Shown in pieces: positions 1 through 64,000 of a stretch of 64,000 nucleotides of DNA. Location: NCBI RefSeq assembly GCF_900566075.1, contig NZ_UPHU01000001.1, forward strand, positions 2,852,001 through 2,916,000. Direction: 5' to 3'. The DNA is from Mycobacterium pseudokansasii (GTDB lineage: Bacteria > Actinomycetota > Actinomycetes > Mycobacteriales > Mycobacteriaceae). A model generated the notes under the pieces. That model saw only the letters and a program-made list of their open reading frames with translations. It ran no database searches and was not told the DNA's origin. A program made the position numbers and the translations under genes. Numbering within the stretch: the stretch's first letter is position 1; each line of letters opens with the position of its first letter.

Positions 1-1
1 G

Positions 2-850
2 GCCTTCCAGGTGGTGCCCTCGCAGCGCTTCGAGATGGACACCGACGTCGATCCGATCGATGTCTACCGAATCCTGCGGGTGACCAACCCGAGTCCCTAC
101 ATGTATCTGCTTCAGATACCGAATAGTGCTGGCGCAATCGACTTTTCGATTGTCGGATCCAGTCCCGAGGCGCTGGTCACCGTCCATGAGGGCCGAGCGA
201 CGACCCACCCCATCGCCGGTACTAGGTGGCGCGGAAACACCGACGACGAGGATCAGCTGCTGGAAAAGGAGCTGCTGGCCGACGACAAAGAACGGGCCGA
301 GCACCTGATGCTGGTCGACTTGGGCCGCAACGACCTCGGCCGAGTCTGTACGCCGGGCACCGTTCGGGTCGAGGATTACAGCCACATCGAACGCTATAGC
401 CACGTCATGCACCTGGTGTCGACGGTGACCGGTCTGCTCGACCAGGGCCACACCGCCCTGGACGCGGTGACCGCCTGCTTCCCTGCGGGCACGCTTTCGG
501 GCGCGCCCAAGGTGCGGGCGATGGAGTTGATCGAAGAGGTGGAAAAGACCCGCCGCGGTTTGTACGGCGGCGTGGTGGGCTACCTCGACTTCGCCGGCAA
601 CGCCGACTTCGCGATCGCCATCCGCACCGCGCTGATGCGCAACGGCACCGCCTACGTCCAGGCCGGTGGCGGCGTGGTGGCCGACTCCAACGGGCCTTAC
701 GAATACAACGAGGCCCGCAGCAAAGCGCGGGCGGTGCTCAACGCGATTGCCGCCGCCGAGACGCTGGCCAGTCCGGATTGCGGCCCGGCGTCGACGCGGG
801 GCGTGGAGCGGCCCGATCAAGGCTCGATCTGGGTATCCGGCGGTGACTGA
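2..850 (+). CDS. trpE: Anthranilate synthase component I, C-terminal part (5' end outside window)
   Basis: This is the last 282 residues of TrpE, which converts chorismate and glutamine (with TrpG) to anthranilate, the first committed step of tryptophan synthesis. The frame is open from the first bases of the window, so the start lies upstream. The chorismate-binding signature [17 protein letters not shown] is present, as are the family's GVVGYLDF and [24 protein letters not shown] blocks (conserved Gly and catalytic-site residues). The stop TGA (848-850) overlaps the GTG start of the next gene, which indicates translational coupling. Placement at the head of a trp cluster supports the call. 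Confidence 0.97.
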
Positions 851-1502
851 CGCCGGGCCGGTCCGGTCCCGTCGGCTGACCAGTCGGCTGATGATCGGGA
901 TGGCCCAGTTATTGCTGGTCATTGCCGCCGGGGGGCTGTGGGCGGCGTCGCGGCTGCCGTGGGTTGTCATTCGCTCGTTCGACGGGCTGGGGCCGCCCCG
1001 GCAGCTGACGTTGACTGGTGGGACGTGGTCGACTGCGTTGCTGCCGGTAGCGATGTTGCTGTTGGCCGCGGCGGTGGCGGCACTCGCAGTGCGCGGCTGG
1101 CCGCTGCGGGTGTTGGCGGCCCTGCTGGCGGCGGCGAGCTTCGCGGTCGGCTATCTCGGCATCAGCCTGTGGGTGATTCCCGACGTCGCGGCCCGTGGCG
1201 CCGAACTCGCCCATGTCCCGCTGACGGCCCTGGTTGGCAGCGGACGTTACTACTGGGGTGCAGCGGTGGCGGTGGGCGCTGCGATGTGCACCCTGATGGC
1301 CGCCGCGGTGCTGCTGCGCTCGGCGTCGATTGCCGGGTCGGCTCATCCGGGCCCTACAAGATACGCCGGACCTGCGGCGCGCCAGGCTACGGCCGGCCGC
1401 GACGACGACGGACCGATGTCGGAACGAATGATTTGGGATGCCCTTGACCACGGTGTCGACCCGACCGACCGACCGCACGGGTCTGACACCGAGGGTCGGT
1501 GA
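843..1502 (+). CDS. Trp operon-associated membrane protein (Rv1610-like)
   Basis: A 219-residue integral membrane protein. I chose the GTG at 843 because it overlaps the trpE stop, although the same frame stays open further upstream inside trpE. Four hydrophobic segments are visible: around [16 protein letters not shown], the [18 protein letters not shown] stretch, [18 protein letters not shown] and [21 protein letters not shown] polar C-terminal tail rich in Asp and Arg follows. It matches the actinobacterial family encoded between trpE and trpC (Trp_oprn_chp). The biochemical role is unknown; a link to tryptophan synthesis is inferred only from position. About 120 bases separate it from trpC. 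Confidence 0.85.
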
Positions 1503-1622
1503 CGAAGCGCGCGCCGAGGGCCGCTACCCTTCATGAACGTCATCGCAATCGGCTGCGGGGCGTGGGTCACGGTGATGACGGTTGCAGACCGTTGGAGACC
1601 GTTGGGAAAGGAAACAGCAGGC

Positions 1623-2441
1623 ATGAGTCCGGCAACCGTGCTTGACTCCATCCTCGAGGGAGTCCGGGCCGACGTAGCCGCGCGCGAAGCACGTGTCAGC
1701 CTGCCGGAGATCAAGGCTGCCGCGGCTGCGGCGCCGCCGCCGCTTGACGTGATGGCGGCGCTGCGCGCGCCCGGCATCGGGGTGATCGCCGAGGTCAAAC
1801 GGGCCAGCCCATCGGCGGGCTCCCTGGCGACCATCGCCGATCCGGCGAAGCTGGCTCGGGCCTACGAAGGTGGCGGCGCCCGCATCATCAGCGTGTTGAC
1901 CGAGGAGCGGCGGTTCCACGGTTCCCTCGATGATCTCGACGCGGTACGTGCGGCTGTCTCGATTCCGGTGTTGCGCAAAGACTTTGTGGTGCAGCCCTAT
2001 CAGATTCACGAGGCCCGTGCCCACGGTGCCGACATGCTGTTGCTCATCGTCGCCGCACTCGACCAGTCGGCGTTGGTGTCGATGCTGGACCGCACCGAAT
2101 CACTGGGTATGACCGCGCTCGTCGAAGTGCACACCGAGCAGGAAGCCGACCGGGCGTTGAAGGCCGGCGCCAAGGTCATCGGGGTCAACGCCCGCGATCT
2201 CACGACCCTGGAGGTTGATCGGGATTGCTTCGCGCGAATCGCTCCCGGGCTGCCCAGCAACGTGATCAGGATCGCCGAGTCCGGGGTCCGCGGCACCGGC
2301 GACCTGCTGGCGTACGCCGGCGCGGGCGCTGATGCGGTACTCGTCGGCGAAGGTCTGGTGAAAAGCGGTGATCCGCGTGCGGCGGTTGCCGATCTGGTCA
2401 CTGCGGGCACCCACCCGTCCTGCCCGAAGCCGGCTCGTTAG
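1623..2441 (+). CDS. trpC: Indole-3-glycerol phosphate synthase
   Basis: TrpC closes the anthranilate-derived CdRP to indole-3-glycerol phosphate. The protein is 272 residues, the normal length for mycobacterial TrpC. The TIM-barrel signature [12 protein letters not shown] carries the catalytic Lys and the Ser-Pro-Ser. Further motifs are PVLRKDFVV (catalytic Lys), [36 protein letters not shown] and IAESGVRG. The ATG at 1623 ([10 protein letters not shown]) was preferred over an upstream in-frame start at 1533, because the extra 30 residues have no family resemblance and an AGGAAA ribosome site lies just upstream of 1623. Confidence 0.97.
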
Positions 2442-2476
2442 TCGTTGATGACCCGCGTGCACCTCGAGCGTCGGTG

Positions 2477-3778
2477 ATGGCAGATCTATCTCGCCCGGAC
2501 CTTCCGCGCACGAGTGCCGCCATCGCCGAACGGACCAGCCACGATCCTGATTCCGGCGGTCATTTCGGGGGCCCCGGCGGCTATGGTGGCCGCTACGTTC
2601 CCGAGGCGCTGATGGCGGTGATCGAGGAGGTCACCGTCGCCTACGAGAAGGAACGCGTCAACCAGGACTTCCTGGACACCCTGGACGCGTTGCAAGCCAA
2701 CTATGCCGGCCGCCCGTCGCCGCTGTACGAAGCAACCCGACTCAGCGAGCATGCCGGGTCAGCACGACTGTTCTTGAAGCGAGAAGACCTGAACCACACG
2801 GGTTCTCACAAGATCAACAACGTGCTCGGTCAGGCGTTGCTGGCCCGCCGGATGGGTAAGACCCGCGTGATCGCCGAGACGGGCGCCGGCCAGCACGGGG
2901 TGGCCACCGCCACCGCATGCGCGCTGCTGGGTCTGGAGTGCGTTATCTACATGGGTGCCGTCGATACCGCGCGCCAGGCGCTCAACGTGGCACGGATGCG
3001 GCTGCTCGGCGCGCAGGTCGTCTCCGTGCAGACCGGCTCCCAAACGCTCAAGGACGCCATCAACGAGGCGTTCCGGGATTGGGTCAGCAACGCCGACAGC
3101 ACGTACTACTGCTTCGGCACGGCCGCCGGGCCGCATCCCTTCCCCACCATGGTGCGCGACTTTCAGCGAATCATCGGCATGGAGGCACGCGTCCAGATCC
3201 AGGACCAGGCAGGCAGGTTGCCGGACGCGGTGGTGGCGTGCGTGGGCGGCGGATCCAATGCGATCGGTATCTTTCACGCGTTCCTCGACGATCCGCGGGT
3301 GCGACTGGTCGGATACGAGGCGGCCGGTGACGGCGTCGAGACCGGTCGGCACGCGGCAACATTCACCGGAGGTTCGCCCGGTGCGTTCCAGGGCTCGTAC
3401 TCCTACCTGTTGCAGGACGAAGACGGCCAGACCATCGAATCGCATTCGATTTCAGCAGGTCTGGACTATCCCGGAGTCGGCCCCGAACATGCATGGCTCA
3501 AGGAGACCGGACGCGTCAGCTACGAACCGATCACCGACTCCGAGGCGATGGAGGCGTTCGGTCTGCTGTGCCGGATGGAAGGGATTATCCCTGCCATCGA
3601 ATCCGCGCACGCGGTGGCCGGTGCGCTCCGGCTGGGGACTGAATTGGGAAGGGGCGCAGTCATTGTGGTGAACCTGTCAGGCCGCGGCGACAAGGACGTC
3701 GAGACAGCCGCCAGATGGTTCGGCCTGCTGCCACCCGGCGCCGACGCGGACAGGGGTCTGTTTGACGATGACCGTTGA
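2477..3778 (+). CDS. trpB: Tryptophan synthase beta chain
   Basis: A PLP enzyme that condenses indole with serine in the alpha2-beta2 tryptophan synthase complex. The 433-residue product shows the PLP-lysine motif [15 protein letters not shown] (Lys before I-N-N), the phosphate-binding [10 protein letters not shown] loop, the [12 protein letters not shown] catalytic segment with its Glu, and the C-terminal [11 protein letters not shown] signature. GTG at 2474 and ATG at 2477 are adjacent candidate starts; the N-terminus before [17 protein letters not shown] is poorly conserved, so the start is uncertain by a few codons. It overlaps trpA by about 11 bases, as expected for coupled subunits. Confidence 0.97.
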
Positions 3779-4577
3779 GCAGCGTGAAACGAGCAAGCTG
3801 GGGCCGCTTTTCGAGTCGTGCCGGGCGACTGGTCGTGCGGCGTTGATCGGCTATCTGCCCACCGGCTATCCCGACGTGCGCACGTCGGTGGAAGCTATGA
3901 CTGCGCTGGTCGAATCTGGTTGTGACATAGTCGAAGTCGGTGTTCCGTATTCGGACCCGGGTATGGACGGACCCACCATCCAGCGGGCTACCGAGGCGGC
4001 TTTGCGTGGGGGAGTGCGGATCCGCGATACGTTGGCCGCGGTCGAGGCGATCAGCCGGGTCGGTGGCAATGCCGTGGTGATGACGTACTGGAACCCGGTG
4101 CTGCGCTACGGAGTCGACGCGTTCGCCCGGGACCTCGCAGCGGCCGGCGGGCGGGGCCTCATCACTCCCGACCTGATTCCCGACGAGGCGCAGCCCTGGT
4201 TCGCCGCATCCGACGAACATCGATTGGACCGCATTTTTCTGGTGGCGCCGTCGTCGACGCCCGAACGATTGGCAATCACGGTCAAGGCGTCGCGTGGGTT
4301 CGTCTATGCGGCGTCGACGATGGGGGTGACCGGGGCGCGCGATGTGGTTTCACAGGCCGCGCCCGAGCTGGTGGGGAGGGTGAAGGCGGTGTCGGACATA
4401 CCGGTCGGGGTCGGGTTGGGGGTGCGGTCACGAGAACAGGCGGCGCAGATCGCAGGGTACGCCGATGGTGTCATCGTCGGCTCGGCGTTGGTGTCGGCAC
4501 TGGGTGCGGGCTTGCCGACGCTGCGGGCACTGACGGAGGAACTTGCCGCCGGGGTCCGCGAAAGGCCGGCCTCATGA
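3768..4577 (+). CDS. trpA: Tryptophan synthase alpha chain
   Basis: It cleaves indole-3-glycerol phosphate to indole, which is channelled to TrpB. The TIM-barrel protein is 269 residues long. Diagnostic segments are [12 protein letters not shown], the [20 protein letters not shown] motif holding the catalytic Glu and Asp, [23 protein letters not shown] and the phosphate-binding [12 protein letters not shown]. The ATG at 3768 lies inside the end of trpB; a TTG two codons upstream (3762) is an alternative. The TGA stop overlaps the lgt ATG, so the trp genes and lgt look like one transcription unit. Confidence 0.97.
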
Positions 4578-6385
4578 CCACGACGTGGCTCGCGTACATC
4601 CCCAGCCCGCCGCGCGGCGTCTGGCACCTCGGGCCGCTGCCCATTCGCGCCTACGCGCTGTTCATCATCACCGGCATCATCGTGGCCTTACTGATCGGCG
4701 ACCGACGCTTTGCGGCCCGCGGCGGTGAGCGCGGCGTAATCTACGACATCGCGCTGTGGATGGTGCCTTTCGGCTTGATCGGCGGCAGGCTCTACCACCT
4801 GGCCACCGATTGGCGTACATATTTCGGCCACGGTGGCGCCGGGTTTGCCGCGGCACTGCGAATCTGGGATGGCGGCCTGGGCATCTGGGGCGCGATCGCC
4901 CTCGGCGCCGTCGGGGCGTGGATCGCCTGTCGGCGCCGCGGAATTCCGCTGCCGGCCTTCCTGGACGCGGCCGCCCCCGGAGTCGTTTTGGCGCAGGCTA
5001 TTGGCCGGCTCGGAAATTACTTCAATCAAGAACTCTACGGCCGCGAGACCACAGTGCCGTGGGGACTGGAGATCTTCTACCGGCGCGATCCCGCCGGATT
5101 CGTCGACGTTCATTCCCTTGACGGTGTCTCGACCGGGCAGCTCGCGGTCGTCGTGCACCCCACGTTCCTCTACGAATTGCTGTGGAACGTACTAGTATTC
5201 GGGGTGCTGATCTATCTGGATCGGCGTTTCACGATCGGCCATGGGCGATTGTTCGGGCTATATGTCGCGCTTTATTGCGTCGGGCGATTCGGTGTCGAGC
5301 TGATGCGTGACGATACCGCCACACACATCGCCGGAATCCGGATCAATTTGTTCACATCGACTTTCGTGTTCATCGGCGCCGTGGTGTATGTGATCTTGGC
5401 GCCGAAGGGCCGCGAGGATCCGGCCACGGTGCGTGGCACCGCCGTGGTCGGCGAGGAAGCGGCCGAGGCTGAGGAAGCGGCCGAGCCCGAGGCGGAGCTC
5501 TCGGCTGTGGCTTCGGGCTCGGCGGCTGTCACCGCAGTCGCTAGGGCTGCCGGTGCCGAAGACGACGAACCGACTGAGTCGTCAGAAACACAGCGAGCCG
5601 GCGACCTCGCCGAGCCGCACACATTGAAGGCCCAGTCCGCGGCGTCCAAGGGCGGCGCATCCGAGGCCCAACAAGAGGAGACCGAGGAGCCGGCAACCGG
5701 TGAGGTAGCGGCCGAGGTGGCCCCCGAGGCTGAAGAGTCCGAAGACGCAGACGCTGAAGAAGCTGAAGAGGCCGAGGCTGAGCCGGAGCCTGTGCCCGAG
5801 GAGCCTGAGGTCGACGAAGCTCGAGCCGAAGAATCGGAACCCGTTGTCGACGAGCCCGAGGCCGAGTCGGCAACTGATGAGGGTGAGCCTGCACAGGCTG
5901 AAGGCGAATCGGAGACCGGGGAGCCGGAGCTCGCTGCGCCATCCGTGACCGAAACCGAGGCCGAAGAGTCCGAAGTCGAAGAGCCTGAAGCGGGTTCCGA
6001 CGCTGAAGAAACCGAGCCGCCGGAGGCTGGAGCTCCCGAGGCTAAGGCCGGCGAGGCTGAAGCTCCGGAGGTTGAAGCCCCGGAGCCCCAAGCCGAAAAG
6101 GCCGAGCCGGACACCGCAGACACCGAATCCGAAGAGGCCGAGTCGCACGAGCCGCCCGCTCAGGCGCAGGCTTCGGCGACTGACGCGGAGGACACCACCG
6201 CGCCGAAGCCGGTGGAAGCGGATGCTTCCGGCGGCGCTGAGGACCAGGATGCCGACCCGGATGATCACCGTGATGGCGACCGGGCACCGCGCGTTCCCAG
6301 CTCGCCGACGTCGGACAGCACCGGCTCGACACGGCAGGGCTGGCGGGCTCGGTTGCGGAACCGGCGACAGCGGTCGGGACGGTAG
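4574..6385 (+). CDS. lgt: Prolipoprotein diacylglyceryl transferase with long acidic C-terminal tail
   Basis: Lgt transfers diacylglycerol from phosphatidylglycerol to the lipobox cysteine of prolipoproteins in the plasma membrane. The first ~280 residues form the conserved multi-pass enzyme with the signature GRLGNYFNQELYGRETTVPWG split around residues 143-163; the Arg, Asn and Glu of this motif are functionally important in the family. From about residue 285 to the end (603) the protein is a low-complexity tail of Glu, Ala, Pro and Ser with short EAEE/EPE-type repeats, ending in a basic patch. Typical bacterial Lgt is under 300 residues; mycobacterial Lgt is known to carry a C-terminal extension, and this one is especially long. 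ATG overlaps the trpA stop. Confidence 0.96.
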   Translation: MTTTWLAYIPSPPRGVWHLGPLPIRAYALFIITGIIVALLIGDRRFAARGGERGVIYDIALWMVPFGLIGGRLYHLATDWRTYFGHGGAGFAAALRIWDGGLGIWGAIALGAVGAWIACRRRGIPLPAFLDAAAPGVVLAQAIGRLGNYFNQELYGRETTVPWGLEIFYRRDPAGFVDVHSLDGVSTGQLAVVVHPTFLYELLWNVLVFGVLIYLDRRFTIGHGRLFGLYVALYCVGRFGVELMRDDTATHIAGIRINLFTSTFVFIGAVVYVILAPKGREDPATVRGTAVVGEEAAEAEEAAEPEAELSAVASGSAAVTAVARAAGAEDDEPTESSETQRAGDLAEPHTLKAQSAASKGGASEAQQEETEEPATGEVAAEVAPEAEESEDADAEEAEEAEAEPEPVPEEPEVDEARAEESEPVVDEPEAESATDEGEPAQAEGESETGEPELAAPSVTETEAEESEVEEPEAGSDAEETEPPEAGAPEAKAGEAEAPEVEAPEPQAEKAEPDTADTESEEAESHEPPAQAQASATDAEDTTAPKPVEADASGGAEDQDADPDDHRDGDRAPRVPSSPTSDSTGSTRQGWRARLRNRRQRSGR

Positions 6386-6451
6386 CCGGCGGCGCGGGCC
6401 GCGGCACCAGCGGCTCGGGCGCGGACCCGCTGGATCTGGCATGCTGAAGCG

Positions 6452-6856
6452 GTGACTGACCAGTCGTGGGCGGCGCAGCCCGGTTCACCGGAGCAGCAAC
6501 CGGGATATCCGCCGCCTTTTCCGCCGCCGTACTATCCGGAACACTCCCGGCCCGGCGGCTACTACGGCCCGGCAGCGGACCCGTCGGCTCCCTTCGGTCG
6601 GCATCCTGTTACCGGGCAACCACTTTCGGACAAATCGAAGACGATCGCGGGGCTGTTACAGCTATTGGGGCTGTTCGGCATCGCCGGTATCGGCCGAATC
6701 TACCTCGGGCACACCGGGATGGGCATCGCGCAGCTGCTCGTCGGTTGGCTGACGTGCGGGGTCGGCGCGGTAATCTGGGGCGTCATCGACGCTGTGCTGA
6801 TCTTGACTGACAAAGTCAGCGACCCGTGGGGTCGCCCATTGCGCGATGGAACCTGA
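6452..6856 (+). CDS. TM2-domain membrane protein (Rv1615-like)
   Basis: A 134-residue protein starting at GTG. Residues 1-55 are Pro-, Tyr- and Gly-rich (PGYPPPFPPPYYPEHSRPGGYYG), typical of the cytosolic N-terminal tails of actinobacterial TM2 proteins. Residues 60-125 form the TM2 domain: two membrane helices joined by a short turn, with the conserved GIGRIYLGHTGMGIAQLL and GVGAVIWGVIDAVLIL segments. Function is unknown. It overlaps the next gene by 11 bases, indicating coupled expression. Confidence 0.88.
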   Translation: MTDQSWAAQPGSPEQQPGYPPPFPPPYYPEHSRPGGYYGPAADPSAPFGRHPVTGQPLSDKSKTIAGLLQLLGLFGIAGIGRIYLGHTGMGIAQLLVGWLTCGVGAVIWGVIDAVLILTDKVSDPWGRPLRDGT

Positions 6857-7298
6857 TCGGCCCGCCAGGGTTTCGGGGGCCCGGGGCGGGCACGCTCGGC
6901 GGCTGCGTCGTCTCTACGGCGCCGCGGGTTCGGCCGTGCTGTTTGCCGGCGCCTTGGGCTACATCGGGCTGGTCGATCCGCACCGCGGCGATTCGCTGTA
7001 CCCGCAATGTCCGTTCAAGTTGCTCACCGGCTGGAATTGCCCCGCGTGCGGTGGGCTGCGGATGACGCACGACCTGCTGCATGGTGATGTCGCGGCCGCC
7101 ATCAATGACAATGTTTTCTTGGTTTTCTTGTTGGCCGGTATCCCCGTGATCGCCGGTTGGTTGCAGCTGCGCCGCCGCAACGGCCAGTCGTGGCTGCCCC
7201 CGCCCGCGATCATCACCCTTGCGGTGGCGACGGTGGTGTGGACGGTGCTGCGAAATCTGCCCGGCTTCCCGTTGGTGCCGACCGTTCTCGGCGCATGA
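6846..7298 (+). CDS. DUF2752 membrane protein (Rv1616-like)
   Basis: A 150-residue membrane protein. The diagnostic DUF2752 block is PHRGDSLYPQCPFKLLTGWNCPACG with its CPxCG cysteines, followed by LRMTHDLLHGDVAAAINDN, which matches the family's H-x-L-L-x-G pattern with N at its end. Three to four hydrophobic segments follow or precede it. Function is unknown; the partner TM2 gene overlaps it, so the two proteins may act together. The run of cysteines could bind metal or form a disulfide, but nothing in the sequence decides this. Confidence 0.87.
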   Translation: MEPDRPARVSGARGGHARRLRRLYGAAGSAVLFAGALGYIGLVDPHRGDSLYPQCPFKLLTGWNCPACGGLRMTHDLLHGDVAAAINDNVFLVFLLAGIPVIAGWLQLRRRNGQSWLPPPAIITLAVATVVWTVLRNLPGFPLVPTVLGA

Positions 7299-7331
7299 CC
7301 TCCCGTGACCCCGGCCGGGCGGCCGGCCCGC

Positions 7332-8084
7332 TCAGTTGCCGAAGCCGGACAGCGGGCCCGGCGCCCCGGCGTCAGGCGCGTTAAGCCGACTGGCGGCAAA
7401 GGCTACACCCTGCTCTACCACCAGCCCGTCGCCTGCGTAGGCGTCATGGGCAGCGAAGTTGAGCCCGTCGGAGCAAACCGGATCCTCCGGTTCGCAGACC
7501 TTGATGGTCTTGGCCTGATAAGCGGGACCAATAGCGACCGGGGGCTGGCCGAGGAAGTCCATCGCCCGGTGGTTCGGCAACCCGAACAACACCACCGCGG
7601 CGACATGGTCGGCCACCTCGGGTGCCAGCGGTTTGGGCACGGTGGCGGGATCGACTCCATCCGGCACCGCGGCCGACGTGACGAAGCCCATCACGGCCGC
7701 TCCCTGGGAATATCCGCCGAGGACCATTTTGGTCTTGGGGCAGCTGCCCGCCATGGAAATGACATGGGCACTAGTGTCTCGGATGCCGTCGATCCCGGTA
7801 TCCCACTGGTCGCTGGCCGGATAGTTGACCGGATATACCCCGAATGTCTTGCCGCCGGCTCGCGAGCGCAGGGAGTCGACAAATGCCTGCCCCGTGGGGC
7901 CGACACCCGGAGCCTCACCGGTGCCCCGGGCGAACACCACCTCGACATCGGGGCAGGGTTCTGCGGATGCTGCCGGGATCACAAAGCCGGGGAGGACGGA
8001 GGCGCTGATACCCCATGCGGTGATCACTGCGGGACCAAGGATTCGGACGACGGGAGAAGCAATTGCGGCTCGATAGGTGTCCAT
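7332..8084 (-). CDS. Secreted cutinase-family serine esterase
   Basis: A 250-residue cutinase-like lipase/esterase. Residues 1-41 are an N-terminal signal sequence (hydrophobic ILGPAVITAWGISASVLPGF, cleavage likely after ASA). The mature part begins CPDVEVVFARGTGEAPGVG, the classic cutinase start with the oxyanion-region RGT. The nucleophile motif is GGYSQGA, the Asp and His of the triad lie in DPVCSDGLNFAAHDAYAGDG, and paired cysteines (CPD with CPKT, CEPE with VCSD) fit the fold's disulfides. It is convergent with the DUF2752 gene and divergent from pykA. Natural substrates are probably short-to-medium acyl esters; specificity cannot be read from sequence. Confidence 0.93.
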   Translation of the reverse strand: MDTYRAAIASPVVRILGPAVITAWGISASVLPGFVIPAASAEPCPDVEVVFARGTGEAPGVGPTGQAFVDSLRSRAGGKTFGVYPVNYPASDQWDTGIDGIRDTSAHVISMAGSCPKTKMVLGGYSQGAAVMGFVTSAAVPDGVDPATVPKPLAPEVADHVAAVVLFGLPNHRAMDFLGQPPVAIGPAYQAKTIKVCEPEDPVCSDGLNFAAHDAYAGDGLVVEQGVAFAASRLNAPDAGAPGPLSGFGN

Positions 8085-8309
8085 ACGAGGAGTTTCTCAA
8101 ATCGGGAATTTTCCGGCACCTTTTGCGCGCGGAAAGTTGCTCGCGCGCGGCGACGGGACGGTGCCGCAGCAGCCGGCCCGCGTTCCCACCGCGCGGAGAG
8201 TGGGCGCTCGCGCACCGGTATTGCGACGCCCACGATCGGCTGTGGTCCCGATGGGCGGGTATCGGCGAGGCGCACCGAAGGCACATGACCGCGACTATGC
8301 TTTGTCGTC

Positions 8310-9728
8310 GTGACAAGACGCGGGAAGATCGTCTGCACTCTCGGGCCGGCCACCCAATCGGACGACATGGTCAGAGCGCTGGTCGAAGCCGGAATGGACG
8401 TCGCCCGAATGAACTTCAGCCACGGCGACTATGCCGATCACGAGGCGGCCTACAAACGAGTCCGGGCAGCCTCGGATGCCACCGGGCGCGCCGTCGGCCT
8501 GCTCGCCGATCTACAAGGACCGAAGATCAGGCTGGGGCGCTTCGCCAGCGGGCCGACCTATTGGGCTGACGGCGAAACGGTGCGGATCACTGTCCGGGAC
8601 TGCGACGGTTGCCACGACCGGGTATCCACCACCTACAAGAGGTTGGCGCAGGACGCCACAGCCGGTGACCGCGTGCTGGTTGACGACGGCAAAGTCGGAT
8701 TGGTGGTCGATCACGTCGACGGAGACGACGTGGTGTGCACTGTCGTCGAGGGCGGCCCGGTCAGCAACAACAAGGGAATCTCGTTGCCCGGCATGAGTGT
8801 TTCCGCGCCCGCCCTGTCGGAAAAGGATATCGAGGACCTCACGTTCGCGCTGAACCTGGGCATCGACATGGTGGCGCTGTCCTTCGTGCGCTCGCCCTCT
8901 GATGTCGAACTGGTCCACGAGGTGATGGATCGGATCGGCCGGCGAGTGCCGGTGATCGCCAAGCTGGAGAAGCCCGAAGCCATCGACAACCTCGAGGCCA
9001 TCGTGCTGGCCTTCGACGCCGTCATGGTGGCTCGCGGTGATCTCGGGGTCGAGTTGCCGTTGGAAGAGGTTCCGCTGGTACAGAAGCGGGCGATCCAGAT
9101 GGCGCGGGAGAACGCCAAGCCGGTGATCGTGGCGACGCAGATGCTGGACTCGATGATCGAGAATTCGCGGCCGACCCGCGCCGAGGCCTCCGACGTCGCC
9201 AACGCGGTGCTCGACGGCGCCGACGCGCTGATGTTGTCCGGGGAAACGTCGGTCGGCAAGTATCCGCTGTTGGTGGTGCGGACCATGTCGCGGATCATCT
9301 GTGCGGTCGAAGAGAATTCGACGGCGGCTCCGCCGTTGACGCATGTGCCGCGCACCAAGCGGGGCGTGATCTCCTATGCCGCCCGCGACATCGGCGAGCG
9401 ACTGGACGCCAAGGCCCTGGTCGCTTTCACCCAATCCGGCGACACGGTGCGGCGGCTGGCCCGCCTGCACACCCCGCTGCCGCTGCTGGCCTTCACCGCG
9501 TGGCCCGAGGTGCGCAGCCAGCTCGCGATGACCTGGGGCACCGAGACATTCATCGTTCCGAAGATGGAGTCCACCGACGGGATGATCCGCCAGGTGGACA
9601 AGTCGCTGCTGGAGCTCGGCCGCTACAAGCGGGGCGACCTGGTGGTGATCGTCGCGGGTGCGCCTCCGGGAACGGTGGGTTCCACCAACCTGATCCACGT
9701 GCACCGGATCGGTGAGGACGACGTTTAG
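8310..9728 (+). CDS. pykA: Pyruvate kinase
   Basis: It catalyses phosphoenolpyruvate plus ADP to pyruvate plus ATP at the end of glycolysis. The 472-residue protein starts at GTG (TRRGKIVCTLGPAT). The active-site block is VPVIAKLEKPEAIDNLE, with the catalytic Lys, followed by AVMVARGDLGVELPLEEVP (metal-binding Glu/Asp) and PVIVATQMLDSMIENSRPTRAE. The C-terminal allosteric domain begins around residue 340. Length and motif order are those of a complete bacterial enzyme. Its stop (TAG, 9726-9728) is followed immediately by the TTG start of tesB, so the two are probably co-transcribed. Confidence 0.97.
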   Translation: MTRRGKIVCTLGPATQSDDMVRALVEAGMDVARMNFSHGDYADHEAAYKRVRAASDATGRAVGLLADLQGPKIRLGRFASGPTYWADGETVRITVRDCDGCHDRVSTTYKRLAQDATAGDRVLVDDGKVGLVVDHVDGDDVVCTVVEGGPVSNNKGISLPGMSVSAPALSEKDIEDLTFALNLGIDMVALSFVRSPSDVELVHEVMDRIGRRVPVIAKLEKPEAIDNLEAIVLAFDAVMVARGDLGVELPLEEVPLVQKRAIQMARENAKPVIVATQMLDSMIENSRPTRAEASDVANAVLDGADALMLSGETSVGKYPLLVVRTMSRIICAVEENSTAAPPLTHVPRTKRGVISYAARDIGERLDAKALVAFTQSGDTVRRLARLHTPLPLLAFTAWPEVRSQLAMTWGTETFIVPKMESTDGMIRQVDKSLLELGRYKRGDLVVIVAGAPPGTVGSTNLIHVHRIGEDDV

Positions 9729-10595
9729 TTGTCCGACTTTGACGAACTGCTGGCGGTGCTGGATCTCCACCGGGCCGCCGACGACCGGTTCATCGGATCT
9801 CATCCCAGCAAGAACCCGCTGCGCACCTTCGGCGGGTTGCTGGTGGCGCAGTCGTTCGTCGCCAGCACCCGCACGCTGACCCGCGAAGAGCTACCGCCCA
9901 GCGCGCTCTCGGTGCATTTCATCAATGGGGGTGACACCACCAAGGACATCGAATTCCATGTGGTGCGGTTGCGCGACGAGCGGCGGTTCGCCAACCGGCG
10001 TGTCGACGCGGTACAGGACGGCATGTTGCTGTCTTCGGCGATGATCTCCTACATGTCCGGCGGTCCCGGGCTTGAGCACGCCGTGGATCCGCCGGAGGTG
10101 GACGAGCCGCACACCCGGCCGCCGATCGGCGAGCTGTTGCGCGGCTATGAGGACACCGTCCCGCACTTCGTCAACGCGTTGCAACCGATCGAGTGGCGCT
10201 ATACCAATGACCCGTCCTGGGTGATGCGGGAGAAGGGCGACCGGCTTCCTTACAACCGGGTCTGGCTCAAGGCTCTGGGCGCGATGCCCGACGACCCGGT
10301 GCTGCACACCGCGACGATGCTGTATTCCTCGGACACCACGGTCCTGGACTCGGTGATCACCACCCATGGGCTGTCGTGGGGCTTCGACCGGATTTTCGCC
10401 GCGTCCGCCAACCACTCGGTGTGGTTTCACCGCCAGGTCGACTTCGACGACTGGGTCCTTTATTCGACATCGTCACCGGTGGCCGCGGATTCGCGCGGGC
10501 TGGGTACCGGGCATTTCTTCGACCGCGGCGGGCGACTTATCGCGACCGTGGTGCAGGAGGGCGTCCTGAAATACTTTCCCGCGGCTCGCCGATAG
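9729..10595 (+). CDS. tesB: Acyl-CoA thioesterase II, double hot-dog
   Basis: A 288-residue TesB-type thioesterase, hydrolysing fatty acyl-CoA to free acid and CoA. It has two hot-dog halves: FGGLLVAQSFVAS with HFINGGDTTKDIEF (residues ~35-75), and HSVWFHRQVDFDDWVLYSTSSP with GRLIATVVQEGVLK near the C-terminus. The start is TTG, directly abutting the pykA stop with no gap, which suggests translational coupling. Location corresponds to tesB1 in M. tuberculosis. Chain-length preference is not readable. Confidence 0.93.
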   Translation: MSDFDELLAVLDLHRAADDRFIGSHPSKNPLRTFGGLLVAQSFVASTRTLTREELPPSALSVHFINGGDTTKDIEFHVVRLRDERRFANRRVDAVQDGMLLSSAMISYMSGGPGLEHAVDPPEVDEPHTRPPIGELLRGYEDTVPHFVNALQPIEWRYTNDPSWVMREKGDRLPYNRVWLKALGAMPDDPVLHTATMLYSSDTTVLDSVITTHGLSWGFDRIFAASANHSVWFHRQVDFDDWVLYSTSSPVAADSRGLGTGHFFDRGGRLIATVVQEGVLKYFPAARR

Positions 10596-10711
10596 ACAGG
10601 TCGGGTAACCGAAGGACAACCGCCCGGTTTCGGCTCAACCCGGCCACGCTGAGGCGTACCGTTCCTGGTAGCGGGTACCCTTCCGGCAGCTGAGAGGCAG
10701 GTCAGCGGGAG

Positions 10712-12133
10712 GTGAGTGTGAACGAACCGTCGGTCGATGTCGCGCCGAGGGTCCGTGCCCGTGAACGCGTCGTCGTCCACGTCGACACATTTAGGGCTCG
10801 CCTGGTCGGTGCCCTGGCGGTGTTCTGTGCGGCGTGCTGGCTCATTGCGCTGCTCGCGCATAACTACCGGCACGAGGATTGGCAGGCGGCCGGGCGGCTG
10901 AGTTGGTCGCTGACGATCCTGGCTGCGGTGGCCTTGATTGCGCGGGGCATCTTCCTCGGGCGTCCGGTCACAGCCATGCATGCGGCAGCGGCCGCGCTAT
11001 TCCTGGTCGCGGGGCTGGGCCTGCATGTGCTGTCCTTCGACCTGGCCGGTGAAACGCTGATCGCCGGATCGGGATTGGTGTTGATGTGGCCGACGTCGTC
11101 GCACCCACGACCTGGTGACTTACCCCGGGTGTGGGCATTGATCAACGCCACCAGCGAGGATCCGTTGGCGCCGTTCGCCATGCAGGCGGGTAAGTGCTAC
11201 CACTTCAGCGCGGCCGGCACCGCGGCGCTGGCATACCGGACACGGCTGGGCTTTGCGGTAGTCGCTGGGGACCCGATCGGTGACGAATCGCAGTTTCCCG
11301 AGCTGGTTGCCGACTTCGCCGCCACCTGTCATGCCCGCGGCTGGCGGATTGCGGTGCTGGCCTGCAGTGAGCGACGGCTGAGTCTGTGGACCGACCCCGC
11401 CGTGCCCGGACGGTCGCTGCGGGCGGTACCCATCGGGCGAGACGTCGTCATCGATGTGCCCAACTTCGCGATGGTGGGCCGCAAGTTTCGCAACCTGCGT
11501 CAGGCCGTCAAACGGACCCATAACGCCGGCATCACCACCGAGATCGTGGCGGAGCAGGAACTCGACGACAAGCAGCGCGCAGAGCTGACCGAGATGCTGC
11601 TGGCGTCATCCAAGGGGGCGCGCACCGACCGCGGCTTCTGCATGAGCCTGGACGGCGTACTGGAAGGCAAATACCCAGGCGTTCAGCTGATCATCGCCAG
11701 GGACGCTTCGGGGCGGGTGCAGGGCTTCGACCGATTCACGATCGCGGGCGGCGGCAGTGATTTCTCCCTCGACGTGCCGTGGCGGCGCAGTGGTGCCCCG
11801 AACGGGATCGACGAGCGGCTCAGCGTCGACATGATCACCGCTGCCAAAGAGGCTGGCGCGCAACGGCTCTCGCTGGCATTCGCGGCTTTCCCGGAGATCT
11901 TCGACGCGGCGCACCGGAGCCGCGCGCAACGCTTGTTCTACCTGCTGATCCATCTGCTTGACCCGTTCATTTCCCTGGAGTCCTTGTACCGGTACCTGTG
12001 CAAGTTCCACGCAGTGGCCGAACGGCGCTATGCGCTGGTCTCGTTGACCCAGATCGTTCCGCTGCTGCTGGTGCTGCTCTCCCTGGAATTCATGCCGCGG
12101 CGCCGAGGGCTACCCGAAGGGTCACGCCGGTGA
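10712..12133 (+). CDS. DUF2156 membrane protein, LysX/MprF N-domain relative (Rv1619-like)
   Basis: A 473-residue protein. Residues ~25-130 hold several membrane helices (VGALAVFCAACWLIALLA; LSWSLTILAAVALIARGIF; AAALFLVAGLGLHVL). Residues ~170-430 are a GNAT-like DUF2156 domain: GFAVVAGDPIGDESQFPELV, KFRNLRQAVKRTHNAGITT and GAQRLSLAFAAFPEIFDAA. These align by eye with the central domain of LysX in this window. The C-terminus has another hydrophobic segment (IVPLLLVLLSLEF). An aminoacyl-phospholipid synthase-type role is possible, but the attached tRNA synthetase of LysX is absent, so the activity is unknown. Its stop overlaps the convergent cydC stop by 12 bases. Confidence 0.85.
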   Translation: MSVNEPSVDVAPRVRARERVVVHVDTFRARLVGALAVFCAACWLIALLAHNYRHEDWQAAGRLSWSLTILAAVALIARGIFLGRPVTAMHAAAAALFLVAGLGLHVLSFDLAGETLIAGSGLVLMWPTSSHPRPGDLPRVWALINATSEDPLAPFAMQAGKCYHFSAAGTAALAYRTRLGFAVVAGDPIGDESQFPELVADFAATCHARGWRIAVLACSERRLSLWTDPAVPGRSLRAVPIGRDVVIDVPNFAMVGRKFRNLRQAVKRTHNAGITTEIVAEQELDDKQRAELTEMLLASSKGARTDRGFCMSLDGVLEGKYPGVQLIIARDASGRVQGFDRFTIAGGGSDFSLDVPWRRSGAPNGIDERLSVDMITAAKEAGAQRLSLAFAAFPEIFDAAHRSRAQRLFYLLIHLLDPFISLESLYRYLCKFHAVAERRYALVSLTQIVPLLLVLLSLEFMPRRRGLPEGSRR

Positions 12134-13768
12134 GTCGACGCGCAGCCGGGCGCAGTGAATGTCTTCGGGCAGGTGGTGGGTAGCCACCACAATCGTCTTG
12201 TCGCCCAGAATCGGTCCGGGGCCGGGCACCAGCAAATCGCGCAGGACGGCCTCGGCGTCGGTCGCGTCAAGGTGCTCGGTTGGCTCGTCCAGCAGCACAA
12301 TGCGGGCGGGGGAGAGCACCGCCCGCGCGAGCAGCAGCCGTCGGCGTTGCCCTGCTGAAAGTCCTTGCGCGCCACCGATCAACACCGTCGACAAGCCCTC
12401 GGGCAGGCCGGCCAGCCAGCCGCCGAGGCCGACCTTCGCCAAGGCGGCCGTCAATTCGTCATCGCCGCAATCGCTGCGGACGACCAGCAAGTTGTCCCGT
12501 ACCGTGGTGGCGAAGACATGTGCGTCTTCAGCGAAAAAGGTGACGGCTCTTCGCAGTTCGGCTTCATCGAAACGGCTCACGTCGATTTCGTCCACGAGCA
12601 CCCGGCCACGCAGCGGCGGCAGCAGTCCCGCGAATGTCATCAGCAGCGTCGTCTTGCCGGAGCCGCTGGCGCCGGTGACAGCAAGCCGGGCGCCCGGTGG
12701 CAGGTCGACCAACGCCCGGGCTGACCGCGCCTGGACGTGACCGAACCACACATCGGCGGACAGACGCCCGGTGACCGCGCTGCCCGCTGGTGTTGTGGCT
12801 GCCTCATCGAGGCGGTTGGGCGGCGCCAGGTCGAGCAGCCGCCGAGCGGCGATGCGTGACCGGGTCAACTGCACCGCGGCCGCCGGCAGTGCGTTGGTGG
12901 CCTCGAAGGCCGACAATGGCAACAACATCAACACGGCCAGGGTCGTCGGCGCGACCGTGGGTGCCATGCCGATCCCCGCCGCCACCGCACCCAACACACT
13001 GACCCCGATCGCGGCGGTCGGTATCGCCTCGGCGATCGCCGCCGGCCTGGCCGCGTTGTCGAGGGCCTGACCCCAAGTACGTTGTCGCCGTTGGGATTCG
13101 GCAATGACGTCCGGCAGGACCCCGGCGACCCGAAGCTCGGGTGCATGGTCGAGTGCGGCCATCGCCGACGTGTCGCGTCCGCCATGATGTCGGCGGGCCA
13201 GCGCTTCGTGTTCGACGGCGGCTCTGCCGGCAAACCAGGGCGCGACAGCCCCGGCCACCAGCAGGCACATCGCCAGCACCGCTGCAGCCGGCACCGAAAT
13301 GATCGCGACGGCGGTGGTCGCGGCCAGCGCCAGTACTGCAGCGACGCCGATCGGTACCACCGCGCGCACCACCATGTCGGCCACGGTGTCGACGTCGGCA
13401 CCGACACGGGCCACCACCTCGCCGCTGTGCAGCCGGACCGCGGCGGCCGGCGGCCCCGCGGCCAGCCGGTGGTAGATCCGGGCGCGGGCGGCGCCGGCCG
13501 CGCGCAGCGCGGCGTCGTGGGTGGCAAGTCGCGCGCAGTAGTGCAGGATCCCGCGCGAAATCGCGAACGTCCGCACCGCGACGACCGCGATGGACAAGTC
13601 CAGCACGGGCGGCATCTGCCAGGCGCGGGTGATCAACCATGCCGAAACGCCGGCCAGGGCCAGGCCGCTGCCCAGCGACAACGCCGCCAAAGCAATCGCG
13701 GCCAGGACGCGCCCGAGTCGAGGACGCAGCAGGTCATAGCCGGCCAGCAGCGGATCAGACCGGGGCAT
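12122..13768 (-). CDS. cydC: ABC exporter CydC, cytochrome bd assembly
   Basis: One half of the heterodimeric CydDC ABC transporter, which exports reductants or haem-related compounds needed to assemble cytochrome bd. The product is about 548 residues, with a six-helix membrane domain then an ATPase with Walker A GASGSGKTTLL, signature LSAGQRRRLLLARAV and Walker B IVLLDEPTEHLD. I chose ATG at 13768 (MPRSDPLLAGYDLLRPR): it overlaps the cydD stop in the usual way, while the longer open frame to 13858 runs into the end of cydD and gives a peptide unlike the family. Last gene of cydABDC. Confidence 0.95.
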   Translation of the reverse strand: MPRSDPLLAGYDLLRPRLGRVLAAIALAALSLGSGLALAGVSAWLITRAWQMPPVLDLSIAVVAVRTFAISRGILHYCARLATHDAALRAAGAARARIYHRLAAGPPAAAVRLHSGEVVARVGADVDTVADMVVRAVVPIGVAAVLALAATTAVAIISVPAAAVLAMCLLVAGAVAPWFAGRAAVEHEALARRHHGGRDTSAMAALDHAPELRVAGVLPDVIAESQRRQRTWGQALDNAARPAAIAEAIPTAAIGVSVLGAVAAGIGMAPTVAPTTLAVLMLLPLSAFEATNALPAAAVQLTRSRIAARRLLDLAPPNRLDEAATTPAGSAVTGRLSADVWFGHVQARSARALVDLPPGARLAVTGASGSGKTTLLMTFAGLLPPLRGRVLVDEIDVSRFDEAELRRAVTFFAEDAHVFATTVRDNLLVVRSDCGDDELTAALAKVGLGGWLAGLPEGLSTVLIGGAQGLSAGQRRRLLLARAVLSPARIVLLDEPTEHLDATDAEAVLRDLLVPGPGPILGDKTIVVATHHLPEDIHCARLRVDSPA

Positions 13769-15344
13769 AGCCAACCTCGCTGCCGGCGGTGACCTCGACG
13801 ACCCGGTCACCGATGGCCACAACGGGTGCCCGGTGGCCGACGACCACCACCGTCGCACCCTGGCGGGCCCGTTCGACGACGGCCCGCAACACCCGGTCCT
13901 CGGTGTCGGCGTCCAGGTGTGCGGTGGGTTCGTCGAGCAACAGCACCGGGGCGGTGGATCCGAGGGCTCGGGCCAGTCCGAGGCGCTGGCGTTGCCCCAG
14001 CGACAAGCCGATGCCGCCGCGGCCGAGCGTGGTGTTCAATCCGTCGGGTAGCTCGGCCAGTACTGTATCGAAGCCTGCTGCGGTGCAAGCCTTGTCGAGG
14101 TCCTCGAGATCACCGAGCAGCAGCAGGTTGTCGCGAACGGTACCCGGAATCAGCACCGGGCGTTGCGGTAGCCAGGATAACTGCCGCCACCAGTCGGCGG
14201 GGTCCAAGTCGCGGACATCGATTCCGGCGACGGTGACCCGTCCCGACGACGGCACGGTGATGCCCGCTATCGTCTGCAGGGCGGTGCTCTTGCCCGCGCC
14301 GTTTCGCCCGGTCAGTACCGTCACTCGGCTGGGTTCGAGCACCGCGGTCAGGTCATCCGGCGATCGGCCGTCTCTGCTTGCGACGCTGAGGTTTTCGATG
14401 CGGATCAGGGCTCCGCGGGCCGCCACCGTGCGGGTGCCCGCCGAAGCGGGCGCCGGCTGGCCGATGAGCGCGAAAGCCTGGTCGGCCGCGGTCTTGCCGT
14501 CTTGGGCGGCATGAAATTCCACGCCGATGCGCCGCAGCGGCCAATAGACGTCAGGCGCCAGCAGCAGTACCGTCAACCCGGCCGCCAGGCTCATCTGGCC
14601 GAACACCAGGCGAAGACCGATGCTCACCGCAACCAGGGCCACGCCCAGCGTGGCCAGCAGTTCGAGCACCAACGCCGACAGGAAGGCGACCCGCAGCGTG
14701 GCCATCGCCGAACGCCGATGGGCCGCACCGAGTTCTGCGATGCGCTGCTCCGGTCCCACTGCGCGGCCCAGCGCCCGCAGGGTGGGGATGCCGGCGATCA
14801 GGTCCAGTAGCCGGGCCTGCAGCGTGCCCATCGCGGCCAGCGCGGCTGCCGACCGATCGGCGGTCGCCAGTCCGATCAACACCATGAAGATCGGAATCAG
14901 CGGCAGCGTGATCACCACGATCACCGTCGATTTCACATCGTAGAGCGCGATGACCGCGACGGTGGCCGGCGTCAGAATCATCGCAAGAAGCAAGGCGGGC
15001 AGGTAACCGGTAAAGTACGGGCGCAGTCCGTCCAGTCCGCGCGTGACCAGCACCGCCGCGGCATCCCGCTGTGCCGCAACCTGCCTGGGCTGGAGGCCGG
15101 TTACTGCCGTCAGCAGCTGGCCGCTGAGATCCGCGATCACCGCGCTGGCTCCCCGCTGCCCCAGACGTGCCTGCAGCCAGTGAATCACGGCGCGGATTGT
15201 CCACAGCGCCAACAATATTGTCAGCGGTCCCAGCCAGCAGCCTAGGTGTCGAGTCGAGGGATCGGCCACGACCCGCGCCACGATTCCCGCCAGGACCACC
15301 GCCGAGCCGATCGCACAACCGGATATCGCCACTCCACACGCCAC
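13755..15344 (-). CDS. cydD: ABC exporter CydD, cytochrome bd assembly
   Basis: Partner of CydC. It has Walker A GRNGAGKSTALQ, signature LSLGQRQRLGLARAL and Walker B PVLLLDEPTAHLD, preceded by a membrane domain. The annotated start is GTG at 15344 (529 residues). However, the same frame stays open upstream to about 15434 and translates to plausible N-terminal residues (SARAPLDPRLWRASSALRRH). No ATG, GTG or TTG occurs there; a CTG overlaps the cydB stop as CTGA. The true start may therefore be a rare CTG at 15434, giving about 559 residues. The 3' end overlaps cydC by 14 bases. Confidence 0.94.
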   Translation of the reverse strand: MACGVAISGCAIGSAVVLAGIVARVVADPSTRHLGCWLGPLTILLALWTIRAVIHWLQARLGQRGASAVIADLSGQLLTAVTGLQPRQVAAQRDAAAVLVTRGLDGLRPYFTGYLPALLLAMILTPATVAVIALYDVKSTVIVVITLPLIPIFMVLIGLATADRSAAALAAMGTLQARLLDLIAGIPTLRALGRAVGPEQRIAELGAAHRRSAMATLRVAFLSALVLELLATLGVALVAVSIGLRLVFGQMSLAAGLTVLLLAPDVYWPLRRIGVEFHAAQDGKTAADQAFALIGQPAPASAGTRTVAARGALIRIENLSVASRDGRSPDDLTAVLEPSRVTVLTGRNGAGKSTALQTIAGITVPSSGRVTVAGIDVRDLDPADWWRQLSWLPQRPVLIPGTVRDNLLLLGDLEDLDKACTAAGFDTVLAELPDGLNTTLGRGGIGLSLGQRQRLGLARALGSTAPVLLLDEPTAHLDADTEDRVLRAVVERARQGATVVVVGHRAPVVAIGDRVVEVTAGSEVGYAPV

Positions 15345-15430
15345 CGCGGCGATCAGGTGGCGGCGCAGGGCCGACGATGCCCGCCACAGCCGCGGATCCA
15401 GCGGCGCCCGGGCCGATTTATCCGTTGCGC

Positions 15431-16471
15431 TCAGGACGTGCGCCTCGCCAGACCGATGGACGGAGGTATCCGGTCAGCCGAAATGCGTTGCCGGAACACC
15501 CAGTACGTCCAGGCCTGGTACACCACCGTCAGCGGCGCGAAAATGGCCGTCACCCAGGTCATGATCTTCAGGGTGTACGGCGTCGACGAAGCGTTGTAGA
15601 TCGTGACGTTCCACTGCTCGTTCAGCGTCGACGGCACCAGGTTCGGGTACAGCACGCCGAACAACAACACCACCACGGCCGCGACGACCACCAACGTGCT
15701 CAGGAACGCAAACCCGTCGGATGCCCGCCGCCATACCAGCAGTACGGCGGCCACCTGGGCGATCACCGCCACGCCCAGTGCCGCCCAGGTCCATTGCTTG
15801 CCATACGCCAGCTGGGTCCACACTCCGAACCCCCCAACCAGCACCGTCGCCGCCAGAGCGAGCCACAGCGCGATCCGGTAGGCGCTGTCGCGGATCGGCC
15901 CTGCGGTTTTCAAGGCGATGAACACCGCGCCGTATTGCAGGAACAACCCTGCGGTGGCGAGGCCGCCCAATAGTGTGTAAGCGCTGAGCACATCGCCGAT
16001 GCCCAGATGCACGTGAGCGTCGCCGTCGACCGGGAGTCCGCGCACCAGGATGGCGAACGCGACGCCCCACAGGACAGCGGGCAGCCAAGACCCCGCGGCG
16101 ATACCGAAATCTGCCCACGCCCGCCATTTGGTGTCGTCGACCTTGCCGCGCCATTCGATGGCCACCGCGCGCAGGATCATGCCGAACAAGATGGCCAGCA
16201 GCGGCAAATACAACGCCGAGAATACTGTCGCGTACCAGCCGGGAAACGCGGCGAACATTCCCGCGCCCGCGGTGAGCAGCCAGACCTCGTTACCGTCCCA
16301 GACCGGGCCGATGGTGTTCAGTACAGCTCGCCTTTGGATTTCAGGATCGCCCGGGGCCACCCGAGCCAGCGGCTCCATGAGCATGCCAACACCGAAGTCG
16401 AATCCCTCGAGAACCAAGAAACCGAGGAACAGCACCCCGATGACAGCGAACCACAATTGTTGGAGTCCCAC
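15431..16471 (-). CDS. cydB: Cytochrome bd ubiquinol oxidase subunit II
   Basis: CydB is the second core subunit of cytochrome bd, a high-affinity terminal oxidase used under low oxygen. The 346-residue protein begins MGLQQLWFAVIGVLFLGFLV and carries the family segments GFDFGVGMLMEP, GPVWDGNEVWLLTAGAGMFAAFPGWYA and about eight membrane helices. It follows cydA by about 30 bases and is followed by cydD, so all four cyd genes form one minus-strand operon. Confidence 0.97.
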   Translation of the reverse strand: MGLQQLWFAVIGVLFLGFLVLEGFDFGVGMLMEPLARVAPGDPEIQRRAVLNTIGPVWDGNEVWLLTAGAGMFAAFPGWYATVFSALYLPLLAILFGMILRAVAIEWRGKVDDTKWRAWADFGIAAGSWLPAVLWGVAFAILVRGLPVDGDAHVHLGIGDVLSAYTLLGGLATAGLFLQYGAVFIALKTAGPIRDSAYRIALWLALAATVLVGGFGVWTQLAYGKQWTWAALGVAVIAQVAAVLLVWRRASDGFAFLSTLVVVAAVVVLLFGVLYPNLVPSTLNEQWNVTIYNASSTPYTLKIMTWVTAIFAPLTVVYQAWTYWVFRQRISADRIPPSIGLARRTS

Positions 16472-16501
16472 CGGGTCATCTCCCTTCTGGGTCAGTGGGT
16501 G

Positions 16502-17959
16502 TCAGTAAGCGAACGACAACGGTGCCACTTCGTCGCTGCCAGGCGTCGCAGCCGCCGCCGGCTCCGCGTCGTGCTCCTGCGGCCCCTCGACGACATAGCG
16601 CTTGAGCAGCCAGAACCATATGACCGCGAGCACCGCGTAGACCAGCGTGAACGTCATCAATGAGGTGACGACCAAGCCGAACGGGTGGTTGGAGACAGCG
16701 GTTGCGACGGTGAGTCGAACCTGTTGGTCGCCGGTCGGGTTGGGAGCCACGATCCAGGGCTGACGGCCCATCTCGGTGAAAACCCATCCGAACATGTTGG
16801 CCAGGAACGGCGCGGGAATCGTGAAAAGCGCAAACCAGGCGAACCACCGCCGTCCCGGGATCCGTCCGCCGCGGGTCAGCCACAGGGCCAGCAACGCGAA
16901 CAGCACCGGAATCGCGAGGAACCCGATCATCGCGCGAAATGACCAGTAGGTGACGAATAGATTGGGCCGGTAATCATTGGGGCCGAATCGTTGGTTGTAG
17001 TCCTGCTGCAAATTGCGGACACCTTGCAACGTGACACCGGTGGTTTGGCCCTGGGCGAGGTACGGCAGCACGTAGGGCACCTCGAGGACCCGGGTGAGGC
17101 TGTCGCAATTGTTTTGCCGGCCGACCGTCAGGATGGAAAAGTCCGGATCGGTCTGGGTGTCGCACAGCGATTCCGCGGACGCCATTTTCATCGGTTGCTG
17201 CGTAAACATCAGCTTGCCCTGGTGGTCACCGGTGAAGAACAAGCCGACGGTGGCGACCAGCGCAACCCAACAGCCCAGGATGGTCGCCGGGCGATACATG
17301 GCGCGGGTGCCGGGCCCGACGGGGGCGGTGTTCGAACGCACCAGCCACCATGCGCTGACCGCGGCGACAAAGGTTCCTGCGGTGAGCAACGAACCGGCTA
17401 CGGTGTGTGAAAATGCCGCTATCGCAGTGTTATTGGTGAGTAGCGCGGTGATGCTGTTCAGCTCTGCGCGTTTGGTGGCCGGGTTGTAATGCGCCCCCAC
17501 CGGGTGCTGCATGAACGAGTTCGCGGAGATGATGAAGAATGCGGAGACGTTGACCGCGATCGCGACGATCCAGATGCAGGCCAGGTGGACCAATCGGGGC
17601 AGCCTGCTCCAACCGAAGATCCACAGTCCGAGGAACGTCGATTCGAAGAAGAAGGCCATTAGGCCTTCCATTGCCAGCGGGGCGCCGAAGATGTCGCCGA
17701 CGAATCGGGAATATTCGGACCAATTCATTCCGAACTGAAATTCCTGCACGATCCCGGTGGCCACGCCGATGGCGAAGTTGATCAGGAACAACTTCCCGAA
17801 GAACTTGGTCAGCCGATACCAGGCCGTATTACCGGTGACCACCCACACCGTTTGCATCACGGCAAGCAGCGGGGCCAGGCCGATGGTGAGCGGCACGAAG
17901 ATGAAGTGGTAGACGGTAGTGATACCGAACTGCCAGCGCGAAATATCGACGACATTCAT
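16502..17959 (-). CDS. cydA: Cytochrome bd ubiquinol oxidase subunit I
   Basis: CydA binds haems b558, b595 and d and oxidises quinol. Its 485 residues include the N-terminal haem-ligand histidine in FGITTVYHFIFVPLTIGLAP and the quinol-site motif EMGRQPWIV at about residue 400. A long periplasmic Q-loop region lies between (GDHQGKLMFTQQPMKMASAE, DYNQRFGPNDYRPN). About nine membrane helices are evident. It heads the cydABDC operon. About 100 bases separate its start from the stop of the upstream HdeD-like gene on the same strand; no clear operator was recognised there. Confidence 0.97.
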   Translation of the reverse strand: MNVVDISRWQFGITTVYHFIFVPLTIGLAPLLAVMQTVWVVTGNTAWYRLTKFFGKLFLINFAIGVATGIVQEFQFGMNWSEYSRFVGDIFGAPLAMEGLMAFFFESTFLGLWIFGWSRLPRLVHLACIWIVAIAVNVSAFFIISANSFMQHPVGAHYNPATKRAELNSITALLTNNTAIAAFSHTVAGSLLTAGTFVAAVSAWWLVRSNTAPVGPGTRAMYRPATILGCWVALVATVGLFFTGDHQGKLMFTQQPMKMASAESLCDTQTDPDFSILTVGRQNNCDSLTRVLEVPYVLPYLAQGQTTGVTLQGVRNLQQDYNQRFGPNDYRPNLFVTYWSFRAMIGFLAIPVLFALLALWLTRGGRIPGRRWFAWFALFTIPAPFLANMFGWVFTEMGRQPWIVAPNPTGDQQVRLTVATAVSNHPFGLVVTSLMTFTLVYAVLAVIWFWLLKRYVVEGPQEHDAEPAAAATPGSDEVAPLSFAY

Positions 17960-18056
17960 CTGTCATCTCCCGGGATGCAGGCCTTACAGCGGGCTACGAC
18001 GAAGTGTAGTAGAGGTATCGGCGTTGACGCGAGTTGAGTGATGCTTATCGGAGGAT

Positions 18057-18647
18057 TTATAGCCCCAGTGTCTTGGCCGCCTTACGGATGCCGAACGCCG
18101 ACACGATCTCGCAGGCGCCGATGATGACCAGCCACACACCCACGACGATGGCCAACGTGATGATCGACTCGAACGGCGCGGCCATCACCACCACGCCGGC
18201 GATCAGGCTGATAACGCCGACGAAGATCTGCCATCCGCGTCCAGGCAGGGTCGGGTCGTTGATCGCGGACACGGTTGTGGCGACGCCGCGGAAGATGAAC
18301 CCGATGCCGATCCAGATGGCCAGCAGCAGGACCGCGTTGCCGAAATGGCGGAACGCCAAGAGGGCCAGGATCAGTGAGGCAGCGCCGCTGATGAACAACA
18401 GGATCCGGCTGCCGGCCGAAACGTGCAGGCTGAACGCGAAGACAACCTGCGCGATGCCGGTCACGACGAGGTAGACGCCGAATGCGACGGCGGCCACCAG
18501 GACCGATATTCCGGGCCAGACCAGGATCACAACGCCGAGGACCAGCGACAGGAGTCCCGACAACAGCGTCGATTTCCACAGATGCGGCAACAAGCGGGGG
18601 ACAGGGCCCGAGACTGGTGTGGTTTGCATGGCACCAGTGTGACGCAT
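18057..18647 (-). CDS. HdeD-family (DUF308) membrane protein (Rv1624c-like)
   Basis: A 196-residue protein made almost entirely of six membrane helices in three pairs. These show the internal DUF308 repeat: LVLGVVILVWPGISVLVAAVAFGVYLVV, LRVLLFISGAASLILALLAF-like and GVISLIAGVVVMAAPFESIITL. This three-fold repeat is characteristic of HdeD-like proteins. The function is not established; HdeD is linked to acid stress in enterobacteria. The start at 18647 gives MRHTGAMQTTPVSG; the second Met, six codons in, is an equally good start. It lies upstream of cydA on the same strand. Confidence 0.86.
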   Translation of the reverse strand: MRHTGAMQTTPVSGPVPRLLPHLWKSTLLSGLLSLVLGVVILVWPGISVLVAAVAFGVYLVVTGIAQVVFAFSLHVSAGSRILLFISGAASLILALLAFRHFGNAVLLLAIWIGIGFIFRGVATTVSAINDPTLPGRGWQIFVGVISLIAGVVVMAAPFESIITLAIVVGVWLVIIGACEIVSAFGIRKAAKTLGL

Positions 18648-18724
18648 GTGACGGTTTTGGCATAGAGGTGAACCACCGGTGGTTGCGGGTCCGGTGACGT
18701 TTCAGAATGCGTTGCAGAGACGTT

Positions 18725-20044
18725 TCAGACGCTGGCCGTGCTCGGCTCCGCGGCGAGCTCGTCGGCCGGCTGCTCTGCCGGCCTGCGACCGAGCAGGTAC
18801 CAGGTGCGCATGACCCCTTTGCCCTTGACATTGATGTGCCCGCGCTCCTGCAGCGCGAAATCGGCCTTCAAGCGCTCATAGACCTCATCCGGCACTTGAA
18901 TTTTGCCGACCGAGTCGGTGGTCTCCATTCGTGACGCGACATTGACCGCGTCGCCCCACACGTCGTAGAAAAAGCGGCGCGAACCCACCACGCCGGCGAC
19001 TACCGGACCGGTGGCCAGGCCCACCCGTAGCGGCACCTGGTGGCCTTGCGGGTCCGTCAATCCGGCCGCGACGCCGACCATATCCAGCGCAAAGTCTGCC
19101 AATGCCTGCACATGGTCGGGCCGTGGCCGCGGCACGCCGCTGACCACCATGTAGCAGTCGCCGCTGACCTTGATTTTCTCCAGCCCGTGCTTGTCCACCA
19201 ACGCGTCGAACGCGCTGTACAGCCGGTCCAGGAAGCGGACGAGGTCGGCCGGCGCGGCGCTGCTGGCCCGCTCGGTGAAGCCGACGATGTCTGCGAACAG
19301 CACCGAGGCCTCGTCGTATTTGTCGGCGATGACGTCACGCTCGGGATGTTTGAGTCGCTCGGCGATGCTGGCGGGCAACATGTTGGTCAGCAGGGCCTCG
19401 GACCGGTCGTATTGGGCTTCCATGATCGCTTCGGCGCGCGCGGTGTCCCACAGGGCAAACCAGACCGAGACGACCACCACCACGCAGGCGGAGACCGTGG
19501 TGATGACGAAGCCCGCCGATTGAGCCCAGCCGGGCTCCACTCCGGTGTTGCGGGGGACCAGGAACTCCACCGCGATGATCAACGCCGTCGCCAGGGCCGC
19601 CAGTCCGCTGGCCAGCACGATGTGTTCGATGCCCAGCACCAGCACCACCAGGCAGGCGCCGACGAGAAAGAAGAACTGCGCGCCCGACCCGGTACCGATG
19701 CTCCAGCAGCTGGCGAAGACCGTCACGTAGGCCGCTCCGATAAACGTCAGCGGTGCCACCAATTCCCCGAACCGGTGCAGCATCGGGACGATCGCGAAGA
19801 CCCCGGCCGCGGCGACGTTGATCCAACTCAGCGGCCACAGCCAGGCATCGGTCAGGAGTTGCATCAGCACAAAGCTCGCGCTGACCATCACGGCCAGCCA
19901 GGCGGCGATATTGAGCAGCCGGGCCCGGCGCGCCGCACTGCGGGCGTAGTGCTGGTCGAATTCGCGGGTTTGCTCGCGCACGACCATGACGCAGTCGTGG
20001 CGTGTTGAGCCCTCGGATCGTTTCCGTGGGGCACCGCGTTTCAT
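18725..20044 (-). CDS. cya: Membrane-bound class III adenylate cyclase (Rv1625c-like)
   Basis: It converts ATP to cyclic AMP. Residues ~40-190 form six transmembrane helices (e.g. LLNIAAWLAVMVSASFVLMQL, GAQFFFLVGACLVVLVLGIEH). The cytosolic class III catalytic domain follows: VLFADIVGFTERAS (metal-binding Asp), HGLEKIKVSGDCYMVVSG (substrate-specifying Lys), the second metal Asp, and FFYDVWGDAVNVASRMET (adenine-binding Asp, transition-state Asn). The active sites of this family form at a homodimer interface. ATG at 20044 (MKRGAPRKR) matches the M. tuberculosis N-terminus better than the upstream in-frame start at 20059. Confidence 0.94.
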   Translation of the reverse strand: MKRGAPRKRSEGSTRHDCVMVVREQTREFDQHYARSAARRARLLNIAAWLAVMVSASFVLMQLLTDAWLWPLSWINVAAAGVFAIVPMLHRFGELVAPLTFIGAAYVTVFASCWSIGTGSGAQFFFLVGACLVVLVLGIEHIVLASGLAALATALIIAVEFLVPRNTGVEPGWAQSAGFVITTVSACVVVVVSVWFALWDTARAEAIMEAQYDRSEALLTNMLPASIAERLKHPERDVIADKYDEASVLFADIVGFTERASSAAPADLVRFLDRLYSAFDALVDKHGLEKIKVSGDCYMVVSGVPRPRPDHVQALADFALDMVGVAAGLTDPQGHQVPLRVGLATGPVVAGVVGSRRFFYDVWGDAVNVASRMETTDSVGKIQVPDEVYERLKADFALQERGHINVKGKGVMRTWYLLGRRPAEQPADELAAEPSTASV

Positions 20045-20103
20045 AGCCGCCACGATCAAGAGCGTAACCGCTGCGCTCGATATTGTCGGCCACCTGCCAA
20101 GAC

Positions 20104-20610
20104 TCAGGACCCGTCAGAGATGTCATGGGTGAGCCACTCCGACGGACGATGTGGCGATAGTGCACCGTTGGGCATGATGTGCAGCACCTGGTGTCCGTCG
20201 CGGGCGGCCAAGTCGGCGATCATGCGCCGGTGACAGCGCCACCAGGTCGGTTCCCCGCACATCACCGCCACATTGGTGGTGTCGGCATCCCACAGCAGCC
20301 GCTGGTATGCCGCGTGAAAGCCGGGAGTTCGGGTATGCGCCGCGTAGTTCGCGAACGCCGGGTTTTCCCACCACCGGTCGCGCGGCACCGGCGCGGCGGG
20401 CGGCTTGCGTCGGCCACCGAGATCAGGTTCGTGCCGGTAGGCGATCCCGGCGACGCCCAGCCAATCGGGCATTGCCTGCTTGGACACGTCGGGGTTGCGA
20501 CGGGAGCCGGGGAAACTGCGCACGTCGACCAGCAGCGCGATGTCGTGTTGGCGCAGCATGTCGGTGAGTTGCCCGGCGGTCTTGGCGCCGTGGCCAATGG
20601 TGTACAGCAT
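20104..20610 (-). CDS. DUF488 family protein
   Basis: A 168-residue protein with DUF488 hallmarks: the N-terminal LYTIGHGAKTAGQL, DVRSFPGSRRNPDVSKQAMP, then a C-terminal block VAVMCGEPTWWRCHRRMIADLAARDGH. The Cys-x(3-8)-C-H-R pattern is the conserved putative nucleic-acid or metal site of the family. The biochemical role is unknown. ATG at 20610 was chosen because the longer open frame to 20742 runs straight through a tRNA gene. The coding region begins only 10 bases after the tRNA 3' end, so the two are probably transcribed together. Downstream is cya in the same direction. Confidence 0.85.
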   Translation of the reverse strand: MLYTIGHGAKTAGQLTDMLRQHDIALLVDVRSFPGSRRNPDVSKQAMPDWLGVAGIAYRHEPDLGGRRKPPAAPVPRDRWWENPAFANYAAHTRTPGFHAAYQRLLWDADTTNVAVMCGEPTWWRCHRRMIADLAARDGHQVLHIMPNGALSPHRPSEWLTHDISDGS

Positions 20611-20620
20611 GATCCCGGAG

Positions 20621-20694
20621 TGCCCTCGGTGGGATTCGAACCCACACTGGACGGGTTTTGAGTCCGTTTCCTCTGCCAGTTGGGATACGAGGGC
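20621..20694 (-). tRNA. tRNA-Leu (anticodon CAA), short variable loop
   Basis: A 74-base cloverleaf on the minus strand. The acceptor arms GCCCTCG and CGAGGGC pair perfectly with discriminator A; the T arm is GTGGG-TTCGAAT-CCCAC; the anticodon loop CTCAAAA reads CAA, for UUG leucine codons. The variable region is only five bases (CCAGT), whereas standard bacterial tRNA-Leu is class II with a long variable arm. The top of the anticodon stem has an A-C mismatch. CCA is not encoded. Identity rests on the anticodon. Confidence 0.9.
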
Positions 20695-20810
20695 TGAGGT
20701 TGTTCCGGTACGGCGTTCCACCTCAGAGCAGCCTCCAACCATAGCGGATTCATGCCGTCATCCCGACTCGCCGCCCCCCAAGGTTTCCCATCTCAGCCGC
20801 TCACGCCACA

Positions 20811-21431
20811 ATGTCCGTCATGACCGGCCCCACCAACGACGCCGATGCCGCAAAGCCACACCGTGTCTTGATCGCGGAAGACGAAGCGCTCATCCGAATG
20901 GACCTCGCCGAAATGCTGCGAGAGGAGGGGTACGACATAGTCGGAGAGGCCGGCGACGGCCAGGAAGCCGTCGAACTCGCCGAGCGGCACAAGCCCGATC
21001 TGGTCATCATGGACGTGAAGATGCCGCGCCGCGACGGGATCGACGCGGCGTCGGAGATCGCCAGCAAGCGCATCGCGCCGATCGTGGTGCTCACCGCGTT
21101 CAGCCAGCGCGACCTCGTGGAACGCGCCCGCGACGCCGGGGCCATGGCCTATCTGGTGAAGCCCTTCACTGCCAGCGACCTGATCCCGGCCATCGAGTTG
21201 GCCGTCAGCCGGTTCAGCGAGATCACCGCGCTGGAACAGGAAGTGGCGGCGCTGTCCGACCGGCTGGAAACTCGCAAGCTCGTCGAACGTGCCAAAGGCC
21301 TGCTGCAGGCCAAGCAGGGCATGACCGAGCCGGAGGCGTTCAAGTGGATCCAGCGCGCCGCCATGGACCGGCGGACCACCATGAAGCGGGTGGCCGAAGT
21401 GGTCCTGGAGACCCTCGACACGCCCACCTAA
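20811..21431 (+). CDS. pdtaR: Two-component response regulator with ANTAR domain
   Basis: A 206-residue receiver-ANTAR protein, nearly identical by eye to M. tuberculosis PdtaR (Rv1626). Residues ~15-130 are the CheY-like receiver: acidic pair EDEA, phospho-acceptor Asp in LVIMDVKMPRRDG, Thr/Ser in VVLTAF and Lys in YLVKPF. Residues ~150-205 are the ANTAR RNA-binding domain (LVERAKGLLQAKQGMTEPEAFKWIQRAAMDRRTTMKRVA), which binds paired hairpins and prevents transcription termination. It partners with the PdtaS kinase elsewhere. Starts at 20811 and 20820 (MTGPTNDAD) are both possible; the second fits the homologue. The stop lies five bases before the interrupted terminator palindrome. Confidence 0.96.
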   Translation: MSVMTGPTNDADAAKPHRVLIAEDEALIRMDLAEMLREEGYDIVGEAGDGQEAVELAERHKPDLVIMDVKMPRRDGIDAASEIASKRIAPIVVLTAFSQRDLVERARDAGAMAYLVKPFTASDLIPAIELAVSRFSEITALEQEVAALSDRLETRKLVERAKGLLQAKQGMTEPEAFKWIQRAAMDRRTTMKRVAEVVLETLDTPT

Positions 21432-21435
21432 CGGC

Positions 21436-21443
21436 GCGAGCAG
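21436..21443. terminator. Left stub of convergent-gene terminator palindrome, split by IS110 insertion
   Basis: The eight bases GCGAGC-AG after the pdtaR stop are the outer end of the left arm of a palindrome whose remainder lies at 25381-25434. The reverse complement of the right arm at 25413-25434 reads GCGAGC followed by AGACGCAGAATCGCAC. The IS element therefore sits exactly inside this arm. Confidence 0.8.
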
Positions 21444-21539
21444 TTGTGCGGGGGGCTAGGCCAGCCCCGCGGTGGGGGATGAAAATTGGTGCCGGCCGTT
21501 CGGCTGGGTAAGTGGTTGTTTGGCGGGCTGGTGGGGTCG

Positions 21540-21700
21540 AGGCGTGGGGGGTGTTTCGGTGGGCCCCGTTGCGTCTGTGGTGCCGGTGAGCACGGCGAGC
21601 AGCTTGGGAGCGGAGAGTGCCCCGGTGGTTGTGCGGGGGCGGTGGATTGTTGCCTGTGCGCACGTGAGTGAGACTCCTGTTTGTTTGGCTCTCTCCGAAA
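21540..21700 (+). ncRNA. Candidate IS110 bridge RNA region (left end)
   Basis: IS110-subgroup elements encode a structured bridge RNA in the noncoding left end, upstream of the transposase. Here TTGCGTCTG (21569-21577) is complementary to the right half of the insertion site across the AG core, with one G-U wobble at its 5' end. GCGAGCAG (21595-21602) is identical to the left half plus core. Between them is a perfect hairpin GTGC-CGGTGA-GCAC (21580-21593). Two guide strands around a terminal hairpin is the layout of a target-binding loop. A donor-binding loop is less clear: GTGAGTGAG at 21664-21672 resembles the right end GTAAGTG plus AG. RNA limits are not defined by sequence alone. Confidence 0.6.
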
Positions 21701-21947
21701 CACGCTCCACGACAATAACTCTGGGTGAAGGAGTGCCACTATGGAGGTGATACGTCCGCGGTGTGTGGGTATCGATGTCTCGACGAAGGACGCCACGGCG
21801 TGTATCCGGGTTCAGGGGCAGGGTCGGCGTGCCACGTCGACGACGGTGAGCACGTGGGGCTCGACCACCGCCGAGATCTTGGCGGTGGTCGAGCATCGGA
21901 TCGCCGAGCAGGTCAGCTGCGTGGTGATCGAATCCACCTCGGAGTAT

Positions 21948-24390
21948 GTGCGACATGAGGGTGCATGAGTGAAGCAGGAGGCACCGTTTGGAGGTTCGGC
22001 TGATGCCGTAGGTGTAGTACTCGGGCCAGTGCGTGAGGGCCTGTCTTCGCCTCGGCGTGCTCTGCGGGTGACTGCGGGGTGCGAAGCCCGGGGTAGAAGC
22101 CGAAGCGGTTCGCGTTCCATCCGTGGACCGTGGGCGAGGAGAAGACCGGCGGGAAGCGAACGCGCTTCCCGGCTGCGGGGCGGCATCCAGTCGTCGTGCG
22201 GTGATGGGTGAACGCGAGTGAACCCCTGATGACGCCTTGTGAAGGTGACCCCCGCCGATGGGATGTGTCAGCGGGGCCGTAGGGACCCGCCGCTGGAAGC
22301 GGCGGGTGTCGGCCAGAGGATAGTCGCTGGTCGGGAGCGCATCACCGTCCCCGGGGTAAAGGGGGCACCCTGCCCGGTCGAATCTTGTTCATGCGCAACA
22401 TGACAACCCTGTTGGGGTCCGGTGAATTCTGCCGGTAGGCCGACCGTGGGGAAGGTGCAACTCCCCGGCAGGCGCTGGATGACCCAAGAAGCCGATGCCG
22501 ACACACCGAAAGGCAACGGGAAACCGGCAACCGCACGATTTGGCTCCTCCGCCAGATGGTAGCCGCATAACCGGTCGGATACGGGCGTGCTGCCCGGCCC
22601 GAAAGGGAGCTGACGTGGGTCGGGTGAGCCTGTGAAGACCAGATGATCGGAGACTCCAGAACCGATGGGCAAGTTGGACACCGTGACGGTGAACGGACCT
22701 GAGGACGAGATCATCGACTGGGACGCCGTGGATTGGCGCCAAGTCGAAGACGACGTACGGAGGCTGCGGCGACGAATCTTCACGGCGATGCAGGCGGGGG
22801 ACCTCAAGCGGGTCCGTAATCTGCAGAAGCTGATGCTGGGTTCCCACGCAAACGCTCTGCTGAGTGTGCGGCGGGTCACCGAGCTCAACGCTGGCCGCAA
22901 GACGGCCGGGGTCGACGGCAGGGTCGTGCTCGCGGGATGGGAAAAGGCCGAGATGGCCACCTGGCTGCAGCGCGACACCAACGCGTGGAGACCTCGACCG
23001 GTCAAGCGGGTGTTCATTCCGAAGAGCAACGGAAAACGGCGCGGCCTCGGGATTCTCGTGATCGCCGATCGGGCGCTGCAAGCGCTCACGGTCAACGCGC
23101 TAGAACCCGAGTGGGAGGCCCGGTTCGAGTCCCGATCGTATGGGTTTCGGCCAGGCCGTAGCTGTCAGGACGCGATGCAGGCGATCTTCGTGACCGCTCG
23201 CGGTGCGACCTGCAAACGCGTGTGGGCGCTAGACGCCGATTTGGCCGCCGCGTTCGACCGCATCGATCATGCCCATCTTCTCGCGCAGCTCGGCTCGTTC
23301 CCCGCGCGGGAATGATCGCGGCCTGGCTACGCGCGGGGGTGATCGATCAAGGTCGGTTCGCACCGACCGAGGACGGCAGCCCACAAGGCGGGGTGATCAG
23401 CCCGTTGCTGATCGTTGCCCTGCACGGAATGGAACAGGCCGCCGGAGTCCGCTATATCCGCACCGGCACCAACGCCGAAACGGCGCGGCCGGGCTCCCCG
23501 GTTTTGATCAGATACGCCGATGATCTGCTGGCCCTGTGCCACTCGCGGGAACACGCCCAACAGGTCAAGGCGCGGCTCACGGAGTGGCTGCGACCTCGGG
23601 GTCTGGTCTTCAACGAGGACAAGACCCGTATCGTGCACCTCGAGGACGGGGTGGATTTTCTGGGGTTCAACATCCGCCGCTACCGCAACAGGCTGCTGAT
23701 CAAACCCAGCAAGGCGGCCGTGAAACGGATCCGGGCACGGCTGACCACCGAGATGCGAGCACTGCGGGGCCACAACGCCCAGATGGTGCTCATCCGGCTC
23801 AACCCGATCATTCGGGGGTGGTCGGCCTACTACCGGCACTGCGTGTCGGCCCGGGTGTTCAATGCGCTGGACAATCACGTGTGGAAGCTCACCGACAAGT
23901 GGGCCAGATTCACCCATCCGCACAAGGGACGGCGCTGGATCGTGTCCCGTTACTTCGGCGCGTTCCACCCGTCCCGGCGCGACCGCTGGGTATTCGGTGA
24001 CCGCGACACGGCGCCTACCTGGTCAAGTTCGCCTGGACGGCGATCACCCGGCACACCCTGGTCAAGGGCTGGGCGTCCCCGGACGACCCTGCCTTGACCG
24101 ACTACTGGGCGACCCGGCGCCGCCGCGGGAGACCCCCGCTGGGCCGGGCCCGGTCGAGACTGATCCGCATGCAGCGCGGACGCTGCCCGCTTTGCGGCCA
24201 GCTACTGCTGCACGCTGAGGTCGAGCCGCAACACCCCGACGAGTGGGAGCAGTGGATCACTGCCACCGCCAAGGCGATCCGCCACCAGGCGATCATCGTC
24301 GATTCGGGGCCAGAGTCATTGGGTTATACCGCGTTCCGTCTCATTCACACACACTGCCGAGGCCGTCACCCAGACCGCATCGGCGTGTAC
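21948..24390 (+). mobile_element. Group II intron, 3'-truncated, inside the IS110 transposase
   Basis: The intron starts at GTGCGAC, matching the group II 5' consensus GUGYG, exactly at a codon boundary after transposase codon 69. About 715 noncoding bases follow, rich in GC hairpins and GAAA-type tetraloop sequences, the size expected for ribozyme domains I-III and the start of IV. The reverse transcriptase ORF begins at 22665. No domain V-like 34-base hairpin or 3' AY boundary is recognisable after the HNH region; transposase sequence resumes about 25 bases later. The 3' end, with domains V and VI, therefore appears deleted. The exact 3' junction is approximate. Confidence 0.82.
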
Positions 24391-24423
24391 CGTGCCGCCG
24401 GAGCCGATTCGGGTGTTGCGTGA
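22665..24423 (+). pseudogene. Group II intron reverse transcriptase/maturase/HNH, two frameshifts
   Basis: Three consecutive reading frames give one LtrA-like protein. Frame one (22665-23315) holds the RT N-terminus (DWDAVDWRQVEDDVRRL, GVDGRVV, YGFRPGRSCQDA, LDADLAAAFDRIDH). Frame two (from ~23310) holds SPQGGVISPLL, the catalytic RYADDLLAL, and the maturase region NPIIRGWSAYYRHCVS. Frame three (from ~24011) holds the end of the maturase (LVKFAWTAITRHTLVKGW) and the HNH nuclease RCPLCGQLLLHAEVEPQH with IHTHCRGRH. Each shift is the loss of one base within or beside a G run: CGCGGGAATG near 23308 and ACACGGCGCC near 24010. The third frame ends by reading into transposase sequence. Confidence 0.88.
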
Positions 24424-25380
24424 TCTGACCCGGGCGCGCACCTCCATCACCCGAGCGCGCACCAAAGAAATCCAGCGGCTGGAAAAGCCGCTCGAAGATG
24501 CCGGGATCAAACTGTCGGCGGTGGCCTCCAACATCGTCGGGGTCTCGGGGCGGGCGATGCTGGAGGCGTTGATCGGCGGGCAGCGTGATCCGGTGGTGCT
24601 CGCCGATCTGGCCAAACAGCGGCTCGCATTTTCGAGTGAGAAGATCCCCGCATCGACCGAGGCGTTGCGCGGGCCGTTTAGCGACCATCACGCGTTTATG
24701 GCTCGGCTGTATTTGGATCGCATCGACGCCCACGGCGCCGACATCGCCCGCCTTGAGGAGCGCATCGAGGAGGCGATCAAACCCTTTCAACCCGCCCGGG
24801 AATTGCTGATGAGTATCCCAGGCTTTTCCCACATCGTCGCCGATGTGTTTATCGCCGAGACCGGCGCGGACATGAGCGTGTTTCCCACCGCTGCCCATTT
24901 GGCGTCGTGGGCCGCGGTGGTGCCCGGCTGCAACGAATCGGCGGGCCGGGTCAAATCGGCCACCACCCGCCCCGGCAACCGCCACCTCAAAGCCGCTCTC
25001 GGGGTGGCCGCGCTGTCGGCAGCGCGTTCCAAAGACACCTACTACAACGCCCGCTACCGCCGCATCGCCGGCACCCACCGGCCCGCCACATCCCACCGCC
25101 GCAAAGCTCGCAGCCCGTCGGTGCCCGCCCTGATCGCCGTGGTCGCTGTCGAACACAGCATGCTCATTGACGCCTGGAACATGGTGGTCAACGGCGCCTT
25201 CTACCACGACCCCGGCGCCGACTACTCCACCCGACACCACCCTGGGCAAACCAAAGCAAAAGCCATCAAACAACTGCAGGCCCTTGGCTACACAGTCACT
25301 CTCGAACCCCTCACCCACGCCGCCCAACACCGGGGGCCCGCCACTCACCCGCTTCGGGTCACCGCATTTTCGAGTAAGTG

Positions 25381-25434
25381 AGACGCAGAATCGCACCGAT
25401 CCGCGCAGCGGAGTGCGATTCTGCGTCTGCTCGC
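25381..25434. terminator. Remaining palindromic terminator between convergent genes
   Basis: AGACGCAGAATCGCAC (25381-25396) pairs perfectly with GTGCGATTCTGCGTCT (25413-25428), with a 16-base loop. The right arm continues GCTCGC, whose partner GCGAGC is stranded at 21436-21441 beyond the IS. The original stem was 22 bp; 16 bp remain. There is no T tract. It ends six bases before the stop codon of the convergent thiolase gene, fitting a bidirectional terminator or REP-like palindrome. Confidence 0.75.
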
Positions 25435-25440
25435 CAGCGA

Positions 25441-26643
25441 TTACCGCGCCACGATCACCGACGAGCCGTGGCCGAACAGGCCCTGGTTCGCGGTGATGCC
25501 GACCTTCGCGTTCTCCACCTGCCGGCCGGTGGCCTGACCGCGCAGCTGCCAAGTCAGCTCACACACCTGGGCGATCGCCTGCGCGGGGATCGCTTCGCCG
25601 AAGCACGCCAGCCCGCCCGACGGGTTGACCGGGACCCTGCCGCCGATGGTGGTCGCGCCGCTGCGCAGCAGCGCCTCGGCCTCACCCTTGGCGCACAACC
25701 CCAGGTGCTCGTACCAGTCGAGTTCCAGCGCGGTGGACAGATCGTAGACCTCCGCCAGGCTCAGGTCCTCGGGCCCGATGCCGGCCTCGGCATAGGCGGC
25801 GTCCAGGATCTGGTCTTTGAACACCCGGTCCGGCGCCGGCACTGCCGCGGTGGAATCCGTTGCGATATCCGGCAATTCGGGCAGATGCTGCGGGTAGCGC
25901 GGGGTCACGGTGCTGACCGCACGTACCGACGGTACACCCCCTAGCGAGCCAAGATGCTTCTCGGCGAACGATTTGCTCGCCACGACCAGGGCGGCCGCAC
26001 CGTCAGAGGTTGCGCAAATGTCAAGCAGCCGAAGCGGATCCGAGACCACCGGGCTAGCCAGCACGTCGTCGATCGAGTTCTCCTTGCGGTAGCGGGCATT
26101 CGGGTTGTTCAGCCCGTGCCCGGAGTTCTTGACCTTCACTTGAGCGAAGTCTTCGAGACTGGCGCCGTACAGGTCCATCCGGCGCCGCGCCAGCAGCGCG
26201 AAATACACCGTGTTCGTCGCGCCGATCAGATGGAAGCGCTGCCAGTCGGGATCGTTCCTGCGCTCGCCGCCCACCGGGGCGAAAAAACCCTTCGGCGTGG
26301 TGTCGGCGCCGATCACCAGCGCCACATCGCAGAAACCGGCCAGAATTTGGGCGCGTGCGCTCTGCAGCGCTTGGGATCCGCTGGCGCAGGCGGCGTAGCT
26401 GGAGCTGACCGGCACGCCGTTCCAGCCGAGTTTCTGCGCGAAGGTGGCGCCGGCGACAAAACCCGGGTAACCGTTGCGAATGGTGTCGGCGCCGGCCACC
26501 AGCTGGATCTGGCGCCAGTCCAGGCCCGACTCGGCCAGTGCGGCGCGCGCGGCAACCACGCCGTATTCCGTGAAGTCGCGACCCCACTTGCCCCACGGGT
26601 GCATGCCTGCGCCGAGGATGTACACGGGTTCAGGCGTACTCAT
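25441..26643 (-). CDS. Thiolase-fold lipid-transfer protein (Rv1627c-like)
   Basis: A 400-residue thiolase-superfamily protein of the SCP-x/lipid-transfer type. The nucleophilic Cys position is in SSYAACASGSQALQSARAQI. The C-terminal GGLACFGEAIPAQAIAQVCEL and GHGSSVIV segments correspond to the active-site loops of thiolases. Such proteins in mycobacteria take part in sterol side-chain or fatty acid degradation with DUF35 partners; the exact substrate is not readable. ATG at 26643 was chosen because it overlaps the upstream gene's stop as ATGA, giving MSTPEPVYILGAGMHPWG; an in-frame start at 26658 is possible but less coupled. Confidence 0.93.
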   Translation of the reverse strand: MSTPEPVYILGAGMHPWGKWGRDFTEYGVVAARAALAESGLDWRQIQLVAGADTIRNGYPGFVAGATFAQKLGWNGVPVSSSYAACASGSQALQSARAQILAGFCDVALVIGADTTPKGFFAPVGGERRNDPDWQRFHLIGATNTVYFALLARRRMDLYGASLEDFAQVKVKNSGHGLNNPNARYRKENSIDDVLASPVVSDPLRLLDICATSDGAAALVVASKSFAEKHLGSLGGVPSVRAVSTVTPRYPQHLPELPDIATDSTAAVPAPDRVFKDQILDAAYAEAGIGPEDLSLAEVYDLSTALELDWYEHLGLCAKGEAEALLRSGATTIGGRVPVNPSGGLACFGEAIPAQAIAQVCELTWQLRGQATGRQVENAKVGITANQGLFGHGSSVIVAR

Positions 26644-27083
26644 GAGGCGATCCTCCACGCGTAGACGATGCGTTGCACACCGTCGTCGTCGGTGAACAGC
26701 GGCATGGTGGTCAGCTCCATCTCCATGCCCACTGTCAGGTCGGCCGCCAGCGTGCCCTCGACCACCTTGCCCAGCACGATCAGCCCCTCGTCGGCCAGCT
26801 CCACCGCGGCGACGGCGAACGGCTCAAAGGGATCCGGCGACCGGTAGGGCGGCGGTGGCGCGTAACGGTTCTCGGTGTAGCTCCAGAGCTTTCCGCGCCT
26901 CGACAGTGCGACCGATTCCAGCGAATCACCGGTGCAGCCCGGATTGGGGCAGTTGTTCTCGCGCGGCGGGAAGACATAGGTGCCGCACTGTGGGCACTTG
27001 CTGCCGGTCAGATGCGGGTTGCCGGCGTCGTCGGTGGCGAACCACCCGTCAATGGCCGGTGCTTGGCTGGTGACCTCAGGCAC
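26640..27083 (-). CDS. DUF35 OB-fold, zinc-ribbon protein (Rv1628c-like)
   Basis: A 147-residue protein. The N-terminal rubredoxin-like zinc ribbon has CPQCG and CPNPGC spaced by about 14 residues; a C-terminal OB-fold follows (SYTENRYAPPPPYRSPDPFEPFAVAAVEL, GKVVEGT). In actinobacteria these proteins form complexes with thiolase or MaoC-type enzymes of lipid metabolism and are encoded next to them. Here the stop codon overlaps the thiolase start (ATGA), so a direct partnership is likely. The upstream 93 bases separate it from divergent polA. Confidence 0.9.
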   Translation of the reverse strand: MPEVTSQAPAIDGWFATDDAGNPHLTGSKCPQCGTYVFPPRENNCPNPGCTGDSLESVALSRRGKLWSYTENRYAPPPPYRSPDPFEPFAVAAVELADEGLIVLGKVVEGTLAADLTVGMEMELTTMPLFTDDDGVQRIVYAWRIAS

Positions 27084-27176
27084 CGGCCCAGCCTACCGAG
27101 TGAGACGCACAAAACTGAAACGTGTTGCAGTTCCGGCGCCGCATCCGCGTCGGACCAGGTGCATAGAGTGTGATCC

Positions 27177-29879
27177 GTGAGCACCGCCAGTGAGGATCAG
27201 GCCAAGCCGACGTTGATGTTGCTGGATGGCAACTCGCTGGCGTTTCGGGCGTTTTATGCCCTTCCGGCGGAGAACTTCAAGACGCGCGGCGGGTTGACCA
27301 CCAACGCGGTCTACGGCTTCACCGCGATGCTGATCAACCTGCTGCGCGACGAGGCTCCGACGCACATCGCCGCGGCCTTCGACGTGTCCCGGCAGACCTT
27401 CCGCTCCCAGCGTTACCCGGAGTACAAGGCCAACCGGTCATCGACGCCCGACGAATTCCATGGCCAGATCGACATCACTAAGGAGGTTCTGGGCGCGCTG
27501 GGCATCACGGTGCTCGCCGAACCGGGATTCGAGGCCGACGACATCATCGCGACGCTGGCTACCCAGGCCGAGAAGGAGGGATATCGGGTGCTGGTCGTCA
27601 CCGGCGACCGCGACTCCCTGCAGCTGGTCAGCGACGACGTGACGGTGCTCTACCCGCGCAAAGGGGTCAGCGAACTGACTCGCTTCACCCCCGAGGCCGT
27701 CGTCGAGAAGTACGGGCTCACGCCAGCGCAATACCCGGACTTCGCCGCGCTGCGCGGCGACCCCAGCGACAACCTGCCCGGCATTCCCGGGGTGGGCGAG
27801 AAGACCGCCACCAAGTGGATCGCCGAATATGGCTCGTTGCAGGAGCTGGTCGACCATGTCGACTCGGTTCGCGGCAAAGTTGGCGATGCACTGCGCGCCA
27901 ACCTGGCCAGCGTGGTGCGCAACCGCGAACTCACCGACCTGGTGCGTGATGTGCCGCTGGCCCAAACCCCGGGCACGTTACGGCTGCAGCCCTGGGACCG
28001 CGACCACATCCACCGGCTCTTCGACGACCTGGAGTTCCGGGTGTTGCGAGACCGGTTATTCGACACGCTGGCCGCGGTCGAGCCCGAGGTCGAGGAGGGG
28101 TTCGACGTGCGCGGCGGGGCGCTGCAGCCCGGCACGGTGGCGCAGTGGCTGGCCGAGCACGCCGGCGACGGGCGCCGCTGCGGCCTGACGGTCGTGGGCA
28201 CCCATCTGCCGCACGGCGGTGACGCCACCGCGCTGGCAATCGCGGCCGCCGACGGCGACGGCGGCTACATCGATACCGCCACGGTGACACCCGAGGACGA
28301 CGCCGCGCTGGCGTCCTGGCTGGCCGACCCGGCCAAACCCAAGGCACTGCACGAGGCCAAGCTCGCCATCCATGACCTCGGTGGCCGCGGCTGGACCCTG
28401 AACGGCGTCACCTCCGACACCGCACTGGCGGCCTACCTGGTGCGGCCGGGGCAGCGCAGCTTCACCCTCGACGATCTCTCGCTGCGCTACCTGCGCCGCG
28501 AGCTGCGCGCGGAAATGCCTGAGCAACAACAGCTTTCACTGCTCGACGACATCGAAGGAGTGGACGACCAGGCGGTCCAGACGGCTATTCTGCGGGCTCG
28601 GGCCGTGGCGGACCTGGCCGAAGCGCTGGACGCCGAGCTGGCCCGTATCGACTCCACGGCCTTGCTGGCCGAGATGGAACTGCCGGTGCAGCGGGTGCTG
28701 GCGGACATGGAGCGCGCCGGCATCGCCGTCGACATTCCGATGCTGGCCGAACTGCAAAGCCAGTTCGCCGACCAGATCCGCGACGCCGCCGAGGCCGCAT
28801 ACGCCGTCATCGGCAAGCAGATCAACCTCGGCTCGCCCAAGCAGCTGCAGATAGTGCTGTTCGACGAACTCGGGATGCCGAAGACCAAGCGGACCAAGAC
28901 GGGCTACACCACCGACGCCGACGCTGTTCAGGGTCTTTTTGACAAGACCGGGCACCCGTTCCTGCAGCACCTGCTGGCACACCGCGACGTCACCCGGCTC
29001 AAGGTCACCGTCGACGGGTTGTTGAACTCGGTGGCCGCCGACGGCCGGATTCATACCACGTTCAACCAGACCATCGCGGCCACGGGCCGGTTGTCCTCGA
29101 CCGAGCCCAACTTGCAGAACATTCCGATCCGCACCGACGCCGGTCGGCAGATCCGCGACGCGTTCGTCGTCGGCGCCGGTTACAGCGAGCTGATGACCGC
29201 CGATTACAGCCAGATCGAGATGCGGATCATGGCGCACCTGTCGGGCGACGAAGGCCTCATCGAAGCCTTCAATACCGGCGAGGACCTGCACTCGTTCGTC
29301 GCGTCCCGCGCCTTCGGTGTGCCCATCGACGAGGTGACCGGCGAGTTGCGCCGCCGGGTCAAGGCGATGTCGTACGGGCTGGCCTACGGGTTGAGTGCCT
29401 ATGGGCTGTCCACGCAGCTGAAGATCTCCACCGAAGAGGCCAAGGTTCAGATGGACCAATACTTCGCGCGCTTCGGCGGGGTGCGCGACTACCTGATGGC
29501 CGTGGTCGAGCAGGCCCGCAAGGACGGGTACACCTCAACCGTGTTGGGGCGCCGGCGCTATCTTCCCGAGCTGGACAGCAGCAATCGGCAGGTGCGTGAG
29601 GCCGCCGAGCGGGCGGCGCTCAACGCGCCGATCCAGGGCAGTGCGGCCGACATCATCAAGGTGGCGATGATCGAGGTCGACAAGGCGCTCACCGAGGCCG
29701 GGCTGGCGTCGCGCATGCTGCTGCAGGTCCACGACGAATTGCTGTTCGAGATCGCGCCGGGCGAACACGAGCGGATCGAAGCACTGGTGCGCGACAAGAT
29801 GGGCGGCGCGTATCCGTTGGACGTTCCGCTGGAAGTGTCGGTGGGCTTCGGCCGCAGCTGGGACGCGGCGGCTCACTGA
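27177..29879 (+). CDS. polA: DNA polymerase I
   Basis: A 900-residue family A polymerase for Okazaki fragment processing and repair. Residues ~10-300 form the 5'-3' flap exonuclease (LLDGNSLAFRAFYAL, AFDVSRQTFRSQRYPEYKANR, GFEADDIIATLA, DNLPGIPGVGEKTA). Residues ~320-520 form a 3'-5' exonuclease fold that lacks obvious DEDD residues, as in other mycobacteria. Residues ~530-900 form the polymerase: RLSSTEPNLQNIPIR, motif A MTADYSQIEMRIMAHLS, motif B RRRVKAMSYGLAYG and motif C LQVHDELLFE. GTG start; length equals that of mycobacterial PolA. Confidence 0.98.
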   Translation: MSTASEDQAKPTLMLLDGNSLAFRAFYALPAENFKTRGGLTTNAVYGFTAMLINLLRDEAPTHIAAAFDVSRQTFRSQRYPEYKANRSSTPDEFHGQIDITKEVLGALGITVLAEPGFEADDIIATLATQAEKEGYRVLVVTGDRDSLQLVSDDVTVLYPRKGVSELTRFTPEAVVEKYGLTPAQYPDFAALRGDPSDNLPGIPGVGEKTATKWIAEYGSLQELVDHVDSVRGKVGDALRANLASVVRNRELTDLVRDVPLAQTPGTLRLQPWDRDHIHRLFDDLEFRVLRDRLFDTLAAVEPEVEEGFDVRGGALQPGTVAQWLAEHAGDGRRCGLTVVGTHLPHGGDATALAIAAADGDGGYIDTATVTPEDDAALASWLADPAKPKALHEAKLAIHDLGGRGWTLNGVTSDTALAAYLVRPGQRSFTLDDLSLRYLRRELRAEMPEQQQLSLLDDIEGVDDQAVQTAILRARAVADLAEALDAELARIDSTALLAEMELPVQRVLADMERAGIAVDIPMLAELQSQFADQIRDAAEAAYAVIGKQINLGSPKQLQIVLFDELGMPKTKRTKTGYTTDADAVQGLFDKTGHPFLQHLLAHRDVTRLKVTVDGLLNSVAADGRIHTTFNQTIAATGRLSSTEPNLQNIPIRTDAGRQIRDAFVVGAGYSELMTADYSQIEMRIMAHLSGDEGLIEAFNTGEDLHSFVASRAFGVPIDEVTGELRRRVKAMSYGLAYGLSAYGLSTQLKISTEEAKVQMDQYFARFGGVRDYLMAVVEQARKDGYTSTVLGRRRYLPELDSSNRQVREAAERAALNAPIQGSAADIIKVAMIEVDKALTEAGLASRMLLQVHDELLFEIAPGEHERIEALVRDKMGGAYPLDVPLEVSVGFGRSWDAAAH

Positions 29880-30090
29880 CAGGCGATCGGGCGGCGCGTG
29901 TACCGTGGCGGCGGGAAAAACTCGCTGAAATTCGCCGTGGCGTTACATTCGCGACGGATGATGCGGTTTGTCCAGCATGTACACAGTCGAGTAGCCTCGA
30001 CAGATGCCCGTCGGTGCTCGATGGCGGGTCATATCAACAATTCAACGTCCCAGTACCTACGACCGACCCTGTCCGGAGCAACCCAACAAT
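29880..30090 (+). promoter_or_regulatory. rpsA promoter and leader region
   Basis: This 211-base stretch between polA and rpsA has no convincing gene. The rpsA reading frame stays open back to 30004, but those residues do not resemble S1. A perfect small hairpin GTCGAG-TAGC-CTCGAC lies at 29986-30001. A ribosome-binding element is weak; GGAGCAA at 30075 is the only candidate. Promoter boxes cannot be assigned with confidence. Confidence 0.45.
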
Positions 30091-31536
30091 ATGCCGAGTC
30101 CCGCCGTCACCTCGCCGCAAGTAGCCGTCAACGACATTGGCTCCTCCGAGGACTTTCTCGCAGCAATAGACAAAACGATCAAGTACTTCAACGATGGCGA
30201 CATCGTCGAAGGCACCATCGTCAAAGTGGACCGGGACGAGGTGCTCCTCGACATCGGCTACAAGACTGAAGGGGTCATCCCCGCCCGCGAACTCTCCATC
30301 AAGCACGACGTCGACCCCAATGAGGTCGTTTCCGTCGGCGACAAGGTAGAAGCCCTGGTGCTCACCAAGGAGGACAAAGAGGGCCGGCTGATCCTGTCGA
30401 AGAAGCGCGCACAGTACGAGCGCGCCTGGGGCACCATCGAGGCGCTCAAGGACAAGGACGAGGCCGTCAAGGGCACCGTCATCGAGGTGGTCAAGGGCGG
30501 CCTGATCCTCGACATCGGGCTGCGCGGCTTCCTGCCCGCCTCGCTGGTCGAGATGCGCCGGGTTCGCGACCTACAGCCGTACATCGGCAAGGAGATCGAA
30601 GCCAAGATCATCGAGCTGGACAAGAACCGCAACAACGTGGTCCTGTCCCGGCGGGCCTGGCTGGAGCAGACGCAGTCCGAGGTGCGCAGCGAATTCTTGA
30701 ACCAGCTGCAGAAGGGAACCATCCGCAAGGGCGTGGTGTCCTCCATCGTCAACTTCGGCGCCTTCGTCGACCTCGGCGGTGTGGACGGTCTGGTGCACGT
30801 CTCCGAGCTCTCCTGGAAGCACATCGACCATCCGTCCGAGGTGGTTCAGGTGGGCGACGAGGTCACCGTCGAGGTGCTCGACGTGGATATGGACCGCGAG
30901 CGGGTTTCGTTGTCGCTGAAGGCAACTCAGGAAGACCCGTGGCGCCACTTCGCGCGCACCCACGCGATCGGGCAGATCGTGCCGGGCAAGGTCACCAAGC
31001 TGGTGCCGTTCGGTGCGTTCGTCCGCGTCGAGGAGGGCATCGAAGGCCTGGTGCACATTTCCGAACTGGCCGAGCGCCACGTCGAGGTGCCCGACCAGGT
31101 GGTTGCCGTCGGCGACGACGCGATGGTCAAGGTCATCGACATCGACCTGGAACGCCGCCGGATTTCCTTGTCGCTCAAGCAGGCCAACGAGGACTACACC
31201 GAGGAGTTCGACCCGGCGAAGTACGGCATGGCAGACAGCTACGACGAGCAGGGCAACTACATCTTCCCCGAGGGCTTCGATCCCGACACCAACGAGTGGA
31301 TGGAAGGATTCGACGCGCAGCGCACCGAATGGGAAGCCCGTTACGCCGAAGCCGAGCGGCGGCACAAGATGCACACCGCGCAGATGGAGAAGTTCGCCGC
31401 GGCCGAGGCGGCCGGACACGGCGGTGGCGAGCAGTCCACGGGCAGCCCGGTGTCGACGGAGAAGGCCGCGGGCGGGTCACTGGCCAGCGACGCCCAGCTG
31501 GCGGCACTGCGGGAAAAACTCGCCGGCAACGCTTAG
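30091..31536 (+). CDS. rpsA: 30S ribosomal protein S1
   Basis: S1 helps recruit mRNA to the 30S subunit. From ATG at 30091 (MPSPAVTSPQVAVNDIGS) the protein is 481 residues, the M. tuberculosis length. Four S1 OB-fold repeats are visible: GDIVEGTIVKVDRDEVLLDIG, AVKGTVIEVVKGGLILDIGLRG, GTIRKGVVSSIVNFGAFVDLGG and GQIVPGKVTKLVPFGAFVRVEE. Each has the VHISEL/VHVSELS-type ending or a related one. A charged, poorly conserved tail rich in Glu and Ala follows. An upstream in-frame start at 30004 was rejected because the added 29 residues do not look like S1. Confidence 0.97.
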   Translation: MPSPAVTSPQVAVNDIGSSEDFLAAIDKTIKYFNDGDIVEGTIVKVDRDEVLLDIGYKTEGVIPARELSIKHDVDPNEVVSVGDKVEALVLTKEDKEGRLILSKKRAQYERAWGTIEALKDKDEAVKGTVIEVVKGGLILDIGLRGFLPASLVEMRRVRDLQPYIGKEIEAKIIELDKNRNNVVLSRRAWLEQTQSEVRSEFLNQLQKGTIRKGVVSSIVNFGAFVDLGGVDGLVHVSELSWKHIDHPSEVVQVGDEVTVEVLDVDMDRERVSLSLKATQEDPWRHFARTHAIGQIVPGKVTKLVPFGAFVRVEEGIEGLVHISELAERHVEVPDQVVAVGDDAMVKVIDIDLERRRISLSLKQANEDYTEEFDPAKYGMADSYDEQGNYIFPEGFDPDTNEWMEGFDAQRTEWEARYAEAERRHKMHTAQMEKFAAAEAAGHGGGEQSTGSPVSTEKAAGGSLASDAQLAALREKLAGNA

Positions 31537-31542
31537 TCGCCG

Positions 31543-32766
31543 ATGCTGCGCATCGGACTGACCGGCGGCATCGGCTCCGGCAAGTCGGTGCTGTCCACCA
31601 CGTTCGCGCAGTGCGGTGGAATCATCGTCGACGGGGATGTTCTGGCCCGCGAGGTAGTCGAGCCGGGCACCGAGGGGCTTGCGGCACTGGTCGACGCTTT
31701 CGGCGACGACATCCTGCTGCCCAGCGGGGCGCTGGATCGACCTGCGCTGGCCGCCAAGGCTTTTCGCGATGACGAGTCGCGGACGAAACTCAACGGGATC
31801 GTGCACCCGCTGGTGGCCCGCCGCCGTGCCGAGATCCTTGCGGCGGTAGCGCAGGATGCGGTTGTCGTTGAGGACATTCCGCTGCTGGTCGAATCGGGGA
31901 TGGCGCCGCTGTTCCCGCTGGTGGTGATCGTGCACGCCGACGCCGAACAACGGGTGCGGCGGCTGATCGAGCACCGCGGCATGCCCGAAGCGGACGCCCG
32001 CGCCCGGATCGCCGCGCAGGCTACCGATGAGCAGCGCCGTGAAGTCGCCGATATCTGGCTGGACAACTCGGGCAGCGTGGACGCTTTGATCGAGCGGGCC
32101 CGCGACGTCTGGTACAACCGGATACTGCCGTTCGCCCACAACCTCGGCGAACGTCGGTGTGCCCGCGCAGCGACACGGCTGGTACCGGCCGATCCGAGTT
32201 GGCCGGACCAGGCCCGCCGCGTCGTCAACCGGCTCAAGACAGCAGCCGGCCACCGGGCGCTGCGAGTGGACCACATCGGTTCGACGGCGGTGCCGGGCTA
32301 TGACGCCAAGGACGTCATCGACATACAGATCACCGTCGAATCACTGGCGGTGGCAGACGAACTCGCCGAATCGCTGCTATCCGCCGGTTATCCGCGCCTG
32401 GAGCACGTCACCCAGGACGTCGCCAAAGCCGACGCCCGGAGCACCGTCGACCGCTACGATCACAGTGCCGATAATACGATGTGGCACAAGCGTTTTCACG
32501 CCTCAGCCGATCCCGGGCGGCCGACTAATGTGCATATCCGGGTGGACGGTTGGCCCAATCAGCAGTTCGCGCTGCTGTTCGTGGCCTGGCTGCGGGCCAA
32601 CCCCGGTGTGCGGGCCGACTATCTGTCGGTCAAGCGGGCCGCGGAGCAGAGCGCGGCATCAGGTGCCGGCGACATCGCACACTACGCGGCAGCCAAAGAG
32701 CCGTGGTTTCTCGACGCCTACCGGCGGGCGTGGGATTGGGCCGACTCCGTCGGCTGGCGGCCCTAA
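31543..32766 (+). CDS. coaE: Dephospho-CoA kinase fused to GrpB/UPF0157 domain
   Basis: The final CoA synthesis enzyme, phosphorylating dephospho-CoA. Residues 1-~200 are the P-loop kinase (MLRIGLTGGIGSGKSVLS, DGDVLAREVVEPGT, NGIVHPLV, the lid region RLIEHRGMPEADARARIAAQ). Residues ~215-405 are a GrpB (UPF0157) nucleotidyltransferase-like domain with RVDHIGSTAVPGYDAKDVIDIQI and NVHIRVDGW. This fusion is typical of mycobacterial CoaE, whose C-terminal domain has been linked to folding or regulation. The gene starts six bases after rpsA, so co-transcription is likely. Confidence 0.96.
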   Translation: MLRIGLTGGIGSGKSVLSTTFAQCGGIIVDGDVLAREVVEPGTEGLAALVDAFGDDILLPSGALDRPALAAKAFRDDESRTKLNGIVHPLVARRRAEILAAVAQDAVVVEDIPLLVESGMAPLFPLVVIVHADAEQRVRRLIEHRGMPEADARARIAAQATDEQRREVADIWLDNSGSVDALIERARDVWYNRILPFAHNLGERRCARAATRLVPADPSWPDQARRVVNRLKTAAGHRALRVDHIGSTAVPGYDAKDVIDIQITVESLAVADELAESLLSAGYPRLEHVTQDVAKADARSTVDRYDHSADNTMWHKRFHASADPGRPTNVHIRVDGWPNQQFALLFVAWLRANPGVRADYLSVKRAAEQSAASGAGDIAHYAAAKEPWFLDAYRRAWDWADSVGWRP

Positions 32767-32793
32767 GGCCGGGCGCGCTCCGGGGGCGGCCGG

Positions 32794-33213
32794 TCAGGCG
32801 CTGGGCAGCGGGGCGCCGCACTGCAGTACGCCGCTCATGGGATCACTGTTGCCCTGCTTGGGCCTGACGAACTGGTCGACTTGGGTGGCGATGTTGTCGT
32901 CGACGTCGATCTCGCAGTGCACATTCGCGGAGTAGGGCCAGTGCAGGACCACCTGCATCCCCGCCCGTTGCGGATCGGCCAGTACCTCGTTGGCCTCGAA
33001 CACGTTGCCGGGCATCGGGCTCAGCGGGGCGGTGGCTGTCTGGCCGCCGTTGAGCACGAAGGTGGCCTGGCTACCGGGCGCGACACCGTCGATCCTGGCA
33101 ATGTAGGTGACGTTGTGCAGGTCGGCCAGCGCGGTTGCCGGGTCTACTTGTGAGCCGACCGCGACGGCCGTCATCGCGGCGATCGAAGACCATTTCTGCG
33201 TGGTGGAGCTCAT
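32794..33213 (-). CDS. Small secreted protein of unknown function
   Basis: I do not recognise a named family. From ATG at 33213 the product is 139 residues. The first ~28 residues resemble a signal sequence (MSSTTQKWSSIAAMTAVAVG, small residues before ALADLHN). The rest is beta-rich, with ARIDGVAPGSQATFVLNGGQ and two cysteines (ANVHCEID and VLQCGAP) that could form a disulfide. Proteins of this shape are common among secreted mycobacterial antigens, but no function can be assigned. A longer frame to 33312 adds an Arg/Pro-rich stretch that destroys the signal peptide. It is convergent with coaE. Confidence 0.65.
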   Translation of the reverse strand: MSSTTQKWSSIAAMTAVAVGSQVDPATALADLHNVTYIARIDGVAPGSQATFVLNGGQTATAPLSPMPGNVFEANEVLADPQRAGMQVVLHWPYSANVHCEIDVDDNIATQVDQFVRPKQGNSDPMSGVLQCGAPLPSA

Positions 33214-33421
33214 AGCGATGACGTTACGCGCGGTGGCCACGATCGCCGCGGCCGAGAAATCGGCCCAGCGCGGCGCCGGCTGCCGGCGTGGTTGCCGGGG
33301 TTGGGCCAGCACGCGAACGTGCCCTGACCTGCCCGCTCACGGATCCGGCTGTCCCGCGAGCCGTTGGGGAATGTCGCGGGCAGCACAACGCTTACCGAGC
33401 CCGGCGGGCGGGCGAAATCCG

Positions 33422-33988
33422 TCACGACCGGTCGTCGAGTAAGCCGCGGGCTAGGGCCGCTTCGGGTGGTTCGCGGTGGGCGTCGGCCTCTTGGGGCCGA
33501 GGGTCGTCGTCGCGTTTGGTCATGAGCCAGGTTTCGTCGTCACCTTCGCGGATTCGGGTCAGCGCGTAGCCGCCGCGCACCGTCCGACCGCGCAATCGGA
33601 ACGAAAGGTGGCCACACTCAAGGCCTTTGATCATTTCGTGGCCGGTCATGTTGGCGTACGTGCCATAGTCCCAGACGATGACCCCGCCGGTGCCCTCGAA
33701 GGTCGCGTACTGCACCGGGTGGTCGTCGATGCGACGGGCCATCCGCTTGTCCTTCGGACTTGCCGACGGACTCTTGGGCATCGCCCACGATGCGAGCACA
33801 CCGTCGATCTCGAGGCACAGGTCGTAGTGGTCGTCATAGTGGTCGCCGTCGGCCACGTGGTGCCGGATGACGAAACGCGGCCCCTCCTCGGCCGTCAATT
33901 TCTTCGGGCGGTGTCGTCCTGGCGCTTCGGCGCGCGGCCCCCCGGTACGGTCGGCCCGCCGTCGGCGCCGGTTCTCGATCAATTGCAT
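33422..33988 (-). CDS. Stand-alone LigD-type 3'-phosphoesterase domain protein
   Basis: A 188-residue protein matching the phosphoesterase (PE) module of bacterial DNA ligase D, which trims 3' phosphates and ribonucleotides during non-homologous end joining. Key elements are FVIRHHVADGDHYDDHYDLCLEIDGVL (conserved His and His-x-Asp metal ligands), SWAMPKSPSASPKDKRMAR, DHPVQYATFEG and VIVWDYGTY. There is no ligase or primase domain. ATG at 33988 (MQLIENRRRRRADR) begins a basic N-terminus; the longer frame to 34102 is less convincing. It is probably followed by the secreted-protein gene on the same strand, about 200 bases downstream. Confidence 0.86.
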   Translation of the reverse strand: MQLIENRRRRRADRTGGPRAEAPGRHRPKKLTAEEGPRFVIRHHVADGDHYDDHYDLCLEIDGVLASWAMPKSPSASPKDKRMARRIDDHPVQYATFEGTGGVIVWDYGTYANMTGHEMIKGLECGHLSFRLRGRTVRGGYALTRIREGDDETWLMTKRDDDPRPQEADAHREPPEAALARGLLDDRS

Positions 33989-34037
33989 AAGAGACAGGTA
34001 CCCGTTGTGGCCGCAAATGACCCGCGGCGGCCGGCGA

Positions 34038-34511
34038 TCAACCGGAGCGCCAGGTAAGCGCCATGCCGTTGCTGGCCAACCAGCGCACCAGGTCGTAGTC
34101 ATGGCGGGCCAGGCCGTCGACGGCGGTCACCGCCCGCTGCAGTGCCTGCTCAGCGACCTCGGCTGGCAACAGTCCGTGACGGACCGCATCCAGCAGCTCA
34201 TCGACGTCGGCCAGTCTGGCCCCGTGTCCGGTGCGGACCTCGATGTCGAGGTAGTGATCTTCGGAACGCCACACCGCGGGGCCGGGCGTGTATTCACCCA
34301 CGTCGAGGTAGTGGTCGTAGTCGCGCTCATGCCCAGGATTGAAGTGAAAGACGTTGGCGCGCAACCCGAATGATGGCAGCAGCCAGGACTCGAGGTAGTG
34401 GAACTGGGCACGGCCCGGGGTGGGCCGTGCCAGATAGAGCCCCCATGGATGCACGGCGTACTCATCGACGGCCCGCACAATGCCTTTGGGATCGGTGTTG
34501 GTGCGGGCCAC
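34038..34511 (-). CDS. DUF402 family protein (Rv1632c-like)
   Basis: A 157-residue protein with DUF402 features: [29 protein letters not shown], the [28 protein letters not shown] block with clustered acidic residues and His, and a helical C-terminus. DUF402 members include nucleoside di/triphosphate phosphatases, so a phosphatase role is plausible but unproven. The GTG at 34511 gives [12 protein letters not shown]. In-frame residues upstream ([10 protein letters not shown]) look like the usual family N-terminus, yet no ATG, GTG or TTG is present before an in-frame stop, so the true start is unclear. Confidence 0.82.
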
Positions 34512-34745
34512 GATGTCGAACGTCTCGTGCTTGGGTGGGTGGATGGCGTCACCTTACCGTTAGCGTCTCGTCAGCGGCTCAGCCGGATCTTCCACCGCAC
34601 GAACCCGGCACAGCGACGGACCGGACATTCCCGGTGTTCGCCATCTCCGCCTCCAACGAGGCCTACCTGCTCGAATGCGACCCGATCGCCGCATGTGGTT
34701 CCGTCAGGGCTAAGACGTGTCGGTGCCTCGTTCTACCCTGATGAC

Positions 34746-36926
34746 ATGGCTTTTGCCACCGAACACCCAGTAGTCGCCCATTCCGAATACCGCCCAGCCG
34801 CAGAGGACGTGGAGGGGTTGGTGCGCTCCGGCGCGCGCTTCGAGGTGGTCAGCCCGCACGCGCCCGCCGGTGACCAGCCGGCCGCCATCGACGAGCTGGA
34901 GCGCCGGATCAACGCGGGGGAGCGTGACGTGGTGCTCCTCGGCGCCACCGGCACCGGAAAGTCGGCCACCACCGCGTGGCTCATCGAGCGCCTGCAGCGC
35001 CCCACCCTGGTCATGGAACCCAACAAGACGCTGGCCGCCCAGATGGCGAACGAGCTGCGAGAGATGTTGCCGCACAACGCGGTTGAGTACTTCGTGTCGT
35101 ACTACGACTACTACCAGCCGGAGGCGTACATCGCCCAGACCGACACCTACATCGAAAAGGACAGCTCGATCAACGACGACGTGGAGCGGTTGCGCCACTC
35201 CGCCACGTCGGCGCTGCTATCGCGGCGCGACGTGGTGGTGGTGGCCTCGGTGTCCTGCATCTACGGCCTGGGCACCCCGCAGTCCTACCTGGACCGCTCG
35301 GTCGAGTTGCGGGTCGGCACCGAGGTGCCGCGGGACGGGCTGCTGCGGCTGCTGGTCGACGTGCAGTACACCCGCAACGACCTGTCCTTCACCCGCGGTT
35401 CCTTCCGGGTGCGCGGCGACACCGTGGAGATCATCCCCTCCTACGAGGAGCTGGCGGTTCGTATCGAGTTCTTCGGCGACGAAATCGAGGCGCTGTATTA
35501 CCTGCACCCGCTGACCGGCGAGGTGATCCGCCAGGTCGACTCGCTGCGGATCTTCCCGGCCACTCACTACGTGGCCGGGCCCGAGCGGATGGCGCATGCG
35601 ATCTCCACCATCGAGGAGGAGCTGGCCGAGCGGCTCGCCGAATTGGAGGGGCAGGGCAAGTTGCTGGAAGCCCAGCGGCTACGGATGCGCACCAACTACG
35701 ACATCGAGATGATGCGGCAGGTCGGGTTCTGCTCGGGCATCGAGAACTATTCGCGGCATATCGACGCCCGGGGGCCGGGCTCGCCGCCGGCGACATTGCT
35801 GGACTACTTCCCGGAGGATTTTCTGCTCGTCATCGACGAGTCGCACGTCACCGTGCCGCAGATCGGCGGCATGTACGAGGGCGATATCTCGCGCAAGCGC
35901 AACCTGGTCGAATACGGGTTCCGGCTGCCGTCGGCGTGCGACAACCGCCCGCTGACCTGGGAGGAGTTCGCCACCCGAATCGGGCAGACGGTCTATCTGT
36001 CGGCCACGCCGGGACCGTACGAGCTCAGCCAGTCCGGCGGCGAGTTCGTCGAGCAGGTGATCCGCCCGACCGGCCTGGTGGACCCGAAGGTGGTGGTGAA
36101 ACCGACCAAGGGGCAGATCGACGATCTCATCGGGGAGATCCGCAAACGCGCCGATGCCGACCAGCGGGTGCTGGTGACCACACTGACCAAGAAGATGGCC
36201 GAAGACCTCACCGACTACCTGCTGGAGATGGGTATCCGGGTGCGCTATCTGCATTCCGAGGTCGACACGTTGCGGCGGGTGGAACTGTTACGTCAGCTGC
36301 GCCTGGGCGACTACGACGTGCTGGTCGGCATCAATCTGCTGCGCGAGGGCCTGGACCTGCCCGAGGTCTCGCTGGTGTCGATCCTCGACGCCGACAAGGA
36401 GGGCTTCTTGCGGTCGTCGCGCAGCCTGATCCAGACGATCGGCCGCGCCGCGCGCAATGTCTCCGGCGAGGTGCACATGTACGCCGACAAGATCACCGAC
36501 TCGATGAAGGAGGCCATCGACGAGACCGAGCGGCGCCGGGCAAAGCAGATCGCCTACAACGAGGCCAATGGGATCGACCCGCAGCCGCTGCGCAAGAAGA
36601 TCGCCGACATCCTCGACCAGGTCTACCGCGAGGCCGCTGATATCGAAGCCTCGGAGTCGATCCCGGTCGGTGGGTCGGGCCGCAACGCGTCCCGCGGGCG
36701 ACGTGCCCAGGGTGCCCCGGGCCGGGCGGTCAGCGCGGGCGTCTTCGAGGGCCGCGACACATCGAACATGCCCCGCGCTGAGCTGGCCGACCTGATCAAG
36801 GACCTCACTGAGCAGATGATGGCCGCCGCGCGCGACCTGCAGTTCGAGCTGGCCGCCCGGTTCCGCGACGAAATTGCCGACCTGAAAAAGGAATTGCGCG
36901 GAATGGACGCTGCCGGGCTCAAGTGA
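34746..36926 (+). CDS. uvrB: UvrABC system protein B
   Basis: The damage-verifying helicase-like subunit of nucleotide excision repair. From ATG at 34746 ([15 protein letters not shown]) the protein is 726 residues. It has Walker [14 protein letters not shown], the beta-hairpin [25 protein letters not shown] that probes the lesion, [20 protein letters not shown], helicase motifs V/VI ([23 protein letters not shown]) and the C-terminal UVR domain that contacts UvrC. The open frame continues upstream to 34398 antisense to the DUF402 gene; those residues are not UvrB-like and were excluded. No clear SOS box was seen upstream. Confidence 0.97.
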
Positions 36927-36960
36927 CTCGCGGTGACCACGCGGTGCCTACGGTGTAGCT

Positions 36961-38373
36961 GTGACCGAGACGGCGAGGGAGACCGGCAGCTGGCGTGAAC
37001 TGCTGAGCACGCACTTGGGTACGGCCATCATGCTGGCCGGCGGTGTCGCGCTGTATGCCACCAACGAGTTCCTGACCGTCAGCCTCCTGCCGAGCATCAT
37101 CGCCGAAATCGGCGGCAGCCGGCTGTACGCCTGGGTGACAACCCTGTATCTCGTCGGTTCGGTGGTGGCGGCGACCGCCGTCAACCCCATGCTGTTGCGG
37201 GTCGGTGCCCGCACCTCGTACCTGATGGGGTTGACCGTTTTCGGCGTCGCGAGCCTGGTGTGCGGGGCCGCGCCGAATATGGAGACCCTGGTGGCCGGAC
37301 GCACCCTGCAGGGGGTGGCCGGTGGGCTGCTGGCCGGACTTGGCTACGCGCTGATCAACTCCGCGCTGCCGCATCGGTTGTGGACCCGCGGATCGGCGCT
37401 GGTGTCTGCGATGTGGGGGGTGGCGACGCTGGTCGGGCCGGCCACGGGCGGACTTTTCGCACAGTTCGGGCTGTGGCGGTGGGCGTTCGCTGCGACGGCG
37501 GCGATGTCCGGGCTGATGGCCGTGCTGGTGCTGGGCGTGCTGCGCACCCGGGCCGGTGCCAGCGGTGAGCAACCGGTGACACCCGCGCACAGGGTGCCGG
37601 TGTGGTCGTTGTTGTTGATGGGAGCTGCCGCCCTGGCTGTCAGCGTCGCCGAACTCCCGCGCTACCTGGTGCAGACCGCGGGCTTGCTGGTCGCCAGCGT
37701 GCTGCTGATCGGAATTTTCGTGGTCGTCGACTGGCGGATGCAGGCGGCAGTGTTGCCGCACAGCGTCTTTGGTCCTGGTCCGTTGAAGTGGATCTACCTG
37801 ACCATGTCGGTGCAGATGGTCGCCGCGATGGTGACCACCTATGTGCCGCTGTTCGGTCAGCGGTTAGGGAACCTCACACCGGTGGCGGCCGGATTCTTGG
37901 GTGCGTCGCTGGCCGTCGGCTGGACGGCCAGCGAGATCGTCAGCGCATCGCTGAACAACAGCCGAGTGATCGGGCATGTGGTGGCGGCCGCGCCGTTGGT
38001 GATGGCGTCGGGTTTGGCGCTGGGCGCCCTCACCCAGCGTGCCGATGCGTCCCTCGGGATCGTCGGGCTGTGGGCGCTGGCGTTGCTGATCACCGGGACC
38101 GGGATCGGGATCGCCTGGCCGCATCTGTCCGCGTGGGCGATGGATTGCGTCGACGACCCGGCCGAAGGCGGCGCCGCGGCGGCGGCCATCAACATCGTGC
38201 AGCTCATCTCGGCAGCCTTCGGCGCCGGCCTGGCCGGCGTCGTGGTCAACGCGGCCGCGGGGGGCGAGGTGGCGGCCGCTCGCTGGTTGTTCGCGGTATT
38301 CACCGTGCTGGCCGCCCTCGGGTTCATCGCCTCCTGCCGGGCGACCCACCGCCAACGTCGGTCACCGGGTTGA
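36961..38373 (+). CDS. Major facilitator superfamily efflux transporter (Rv1634-like)
   Basis: A 470-residue transporter with about 14 hydrophobic segments, the arrangement of drug:proton antiporters of the DHA2 type. Recognisable are LYLVGSVVAATAVNPMLLRVGARTSY (equivalent to motif A region), AGRTLQGVAGGLLAGLGYALI (motif B-like Arg) and WGVATLVGPATGGLFAQFG (motif C-like, antiporter signature). Starts at GTG, 34 bases after uvrB. In M. tuberculosis the positional homologue is linked to fluoroquinolone efflux; substrate specificity here is inferred only. Its stop overlaps the convergent mannosyltransferase gene by 12 bases. Confidence 0.92.
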   Translation: MTETARETGSWRELLSTHLGTAIMLAGGVALYATNEFLTVSLLPSIIAEIGGSRLYAWVTTLYLVGSVVAATAVNPMLLRVGARTSYLMGLTVFGVASLVCGAAPNMETLVAGRTLQGVAGGLLAGLGYALINSALPHRLWTRGSALVSAMWGVATLVGPATGGLFAQFGLWRWAFAATAAMSGLMAVLVLGVLRTRAGASGEQPVTPAHRVPVWSLLLMGAAALAVSVAELPRYLVQTAGLLVASVLLIGIFVVVDWRMQAAVLPHSVFGPGPLKWIYLTMSVQMVAAMVTTYVPLFGQRLGNLTPVAAGFLGASLAVGWTASEIVSASLNNSRVIGHVVAAAPLVMASGLALGALTQRADASLGIVGLWALALLITGTGIGIAWPHLSAWAMDCVDDPAEGGAAAAAINIVQLISAAFGAGLAGVVVNAAAGGEVAAARWLFAVFTVLAALGFIASCRATHRQRRSPG

Positions 38374-39933
38374 TTTGACGACCTGCGAGTAGTGGAACTG
38401 CCACCGCTCGACGATGTGGAAGCCCAGATAACCGGGAAACTGGTACACCGGCGTGCGCCTGAACGCCGTTCCCGGCGACAACGCTTGTCCTGCTTGATGA
38501 TCCGGCAACGACTTGTCGCGGTTGGTGATCGTCCACAGCGTCGGGCATTTGTTGATCTTGGCGGTGGTCAGCCACACCGCCACGTGGCCGTCCCACAGTG
38601 TGCCGACCTTGGGTCCGTAGGCGCCGCGTTCGACGTCGATCAGCGACCGGAACGCGGCCGGGCGGGTGGCCAGCAGCGCCCGGATCGGCCCCGGTCGCCA
38701 GGGCACGGTGTTGTCCACCAGGAGGCAGTCTCCCGGCGCGGCATGGGCGCTGATGACGTCGGCGACCTGGCTGTAATCCCAGCCTTCCTTGGCGTAGGGT
38801 CCACGCTGGGTGAAGTAGTAGTTCGGGAACGCGGCGACGGCGAAGAGCACGACCACCCCGGTGATGAGCCAGGGCTCGCGGGCCACGGTGACGATGCAGA
38901 TGGCCAGGATGATCGCCGCTCCGGGCGCGGTCAGGATCAGGTAGCGCGGGTAGTAGATGGGTTCGACGGCCACCGAGTAGATCAGGACGACGGTGGTGGG
39001 GATGACGACCCAGGCCGCGCCGGCCAGCAGCAGCGGGCGGGTGCCCTCGCCGGGCCACGGCGCGCCGGCCAACCGCACCACGACCGCGGCTGCGACGACC
39101 ACACCCGAAAGGATGGCGAACGGAACGCTGTGGTCGAAGTACTGCCGATGCACCACATCGAGGAAGAGGTTTCGGTTCAGCCCGGAGATCCACCCGACCT
39201 GCCACACCTGTCCGTGCGCGAACAGGACGAAGGGCGTCATGGCCCCGACCGCGGCCACCGAGGCGACCGTCCACCGGATCACGGCACCTTTCCGCGCCGT
39301 CGCGGGCGCCAGCAGCGGTAGCAGCGCGGCGTACACGGGCACCAGCAGTCCCAGGTTGATGCTGATCAAGATCGACAGCATCAGCCCCAACGCATACAGC
39401 AGCCACAGCCACGGCTTGTTGCGCCGCACCGCGGCGACCAGCAGCACCGTCAGCCAGACCGCAGCCGTCACCGAGAGTGCAGAGGAGCGCGCCTCGATGC
39501 CCGCCCAGGTCACCCGAGGCAGGATGGCAAAGACGGCTCCCGCACACAATGCGGTGCTGCGGCCGGAAAACTGTTTCGCGAACACGACGACGCCGGCGGC
39601 GGCGGCTCCGATGGCCAGGCTGCTGGGTACCCGCGACCAGAACTCGGTCGGCGGGAAGATCGCGAACCAGCCATGCATCAGCAGGTAGTACAGGCCGTGC
39701 ACGGCGTCGATATGACTCAGCAGGTTCCACAACTCCGGCAGGGTGCGCCGTGCCGAAGCCGAGATCGTCGCACCCTCGTCGAACCACAGCGACGGCCGAC
39801 CGGCCCAGGCTCCGCTCACGACCATAGCCAGCAAAGCGACCGCCCAGGGGTCGAGGCGCCGGCCCGGGGCATGCGAGTGCGCAGCCTCGCCCGCCAGCGG
39901 CGCCGCGTCCTGATCGAGGGTCGGTGCAGACAT
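38362..39933 (-). CDS. GT-C family mannosyltransferase (Rv1635c/CapA-like)
   Basis: A 523-residue polytopic membrane protein of the PMT/ARNT-like GT-C class, using polyprenyl-phosphate sugars on the outer face of the membrane. The first external loop carries WAGRPSLWFDEGATISASARRTLPELW, with the catalytic acidic DE pair, and HGLYYLLMHGWFAIFP. About ten membrane helices follow, then a soluble C-terminal domain. The M. tuberculosis positional homologue adds the first mannose cap to lipoarabinomannan. ATG at 39933 (MSAPTLDQDAAPL) was preferred to the in-frame start at 40044, whose extra residues are Arg/Gly-rich and unlikely to be coding. Confidence 0.88.
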   Translation of the reverse strand: MSAPTLDQDAAPLAGEAAHSHAPGRRLDPWAVALLAMVVSGAWAGRPSLWFDEGATISASARRTLPELWNLLSHIDAVHGLYYLLMHGWFAIFPPTEFWSRVPSSLAIGAAAAGVVVFAKQFSGRSTALCAGAVFAILPRVTWAGIEARSSALSVTAAVWLTVLLVAAVRRNKPWLWLLYALGLMLSILISINLGLLVPVYAALLPLLAPATARKGAVIRWTVASVAAVGAMTPFVLFAHGQVWQVGWISGLNRNLFLDVVHRQYFDHSVPFAILSGVVVAAAVVVRLAGAPWPGEGTRPLLLAGAAWVVIPTTVVLIYSVAVEPIYYPRYLILTAPGAAIILAICIVTVAREPWLITGVVVLFAVAAFPNYYFTQRGPYAKEGWDYSQVADVISAHAAPGDCLLVDNTVPWRPGPIRALLATRPAAFRSLIDVERGAYGPKVGTLWDGHVAVWLTTAKINKCPTLWTITNRDKSLPDHQAGQALSPGTAFRRTPVYQFPGYLGFHIVERWQFHYSQVVKSTR

Positions 39934-40254
39934 GATGCCTGTCACTGTAGGTCGCCGGCGATGATTCCGGTCACCAGCCGTCGTCTCGCCACCCGGCCGG
40001 CGTCGGGGCGCACCGCCGCCGGTGCCACCTCGAATGATCACCATATCTAGCTAAACACGTTGCGCCGCAGCCATTTTCAGAGCGACCCGGGACTGTCGAT
40101 TGCGTTGCCGTCACCCACTGACGTTCTACGGCTGCCCGGCCCCGGCAACATGCGGATTGCGCCACGCCGCTGCGGTGTGGGTAATCTGACCCATCTGGAT
40201 CAGGCAAAGCGATACTGTCTGGGGTTGGCGTAGCAACCGACACTGGGAGGGTAA
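39934..40254 (+). promoter_or_regulatory. Divergent intergenic region upstream of the universal stress gene
   Basis: This 321-base region holds no convincing gene. TANNNT-type -10 candidates for the rightward promoter are TAATCT at 40182-40187 and TACTGT at 40213-40218. A strong Shine-Dalgarno GGGAGG lies at 40245-40250, four bases before the ATG at 40255. No operator palindrome was recognised. Confidence 0.4.
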
Positions 40255-40695
40255 ATGGGCGCCTATCGGACCGTGGTGGTAGGAACCGACGGCTCGGACT
40301 CGTCGATGCGGGCAGTGGACCGGGCCGCACAGATCGCCGGGGCCGATGCCACGTTGATCATCGCATCGGCGTATCTGCCTCAACACGAGGACGCCCGAGC
40401 CGCCGACGTCCTCAAGGACGAAAGCTACAAGGTGACGGGCACCGCCCCGATCTACGAGATCCTGCACGACGCCAAGGAACGGGCGCACAACGCCGGCGCG
40501 AAGAACGTCGAGGAACGCGCGATCGTGGGCGCTCCGGTCGACGCGCTGGTCAGCCTTGCCGAAGAAGCGAAGGCCGACCTGCTGGTGGTCGGCAACGTCG
40601 GCCTGAGCACGATCGCGGGGCGGTTGCTGGGTTCGGTGCCGGCCAACGTCTCGCGGCGGGCCAAGGTCGACGTGCTCATCGTGCACACCACTTAG
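40255..40695 (+). CDS. Universal stress protein (TB15.3/Rv1636-like)
   Basis: A 146-residue single-domain UspA-fold protein. It shows the N-terminal VVVGTDGSDSSMRAVDRAA and the C-terminal nucleotide-binding motif VVGNVGLSTIAGRLLGSVPANVSRRAKVDVLIVHT, which corresponds to the G-x2-G-x9-G-S/T pattern of the ATP-binding subclass. The M. tuberculosis homologue binds cyclic AMP, notable because two adenylate cyclases lie in this window. ATG at 40255 has an excellent ribosome site. Monocistronic: neighbours on both sides run on the opposite strand. Confidence 0.95.
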   Translation: MGAYRTVVVGTDGSDSSMRAVDRAAQIAGADATLIIASAYLPQHEDARAADVLKDESYKVTGTAPIYEILHDAKERAHNAGAKNVEERAIVGAPVDALVSLAEEAKADLLVVGNVGLSTIAGRLLGSVPANVSRRAKVDVLIVHTT

Positions 40696-40700
40696 GCTCT

Positions 40701-41603
40701 CTAGCCGGGCCAAACTGGCCGGCCGGGTGCTGGGGTGACCGAATTTCCGTTCGGCGCATTTTCACCGGTGGCTCGCGCAGACGGGGGGCGAACCCGCATC
40801 CCGGAGCGCTTCGTTTGATGCGGTACGCCGGTGAGAACGATTTCGGCAGTACGCCTGGGAGCCTCGGCAAGCATCGGGAAGACGGCTGCCCGCCTGGGCA
40901 GCCGGACGTGTTTGCGGCCCCTCTGTACAGCGGACACGACCTGATCGGCAACCACCTCGCGGGGGACGTCGACCATGAGATGCATCCGGTAAAGGCGGCG
41001 GAAGGAGTCAGCGGTCGGCGGGTAATCCTCGGTGTGGGCCAGCAGGTCGGTGGGGATCGGCCCGAGTTCGACGAGGGTGGTGCGTACCGGCAAGCCGCGA
41101 AGGTCGGCTCTCAGGCCCGCGGTGAAATGAGAAAGGGCCGCTTTGGAAGCCGAGTAGGTCACCAGCCCCGGCAGGGCGACACAGCCCCCCATCGAGGAGA
41201 CGTTGACGATGTGCCCGTAGCCGCGGCGAAGCATCCGGGGGATCGCCTGCCGGCACAGTTCGGCCGGGGCGAGGTAGTTGACCTCGGTCACTCTTCGCAA
41301 GTCATCGTCGGGTGCGTCGGTAAAGCTACCCGTGCTGTTGTCGATGCCGGCATTGTTGACGAGGACGTCGATCGGCCCGACTTCGCCTTCAACCCGGCTG
41401 ATCAGGGTTGCGACCTGACCGGGGTCCGACAAGTCGGCAACGTGGGCAGAACCGCCAAGCTCGACGGCCAGCGCGTGGAGAGCCCCTTCGCTTCGCGCGA
41501 CGAGCGCTACGGTTGCCCCGGCGCCGACGAAAGCGTGGGCGAGGGCTTCTCCGATACCACGCGAAGCTCCGGTGATGAGGACCCGTTTTTGCGCTAGCTC
41601 CAT
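40701..41603 (-). CDS. Short-chain dehydrogenase/reductase
   Basis: A 300-residue classical SDR. It has the NAD(P)-binding TGASRGIGEALAHAF, Asp in HVADLSD, NNAG in DVLVNNAGID, and the catalytic Ser (VSSMGG) and YSASK tetrad. The C-terminal ~50 residues are basic and Pro-rich and do not belong to the core fold. Substrate is unknown. It is 30 bases downstream of the acyltransferase-fold gene on the same strand, so the two probably form an operon. Neither gene has a counterpart I recall at this position in M. tuberculosis, where the stress gene is followed directly by the hydrolase gene. Confidence 0.9.
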   Translation of the reverse strand: MELAQKRVLITGASRGIGEALAHAFVGAGATVALVARSEGALHALAVELGGSAHVADLSDPGQVATLISRVEGEVGPIDVLVNNAGIDNSTGSFTDAPDDDLRRVTEVNYLAPAELCRQAIPRMLRRGYGHIVNVSSMGGCVALPGLVTYSASKAALSHFTAGLRADLRGLPVRTTLVELGPIPTDLLAHTEDYPPTADSFRRLYRMHLMVDVPREVVADQVVSAVQRGRKHVRLPRRAAVFPMLAEAPRRTAEIVLTGVPHQTKRSGMRVRPPSARATGENAPNGNSVTPAPGRPVWPG

Positions 41604-41633
41604 GACATCTCCTGCTTTCGGCGAAGAGCACGC

Positions 41634-42542
41634 TTATGCCATCACCGGTCGCTTCCCATTCCGGCGGGCGAGGGACTGACGCGTCTTGCGTGGCGGTCTG
41701 GCAGCAGGGACCGGATCGAATGCGGCGGGATCCTCGAGATACTGGCGAAACACCCGGGCCATCGTCGCCGCCTGGTAACCGTCGATGAACCGGTGGTCCA
41801 GACCGATCGTCAACGGCAGCACCGGGCGTACCACCGGTTGACCGTCTTCGGCGAGCACCTTGTCGGTCACGGCCCCGATCAGGATCCCGAATGGCACGTG
41901 GCAAAACGTCGGCCAGGGAGCGGCGGCCGTGTCCAGGCCGTAGGTGCCCACGTTGCTGACGAGTATCGAACCGTAGGGACGGGCCTCGAGCCCGAGGAAG
42001 GGCAGGGGCAGCTGGAGACTTTCGGTAACGAACGCGATCGCATCCATCACCGGGCGCAGCAGCAGCGGCGGAAGGCCTTTGACCATGGTCTTGGCTTGCT
42101 TGAACTGTGGATCTTCGTTGTGGCGGATGCGTGCGGCACGATCAGCCAGTTCTTTGGCGATGACCCAGGGCGGCTTCTCGTTGATGCGACGCACGACGGC
42201 ACCGGAAAGATCCGTCCGGGCCGCTTCGACTCCCGTCACCACGTCTGTCCGCAGCGACACGACGAAAAAGCAGTCGATTGTCGGGGATGGCAGGAAGCTG
42301 CCGAACACCACGCGGCCATTGAGGCCGGGCAGCGCTTCGACGACTTTGCCCGCCGCCCGGCCCACCAGATCCACGGGGGTGACATGCTGGCCCGTGGCCT
42401 CGCGGACCCGGGCGATGTAGTCCAGCAGCCGCGAAGCATCGATTTCGGCCGTCGCCCAGATGATCGGGTCCTTTCTGGGGCGCCAGGTAGCCATGGCGAT
42501 CTTGCGCCAAACGGAGAACGGGACAGATGACGGTGCCCACAT
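41634..42542 (-). CDS. 2-oxoacid dehydrogenase E2-like acyltransferase domain protein
   Basis: A 302-residue protein resembling the catalytic domain of dihydrolipoamide acyltransferases and chloramphenicol acetyltransferase, without lipoyl or peripheral-subunit-binding domains. The C-terminal active-site motif is LTIGLDHRFIDGYQAATMARVF, equivalent to H-x3-D-G. Other family-like segments are HVTPVDLVGRAAGKVVEALPGLNGR and GSILVSNVGTYGLDTAAAP. CoA-dependent acyl transfer is the likely chemistry; acceptor unknown. It precedes the SDR gene by 30 bases in a two-gene unit. Confidence 0.82.
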   Translation of the reverse strand: MWAPSSVPFSVWRKIAMATWRPRKDPIIWATAEIDASRLLDYIARVREATGQHVTPVDLVGRAAGKVVEALPGLNGRVVFGSFLPSPTIDCFFVVSLRTDVVTGVEAARTDLSGAVVRRINEKPPWVIAKELADRAARIRHNEDPQFKQAKTMVKGLPPLLLRPVMDAIAFVTESLQLPLPFLGLEARPYGSILVSNVGTYGLDTAAAPWPTFCHVPFGILIGAVTDKVLAEDGQPVVRPVLPLTIGLDHRFIDGYQAATMARVFRQYLEDPAAFDPVPAARPPRKTRQSLARRNGKRPVMA

Positions 42543-42706
42543 CGTCGGAGCTCCATTCCTACGCGCTACGACCGGCGCCTACCTCACTTCACGCCGGGCT
42601 TCGTGCCGATTGTGCGCTGCCGGCGGGTTGCCGACGAGGGAACAAGGTCCCCTTCAGCCACTGTCTTCTGGCCTTGTTCTGACCGTATGTCAGCGCGAAG
42701 TGTCGT

Positions 42707-43384
42707 TCACCAGCCGCGGTCGCGCCACTCCTGAAGGTGAGGGCGTTCGATGCCCAGCACGGTGTCGTCACCATGGCCGGGGTAGATGACGGTGGAGTCG
42801 GCGTACACGTCGAACACCCGGGTGGTGACGTCGGTGAGCAGCTGGGTGAAATCGCCGGGCTGCCAGGTCTTGCCCACCCCACCGGGAAACAGGCAGTCGC
42901 CGGTGAACAACTGTGTGACCCCGCCGGTCGCGGCTCCCTCGAGCGCCAGCGCGACCGATCCTGGTGTGTGCCCGCGCAAGTGGATGACATCGAACGTCAG
43001 CTCGCCGATCTGGACGGTGTCGCCGTTGGCCAGGAAACGATCGGGCCTGACCGGCAGCGGTTCTGCGTCGATTTGGTGGGCGGCGGTGGGGGCACCGGTG
43101 GCTTCGGCCACCGCCTGCAGTGCTTGCCAATGGTCGAAGTGCTGATGACTGGTGACGATCAACGAAAGTTTCGGCGCATACCGCCGGATCAGGTCGATGA
43201 GGACGTCGGCGTCATTGGCGGCGTCGATCAGTAGCGTTTCGCCGGTCGCAGCACACGTCACCAGGTAGGCGTTGTTGTCCATAGGCCCCACCGACGCCTT
43301 GAGGATGGTGGCGCCGGGCAGCGTGCGTCGGGCCGCCGTCCCCGGGTCGACGTGTCCGGTGTAGTCGTGATCGACGGTGGTCAT
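42707..43384 (-). CDS. Metallo-beta-lactamase-fold hydrolase, glyoxalase II-like (Rv1637c-like)
   Basis: A 225-residue MBL-fold protein. The metal-binding motif is SHQHFDHWQAL, a variant of HxHxDH in which the first His is followed by Gln and the second is present. Further ligands lie in HLRGHTPGSVAL, LFTGDCLFPGGVGK and YPGHGDDT. The architecture is that of glyoxalase II (hydroxyacylglutathione hydrolase) or related thioesterases; mycobacteria use mycothiol, so the natural thioester is uncertain. ATG at 43384 (MTTVDHDYTG) was chosen over an upstream in-frame start at 43405. It is divergent from uvrA. Confidence 0.9.
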   Translation of the reverse strand: MTTVDHDYTGHVDPGTAARRTLPGATILKASVGPMDNNAYLVTCAATGETLLIDAANDADVLIDLIRRYAPKLSLIVTSHQHFDHWQALQAVAEATGAPTAAHQIDAEPLPVRPDRFLANGDTVQIGELTFDVIHLRGHTPGSVALALEGAATGGVTQLFTGDCLFPGGVGKTWQPGDFTQLLTDVTTRVFDVYADSTVIYPGHGDDTVLGIERPHLQEWRDRGW

Positions 43385-43564
43385 GTGCGCCACTCTCCCC
43401 AGCAAGCGGTGGTACCCGCGACTATCGCGGCTGCCCCGGCATTATCGTTGTCGGCGCAGGTCATAGGCGTCACCTTACTGGTCCCCGAATGCTCGTCGGT
43501 ATGGGCACATAGCATGGGGAACGAACTCCGTCTCTAGAAGGAATCCGTCAGTGAAAGGGCCTGG

Positions 43565-46474
<2,910 letters not shown>

Positions 46475-46604
46475 GCCGGGTTCGGCCGCGACAGTTAGTC
46501 CGTTGCGACGACACGCCGCCGCAACGCTACTAGCGGTTGAAGTTTCGGCGTCGGCCAACACCGGCGGCGGTGACCAGACCTGGCGTCCCCTCCCGCCTAC
46601 CGTG

Positions 46605-46871
46605 TCACTCATCGGTGCGCATCGACTCGCGGATTCGGGCCAGTCGTTCGGCGGCCGCGCGCTGGCGCTTCTCGTACTGCTCCTCGACGGATCGGCCCTG
46701 TGTCGTGTCGGCATCCAGTTCGGCCGCACCCATGGCCGTCGCGTATCGGGATTCGATCTTTTCCCGGACCGACTCGAAGGTCGGGACCCCCGCAGGGTCA
46801 TATCCAGGGTCATATCCGGCGGTTGATCCGGCGTCGGACTGGTCGGCCTGGGCTGCTGGTTCGTCGGGCAT
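46605..46871 (-). CDS. Small conserved acidic/helical protein
   Basis: An 88-residue protein I cannot assign to a named family with certainty. The N-terminal third is acidic and contains the short tandem repeat [10 protein letters not shown]. The rest is strongly helical with heptad-like spacing ([45 protein letters not shown]), suggesting a coiled coil. A plus-strand frame over the same DNA is Arg/Ser/Pro-rich and looks like a shadow. The spacing to the upstream membrane-protein gene is only nine bases, so it likely belongs to the same minus-strand unit. Confidence 0.7.
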
Positions 46872-46880
46872 GCCGCCACG

Positions 46881-47318
46881 TTACTGCGGCTGTGGATCAC
46901 CGCCGCGCCGGCGATCGAGGTAACGGACCATCTGTGCCCAATACACCATGGTCAGCGTCATTTGCAGCGCGGTTGCGACAACCGCCGGCTTGAGTCGGCG
47001 GCGGCGGGCGGCGATCACCGCGCTCAGCGAAACGGCCGATGTCACCGCGCTGACCAGCATCGCCGCGTCAGCCGGACGCTCGGTGATCCACAGTTCCTCG
47101 CCCAACATCGCCCGCGTCGCCCAGGCTCGATGGTGTTTCGGCTTGCCGAAGACAACCGGATTGAGCACCAGCCACAATGCGATCACCGCCGCGTCGCTCC
47201 AGCGCCGCGTCCACATCGGCACCAGTACCAGCGGTGTGCTCGCCCAGCGCGTCCACGCGCTGCAGGGATTGCAGTGCCGCGCGAAGATCGCCCGTCGAAC
47301 CCGCGCGACCGACGACAA
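46881..47318 (-). CDS. Small membrane protein, DUF6653-like
   Basis: About 145 residues from a TTG at 47318, six bases after the stop of the upstream esterase gene. The open frame continues to 47492 inside that gene, and those residues are Arg/Gly-rich shadow sequence. The core carries [24 protein letters not shown], then [28 protein letters not shown], then two hydrophobic segments ([36 protein letters not shown]). The pattern fits DUF6653 membrane proteins of unknown function. The start codon choice is an inference from gene spacing. Confidence 0.68.
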
Positions 47319-47323
47319 CGCGC

Positions 47324-48766
47324 CTACCGCCCGGCAGAGACGACCTGCGCGGCCGCACCGCCGGTGCCCGGTAACGAAATCCGAGGCACCTCCGGAGTGC
47401 CCAGCTGCCCGGCCAGCCAGGGCAGCGCCTGCACGAACGCCTGGTCGGCAAAGGGCCAATCGTGTTTGCCCGGTTGGGGGACCACCGCGCAATCAATGCC
47501 GTTGGTCCGGCCCAACGCGCACAGCGCATTGGCGGCCGCCGTCTGGTTGCTCGGATTTGCGGCGGCATCGCGCCCGGCCACCCGCATGGCGGCGGTGTCG
47601 ACGATCGGAGTATCCCGACGCCCCGCCGGCTGACCAGGGACAGAGATGGCGAACCAACCCGAAACCCCGGTATACGGGCCGTGCCGGGTGATCACCGTCG
47701 TCGGATCGAATGCGGCCCAGGCGTCGGCGTTGCCGCCGAACAGCCTGGCGATGGTTTCCGCCTTGTTTCCCGCGTTCGGGTAGAAATCCCCGGCGACATC
47801 GACAAATGCGCTGAACAGATCGGGGTGCATGACCGTCAAATCCACGGCGCAAGTCCCGCCCATCGACCAGCCGACAATGCCCCAGTTGCGCTGCTGCGAG
47901 CTGACGCCGAATCTCGAGACCATATACGGCACGACGTCTTTGGTGAGATGGTCGGCCGCGTTGCCGCGTCGTCCATTGACGCATTCGGTGTCGTTGTTGA
48001 AGGCTCCGCCGGAGTCGACGAAGACCAGCACCGGCGCATTGCCATGATGGGCGGTGGCGAATTCGTCGACCGTCTGTACGGCGTTGCCGGCTCGCGTCCA
48101 GTCGGCGGGGGTGTTGAACTGGCCGCCGATCATCATCACGACAGGCAACCGCGGGGGCGGATCAGTCGCGAACCAAGCGGGCGGCAGGTACACCAGTTCC
48201 CCGCGATGTTTGAAGTGCGACGCCGTGGACGGGATGTTGACCGGCACCACGCTGCCGTGCGGCGGCCGGGTCCCCTTGCCGGCCATCGCGGCAACGCTGG
48301 CCGGATCCGCCTGATCGGGCAGCGGACCGGAGGTGAGCTGGTTCCATGCGGCCTCAACGGTCGGGAAATAGCCGACCCACAGGTTGAGCGCCAACGCCGC
48401 GCTGAGCACACATAGCGGCACCGCCATCAGCGATGCGCCGCGACCCCACCAGCGCGCACTGCGCCAGCCCAGGACCAGTACCGTCGCGGCCACGCCCGTC
48501 AAACCGGCCCAGACCCAGAGCGCGACCGGGGCCGGATCATTGGCCAGCCCGCCGAGATACCACCCGGTCCCGCAGGCCGTCGCACCGCCGACGGCCACCG
48601 CGGCCGATAGCCGACGCCACCGGCGAACGCGCGAGCCGATCGCCAACAGCAGGACGGTCGCGGTCACCAGCTGGACCGTGATCGGCAGCCAGCCGTACAT
48701 CAGCGAGGTATGGGCGCTGGCCAGCGGTTGCGCCAAATACGCCGTCGACGCTGTCACAAGGACCAT
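47324..48766 (-). CDS. Membrane-anchored alpha/beta-hydrolase esterase (Rv1639c-like)
   Basis: A 480-residue protein. Residues 1-~130 contain four membrane helices. Residues ~180-470 form a mycolyltransferase/esterase-D-like alpha/beta hydrolase facing the periplasm: nucleophile motif GIVGWSMGGTCAVDL, acid-region DVAGDFYPN, and His in QPGKHDWPFADQAF. ELVYLPPAWFATDPPPRLPVVMMIGG matches the start of the Esterase domain. This domain order recurs in several mycobacterial cell-envelope esterases; substrate unknown. It is followed at six bases by the small membrane protein gene. Confidence 0.9.
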   Translation of the reverse strand: MVLVTASTAYLAQPLASAHTSLMYGWLPITVQLVTATVLLLAIGSRVRRWRRLSAAVAVGGATACGTGWYLGGLANDPAPVALWVWAGLTGVAATVLVLGWRSARWWGRGASLMAVPLCVLSAALALNLWVGYFPTVEAAWNQLTSGPLPDQADPASVAAMAGKGTRPPHGSVVPVNIPSTASHFKHRGELVYLPPAWFATDPPPRLPVVMMIGGQFNTPADWTRAGNAVQTVDEFATAHHGNAPVLVFVDSGGAFNNDTECVNGRRGNAADHLTKDVVPYMVSRFGVSSQQRNWGIVGWSMGGTCAVDLTVMHPDLFSAFVDVAGDFYPNAGNKAETIARLFGGNADAWAAFDPTTVITRHGPYTGVSGWFAISVPGQPAGRRDTPIVDTAAMRVAGRDAAANPSNQTAAANALCALGRTNGIDCAVVPQPGKHDWPFADQAFVQALPWLAGQLGTPEVPRISLPGTGGAAAQVVSAGR

Positions 48767-48843
48767 TGTGATCGCTTGTTAACCGTCCTGGAACGTGTTC
48801 ATTGAATGTTCGCTGTGTATTCGCTGGTAGCTGTCGGACCGGG

Positions 48844-51800
48844 TTAATGCGGCTTCGCCAACGGAAATGGGAGTGTCTCGCGAATACTGCGTCCGGTGAT
48901 CAGCATGACTACCCGGTCGACGCCCATGCCGAGGCCCCCGGTGGGCGGCATCGCATACTCCAAGGCCTGCAGAAAGTCCTCGTCGAGCTGCATTGCCTCG
49001 GGATCTCCACCGGCCGCCAGCAGCGATTGTTCGTGCAGACGACGTCGTTGCTCCACCGGGTCGGTGAGTTCGCTGTAGGCGGTAGCGAGCTCGATGCCCC
49101 AGGCCACCAGATCCCAGCGTTCGGCGACTCCGAGCTTGCTGCGATGCGGCCGCGTCAGCGGCGACACCGACGTGGGGAAGTCGATGTAAAACGTCGGCCG
49201 CTCGGTGCGGCTTTCCACCAGGTGCTCGTACAGCTCGAGCACCACGGCGCCGGCATCCCACTGCGCGCGATAGGGGATGTGGGCCGCATCGGACAACCTA
49301 CGCAGCGTCGCCAAGTTGGTGTCGGCGTCAATGTGCTCACCGAGGGCTTCAGAAACCGCGTCGTGCACCGTCTTGACCGGCCAGACGCCGGAGATGTCGA
49401 CCGGCTGCAAGCCGTCGGGGGTGGGCCGCATCGCGATCGGTGCACCGTTGGCGGCCTGAGCGGCGTCTTGGATGAGCTCGCGACAGCTGTCCAGCCACAC
49501 CAGGTAATCCGCATGTGCTTGATAGGCCTCGAGCAAGGTGAACTCAGGGTTGTGACTGAAGTCGACGCCCTCGTTCCGAAAGGCCCGGCCCAGTTCGAAT
49601 ACTCGTTCCACGCCGCCGACGCACAGCCGCTTGAGGTACAACTCCGGCGCTATGCGCAGGAACAGGTCCATCGAATAACTGTTGATGTGCGTGACGAATG
49701 GTCTGGCGGCGGCTCCGCCGTGCACCTGCTGCAGGATGGGCGTCTCGACTTCGATAAAGCCCTTGGCGAACAGTGTTTCCCGGACCGAGCGCAGTACCGT
49801 GCTGCGTGCGGTGAGCAGGTCACGGGATTCGGCGTTGACCGCCAGATCGACATAGCGGGTCCGCACTCGGGCCTCGGGATCGGTCAACCCCTTCCACTTG
49901 TTCGGCAAGGGCCGCAGGCATTTACCGATCAGCCGCCAGCTGGACACGATCAGTGATCTGGTTCCCCGTTTGCTCGAGCCCATGTGCCCGGTCATCTCCA
50001 CCAGGTCACCGAGGTCGATGATGGCGTTGAAATCCGCAGCGCGGCCCTGCTGCAGGCATGAATTATCAAGCAGCACTTGCATTTCACCGGTCCAGTCGCG
50101 CAGGTGCGCGAACAACACGCCGCCGTAATGGCGTACCCGCAGTATGCGTCCGGACACCGACAGCGTGGCCTTGTCGTCCGCGTCCATCGCCTGTGCGACT
50201 GTGTGACTGGGTGAACGGCCTACCGGATAGGCATCAATACCGTTGCGCCGCAAGGTTTTTAGCTTGTTCAGTCGAACCCGGACCTGCTCGGGCAGGCGAC
50301 GCCCAACTTCGTCGTCGGTGAGGTCCACCTGCTGTAGCTCGGTGATATCGGGTGCCGAGCCGTCGGGATGTAACAATCCGGTGGCTGCCAGCGGTTCGGG
50401 CACCGCAGGGTGGTGCCCGGTGTGCGCTTTGTTGCGTCGGCTGAACGGTAAGACCAGGAAGCCCTCGGCGATCACCGAGGCGACACCCACCTTGGGTATC
50501 AGTCGCGCGTCCTCGTAACAGGCGTAGCGGGGCACCCATTCGGGTTGGTACTTCTGGTTGGACCGGTAGAGCGTTTCGATCTGCCACCAGCGGGAGAAGA
50601 AAATCAGCAGCCATCGCCACAGCCGGGCAACCGGGCCGGCGCCGAGTTGCGCGCCCTGTTCGAAGGCGGACCGAAACATCGCAAAGTTCAGCGAGATACG
50701 GCTGAGGCCAAGGCTTTCGGCGTGCAGCGCAAGCTCGCTGACCATGAGTTCGATGGTGCCGTTAGGCGATTCCGGAGAGCGACGCATCAAGTCCAGGGAG
50801 ACGCCGGTGGTGCCCCACGGCACCAGCGACAGCATCGCCACCACCCGGTTGTCCGGGTCGAGCGCCTCGACGAGCAGACAGTCGGAGTCCGCCGGGTCGC
50901 CAAGGCGGCCCAGCGCCATCGAGAAGCCACGTTCGGTTTCGGTGTCGCGCCAGGCATCAGCGCGCGCGATGGTTTGTTCCATTTCCGCTGCAGAAATGTC
51001 GCGGTGTCGACGGACGCGCACCGTCAACCCGGCCCTGCGCGCCCGGGTCACGGCTTGGCGCACGCCGCGCATCTCCGGGCCGGACAACTTGAAATCTGCT
51101 GGCCGTAGAATCGCCTCGTCACCCAGCTCCAGCGCGTTCAGGCCCGCTTCGCGATATGTCTGAGCCCCTTGGGAACTGGCGCCCATGACGCCGGGGGACC
51201 AGCCGTAGGTCTGGCACAGCCGTAACCATGCATCGATGGCTTGCGGCCAAGCCCGGGGGTCGCCCACCGGGTCGCCGCTGGCCAGACAGACTCCGATCTC
51301 GACGCGGTAAGTGACGGCGGCGCGGCCACTGGGCGCGAATACCACCGACTTGTCGCGACGAGTGGCGAAGTAGCCCAGTGAGTCGCTGTTGCCGTACAAC
51401 TCCAGCAATCCGCGGATGGCCGACTCGTCTTCTCCGGTCAGTGCGTTGTCGGCGCGTTGCGACTGGAACAGCACGATGGTGGCCGCGATCAGGGCGAAGG
51501 CGCCGAACAGACCGAAGATGGCGTTGAGGAAGACGTGCGGCCGCCCGGTGAACAGGTCGGGATCGGCGAGCGCGAATCCGATCACCCGGTTGGCCACGTA
51601 GGGTAGCCGGTCGGGCGCCGCAAGCGATCCGGGAAACAGTTCTACCAAGCCCCAGGAAATCAGGATTCCGATGGTTCCACCGGCTAACAGCACGGCGGCC
51701 GCTTTGAACAATGCGCCCCTGCGCACCTTGGCCCAGAACTCGCGATAACCCAGCACCAGCACGACAATCGCGACCACGTGGACCGCGAAACCGAGGTTCT

Positions 51801-52338
51801 CACCGAAGTTTTCGGCTGCGGTATTGCCACCGGCGGCGATATCGGCGGCGTTCAAGAAGGCGGCAAGCACCATGTTTCCCAGCAACAGCAACCAGGCAAT
51901 TCGTTTGCGTGCGGTCAGCGCTGCGGCCAGCAAGGCCAGCACGAACGACCACGCGAAGCTGGTGTCGGGAAAGTTGAACAGGTAGCTGTTGATGAACTCC
52001 CGTGGAACCTTGATGAGCCAGCGAATCAGCGGCGACATGCTCGCCAGCAGCGACAGCGTCGCGATGACTCCGACGGTCCAGCCTGCTGCTGCGGGAACCC
52101 AGTGATACCGGGAGGCGGGCCCGCTCTCCATCGAGCGAGGCTTTGCGATGGTCACAAACCGCGAGGATATTCGCTCAAACCGGGAAAATCCTGGCGACCG
52201 GGTGGCTGGATTGCACCTGCTCAGCGCGCTTGGGCCGGCGCGACGGCCGGCTCGCTGCCCGGAGGACGGGTCTTGGCTGTTAAACTGGCTGCTGCGACCA
52301 TCCCGGCGAAGGCCAGGAACAGTTAAGTGGAGTCCCAC
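48844..52338 (-). CDS. lysX: Bifunctional lysyl-tRNA synthetase / lysyl-phosphatidylglycerol synthase
   Basis: LysX makes lysyl-phosphatidylglycerol, which reduces sensitivity to cationic peptides. From GTG at 52338 ([14 protein letters not shown], the M. tuberculosis start) it has 1164 residues. Seven or so membrane helices lie at ~90-320, then the DUF2156/MprF-like transferase ([45 protein letters not shown]). Next come an OB-fold anticodon-binding region and the class II LysRS core ([55 protein letters not shown]). An in-frame ATG at 52377 would add 13 residues. Divergent from infC. Confidence 0.96.
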
Positions 52339-52394
52339 TCCCACCGCTAGCCACGAAAAGGTCGAACGCTTTTTCAAGGTTGCGCGGTCCGGTC

Positions 52395-52418
52395 ACAGGC
52401 ATTATTTGCGATGCCTGT
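52395..52418 (+). promoter_or_regulatory. infC leader hairpin
   Basis: ACAGGCAT (52395-52402) pairs perfectly with ATGCCTGT (52411-52418) around an eight-base loop. It lies about 57 bases before the leader terminator and could act as an antiterminator or pause hairpin. Role is inferred from position only. Confidence 0.5.
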
Positions 52419-52474
52419 TCTGCGCGTGGCGCAGGCGGCTGGAGTTGTCTCGAGCCGCGATCGGTCGGCATTGG

Positions 52475-52498
52475 GCCCTGCTTAGGCAGGGCTTTTTT
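52475..52498 (+). terminator. Intrinsic terminator (attenuator) in the infC leader
   Basis: GCCCTGC (52475-52481), loop TTAG, GCAGGGC (52486-52492), then six T residues (52493-52498): a textbook rho-independent terminator. It sits 84 bases before the infC start, downstream of where transcription should begin, so it probably attenuates the infC-rpmI-rplT operon. U-tract terminators are uncommon in mycobacteria, which makes a regulatory role more likely. Confidence 0.8.
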
Positions 52499-52581
52499 GC
52501 TGATGGCTGGTGTATCCCACTGCTGATTCCGGCCCGTCCGGGCCCTGGCTGCAGCGGAAGAATGCCAACAAGGGAGGCCAC

Positions 52582-53163
<582 letters not shown>

Positions 53164-53202
53164 CTCGCTAGCCCAACCAGAACTCACCAGGACTGAGGAA
53201 AA

Positions 53203-53397
53203 ATGCCCAAGGCCAAAACTCACAGCGGCGCCTCGAAGCGGTTCCGCCGCACCGGTACCGGAAAGATCGTCCGGCAAAAAGCCAACCGCCGGCATCTGCT
53301 CGAGCACAAACCGTCGACCCGAACCAGGCGTCTGGAAGGTCGTACGGCGGTGGCGGCCAACGACACCAAGCGGGTCAATTCGCTGTTGAACGGTTAG
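53203..53397 (+). CDS. rpmI: 50S ribosomal protein L35
   Basis: A 64-residue highly basic protein with the L35 signature [20 protein letters not shown] and the [14 protein letters not shown] segment. It binds 23S rRNA near the subunit surface. It is 39 bases after infC with AGGACTGAGGAAAA upstream as ribosome site, and is followed by rplT, the standard infC-rpmI-rplT arrangement. Confidence 0.98.
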
Positions 53398-53473
53398 CCG
53401 GCGCCCCGCACGACCGGCTGGCGCCGGTACCTGACCAAGCACGTCCGAGTCCGAACGAGAGTAGGAACAATCC

Positions 53474-53863
53474 ATGGCACGCGTAAAGCGGGCAGTCAAC
53501 GCCCACAAGAAGCGGCGCTCCGTCCTGAAGGCCTCGAAAGGTTATCGGGGCCAGCGGTCCCGGCTCTACCGCAAAGCCAAAGAACAGCAGCTGCATTCGC
53601 TGAGTTACGCCTACCGCGACCGTCGCGCCCGTAAGGGCGAGTTCCGGAAATTGTGGATCTCGCGGATCAACGCCGCGGCGCGTGCCAACGACATCACCTA
53701 CAACCGGCTGATCCAAGGCCTGAAGGCCGCCGGTGTCGAGGTGGACCGCAAGAACCTCGCCGATATCGCGGTCACCGATCCGACGGCGTTCACCGCGCTC
53801 GTGGAGGTCGCCCGGGCGGCCCTGCCCGAAGACGTCAACGCGCCCTCCGGAGAGGCCGCTTAG
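53474..53863 (+). CDS. rplT: 50S ribosomal protein L20
   Basis: A 129-residue basic protein. The N-terminal helix [20 protein letters not shown] and [15 protein letters not shown] extends into the 50S core. The globular part is [28 protein letters not shown]20 is an early assembly protein and autoregulates its operon in other bacteria through mRNA structure. A sequence beginning AGAGTAGGAACAATCC precedes the ATG. It is followed 15 bases later by tsnR. Confidence 0.98.
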
Positions 53864-53878
53864 GCGCACCGCGTTCCG

Positions 53879-54664
53879 GTGCTCACCGAACGATCGGCCA
53901 GGGTTGCCGCCGCGGTCAAATTGCATCGCCACGTCGGCCGGCGTCGTGCAAATCGATTTCTCGCCGAAGGCCCCAACCTGGTCGAGGCCGCGTCGGCGCG
54001 CGGGCTGGTTCGGGAGGTGTTTGTCACCGAGGTCGCGGCGCAACGGCACGAGACCTGGTTGACCGCGTATGACGCGCCGGTCCATCTGGTGACCGAGCGT
54101 GCCGCAAAAGCCTTGTCCGACACGGTTACCCCGGCGGGACTGGTCGCGGTGTGTGACATGGCGACGACCCGCCTGGATGATGTGCTGACCCGCTCACCGC
54201 GGCTCATCGCGACGGCCGTGGAGATCAGCGAGCCGGGTAACGCGGGCACGCTGATCCGCATCGCCGACGCGATGGGGGCCGCGGCCGTGATTCTTGCCGG
54301 ACACAGCGTCGACCCCTACAACGGCAAGTGTTTGCGCGCGTCCGCGGGCAGCATCTTCAACATCCCCGTCGTCGTCGCAACCGATCCGCACGCCGTCGTC
54401 GCGTCGTTGCGGGGCGCGGGGTTGCAGGTGCTGGCCAGCGCGGTGGATGGCGAGACGTCCCTCGACGATGCCGATCAACTGCTGGGCCTCCCGACGGCAT
54501 GGCTGTTCGGCCCCGAATCACGCGGGCTGTCCGCCGACGTCGCCGGCGAAGCGGACCACCGGGTGCGCATCCCGATGTCGGGCGGCGCGCAGAGCCTGAA
54601 CGTCGCCGCGGCCGCGGCCATCTGCTTGTACCAGAGCGCCCTGGCGCTCGGCTCTGCTCGCTGA
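53879..54664 (+). CDS. tsnR: 23S rRNA 2'-O-ribose methyltransferase, SpoU/TrmH class (TsnR-like)
   Basis: A 261-residue SPOUT methyltransferase. The N-terminal L30e-like substrate-binding domain includes RANRFLAEGPNLVEAASARGLVREVFV. The C-terminal knotted SAM-binding domain has motif 1 VEISEPGNAGTLIRIADAMGAAAVIL, motif 2 WLFGPESRGLS and motif 3 RIPMSGGAQSLNVAAAAAI. In M. tuberculosis this gene is called tsnR; whether it gives thiostrepton-type methylation is not readable. GTG start 15 bases after rplT, so part of the infC operon. Confidence 0.93.
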   Translation: MLTERSARVAAAVKLHRHVGRRRANRFLAEGPNLVEAASARGLVREVFVTEVAAQRHETWLTAYDAPVHLVTERAAKALSDTVTPAGLVAVCDMATTRLDDVLTRSPRLIATAVEISEPGNAGTLIRIADAMGAAAVILAGHSVDPYNGKCLRASAGSIFNIPVVVATDPHAVVASLRGAGLQVLASAVDGETSLDDADQLLGLPTAWLFGPESRGLSADVAGEADHRVRIPMSGGAQSLNVAAAAAICLYQSALALGSAR

Positions 54665-54692
54665 GATCGATGCGGCGCCTTATTGCGACGTC

Positions 54693-55757
54693 TTATGCGG
54701 CCCGAGCCGCCCGGCCCCGGCCCCGGGCCGGGCGCAGGCCGGCCAGCGAGAGCGTGGTGTGCACCAACGATCCAGCCCGCTCCATGATCAGCCGGGCCGG
54801 CTCCAGCGGGAACGGGGCGAATCCGCGTGCGCGCGGTGGGAAGTAATGCATAGGCAATCCGCGGCGGTCCCGTGGCGGAGCCACGAAGGCGGGCGCTTCG
54901 ACCAGCGGCGCGTCACTTCGGGTCCGGCCCTCTTCCCGGCGGTAGGCGGCCAGCGCGCGGGGATGCAGTCTGATCTCGTCGGGCACCGCCAGGAAGACCA
55001 GCTCCACCAGCTTCCCGAACAGGCGCAGCAATACCTCGTCGCCCGGGGTCCAATGCATGCCCGCCTTCTCCCGCACGGCCGGATCGAACAAGCCGGCCGC
55101 AATCCAGCGCTGACCGGCAACCAGGGGCTTGAACATCTGGTCCCAGAGGGGCGTGGGCATGAGTACGAACTTCGGCTTGGGAATGCGCATGTGGAAGATG
55201 TCCAGCGTGGCCTGGTTGATCTCGAGTTCCTCCCGGCAGACCCGGGCCCAGTACTCCTGAAACTCTTCCCACGACTTGGGGACCGGCCGCATGCTCATGC
55301 CGTACATCCGGTACCACCGCACGTGCTCATCGAATAGTTGGCGCTTTTCGGCCTCGGTTAAACCTCCGCAGAAGTATTCGGCGACTTTGACGACGAGCAT
55401 GAAGAACGTGGCGTGTGCCCAGTAGAAGGTCTCCGGGTTCAAGGCGTGATAGCGACGACCCTCGGCGTCGACTCCTTTGATCGTGTGGTGATAGCCCTTG
55501 ATCTGCTCGCCGGTCCGGGCCGCTCGGTCGCCGTCGTAGACGACGCCCATGATGGGATACACCGACCGGGCCACCCGCTGCAGTGGTTCCCGCAGCAGGA
55601 TCGAATGCTCCGTGACGCCGGCGCCCAGTTCCGGATACATGTTCTGGATCGCGCCGATCCACACGCCCATCATTCCGGTCCGCAGGTCACCGAAGTATTT
55701 CCAGGTCAGCGAATCGGGTCCGAGTGGCTCGACTGGTGTCGTCGATGTGGCAGTCAT
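54693..55757 (-). CDS. DUF2236 (MpaB/latex-clearing-protein-like) oxygenase-family protein (Rv1645c-like)
   Basis: A 354-residue all-helical protein of the DUF2236 family, which includes haem-dependent latex-clearing oxygenases and fungal MpaB. Diagnostic segments are the early GDLRTGMMGVWIGAIQNMYPELGAGV, DGDRAARTGEQIKGYHHTIKG, NPETFYWAHATFFMLVVKVAEYF (family's W-x-H motif) and RWYRMYGMSMRPVPKSWEEF. Substrate unknown. ATG at 55757 (MTATSTTPVEP) was preferred over an in-frame start at 55769. A palindromic operator-like site lies 42 bases upstream. Convergent with tsnR. Confidence 0.87.
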   Translation of the reverse strand: MTATSTTPVEPLGPDSLTWKYFGDLRTGMMGVWIGAIQNMYPELGAGVTEHSILLREPLQRVARSVYPIMGVVYDGDRAARTGEQIKGYHHTIKGVDAEGRRYHALNPETFYWAHATFFMLVVKVAEYFCGGLTEAEKRQLFDEHVRWYRMYGMSMRPVPKSWEEFQEYWARVCREELEINQATLDIFHMRIPKPKFVLMPTPLWDQMFKPLVAGQRWIAAGLFDPAVREKAGMHWTPGDEVLLRLFGKLVELVFLAVPDEIRLHPRALAAYRREEGRTRSDAPLVEAPAFVAPPRDRRGLPMHYFPPRARGFAPFPLEPARLIMERAGSLVHTTLSLAGLRPARGRGRAARAA

Positions 55758-55798
55758 CGCGGCCTCCACGCGCTCGATGTGCGCTCACGATAAACGGT

Positions 55799-55814
55799 GA
55801 CAACATACGTTGTC
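55799..55814. promoter_or_regulatory. Operator-like palindrome upstream of the DUF2236 gene
   Basis: GACAAC-ATAC-GTTGTC: perfect 6-base arms around a 4-base spacer, 42 bases from the DUF2236 start codon. Size and form fit a TetR-family operator. No regulator gene is adjacent, so the binding protein is unknown. Confidence 0.5.
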
Positions 55815-56252
55815 TACGGTTTCGGCGAGCGCCCCGGCACCCGTAATCGGGTGTCCATAGCGGCGTGGCGCCCGCGTGACCAGGGTTGTTTGTCGCAGCG
55901 CGTGACATGGTGCCGACCACCCGCGAGCTCGTGCCCTCGGACCCGGCGGCCGGGTCGACTACGTCGCGAGCCGCGGATGCGACCGACCGGATGGGATGAA
56001 CGCGCGACGGCCCACCGGGATGTTGCCGGCTGCCATAAAACAGTTCCGATCGGACGGTTAACATCCGCGGGAACGGGGATGTTGGCCTTGTTTACTTCTC
56101 GTCACGTTGACTTCGAGCTGGTGCGGCGAGGCGCCGGGTGTTGCTGGAAGGGCCGAAAAAGGGCTAACCAAAAGGCGATTGCCGGGAGTAGAGTTTCTTT
56201 CCTGAAGACTACTCGGTGATTTTCTTCTTGAGTCAAGCAAGGAGGCCCGGCT
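55815..56252. other. Intergenic region between the DUF2236 and PE genes
   Basis: About 440 bases without a convincing gene. A plus-strand frame at 55797-56219 gives an Arg/Cys-rich peptide with no recognisable features and was rejected. The ribosome site AAGGAGG at 56239-56245 precedes the PE start. Nothing else recognised. Confidence 0.4.
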
Positions 56253-57437
56253 TTGTCGATTCTCAATGTGGTACCGGACGTTATGAACGCGGCGGCGGGA
56301 AATTTGGCGGAAATTGGTTCCGCAATGAGCGCGGCCAATGCGGCGGCGGCCCCGCCCACAACAGGGCTGGTGGCCATGGCGGCAGATCAGGTGTCGGCGG
56401 CTGTCACGGCGGTATTCGCGACACATGCCCAGGACTATCAAGCGCTGAGCGCGAAGATGGTGGCGGTTCACGACCAGTTCGTCCGTACTTTGAGTAATGG
56501 CGCGGGTGCGTACCTCGGCGCCGAGATCGCCAACGCCGAGCAGAATCTGCTGAACGCGGTGAATGGACCCGCGCTGTCGTTGCTTGGCCATCCGTTGCTG
56601 GGGACCGTCGCAGGTTCTGGTGCCGCTGCCGCCACTGGCGGCAGCGGCACCAGCGCGACTGCCGCCAGTGCGCAGAGCGCCGGCTGGAGTGTCGGTGCGG
56701 GGCTCAGCTCGGCCACTGGTGCGACGGCCACTGGTGCGACGGCCACTGGTGCGACGGCCACTGGTGCGACGGCCACTGGTGCGACGGCCACTGGTGCGAC
56801 GGCCACTGGTGCGACGGCCACCGGTACCACGGCCACCGGTACCACGGCCACTGGTGCGACGGCCACTGGTGCGACGGCCACCGGTACCACGGGCGGCGGC
56901 GCAATGGTGCCGCTGGCCGGCCTGACCGCTCCCGTGAGTGTTCCGCTGGTGAGTACCAGCACCCCGTTCGGTCCGGTGGCGCTCACGCTCAACGGGACCG
57001 TGGACCTTACTACCTTTCAAGTAGCCTTGGACTCCGGCTCCATCGCCTTACCTCCGCCGCTTGCGCTCGGCATTGACGCGTTGGGCCCGTATTACCTCGC
57101 GGCGACCGCGCTCCAAAATAGCGCCACAGCGTTCGGCAACGCGATGTCAAGCGGGAATCCGTTGGCGGCGGCAGGCACGCTGTTCTTTGCTCCCGTCAAT
57201 GCCGTAAACAGCTTCCTTTTCGGCCACGACACCATAACGCAGTCGATGGCGGCGCCGGCGGGGCTTGGTTACTCGGATGTGGCGTTCAGCGTTCCGGTTG
57301 GCGGGCTGTTGTCTCCCCTTCAGCCCTTCACGCTTACGCTCACGCCGACCAGCGGAACGCCCACGTCGATTGCATTGGGCGGAACACAGGTCGGCGGCCT
57401 TGTTCCCGGCTTGTTGGGGTTGTTCTCCGGTTTCTAG
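56253..57437 (+). CDS. PE family protein with pentapeptide repeat (PE17/Rv1646 position)
   Basis: A 394-residue PE protein. Residues 1-~95 are the PE domain: SILNVVPDVMNAAAGNLAEIGSAMSAANAAAAPPTTGLVAMAADQVS, with helix pair and the YxxxD/E-like secretion region near its end, consistent with type VII (ESX) export. Residues ~154-213 are a pentapeptide repeat (Gly-Ala-Thr-Ala-Thr) encoded by 15-bp units. A C-terminal domain of ~180 residues follows (beta-rich, beginning GAMVPLAGLTAPVSVPLVSTS), resembling that of other PE proteins but of unknown role. TTG start with a strong AAGGAGG site. Confidence 0.92.
   Translation: MSILNVVPDVMNAAAGNLAEIGSAMSAANAAAAPPTTGLVAMAADQVSAAVTAVFATHAQDYQALSAKMVAVHDQFVRTLSNGAGAYLGAEIANAEQNLLNAVNGPALSLLGHPLLGTVAGSGAAAATGGSGTSATAASAQSAGWSVGAGLSSATGATATGATATGATATGATATGATATGATATGATATGTTATGTTATGATATGATATGTTGGGAMVPLAGLTAPVSVPLVSTSTPFGPVALTLNGTVDLTTFQVALDSGSIALPPPLALGIDALGPYYLAATALQNSATAFGNAMSSGNPLAAAGTLFFAPVNAVNSFLFGHDTITQSMAAPAGLGYSDVAFSVPVGGLLSPLQPFTLTLTPTSGTPTSIALGGTQVGGLVPGLLGLFSGF
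56711..56890 (+). repeat. 15-bp in-frame minisatellite in the PE gene, 12 copies
   Basis: Twelve tandem copies of a 15-bp unit. Nine read GGCCACTGGTGCGAC and three (copies 8, 9 and 12) read GGCCACCGGTACCAC. The unit length preserves the frame, so copy-number change would only lengthen or shorten the Gly-Ala-Thr linker. It is also why long spurious frames exist on both strands here. Confidence 0.97.
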
Positions 57438-57475
57438 GTTGCTGATCGTCCGGGGCGCTGGCGGGACGACTGTGA

Positions 57476-58423
57476 TTGCCTGGCTCAGCCCATAGCACCT
57501 ACCCTTGCGAGGTGGAGGTCGGGGCTGGCGAAGGGGAGTCCGGCGTGCCCGACGAGACAGCGACTGCGCTCGCGTCGTCGGCTCCGCGTCGGCGTTCTCC
57601 GGGGCATTGGCTGCGCTCCACCAACCACAGCCCGGGCGTCGTGGCGTTCATTCGGCGGGCGCGACGGCTGTTGCCCGGCGATCCCGAGTTCGGCGATCCG
57701 CTGTCCACCGCGGGTGACGGCGGTCCGCGGGCCGCGGCACGGGCTGCCGACCGGCTGCTGGGGGACCGTGATGCGGCCTCGCGCGAAGTCAGCCTGGGCG
57801 TGCTGCAACTGTGGCAGGCATTGACTGAGGCAGTTTCCCGCCGTCCGGTGAATCCCGAGGTGACGCTGGTCTTCACCGACCTGGTGGGTTTCTCGACCTG
57901 GTCGCTGCAGGCCGGTGATGATGCCACTTTGGCGCTGCTGCGCCAGGTGGCCCGGGCTGTCGAGCCCCCGCTGCTGGACGCCGGGGGCCACATCGTCAAG
58001 CGGATGGGCGACGGCATCATGGCCGTATTTCGCAATCCGGCTGTAGCCGTCCGCGCCGTGCTCGCCGCTCGGGAGGCGTTGAGTGCAGTCGAGGTGGCGG
58101 GTTACACGCCGCGGATGCGGGTCGGCATCCATACCGGCCGGCCGCAGCGACTGGCCTCTGACTGGCTCGGTATCGACGTCAACATCGCCGCTCGCGTTAT
58201 GGAACGCGCCACAAAAGGTGGCATCATGATATCGAGTCCCACCCTGGACTTGATTCCACAAAGCGAGTTGGACGCACTGGGTGTCGTCGCCAAGCGGGCA
58301 CGTCGGCCGATGTTTTCCAGCAAGCTCACCGGCATTCCACCGGACTTGGCGATTTATCGCCTCAAACCTCGTAAGGAGCTGCCAGCTTTTGGTGACGCTC
58401 CCGAGACAGAACAGCAGGCATAG
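57476..58423 (+). CDS. Soluble class III adenylate cyclase (Rv1647-like)
   Basis: A 315-residue cyclase. Residues 1-~125 are a poorly conserved N-terminal region; residues ~130-300 form the catalytic domain: VTLVFTDLVGFSTWSLQAGD (first metal Asp), HIVKRMGDGIMAVFRNP (Lys and second Asp), GIHTGRP, and WLGIDVNIAARVMERAT (Asp and Asn for substrate and catalysis). No membrane helices. It makes cyclic AMP from ATP. The TTG at 57476 is a weak start; a GTG at 57545 (VPDETATAL) is an alternative. It is followed three bases later by the rhomboid-like gene, suggesting an operon. Confidence 0.9.
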   Translation: MPGSAHSTYPCEVEVGAGEGESGVPDETATALASSAPRRRSPGHWLRSTNHSPGVVAFIRRARRLLPGDPEFGDPLSTAGDGGPRAAARAADRLLGDRDAASREVSLGVLQLWQALTEAVSRRPVNPEVTLVFTDLVGFSTWSLQAGDDATLALLRQVARAVEPPLLDAGGHIVKRMGDGIMAVFRNPAVAVRAVLAAREALSAVEVAGYTPRMRVGIHTGRPQRLASDWLGIDVNIAARVMERATKGGIMISSPTLDLIPQSELDALGVVAKRARRPMFSSKLTGIPPDLAIYRLKPRKELPAFGDAPETEQQA

Positions 58424-58426
58424 TAG

Positions 58427-59212
58427 ATGTCGATGACTCATCGCATTTGGGCACTCGTGTACCGGCTCGGCCGGGTCCGGTTCACGCTTGGCTATCTGGC
58501 AGCTCTTGCGTCGGTCAGCATCGCGATCTTGATGCTCGGTCCGCATGCCCACGAGCAGGTCATTCGGCATGCCAGTACAAACCTGCACAACCTGTCACAC
58601 GGTCGCCTGGGCACTCTGTGGAATAGCGCCTTCGTGATCGCCGAGGGGCCGCTGTACTTCTGGCTGCCGTGTCTGGCCTGTCTGCTCGCGCTTGCCGAAC
58701 TGCACCTGCATACCGGACGGTTGACCCTCGCGTTCGTCGTAGGCCATCTCGGGGCCACCTTGCTGGTGGCGGCCGCGTTGGCCGGCGCGGTCGAGTTCGG
58801 CTGGCTGCCGTGGTCGATCACCCGGGTCAGCGACGTCGGGATGAGCTACGGCGCCCTTGCGGTGGTCGGAGCGCTCACCGCGACGATCCCCGGCCGCTGG
58901 CGGCCGGCATGGATCGGCTGGTGGGTGTCGCTGGCCGTGACGACCGCGATCGCCGGCGGTGATTTCACCGACTCCGGCCACGCCCTTTCGCTCTTGCTGG
59001 GCATGCTGGTGACCATGCGGTTCGATCGGCCGGTTCGCTGGACGCCGCCGCGGTATGCGTTGCTCACGGTCTCGTCCGGGTTCGGCTTTCTACTGCTGGC
59101 TCACACCGGCTGGACATCGGTGAGCGGTGTTGCCGTGGGCGCGCTGGGCGCGGGCGTGGCCTACGCGTTTGCCCGTTGGCGGACCATGCGGGTCGTACCG
59201 GCTCAAGCATGA
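58427..59212 (+). CDS. Rhomboid-like multi-pass membrane protein (Rv1648-like)
   Basis: A 261-residue protein with six or seven membrane helices. SDVGMSYGALAVVGAL places a Ser in a G-x-S-Y-G context like the catalytic serine of rhomboid proteases, and DSGHALSLLLGMLV offers a His in a later helix, so the rhomboid dyad may be preserved. NLHNLSHGRLGTLWNSAFV resembles the N-terminal loop of the actinobacterial rhomboid-like family. Proteolysis is an inference; substrate unknown. ATG at 58427 lies directly after the cyclase stop. Confidence 0.78.
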   Translation: MSMTHRIWALVYRLGRVRFTLGYLAALASVSIAILMLGPHAHEQVIRHASTNLHNLSHGRLGTLWNSAFVIAEGPLYFWLPCLACLLALAELHLHTGRLTLAFVVGHLGATLLVAAALAGAVEFGWLPWSITRVSDVGMSYGALAVVGALTATIPGRWRPAWIGWWVSLAVTTAIAGGDFTDSGHALSLLLGMLVTMRFDRPVRWTPPRYALLTVSSGFGFLLLAHTGWTSVSGVAVGALGAGVAYAFARWRTMRVVPAQA

Positions 59213-60690
<1,478 letters not shown>

Positions 60691-60691
<1 letters not shown>

Positions 60692-63180
60692 TGCGCGTTC
60701 CGTATAGCTGGCTGCGCGAGGTGGTTTCGGCCGGAGCGCCGGGCTGGGACGTCCCGGCCGGTGAACTCGAGCAGACGTTGTTCCGGATCGGCCACGAAGT
60801 CGAAGAAGTGACCGCACTCGGCCCGGTCGACGGTCCGCTGACCGTGGGACGGGTCGTCAGTATCGAGGAACTCACCGGTTTCAAAAAGCCGATCCGGGCC
60901 TGCCTGGTCGATCTCGGCGACGACGTACAGCACGAATTAGTTTGCGGCGCAACGAACTTCGTGGTTGGCGATTTGGTGGTCGTAGCACTGCCCGGAACCA
61001 CCCTACCAGGCGGCTTTACCATCACCGCCCGCAAGACCTACGGCCGCACCTCGGCGGGAATGATCTGCTCGACAGCCGAACTCGGTTTGGCCGCAGACCA
61101 TTCCGGGATCCTGGTGCTGCCGCCGGCAACAGCCGAACCGGGAGCCGACGGCGCGGGTGTGCTCGGATTGGACGACGTGGTCTTCCATTTGGCCATCACC
61201 CCCGACCGGGGTTATTGCATGTCGGTGCGCGGCCTGGCCCGGGAGGTCGCCTGCGCCTATGACCTGGAATTCGTCGACCCCGCTGAGGTGCCGGCCCTGC
61301 CCGTCGAGGGAGAGGCGTGGCCGCTGACCGTGCAGCCCGACACCGGTGTGCGCCGGTTCGCCTTGCGGCCGGTCACCGGCATCGATCCGGCCGCGGTGTC
61401 GCCCTGGTGGCTGCAGCGCCGGCTGCTGCTCTGTGGCATCCGGGCGACCTCGCCGGCGGTGGACGTCACCAACTACGTGATGCTCGAACTCGGTCACCCG
61501 ATGCACGCGCACGACCGCGACCGGATCACCGGGAGTCTGGGCGTGCGGTTCGCTCGCCCCGGCGAGACCGTCGTCACCCTGGACGACATCGAGCGGCGAC
61601 TCGAACCTGCCGACGTCCTGATCGTCGACGGCGTCACCACCGCAGCGATCGGCGGCGTGATGGGTGCGGCCAGCACCGAGGTCCGCGCCGATTCGACCGA
61701 CGTCCTTTTGGAGGCGGCGATATGGGATCCGGCTGCGGTGTCGCGTACCCAGCGGCGGTTGCACCTGCCCAGCGAGGCGGCCCGGCGCTACGAGCGCGCA
61801 GTCGACCCGGCTATTTCGGTGGCCGCCCTGGATCGATGTGCTGCGCTGCTCGCCGATATCGCCGGGGGAGTAGTCGTTTCGGCACTGACCGATTGGCGGG
61901 GTGAACCGCCGGTCGATGACTGGTCGATGCCGCCGATCCGGATTGCCGCCGACCTGCCGGACCGCTTCGCGGGCGTGTCCTACGCCCCTGGCACGGCTGC
62001 TCGGCGGCTGACGCAAATCGGCGCCCGGGTAGTCGTCGACGGCCCCGATGTGTTGGCGGTGACGCCGCCGAGTTGGCGACCCGATCTGCTGCAGCCCGCC
62101 GACCTCGTCGAGGAGGTGATGCGGCTGGAGGGGCTAGAGGTCATCCCGTCGGTGCTGCCCGCCGCGCCCGCGGGCCGGGGACTCACGGCCACGCAGCGGC
62201 GCCGTCGGGCGATTGGTAAATCACTGGCGCTGTCCGGCTATGTCGAGGTGCTGCCGACGCCGTTTCTGCCCGCCGGCGTATTCGATCTGTGGGGACTAAC
62301 GGCCGATGACCCGCGCCGGACCACGACCAGCGTGGTCAACCCGTTGGAAGCCGACCGTCCGCAGCTGGCTAGCACGCTGTTGCCGGGCCTGCTGGAGGCG
62401 TTGGGGCGCAACGTATCCCGCGGTCTAACCGATGTCGCGTTGTTCGCCATCGCGCAGGTGGTCCGGCCGACCGAGCAGACTCGCGGCATCGAGCTGATCC
62501 CCGTGCACCGCCGGCCCACCGAAGGTGAGATCGCCAAGCTGGACGCATCGCTGCCCCGGCAACCGCAACACGTCGCTGCGGTGCTGGCCGGCTTGCGCGA
62601 GCCTCGCGGCCCGTGGGGTCCGGGCCGCGCGGTCGAAGCCGCTGACGCTTTCGAGGCGGTGCGAATCATTGCCCGGGCCAGCGGAATTGACGTGACTCTT
62701 CGCGCGGCCCGGTACCTGCCCTGGCATCCGGGCCGCTGCGCCGAAGTGTTCGTCGGCGATGCCACCGTCGGTCACGCCGGACAACTGCATCCGGCCGTGA
62801 TCGAGCGGACGGGACTGCCGAAGGGCACCTGCGCGATTGAGCTGAACCTCGATGCGATCCCCGTCGTGAAATCGCTTCCGGCTCCCAGGGTGTCGCCGTT
62901 CCCCGCGGTGTTTCAGGACGTCAGCCTCGTGGTGTCCGCGGATGTCCCGGCCCAAGTCGTGGCGGATGCGGTTCGCGAAGGAGCCGGCGAGTTGCTGGAG
63001 GATATTCAGTTATTCGACGTCTTCACCGGTCCGCAGATCGGCGAAGCGCGCAAGTCGCTGACCTTCGCGCTACGGTTTCGCGCGCCCGATCGCACGCTGA
63101 CCGAAGACGACGCAAGCGCGGCCCGCGACGCGGCGGTACAGCTGGCCGCGGAACGCGTCGGCGCCCTGCTGCGTCGCTGA
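60691..63180 (+). CDS. pheT: Phenylalanyl-tRNA synthetase beta subunit
   Basis: 829 residues. N-terminal EMAP/OB-like tRNA-binding domain ([28 protein letters not shown]), B3/B4 editing domain ([56 protein letters not shown]), B5 domain, a catalytically silent class II-like region, and the C-terminal FDX-ACB anticodon-binding domain ([42 protein letters not shown]). Complete by length and domain order. It overlaps pheS by one base. Confidence 0.98.
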
Positions 63181-63376
63181 AACTGTGGGCCGAGCGCCAA
63201 GTTAGCCGCGTGGTGGGTTCCTGCCCTTCGGTGTGCTCGGCGGGGCCCCCGAACTATATCGGTGAAATTGTCAGGGAAAACACGGAATTCGCGTCTCGGA
63301 ACGCCTACCATCTGCTTTCACCGGCCGTCGCGACGCGACGACAGCTTGATTCGGGACGCGAAGTGGAGGTTGTCGG
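63181..63376 (+). promoter_or_regulatory. Region upstream of the PE_PGRS gene
   Basis: 196 bases without a gene between pheT and the PE_PGRS start. A good ribosome site AGTGGAGG lies at 63362-63369, seven bases before the ATG. No terminator with a T tract was found after pheT. No other element recognised. Confidence 0.35.
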
Positions 63377-64000
63377 ATGTCGTTTGTGATCGCGATGCCG
63401 GAGATGGTGGCTTCAGCGGCAACGGATTTGGCGAGCATCGGCTCGACGATCAGCTCGGCCAACGCGGCGGCGGCAGTGCCAACCACGGGGCTGCTGGCAG
63501 CGGGTGCCGACGAGGTGTCGGCGACTATTGCGTCGCTGTTTTCCCAGCACGCGGCGGACTACCAGGCGCTGAGCACCCAGGTCGTGGCTTTTCACTCCCA
63601 GTTTGTGCAGACCCTCACGTCGGGTGCGGCCGCCTATGCCGGTGCCGAGGCCGCCAACGTCCAGCAGAACCTGATCGACCTGATCAACCAGCCCTTCCTG
63701 GCATTGACCGGGCGCCCACTGATCGGTAACGGCACCGACGGGACCAGCGGACCCGTCGGTACTAGCGGCGGTCCTGGTGGGTGGCTCTTGGGCAACGGCG
63801 GCAACGGTGGCGATAGCACCAACACCGGAGCCACTGGCGGGGCGGGTGGGGCCGCGGGCTTGCTGGGCAATGGCGGTAAGGGTGGGAGCGGCGGGCCGGG
63901 CACGGCCGCCACCGCCGGCGGGACCGGCGGCGCCGGTGGTGCGGGCGGGTGGCTTTACGGCAACGGCGGTGTTGGTGGGGCCGGCGGGAGCACGACGGTC
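63377..64000 (+). CDS. PE_PGRS family protein, N-terminal part (3' end outside window)
   Basis: An ATG at 63377 opens a frame that runs to the window edge without a stop. The first ~95 residues are a PE domain: [62 protein letters not shown]. The linker [15 protein letters not shown] is the hallmark that separates PE from PGRS. A Gly-rich region with repeated GGxGG and GNGGNGG motifs then begins ([19 protein letters not shown]). Likely exported by ESX-5 to the cell surface. In M. tuberculosis a PE_PGRS gene also follows pheT but, as I recall, on the opposite strand. Confidence 0.94.

Follow-up and report, generated by a model that had tools for sequence, protein, structure and literature searches.

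The insertion sequences IS621 (PMC11208160) and ISEc21 (PMC11187229) are reported, in the parts of these papers drawn on here, to be guided by RNA. The bridge RNA of IS621 is encoded ahead of the transposase, within a long left end, and carries a target module followed by a donor module, with the core lying within the guides (PMC11208160; PMC11208158). Its bottom-strand guide is placed 5′ and its top-strand guide 3′ (PMC11208160), and the bases that follow the 3′ guide, named handshake guides, pair with the other DNA after strand exchange (PMC11208158). The seekRNA of ISEc21 likewise comes from an upstream non-coding region with two short segments for the two strands, the bottom-strand match 5′ and the top-strand match 3′, as in IS621, whereas in the IS1111-type elements described in the same sections (ISEc11, ISPa11 and ISKpn4) the top-strand complement comes first and the non-coding region lies downstream of tnp (PMC11187229). 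ISPa11 targets REP sequences (PMC11187229), and a further account places IS110-family elements within dispersed extragenic palindromes; the portion consulted deals with other bacteria and other palindromes than those discussed below, brings no RNA guide into its account and names IS900 of M. paratuberculosis as its sole mycobacterial example (PMC1525189).

Here we analyse an IS110-family element in a 64,000-nucleotide stretch of the Mycobacterium pseudokansasii genome (the window; contig NZ_UPHU01000001.1, positions 2,852,001 to 2,916,000) together with its relatives. Comparison of these sequences makes us highly confident that the left end of the element encodes a bridge RNA on the transposase strand, with two similar modules that would direct recombination at an AG core; that this predicted RNA is transcribed and bound by protein, in what order the strands are exchanged and that the system moves are points we infer. 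The element resembles IS621 in that its RNA lies before the transposase in a long left end, in the succession of target and donor modules, in the core within the guides, in handshake bases and in its transposase family, as far as the cited sections describe them (PMC11208160; PMC11208158). It differs in the arrangement of its guides: as described for IS621, the left-target guide is 5′ and the right-target guide 3′, which is reversed in the mycobacterial element, and the left-donor guide is 5′, whereas the guide that reads the right end of the mycobacterial element is the 3′ one (by its geometry, the left donor of IS621 would correspond to the right end). The core is AG (AA and TG in relatives) rather than the CT reported for IS621. 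To the preliminary description of this locus, which was made from the letters of the window, we add the family, the reversed guide order, the paired modules and the prediction of sites. In the openly available literature searched, we found no description of this family.

The element spans 21444-25382 on the + strand, including the right core AG at 25381-25382, with edges placed where copies from the same genome and from relatives diverge. Its neighbours, an ANTAR response-regulator gene (20811-21431, +) and a thiolase-like gene (25441-26658, −), are convergent, and the palindromic, terminator-like repeat between them is the insertion site. The left target half and core, GCGAGC-AG (21436-21443, +), lie outside the element according to the junctions of copies and to empty sites, and the right target half, ACGCAGAATCGCAC, lies at 25383-25396 (+), opposite the other palindrome arm; the target rebuilt across the joined flanks reads GCGAGC-AG-ACGCAGAATCGCAC. 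This reconstruction, already proposed in the preliminary description, holds: 22 of 22 bases in the opposite arm (25413-25434, +) are complementary to the joined flanks, and two related genomes with homologous flanks carry the empty palindrome without the element (cgcgagcagacgcagaatcgc in G015, gcgagcagacgcgtaag in G007). The dinucleotide AG is present at both joints and single in the empty sites, which indicates insertion without further target duplication; the window copy has an additional TGAG at its right end. The palindrome probably terminates transcription, and intergenic sites of this terminator-like kind would be safe for the host. The sequence GCGAGCAGACGCA is a dispersed repeat, with 12 copies against none of a reversed control in G000, 62 against 2 in G006 and 50 against 1 in G007.

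Sub-terminal inverted repeats of 6-9 bp occur in 16 of 20 scanned elements, in 15 of those at right-end position 8, and lie about 32-38 bp from the left end. By comparison with relatives they correspond in the window to GAAAAT (21481-21486, +) and ATTTTC (25366-25371, +); the window copy, whose longest sub-terminal match is a different one, is an exception among the 20, as are L089, L090 and L112. These repeats are intermediate in length between those of the IS110 and IS1111 groups: 2-3 bp are described for the IS621/ISEc21 type, usually 11-13 bp for the IS1111-type elements in the part of the source cited (PMC11187229), and 7-17 bp for the IS1111 group, where they stand about 7 bp from the left end and 3 bp from the right.

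The guides lie in the 297-nt non-coding region upstream of tnp (21444 to 21740), all on the + strand and where the preliminary description had placed two guide-like segments. Guide 1, TTGCGTCTG (21569-21577), is complementary to the top strand of the core and right target, with the core complement CT at 21575-21576, and guide 2, GCGAGCAG (21595-21602), is identical to the left target and core. Between them lies the target-loop module GGTGCCGGTGAGCACG (21579-21594), which contains the hairpin previously described, GTGC (21580-21583) and GCAC (21590-21593) around CGGTGA. Its perfect 4-bp stem and six-base loop are confirmed in the window copy but recur in only 4 of 58 tabulated elements, all four from the window's genome, and so are not a general feature. 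The G-U pair within the guide 1 match was also correctly noted and is peculiar to this copy of the repeat; the right side is ACGCAA in 10 of the 21 tabulated terminator insertions, and there guide 1 matches exactly. Guide 2 is followed by a handshake-like dinucleotide, CT (21603-21604), of which one base of two matches the left end in the window copy. A second module, the donor-loop module GTTGCCTGTGCGCACG (21649-21664), resembles the first, contains a base pair that is compensated in relatives and is followed by the donor guide TGAGTGAG (21665-21672), which matches the right end and core (7 of 8 with the window copy's TAAGTGAG).

The preliminary description had asked whether both guides covary with the flanking target in other copies, and they do, guide 2 strongly and guide 1 more weakly. 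A covariance model built on the guide region gave 82 matches. All but a second, weak one in L131 were taken further, and the 58 elements tabulated from these 81 include 55 whose left joint was placed, 45 whose right joint was placed and 42 with both. The table omits a second L075 copy, whose joints fit, L017, which was used in prediction, 13 elements without a left joint placeable by eye, and eight loci (L100, L101, L143, L144, L117, L124, L141 and L142) that share 170 upstream bases with a tabulated one and so represent the same insertion. Joints were set at the divergence between copies where several exist and otherwise by eye from left-end homology; because the guides were in view, bias is possible, and the out-of-genus scan below did not depend on such a choice of joints. 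Manual entry was used for guide 1 in 19 clades, for right ends and donor guides in 26 elements and for left ends in 35. Of 55 insertions, 48 have 4 or more consecutive nt before the core in common between guide 2 and the left target, and 54 have an equal core. Across 29 clades, 148 of 203 positions match exactly, against 78.4 ± 6.7 for permuted guides (maximum 105 in 20000), and across the 19 distinct guides 95 of 133, against 44.4 ± 5.6; since the clades are related, these and the following permutation values are not exact probabilities. Sliding the left target 1-3 nt leftward lowers the sum from 133 to 39-48 (in that scan, guide 2 is mis-parsed in L107, L092, L119 and L120). Examples of left targets that track guide 2 in relatives are AGGCTAG, AAATTAG, GGATTAG, TAATTCAG, AAATGAG, TATATCAG and ACGCCAG. 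In 29 of 35 elements the left end begins with the same two bases that follow guide 2; counted singly, 64 of 70 bases agree, against 40.0 ± 3.0 permuted.

The 21 tabulated terminator-type insertions comprise 4 in the window's own genome, 1 in G057 (L089), 4 in G064, 9 in G060 and 3 in G203. A guide 2 run of at least 5 nt precedes the core in 19 of them, and 19, all except L013 and L072, lie in a palindrome in which 14 or more of 22 bases are complementary, a level reached by 77 of 2000 random sites in the window. That the guides match palindromic, terminator-like repeats explains why the elements are found there. The same guides at sites lacking a half-match are few: on the left the exceptions are 2 of the 21 (L013 and L015, with poor sites), and on the right all 21 keep 4 or more of the 6 pairs, although 9 of 21 have at least one mismatch. 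Left runs also fall below 4 in L082, L109, L128, L108 and L118. Four insertions in G065 share the left target CTGTGTGC and core AG, followed by TTTCG or TCTCG, with the palindrome judged by eye; to the eye, L133-L136 (G065) and L139-L140 (G230), with unrelated guides, also seem to occupy palindromic extragenic sites.

For guide 1 and the right target, 19 clades give 68 of 133 pairs against 52.3 ± 5.1 permuted (p = 0.0019), and 41 against 19.7 when runs are counted (p = 0.0001). The match is convincing in the terminator group, in G065 and in G069/G324, and G329 and the group whose left target is AAGTCAG or similar match in part (3 of 7 reach 4 of 6 pairs); in G230 a GTGGC match appears by eye to be displaced by two bases. 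The proposal of one guide per strand therefore stands for the left target, and for the right target only in part of the clades. This pattern is what might be expected if guide 2 alone were used and guide 1 were a relic, or read DNA only in some clades such as those that target terminators: the left runs noted above are general, whereas only 10 of 24 non-terminator right ends reach 4 of 6 pairs and 14 fall short, including all from G018, G023, G002, G384, G293, G045 and G230. We nevertheless regard sole use of guide 2 as unlikely, though it is the most serious of the alternatives, as none of the 21 terminator insertions falls below 4 of 6 right pairs, G065, G069 and G324 reach 5 of 6 with differing sequences, and in several loci guide 1 changes its core complement together with the core. 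The core is AA in the left target and guides of G281; in other genera all three guides (guide 1, guide 2 and the donor guide) have TG in L170, L171, L175 and L180, and AA in L167. Outside the genus, guide 1 of L189 pairs at eight consecutive positions including the core (two G-U), that of L190 at 7 of 8 in its best register, with one mismatch, and that of L017 at 6; L164 and L174 show no match to the right target, and the core complement is absent from the guide 1 column of the out-of-genus alignment in L165, L168, L172, L185 and L190.

With two guides that read the two target halves as the preferred reading, their order can be compared with that of known systems. On the transposase strand the top-strand guide comes first and the bottom-strand guide second, with the core at the 3′ end of each, and this reversed order is seen wherever both guides match (the terminator group, G065, G069 and G324); in clades without a guide 1 match it is taken from the position of guide 1 alone. 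The bottom-strand match is thus 3′, as opposed to 5′ in the cited part of the ISEc21 account, and the top-strand complement precedes it as in the IS1111-type seekRNAs, whose non-coding region is, unlike that of the mycobacterial element, downstream of tnp (PMC11187229). Top-strand-first guides with an RNA upstream of tnp combine the IS1111 order with the IS110 position and so break the published coupling of the two, for which few elements have been tested. The donor module shares this inversion, so that the half with the 5′ target guide would still be joined to the half with the 3′ donor guide, as in IS621. We give an even chance to the proposal that this is a third bridge-RNA architecture, in which the RNA keeps its place before the transposase but both modules have their guide sets flipped, so that the 3′ guides read the left-adjacent target half and the right end. 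If so, the bottom strand might be exchanged first, by analogy with IS621, in which the top strand, paired with the 3′ guides, is exchanged first, and left targets and right ends could be read off the genome in mycobacteria and relatives. The order would instead be an artefact if the RNA were made from the opposite strand, and the strand of transcription is itself deduced. We consider this very improbable: the transposase strand places the core at the 3′ ends of the guides, followed by handshake-like bases, as described for IS621 in the section cited (PMC11208158), whereas on the opposite strand the core would fall at the guide 5′ ends.

Reading the RNA from the transposase strand also brings out a donor module of the same design. 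In five elements a module like GTTGCC(G/T)GTGAGCACG precedes guide 2 and is repeated 60-73 nt downstream, and the 8 nt after this second module equal the right end and core, exactly for CGAGAGAG, CGGATCAG, CGGACCAG and CCGGTCAG. The donor guide is also exact in L082 and L109 (CGAGTGAG), with the remaining elements differing at one or two bases, and over the six bases before the core it gives 131 of 156 identities with the right end against 84.7 ± 4.9 permuted. By eye, we found no guide complementary to the left end, and no general match of the two bases after the donor guide to the right target. Each module would consist of a 5′ segment, GTTGCC..GAGCACG and an 8-nt guide ending in the core, and the two look like mutual duplicates with a fixed 8-nt readout; the IS110 transposase with such a bridge RNA would recombine a circular element with palindromic GCGAGC-AG-ACGCA repeats at the AG core. 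With its compactness and its two similar modules, this RNA would offer work on programmable recombinases an instructive point of comparison. Guide 2 and the next two bases do reproduce the left junction, as they would if the segments were captured copies of an insertion junction and the protein alone chose the site; the same guides are found at different sites, however, a donor module of the same design serves the other end, and IS621 and ISEc21 are reported to be RNA-guided in the passages cited above, so that we see scarcely any room for junction capture.

Site prediction outside the genus bears further on the bridge-RNA reading. Guides were recorded before the flanks were examined, and at most 175 nt upstream were scanned with 8 nt of guide plus two handshake bases. 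The own guide scored best of all guides in 11 of 17 unseen loci, or in 12 of 18 when L017 is counted; as L017 had been seen earlier and is part of the model, 11 of 17 is the count for unseen loci. The summed score over the 18 loci is 157.5, against 129.1 ± 3.8 for permuted guides, none of 20000 permutations being as high. The misses are L161, where a contig end shortens the scanned region, L167, L171, and L170, L180 and L175, whose guides resemble one another. For an element on a Rhodococcus ruber plasmid (record NZ_CP038031.2), the ten predicted bases CATGCCAG followed by CA are present exactly. The donor guide scores 6.0 to 7.0 of 8 at the right ends of L164, L190, L189, L017 and L174; the other out-of-genus loci, where few right ends are within reach, offered no convincing right end for it. 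The target-binding-loop reading of the preliminary description thus gains support from guide 2, more weakly from guide 1, and from the donor guide, the handshake-like bases and the out-of-genus sites, and it would bring a family common among mycobacteria into the range of RNA-guided recombination, its target code being readable from sequence and having predicted sites outside the genus. That a GC-rich left end happens to resemble the flanking repeat has almost no likelihood left, even with a repeat common in the genus and six occurrences of GCGAGCAG on the + strand of the window, since, in line with the preliminary view that chance hardly explains the double match, 5000 left-end shuffles that preserved dinucleotides gave the 8-mer 29 times, the 9-nt complement 92 times and both segments once, and covariation and site prediction hold in other clades.

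The predicted bridge RNA region (21547-21679, +) matches the covariance model at 123 bits, the window itself being one of the model's 10 training rows. The model finds matches in 47 of 396 genomes of the genus, training sequences included, and the C-terminal part of the transposase in 63 of 198. Plasmid records gave two matches, both in Rhodococcus; phage records gave none, and Rfam returned no family for the bridge RNA region in the window. Support for an RNA structure is modest. Folding stability does not exceed that of shuffles in six sequences (z −0.29 to 0.85), and RNAalifold predicts no pairs on an 82-row alignment. On 10 rows it gives 22 pairs, which covary little, and on 18 rows it gives 18, of which five show double changes. 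The 18-row alignment supports a CCACGG/CCGTGG hairpin and the donor-module stem, in which a T-A pair is replaced by a compensated G-C in 7 of 18 rows. The window's own genome holds further copies and fragments of the element; one of these, L014, has apparently lost the target module near 534-632 through an internal deletion, with the rest of the element kept.

The transposase gene of the window copy is interrupted. Alignment to intron-free relatives places its 5′ part at 21741-21947 (+), the last base of which we take from the consensus intron start GTGCG; a group II intron without its 3′ part follows (21948-24391, +), with a reverse transcriptase gene in two frames (22665-23315 and 23222-24097), and then the 3′ part of the transposase gene, identified by its domain match to PF02371 (24392-25381, +). 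Comparison with relatives shows that about 154 bp of the transposase gene are missing from the window copy, together with the intron 3′ end. The introns of L085 (G002) and L094 (G023) are about 93% identical to that of the window, and that of L085 matches the Rfam group II family RF00029 in the part absent from the window. The missing gene stretch encodes a KTDVSDA segment that aligns with an ISCro4 segment with the same TD..D, residues that are catalytic according to the IS621 paper in the part cited (PMC11208158). The intact transposase of the relative L069 matches NF033542 ('IS110 family RNA-guided transposase'), has PDB matches to ISCro4 and IS621, and contains both domains of the IS110 family, DEDD (PF01548) and Transposase_20 (PF02371), of which the window copy keeps PF02371, its N-terminal domain being interrupted. 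The window copy cannot encode a complete enzyme and would be mobile only in trans. None of nine matches in its own genome is an intact transposase gene of this type, and the same truncated intron is found at different sites in L012 and L013 (>99.6% identity) and, over the aligned part, in L014; the window copy would thus have spread in trans, or the deletion through recombination between copies.

Two minor observations concern the element ends. The transposase frame of the window copy stops within the right end (stop 25379-25381; right end 25370-25382), and in other copies of its genome (CGAGTAAG, then ACAC) the frame would run into the flank. In G384, the right end of L092, CGTGTCAG, directly abuts a left end resembling that of L091, whose guide 2 is GTGTCAG, and an L091-like element may target the ends of its relatives.
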